6,028 nt of DNA from Candidatus Woesearchaeota archaeon (GTDB lineage Archaea > Nanoarchaeota > Nanoarchaeia > Woesearchaeales > JAGVZT01): NCBI GenBank assembly GCA_017608295.1, contig JAFCGF010000086.1:1-6028 (forward strand), read 5' to 3'. This document shows positions 1 through 6,028 of this stretch, piece by piece. Within the stretch, counting starts at the first letter, position 1. Every line of letters begins with the position of its first letter. The position numbers were made by a program, and so were the translations under genes. The notes beneath the pieces are model-generated. The model was given only the letters and a program-made list of their open reading frames with translations, made no database searches and had not been told where the DNA came from.

Positions 1-1389
1 TTACTGCTTTACAAACTTCCCAACCTTCACTGCCTGTTCTCCGGTTACCTTTACAAGATATACCCCACTGGGCAAGGTGCTGATGTCAATCCGTGTTTTG
101 GGCTCGGTGATCTGCCTTGTGATGAGTTCCTGACCATGAAGATTCACTATGGAGAATAGACTTTTGGCTGGTGCTTCGATGGTGATGTGAGTTGAGGCGG
201 GGTTGGGAGAGATTGCAAACCATGTATTTTGGGGTTCGTTGATCCCTACATATACAGAGTCGTATTTCATTACGGTAACTTTTCCATCATATGCAAAATC
301 ACTATAAGCAACAAGAGGAACGCCAGAAGAATTGATCGCAAGACTGATATGCCCTGCATTGCCTTCGGAAAAGGACATCTCTCCTTCAAAAATCCAACTA
401 CTCTCGGAAAACTTCTTCACACATGCTCCAGGTAGATATCCCATTCTGCAATATGCAGCGTTAAGTTGTCCCAATTGATTTGTCGCTAGACTAATTTTAT
501 TTATATAGCAACCAGTAAAACCAGCTGGACCAACATAACTCCAACTCGTGTCATTATATGACATTACTGATCCATTTAAACCGGCACTTCCATCCGTAAA
601 TCCTACATAAGGTGTTCCAGATTCATCAATGATAAGTTTTGTTCTTGAAATCGTGGCAATTGAAAATCCCGGTGATCCAACATACTCCCAAACTGTTCCG
701 TTAAATTTCATTACAGAAGCCTTATTCTCATAGGACTCATCTGGGAATGCAAGATGTGGTTCATCTGCTGGACTGAAAGCGAGGCTTATATGACCTGATG
801 TCGATTCAGTAAATCCCGGTGAACCTATATATTCCCATTCAACACCATTAAACTTCATGACAGAAGCTCTCCACAAGTGATATTTATCTTGAAATGCAAC
901 ATGAGGAATCCCGGCTTGATTGAAAGCAATATTTGGATAATCGGCATAACCGGAAGAGATACCACGTGGACCAACAAATTCCCATTGACCTTTGCTAAAC
1001 TTCATAACAGATACTTTAGCCGTATCTAGTAAGACATCCAAAAAAGCAATATAAGGCTGGTCATCTGGACTTAGAGCAAAGCTAAGATCAAAAGACACAG
1101 AATTAACAACACTTGAGACATCACCAACATCCACCCAGTTACCGTTATCAAATTTCATGACCACCGGGGTGTAGTCAGCCCAATTGTCAGTAAAAGCTAC
1201 ATATGGCACTCCAGAATTGCTGATGTCTAAATTAATCGAAAAAGCCCGACCCTGTGAGAAACCTGGCATTCCAACATACTTCCACATATAATCTGAGGGA
1301 GAAGATTTCTGCCACTCCTGAGCCGGAAGAACCAGCGGAAAGAGGAGGAGGATAAGCCAGATCCTTGATATTTTAGCTGGGGTGTTCAC
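1..1389 (-). CDS. Secreted seven-repeat beta-propeller-like protein with T9SS type A C-terminal sorting domain
   Basis: 462 residues, complete: TAA stop at 1-3, GTG start at 1387-1389. The GTG is chosen because an in-frame stop lies three codons upstream and it gives a clean signal peptide (K6 and R9, hydrophobic 10-21, cleavage near LPAQ at 21-24). Residues 36-378 hold seven repeats of about 49 residues. Each begins with an aromatic W-x-x-V/I-G motif (W36, W85, W136, W185, W234, W283, W332), has a central G-x-P-x-V-A-F-x-D strand, and ends in a VMKF-like strand (77, 128, 177, 226, 275, 324, 373). Seven such units suggest a seven-bladed propeller (inference). Residues 388-462 are a typical T9SS type A sorting domain: SPNP at 394, GQEL near 419, LPSGVYLVKV at 439-448. 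The protein should therefore be exported by Sec, passed through the T9SS and attached to the surface or released. The start overlaps the stop of the upstream TonB-C gene. Ligand or enzyme activity is unknown; a binding or recognition role is a guess. Confidence 0.9.
   Translation of the reverse strand: MNTPAKISRIWLILLLFPLVLPAQEWQKSSPSDYMWKYVGMPGFSQGRAFSINLDISNSGVPYVAFTDNWADYTPVVMKFDNGNWVDVGDVSSVVNSVSFDLSFALSPDDQPYIAFLDVLLDTAKVSVMKFSKGQWEFVGPRGISSGYADYPNIAFNQAGIPHVAFQDKYHLWRASVMKFNGVEWEYIGSPGFTESTSGHISLAFSPADEPHLAFPDESYENKASVMKFNGTVWEYVGSPGFSIATISRTKLIIDESGTPYVGFTDGSAGLNGSVMSYNDTSWSYVGPAGFTGCYINKISLATNQLGQLNAAYCRMGYLPGACVKKFSESSWIFEGEMSFSEGNAGHISLAINSSGVPLVAYSDFAYDGKVTVMKYDSVYVGINEPQNTWFAISPNPASTHITIEAPAKSLFSIVNLHGQELITRQITEPKTRIDISTLPSGVYLVKVTGEQAVKVGKFVKQ
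250..1284 (-). repeat. Seven tandem coding repeats of about 147 bp (propeller blades)
   Basis: The DNA encodes seven consecutive units with tryptophan-to-tryptophan spacings of 49, 51, 49, 49, 49 and 49 residues. Conservation is strongest at the W-x-Y-V-G-x-x-G-F-S and VMKFN segments. The fifth to seventh units are the most diverged (VMSY, VKKF and VMKY in place of VMKF). This is protein-level repetition with diverged DNA, not a recent tandem expansion. Confidence 0.8.
1386..1389 (-). promoter_or_regulatory. GTGA stop/start overlap (translational coupling)
   Basis: The TGA stop of the TonB-C gene (1388-1386) shares bases with the GTG start of the propeller gene (1389-1387). On the minus strand the start is preceded by GAGAAAAA, giving only a weak GAG ribosome-binding match about five bases away. 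Together these suggest that ribosomes finishing the first gene re-start on the second, so the two proteins are made together. Confidence 0.65.
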
Positions 1390-1799
1390 TTTTTCTCATG
1401 GTTAGAGCCGATCCTGATGGGCATTGCAAATGTTTTTTCAACTTTAGCTCCGTCCTTTTCAGCAGGAATCCATTTGGGCATAAGCGAAAACACTCTCAGC
1501 ATCTCTTTGTCCAGCACATCATTGATCCCATGTATTACTGTAACCCCCTTGAGTATTCCTGATGTGTCAACTGTTATTTTCAAGAAGATTCTCCCCAAAG
1601 TACCTGGTTGTATAAGTGAATCCTGGAAATGTTGATTAATGAATGAACGCATTTCATTACCTCCGCCGGGATATGAAGGCTCCTCAGGATTTGGGAAACA
1701 AACCTCACCAGAGGATTTAACCTTTACCTCTTTGTCGGTTTGTGCCTGGCAGACGAAAGACATACCAGTAAGCAAAATGGTGAAGAACAGGATTCTCAT
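1386..1799 (-). CDS. Secreted TonB C-terminal-domain protein (energy transducer TonB-like)
   Basis: 137 residues from the ATG at 1799. A signal peptide is visible: MRI, hydrophobic 3-16, then CQAQ at 17-20 as the likely signal peptidase I site. Residues about 41-130 match the Bacteroidota TonB-C pattern: PSYPGGGNEM (41-50) followed by SFINQHF, GRIFLKITVD (69-78), G-x-LKGVTVIHGIND (81-94), LDKEMLRV (96-103), MPKWIPA (107-113), then K-x-x-A-K-V and MPIRI (126-130). In classical TonB this fold contacts outer-membrane receptors. Here the proline-rich spacer and a permanent inner-membrane anchor are absent, so a free periplasmic or secreted role is more likely (inference). The open frame extends in-phase to an ATG at 1892 (168 residues). 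I prefer 1799 because it puts the signal peptide at the N-terminus; the longer form would add a basic 31-residue leader. No strong Shine-Dalgarno supports either start. The FVC segment is a poor lipobox, so a lipoprotein is unlikely. Confidence 0.8.
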   Translation of the reverse strand: MRILFFTILLTGMSFVCQAQTDKEVKVKSSGEVCFPNPEEPSYPGGGNEMRSFINQHFQDSLIQPGTLGRIFLKITVDTSGILKGVTVIHGINDVLDKEMLRVFSLMPKWIPAEKDGAKVEKTFAMPIRIGSNHEKK

Positions 1800-1901
1800 G
1801 GGATTTTTGAACAGAGCACAAGCATGTAGCTTTCCTGTGGGTTTTGCCCGGAATTTCTTTTGTGTTTGTTTCATCTCTATTACGTTCACCATCTTGTTTG
1901 A

Positions 1902-1922
1902 CCTGCCTGGTTTAGGGGCAGG
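1902..1922 (-). other. Hairpin between the SIR2-like gene and the TonB-C gene
   Basis: Perfect 6-bp inverted repeat CCTGCC / GGCAGG (1902-1907 and 1917-1922) with a 9-base loop, 17 bases past the TAA of the SIR2-like gene. On the minus strand it is followed by TCAAACAAG, with no T-tract, so it is not a textbook intrinsic terminator. It could stabilise or separate the upstream transcript. If translation began at 1892, its GGCAGG arm would overlap the only Shine-Dalgarno-like bases. Confidence 0.35.
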
Positions 1923-1938
1923 GATATTAGGAGTAATT

Positions 1939-2871
1939 TTAATTTAAAAACATATTTCGTAAAAATTCTAAGTTTTTTGATGATTTCCTTTCATTTATCA
2001 ACCTTGTATACAATTTTTTGCTTACATTTTGCACTAACTCTCTCTTTGTCAGTCCCAAATATGTACCATTGAGGACTTGGATATGATTTGCAAAATCGTC
2101 AAGTTTTAATCTATTGACGTTAGTAGAATTATAACCGAATCCAAGTATATATAAGCGTTCAGTTTCTTCAAGCACCTTATATGCATGAGAAAATTCCTCG
2201 CTAGGCATTATTTCATCATGAATAATTTTTATCGATTTTGAAGCATTTATCAACTTATCAACAGTTTGATATGATTTAGCATAATCTACAAAATCTTGTT
2301 TCCCTTCAATTTTAAGATGACCCAATTTCCCATGCAAATGAATTATTTTAATGCTCTGTAATAGGGACCATGATTCAATCTCACTGAGACCGAAAGCATT
2401 TTTAATAACTGTTAAGAAATAAAATTCGAAGGATCTGTCGTAGTTAAATGTTATAATTGACAACTTATTCGTTTTAAAATTTTTAATGTCCGTATTTAAA
2501 TGATTCCAGATATACTCATACCAATTATCCTCTTTTGGATCAAATAATTTATTGTAGTCCTCACATTTAAGCAAAGCTTGACAAATTAGTATCTTCCCAA
2601 GTTTAGTGAATTCCTTTCTGTGCTCAAGAAATGCATCAATTGATGTCCTTCCTGAAAATTCAAATTCCTCTTTAAATTTGTCTAAAAGTTTTTCTTTAAA
2701 ACCAAGATCTAAAAGCTCTTTATATTCTGTCACTTCACTAGCTGGAGTTGTATCATAATTGTATTTGTAAAGATTCTCAAGAATTAACTTATTAAGTGCT
2801 GCTCCAGAAGGGAATCCATAAGGTATACTTGCACCTGCGCCTAGAATCAATGTCGTGGATTTTGTAATCAT
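1939..2871 (-). CDS. Stand-alone SIR2-like (SIR2_2-type) protein, putative NAD-consuming defence or stress effector
   Basis: 310 residues, ATG at 2871, TAA at 1939-1941. The core motifs of the SIR2 Rossmann fold are present in order: GAGAS (11-15) for NAD binding, near the N-terminus; SIDAFLE (77-83), common in bacterial SIR2-like proteins; TFNYDR (141-146), with N143 in the place of the sirtuin catalytic Asn; HLHG (178-181), with H180 as candidate catalytic His; and LGFGYNSTN (243-251), the late nucleotide-binding loop. There are only two cysteines (97, 103) and no CxxC pairs, so the zinc module of true sirtuin deacetylases is missing. There is no signal peptide or membrane segment, so it should be cytoplasmic. 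Proteins of this type in ThsA, DSR and SIR2-pAgo systems degrade NAD during phage infection; that role here is inference, since no sensor or partner gene lies beside it. G+C is low in sampled stretches (14 of 60 at 2461-2520, 19 of 60 at 2281-2340, against 25 of 60 at 1501-1560 and 32 of 60 at 3421-3480), suggesting horizontal acquisition. No clear Shine-Dalgarno; the leader is AT-rich. Confidence 0.8.
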   Translation of the reverse strand: MITKSTTLILGAGASIPYGFPSGAALNKLILENLYKYNYDTTPASEVTEYKELLDLGFKEKLLDKFKEEFEFSGRTSIDAFLEHRKEFTKLGKILICQALLKCEDYNKLFDPKEDNWYEYIWNHLNTDIKNFKTNKLSIITFNYDRSFEFYFLTVIKNAFGLSEIESWSLLQSIKIIHLHGKLGHLKIEGKQDFVDYAKSYQTVDKLINASKSIKIIHDEIMPSEEFSHAYKVLEETERLYILGFGYNSTNVNRLKLDDFANHIQVLNGTYLGLTKRELVQNVSKKLYTRLINERKSSKNLEFLRNMFLN

Positions 2872-3142
2872 ATAATAAAAATTACACCTAACTCACTTAT
2901 TGGAGATCTTTAATTGGTTCTCCCCGATCAACTGTCGGCGGATAGGCGTAGCTGTGTGGCGTGTTTCTTTCCATAACCCAGCCTTAACCTTGTAAAGATA
3001 GTCATTTTTAGAGGGATTGCTTGTCCTTCTTGTATAAATATCATTATGAAGGGGTCATTTAGAATCCCAGATGTTTTATTTTCCCTTACAGTATCAGGAT
3101 GGCATTAGACCAAGTCGGCTAATTATAAGCCACTTCATTTAT
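2872..3142. other. Intergenic region upstream of the SIR2-like gene
   Basis: 271 bases without a convincing gene. The part nearest the SIR2-like start is AT-rich (TAATTTTTATTAT directly before the ATG). A small inverted repeat GGAGA/TCTCC (2902-2906 and 2919-2923) lies about 30 bases upstream of that start. On the minus strand TATCTTTA (3000-2993) resembles the Bacteroidota -7 element TAnnTTTG with its last base different, but no convincing TTG -33 element sits at the right spacing. The promoter of the SIR2-like gene is presumably here, unlocated. Confidence 0.5.
2920..2998. other. GC-richer intergenic block of unknown nature (possible interspersed repeat or remnant)
   Basis: Within an AT-rich spacer, about 2920-2990 is conspicuously richer in G and C (for example CGGCGGATAGGCGTAGC at 2936-2952). 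On the minus strand all three frames are open over most of the block, giving only peptides of about 25-35 residues: ATG at 2974 ending at 2897, a second from an ATG just before the TATCTTTA motif, and a third without a start. None resembles a protein I recognise. It could be a relic of a mobile element, an interspersed repeat or a small RNA. I see no terminal inverted repeats or target duplication. Confidence 0.25.
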
Positions 3143-5245
3143 TCAATCCCGTAAACACCTAACCGAAAAAGCATTTGCCCTGTAACTCGGATAATACGAC
3201 ACCGAGTAGTTTTGCTCATTCATCCCATGCGCCCATGCCTTGAACTGCCCGTGTGATGTCGATGACCAGAAGAAGGTGGCAAACGCATCAAACTCCCAGA
3301 CCCTATTGAACAAGCTTGCTCCTGTCAGCAATGCATTGAATCCTGAATATCCAGAGTACTTCAAGGGAGCTCCTGCAAAGGCGTTGTTAGTCCAGTTGGT
3401 AAAAAGGATGTTCCAGTCAGCTTCGGAAGGCACGTGCCAACCTGGAGGGCATAAGCCCTGGATATCTTCTGTGTCTTCAAACCTCATCAATTCATCCCAC
3501 TGGTATAATGCTCCCTGCTGGGCGCAGTTCATTGCCAATTCCTTGTAACAGTACTTCTCAACCATACAGTTGTCCCGTTGTGCCATCGAACCGTTGATTT
3601 GCTGACCGTGATTCAAATTGGAAGCCATCCAGCATTGACTGCCGAGCAGGACAGTAAGGTAAACTACACTATCTCTAATATCAACAAGTGATGAGCCACA
3701 TGTCATTAGGGATGAAGGGAAGACTTGAATACTGCGTGTTTTTAAAGCGGAGCATGAGGCAAAGTTGGTGTATCTATAGGTTACCTGGTGTATCCCCACT
3801 CCCGCCATTGCTGGGTTGAAATAACCGGTGATTTGATCCACCCCTGGTCCAGAATATGTGCCTCCCAAGGGGATTCCGCCTTTTAGTTTAAAGGATTTAG
3901 CATTGAGAGTTGTGATGGTATCGAAGCATACAGAGAAAGAAACATCGGGTTGTTCTCCAATAGACATGGTTACGGAGTTAGATGTAGCAGGATTACCAGT
4001 AACACAAGTTTCATTGGAAGTCAGTACACAAGTTACTACATCCCCATCTACAGGCAGATAAGAATAGATCGAAGTACTTCCCCCAGCGTTGACTCCGTTG
4101 ACCTTCCACTGAAAGCCAGGGGAACTGCCTCCGTTTGTTGGTGTTGCCGTAAAGGTAACCAGGATACCTCCGCATACTGGATTGGCTGATGGGGCGATGG
4201 TGATGCTAACAGGTAACAAGGGATTCACAATCATGGTGATGGTGTCACTGTTTGCTGGATTATTGGTTGTGCATTGTTCGCTGGATGTCAAAACACAGGA
4301 TATCTGATCGCCTGTAATAGGAGTATAAGTATATGTTGAATCATTTGTACCTACAGGTGCTCCATTCACCTTCCACTGAAACACTGGTAATACTCCTTTG
4401 TTAATGGTAGTGGCAGTGAAAGTGACTGATTCACCTTCGCATATTGGATTCTCTGATGCAGTGATAATAATAGAGACAGGAAGATTGGGAAGGACATGGA
4501 TGATCAACGAATTTGATGTATCTGGGTTGTTTGATCGGCAGGGTTCAAAAGAGGTCACTATGCAAAAGATAGTATCGGTTTGGGTAGGAATGTAAGTAAA
4601 TACTGAATCGGAGTAATTTGTGTCAACTCCGTTGATGAACCATTGCAACAATGGATTTGTGCCTGTATTTATAGAGGTTGCTGTAAAAGTTACAGGAGTA
4701 TCTGCGCATACTGTATCATCCGTCGCAAGAATATTCACATCAATGGTATCCCCGGCTTCAACCCAAACATCCAACTGGGTTGGGGTAATTGCTTCACAGG
4801 CGTTGGAATCAGTGTAGTTTACCGTGACCCATTGCCATCCGATTGTATTCCAGGTAATAGTTACTGATGTATCTATCGTCGTTCCTCCCGAAGAAATAAC
4901 TCCACCCGCCGACAACCCCCATTGATATAAACTGTTTCCCGACTCCGTAAAATAGGCTGTAGGCAGTCCAATACAAGCGCTGTCAGTTCCTGTAATACCT
5001 GGAATTGGATGCGGGTGAATTGTTACAAGTAAGGAAGAGCCGACACCGATCCCGCAGCAATTGCTCCCATATACCGATATATTTCCGGAAGTTGCAGTGC
5101 TGGTAAAATTAACTGTGATAGTATTAGTATTCTGACCGCTTATTATGGTTACTCCGATAGGAACATTCCAGAAATAGTCCGTGGCATAAGCAATCAGTGG
5201 TACAGAATATATGACTCCGTTCGCATTTTCACAAACATTTCCCAA
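3143..5245 (-). CDS. 3' part of a frameshifted surface protein: PKD-like and Ig-like repeats with C-terminal FISUMP domain
   Basis: 700 residues if read from the TTG at 5245. That start is not credible: there is no signal peptide, it begins inside a domain, and the frame stays open back to 5350. Domains: PKD-like 1 (1-80, beginning with a VCENANGVIYSVP motif) and PKD-like 2 (81-167); three Ig-like repeats of 89 residues (about 168, 257 and 346 to 431), each with P-x-C..V-T-F-T-A-T, Q-W-x-x-N-G-V/A and a C-V/I-L/V-T-S strand; a glycine-rich domain with GGTYSGPGV (461-469); and a FISUMP (Fib_succ_major) domain, 513-700, with QCWMASNLN (537-545), YQWDELM (581-587), LCPPGWHVPSEADW (598-611), FWSSTS (659-664) and terminal SVRCLRD (694-700). 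The many paired cysteines suggest disulfides after export. The protein ends in FISUMP and has no T9SS sorting domain. FISUMP function is not established; an adhesin or surface role is inferred. The missing N-terminus lies in the next open frame upstream, separated by a 19-bp duplication. Confidence 0.85.
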   Translation of the reverse strand: MGNVCENANGVIYSVPLIAYATDYFWNVPIGVTIISGQNTNTITVNFTSTATSGNISVYGSNCCGIGVGSSLLVTIHPHPIPGITGTDSACIGLPTAYFTESGNSLYQWGLSAGGVISSGGTTIDTSVTITWNTIGWQWVTVNYTDSNACEAITPTQLDVWVEAGDTIDVNILATDDTVCADTPVTFTATSINTGTNPLLQWFINGVDTNYSDSVFTYIPTQTDTIFCIVTSFEPCRSNNPDTSNSLIIHVLPNLPVSIIITASENPICEGESVTFTATTINKGVLPVFQWKVNGAPVGTNDSTYTYTPITGDQISCVLTSSEQCTTNNPANSDTITMIVNPLLPVSITIAPSANPVCGGILVTFTATPTNGGSSPGFQWKVNGVNAGGSTSIYSYLPVDGDVVTCVLTSNETCVTGNPATSNSVTMSIGEQPDVSFSVCFDTITTLNAKSFKLKGGIPLGGTYSGPGVDQITGYFNPAMAGVGIHQVTYRYTNFASCSALKTRSIQVFPSSLMTCGSSLVDIRDSVVYLTVLLGSQCWMASNLNHGQQINGSMAQRDNCMVEKYCYKELAMNCAQQGALYQWDELMRFEDTEDIQGLCPPGWHVPSEADWNILFTNWTNNAFAGAPLKYSGYSGFNALLTGASLFNRVWEFDAFATFFWSSTSHGQFKAWAHGMNEQNYSVSYYPSYRANAFSVRCLRD
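3146..3709 (-). other. FISUMP (Fib_succ_major) domain coding segment
   Basis: Residues 513-700 of the 3' fragment form a full-length FISUMP domain, recognised by Q-C-W-M..N-L, Y-Q-W-x-E, G-L-C-P-P-G-W-H-V-P-S..E-W-like and the closing S-V-R-C-L-x-D. Seven cysteines (516, 538, 560, 566, 574, 599, 697) fall within it. The domain is abundant in Fibrobacter and Bacteroidota extracellular proteins; its molecular role is unknown. Confidence 0.85.
3953..4744 (-). repeat. Three tandem 267-bp Ig-like coding repeats
   Basis: Three consecutive 89-residue units share the pattern V-S-I-x-I..N-P-V/I-C-x-G/x..V-T-F-T-A-T..P-x-x-Q-W-K-V-N-G, then a Y-x-Y-x-P strand and C-V-L-T-S-x-E-x-C-x-x-x-N-P-A-x-S. Units two and three are closest to each other; the first (from about 4744) is more diverged. 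Such arrays are typical spacer stalks of Bacteroidota surface proteins. Confidence 0.8.
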
Positions 5246-5315
5246 TCCGTTAATTTGTTGTGCTGTATCGGGTAGATAACAATCAGAAAACCTTGTAAGA
5301 AACCCATCTCCATAG

Positions 5316-6028
5316 TTAATTCCTTGGTTGTTTATTAGTTGATGTGCGGTTTATTAGTTGATGTGCGCCGGGAGTTGCAATATTTGTGTCAGATTGTGAA
5401 GCGCCTGAGAAATATATAATACCGCATGAATCAAGTGCAATAGATCCGCTCCAATCACCAGCTGGACCTCCATAATAGGTTCCCCATACACGCTGACCAT
5501 TTTCATTGAATTTTGCTATAAATGCATCCTGATACCCTCCTTGATAATTTGTTAAAAATGATCCGGGAGAAGCAATATTGTTGAGCGATAGAGTCCAGCC
5601 TGCAATATAGCTATACCCCGAATCGTTAACTGCAAGCCCCATGATGGATAATTCTGTCGAATCCCCACCATAATAAGTGCCCCAATTTCTGATACCATTT
5701 AAGTCGAATTTAACAAGAAACGTATCCCAATCACCGCCTTTTAACGGTTGATGAGCTCCGGGTGTTGAAATATTGGTTAAGGACTTTGTGTGTCCATAAA
5801 GAAAAATACTTCCCTGGTTTGAGATAACGCACTTTCTTGATTGTTCATCTAATTCTCCGCCATAATAAGTGCCCCATAATCGCTGTCCATTTGAATCAAA
5901 AAGAACCAGAAAAGCATCCTGCGCCCCTCCCAAAGTGTTCTGAAAGGCTCCTGGTGTTGCGATATTATCAGATGAATTAGTACTCCCAGTGAGAATTACC
6001 TTTCCAGTTGTATCAGCGTAAACACAGA
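5316..6028 (-). CDS. 5' part (in window) of the same surface protein: SBBP beta-propeller repeats, truncated by frameshift
   Basis: Partial: the frame is open to the window edge (first full codon at 6026) and ends at TAA 5316-5318, giving 236 residues in the window. A TTG at 5933 could be called as a start, but it falls inside a repeat and the sequence before it is clearly the same protein. Four SBBP units with a period of 64-66 residues are visible: A/S-T/S-P-G at 23, 87, 152 and 217; WGTYYGG at 51, 115 and 181; and a D-A/T-F-L/I-V/A-x-F-D/N strand at 37, 101 and 167. The fourth unit is cut off after HQLIN (222-226), and the last ten residues (RTSTNKQPRN) are out-of-frame readthrough. Its missing strand (DGFLTRFSD) appears in the other frame a few codons later. 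SBBP repeats form beta-propellers in exported proteins; the ligand is unknown. The signal peptide would lie beyond the window. Confidence 0.85.
   Translation of the reverse strand, partial: CVYADTTGKVILTGSTNSSDNIATPGAFQNTLGGAQDAFLVLFDSNGQRLWGTYYGGELDEQSRKCVISNQGSIFLYGHTKSLTNISTPGAHQPLKGGDWDTFLVKFDLNGIRNWGTYYGGDSTELSIMGLAVNDSGYSYIAGWTLSLNNIASPGSFLTNYQGGYQDAFIAKFNENGQRVWGTYYGGPAGDWSGSIALDSCGIIYFSGASQSDTNIATPGAHQLINRTSTNKQPRN
5330..5367. repeat. Perfect 19-bp tandem duplication causing the frameshift
   Basis: The unit gtttattagttgatgtgcg occurs twice with no mismatch and no spacer (5330-5348 and 5349-5367). Nineteen is not a multiple of three, so the second copy shifts the frame. The SBBP frame then ends at 5316-5318, and the downstream frame meets a TAA at 5353-5351, inside the duplicated unit. 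Confidence 0.95.

Follow-up and report, generated by a model that had tools for sequence, protein, structure and literature searches.

A 19-bp tandem duplication interrupts, as assembled, one member of a large SBBP-PKD-FISUMP gene family

Introduction

In the window (the whole stretch of DNA that was analysed, 6,028 nucleotides) a gene for a large, probably exported protein is interrupted at a perfect short duplication, which raises the question of whether such a duplication marks a reversible switch, a plain loss of function or an error of the assembly. The original prediction favoured the switch and named the other two as alternatives; in our analysis these alternatives were found to fit the locus at least as well.

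The duplication and the broken frame

The unit GTTTATTAGTTGATGTGCG is present in two perfect, directly adjacent copies at positions 5330-5367 (Tandem Repeats Finder: period 19, 2.0 copies, 100% match; in agreement with our script), as had been predicted:

5330..5348, no strand assigned: GTTTATTAGTTGATGTGCG, copy 1 (Tandem Repeats Finder and script)
5349..5367, no strand assigned: GTTTATTAGTTGATGTGCG, copy 2, identical and adjoining (Tandem Repeats Finder and script)

The next longest perfect tandem that the script detected in the window has a period of 8, 200 sequences simulated with a first-order model reached a period of 11 at most, and a third copy of the unit was not found anywhere in the window with up to three mismatches allowed; on these grounds a chance origin of the repeat was rejected. 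No base is common to the ends of the unit and its flanks, and no stable fold was found in the one 101-nt strand that was folded (z +1.73), so that shared ends and a hairpin (the latter judged on one strand) were both rejected as causes of recurrent slippage, and nothing seen favours the recurrent gain of a copy. The exact unit was found in none of 139 related loci and in no viral contig, a plasmid origin was rejected (near match not found), and no RNA element in the window reached the gathering threshold.

The repeat sits where two minus-strand frames part, which agrees with the original prediction. The SBBP frame, coming from the window edge (6026-5319, 236 codons), terminates at a TAA (5316-5318); the PKD_6/FISUMP frame, read stop to stop, extends from 5350 down to 3143. 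The two part within the repeat itself (AHQLIN, encoded by the repeated unit, is present in both), and the frame changes because the offset of 19 equals 1 modulo 3; the duplication lies inside a reading frame and shifts it. The parts of the gene are as follows:

5316..6026, minus strand: SBBP beta-propeller frame of 236 codons, forming the 5' part of the broken gene; it is still open where the window ends, and its last 10 residues are out of frame
3143..5350, minus strand: 3' part of the same gene, in which the last propeller blade ends and PKD_6, PKD/Ig-like repeats and FISUMP follow (735 codons stop to stop)
5030..5272, minus strand: stretch with the best PKD_6 match (PF19408, E 7.1e-22), at residues 20-100 in the piece of 728 residues
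3146..3691, minus strand: C-terminal FISUMP (Fib_succ_major) domain (TIGR02145, 104.1 bits; PF09603, E 2.2e-23)

A second PKD_6 stretch in the 728-residue piece (the downstream window protein, which represents a cluster of three sequences) also passes. The upstream frame matches NF047494 (LipL53-type SBBP) with 65.4 bits, under the 400-bit cut-off, and Pfam SBBP with 16.8 bits, under the cut-off of 20.5; with this Pfam match taken as sub-cut-off, the order SBBP propeller, PKD_6, PKD repeats and C-terminal FISUMP is found in the window. The frame of 954 residues that the removal of one copy was predicted to restore fits the coordinate arithmetic, but the full gene is longer, its start being past the window end (judged by locus L001, approximately the first third of the gene lies there).

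Homologues across the joint

A contig scan with an alignment of the downstream part returned 79 loci (from the best 80 of 373 confirmed stretches), of which 78 are titled Bacteroidales or Bacteroidetes MAGs. The other one (L056, a FISUMP relative) lies on a contig titled Alphaproteobacteria, by binning error or transfer. SBBP repeats are present in 15 of the 79 loci, where each gene has five to seven matched TYYGG-type motifs. In 11 of these 15 (L001, L002, L029, L032, L033, L035, L037, L041, L047, L054 and L067) the whole SBBP-to-FISUMP gene lies in a single frame, 1,342-1,987 codons long from stop to stop, in L016 and L046 a single frame runs up to the end of the DNA, and in L003 and L042 the gene is broken (L003 also has another gene, in frame). 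An ENKGQ motif, in an N-terminal exported-looking segment, was found in 15 relative loci, and the corresponding part of the window gene lies beyond the end at 6028.

In tblastn comparisons of the relatives' proteins with the unchanged window, the query is continuous across the site (L001 from position 725 to 726, L002 from 713 to 711) while the window frame shifts; for some further queries the match jumps a few residues there. As judged from these collinear matches, the break is in the last propeller blade. In the protein alignment the downstream piece falls at the end of the last blade, and the upstream piece is misplaced on earlier blades, the blades being repeats.

The stretch from blade to PKD was found in 14 of the 43 genomes of the family of G002, and 48 genes span the joint (up to 63 candidates were scored per genome), 29 of them from two genomes (G001 with 18, G033 with 11). 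In 47 of the 48 a single frame passes through the joint with no stop; the lone exception (G001:C207, i.e. L120) shifts frame within the blade that is broken in the window, a little further upstream. As the unbroken joint is the rule, the duplication is most likely the derived state, and the homologues are continuous where the window changes frame, as in a pseudogene made by frameshift. A same-species genome was not found among the sequences searched, the DNA matches listed from the 43 family genomes, where up to 6 candidates were scored in each, being 64-80% identical over parts of the gene. The comparison of the homologous locus in relatives that had been proposed with the original prediction gives, in sum, a joint in one frame in 47 of 48 genes and the unit in 0 of 139 loci. 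We regard it as confirmed, on frames and homology and for the DNA as assembled, that there is one broken gene, and as supported that the tandem duplication which breaks it is derived.

Age and consequences of the break

We prefer, with a probability of roughly 0.6, to read the locus as a tandem duplication that recently abolished the function of a dispensable member of the family. The event is considered recent because the flanks are undamaged and not because the copies are identical: the 19/19 identity bounds divergence only to less than 14.6% (95%), and dating by it was rejected as too weak. In the 2,913 nt of the two open frames no further stop or frame break was found, which limits neutral change since the break to less than approximately 2.3% (stops only) to approximately 0.6% (indels at 0.2 of substitutions), with assumed indel ratios of 0-0.2. 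Of the predicted very recent event, 'recent' is accordingly supported, by the flanks and not by the identity of the copies, and the claim of an otherwise intact gene holds for these 2,913 nt, about the first third of the gene being outside the window.

Under the preferred reading, the 19-bp tandem duplication would have arisen in one member of a large SBBP-PKD-FISUMP family of probably exported proteins, in a Bacteroidales-related uncultured bacterium, and would shift the frame in the last beta-propeller blade. The product (predicted, like its export, from the observed sequence, frames and homology) would consist of approximately the first half of the protein followed by 10 foreign residues, with the PKD repeats and the FISUMP domain lost. 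Slippage can remove perfect tandem copies, and slipped-strand loss of one copy could, in principle, revert the lesion.

The size of the family is apparent from a PKD/FISUMP query, which has 83 matching stretches in G001 (genome of approximately 4.3 Mb, with 18 genes that have the SBBP-PKD joint) and 13-31 in each of four other genomes; these are counts of stretches and not of genes, since several stretches may share one gene. In so large a family single members look dispensable. In line with this, other lesions, for the most part elsewhere in the gene, have broken at least 6 of the 48 genes that span the joint, as would be expected of a large and partly redundant family:

L042: frame change at an A-run ahead of the propeller
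L120: frame change in the last blade
L122: frame change in PKD_6
L123: frame change in the N-linker, within a seven-base tract
L126: frame change in a PKD repeat
L003, 4177-4205: 14-bp (2 x 7) tandem in the N-linker, where an in-frame TAG splits the gene

The last blade, broken in L120 as well as in the window, may contain a weak spot. The figure of 6 in 48 is a lower bound, many genes being cut by contig ends, and the DNA was at least partly covered for 46 of the 48 (all but G001:C189 and G001:C219). Also left out of the six were an in-frame TAG four codons from a contig end (G001:C155), breaks in L028, L043 and L081 and a stop in L052 (all FISUMP genes outside the 48), and, in L048, L054, L131, L132 and L135, stops that are weak or lie upstream (1 to 5 queries). 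Furthermore, a single DNA sequence can encode the tail of protein P0121 in one frame and the head of protein P0056 in another (0 of 2,000 shuffles fit), and these two proteins, each listed with a longest contig of 11,509 bp, would apparently derive from a further SBBP/PKD/FISUMP gene split by a frame change.

Ordinary frameshift pseudogenes occur in large paralogous surface-protein families. The window gene resembles them in that this one member carries one lesion and others are broken differently, and differs from them in showing no further decay in the part seen (the 2,913 nt of the two frames), which makes it young if real. As it stands, the locus is one broken copy in a large family.

A possible assembly artefact

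A perfect short duplication in a metagenome contig proves neither recency nor a switch, and the alternative that we take most seriously, though we hold it unlikely, is that contig ends overlapping by 19 bases were joined unmerged, or that the unit was doubled by a local misassembly, the real gene being intact. Such a join would leave exactly 2.0 copies of a unit whose ends share no base with the flanks, as observed here; a 19-bp unit is also shorter than common assembly word lengths, and the undamaged flanks are equally compatible with this origin. As a yardstick, essential genes of the same 43 genomes were inspected (rpoB 39 and rpoC 37, copies split over contigs or cut at their ends being left out), and 2 of these 76 in-contig copies (rpoB of G007 and rpoC of G019) were found to be frame-broken, presumably by error, which makes an assembly error conceivable for the window too. 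The broken fraction in the family (6 of 48, with 29 of the 48 from two genomes) differs from that in the yardstick (2 of 76) only at the borderline (Fisher p = 0.054), so that some of the six may be assembly errors as well. Against an artefact, perfect two-copy repeats of period 16-250 were not found in the 79 loci (862,596 bp), nor in L080-L139 (248,741 bp, partly the same DNA as the 79 loci), which suggests that such joins are not common in comparable assemblies; moreover, the three other long frames of the window are open, each with a recognisable domain match.

The proposed reversible switch at the 19-bp site

In the phase-variation reading, the surface protein would be reversibly switched off and on as slipped-strand events remove or add a 19-bp copy. 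Two features suit a switch: the frames on either side show no damage, and the gene that is hit codes for a large, probably exported type of protein. Waite et al. (2001, 2003) reportedly described spontaneous sequence duplications in pneumococcal capsule genes. A precedent of this kind, with spontaneous and reversible sequence duplications in those genes, appears in an excerpt of PMC4243769, and tandem duplications in wchA appear in one of PMC4022640. The window shares with the cases in these excerpts (PMC4243769, PMC4022640) a short tandem duplication within an ORF that silences a gene for a surface structure and could revert by loss of a copy; whereas reversible capsule loss is described there, the window is a single assembled sequence among many paralogues, with no on-state seen.

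Simple sequence repeats (SSRs) offer another comparison. SSR contingency loci are typified by many short units kept at the site. The proposed mode, in which a change of repeat number alters the frame, is the same, but the window has two 19-bp copies of a unit that is absent from the relatives examined, and a repeat tract kept across relatives with varying copy number was not found (unit in 0 of 139 loci, 47 of 48 genes in frame at the joint). Neither 'duplication' nor 'tandem' is used in the excerpts of a review of such loci (PMC11868660). A switch is further disfavoured by the presence of two copies only, by the want of shared end bases that would favour the recurrent gain of a copy, by the absence of a stable fold in the strand examined (101 nt, z +1.73) and by the breaks of the relatives, which vary in kind and mostly in place. 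Taken together, these observations leave the predicted reversible on/off switch unsupported, with no sign of a maintained switch at the 19-bp site, and we consider this reading improbable. If reads showed both forms together, the locus would be an example, from uncultured Bacteroidales, of phase variation by tandem duplication in proteins that are large and probably exported.

Seven-base tracts in the family

The family has two coding positions with strong seven-base periodicity, the N-linker and the FISUMP loop. In the N-linker (from GFSYDLY-type to HRIDF-type motifs, 28 distinct) the pooled match at lag 7 is 0.486 over the 27 linkers of at least 35 nt, and 0.22-0.28 at lags not divisible by seven; in the FISUMP loop (EKY to YQWDE, 39 distinct) it is 0.57 over 36, versus 0.19-0.30 at other lags. 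The control values at lag 7 are 0.248 in stop-to-stop frames of at least 100 codons (79 loci, six frames) and 0.298 outside them. Taken singly, 15 of the 28 linkers and 30 of the 39 loops reach a match of 0.50 or more, and the rest do not look heptameric. Homologous positions are filled by different heptamers, as in the following examples:

N-linker tracts: L001 4066-4212, L120 610-732, L035 4081-4206
FISUMP-loop tracts: L011 5804-5842, L004 7261-7296, L040 1111-1146

The FISUMP loop of the window itself is not heptameric by eye, and its linker lies beyond the window. Such tracts are unusual for coding DNA. According to a survey cited in the excerpted text of PMC4679880, seven-base repeats outnumbered every other class in most genomes, and repeats in coding DNA were mostly multiples of three. 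Tract length is divisible by three in 27 of 28 linkers (the exception, L123, is out of frame there) and in 39 of 39 loops, though seven is not. Off states are rare in the assembled sequence, which speaks against frequent switching, and with the frame kept in 27/28 and 39/39 the heptamer tracts were not accepted as a proven switch; contingency or diversity-generating sites are a possible role for them.

A broader idea, to which we give little credence, is that the family is a contingency-gene bank, with many SBBP-PKD-FISUMP proteins per genome, slippage-prone seven-base tracts and frequent frame breaks, in which the 19-bp duplication would be one off-allele and a changing subset would be on. 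The many paralogues, the several frame breaks and the seven-base coding repeats make this idea testable with existing reads, and the tracts may merit more attention than the 19-bp duplication. Among the matches listed (FISUMP/SBBP; heptanucleotide repeats with Bacteroidetes or phase variation) no title concerned such tracts in the SBBP/FISUMP family, and an earlier mention in print is possible. TIGR02145 occurs three times in PMC4704652, a paper on Fibrobacteres.

Finally, that the window holds two separate genes, or that re-initiation or frameshifting still yields the second half of a broken gene, is hardly credible: the downstream frame does offer a TTG codon (ORF list start 5245), but 47 of 48 relatives have a single open frame across the joint, a downstream start would be inside the protein without a signal peptide ahead, and no recognisable slippery site was seen by eye in the 32-nt overlap.

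Other genes in the window

Three further minus-strand genes are present in the window:

1..1389, minus strand: 462-aa protein with a T9SS C-terminal sorting domain
1386..1892, minus strand: 168-aa TonB_C-domain protein, whose end overlaps the start of the 462-aa T9SS protein
1939..2871, minus strand: stand-alone SIR2-like protein of 310 aa (PADLOC SIR2 models 35 bits; Pfam SIR2_2 sub-cut-off)

As judged from these matches, the 310-aa SIR2-like protein is possibly part of an anti-phage defence system.
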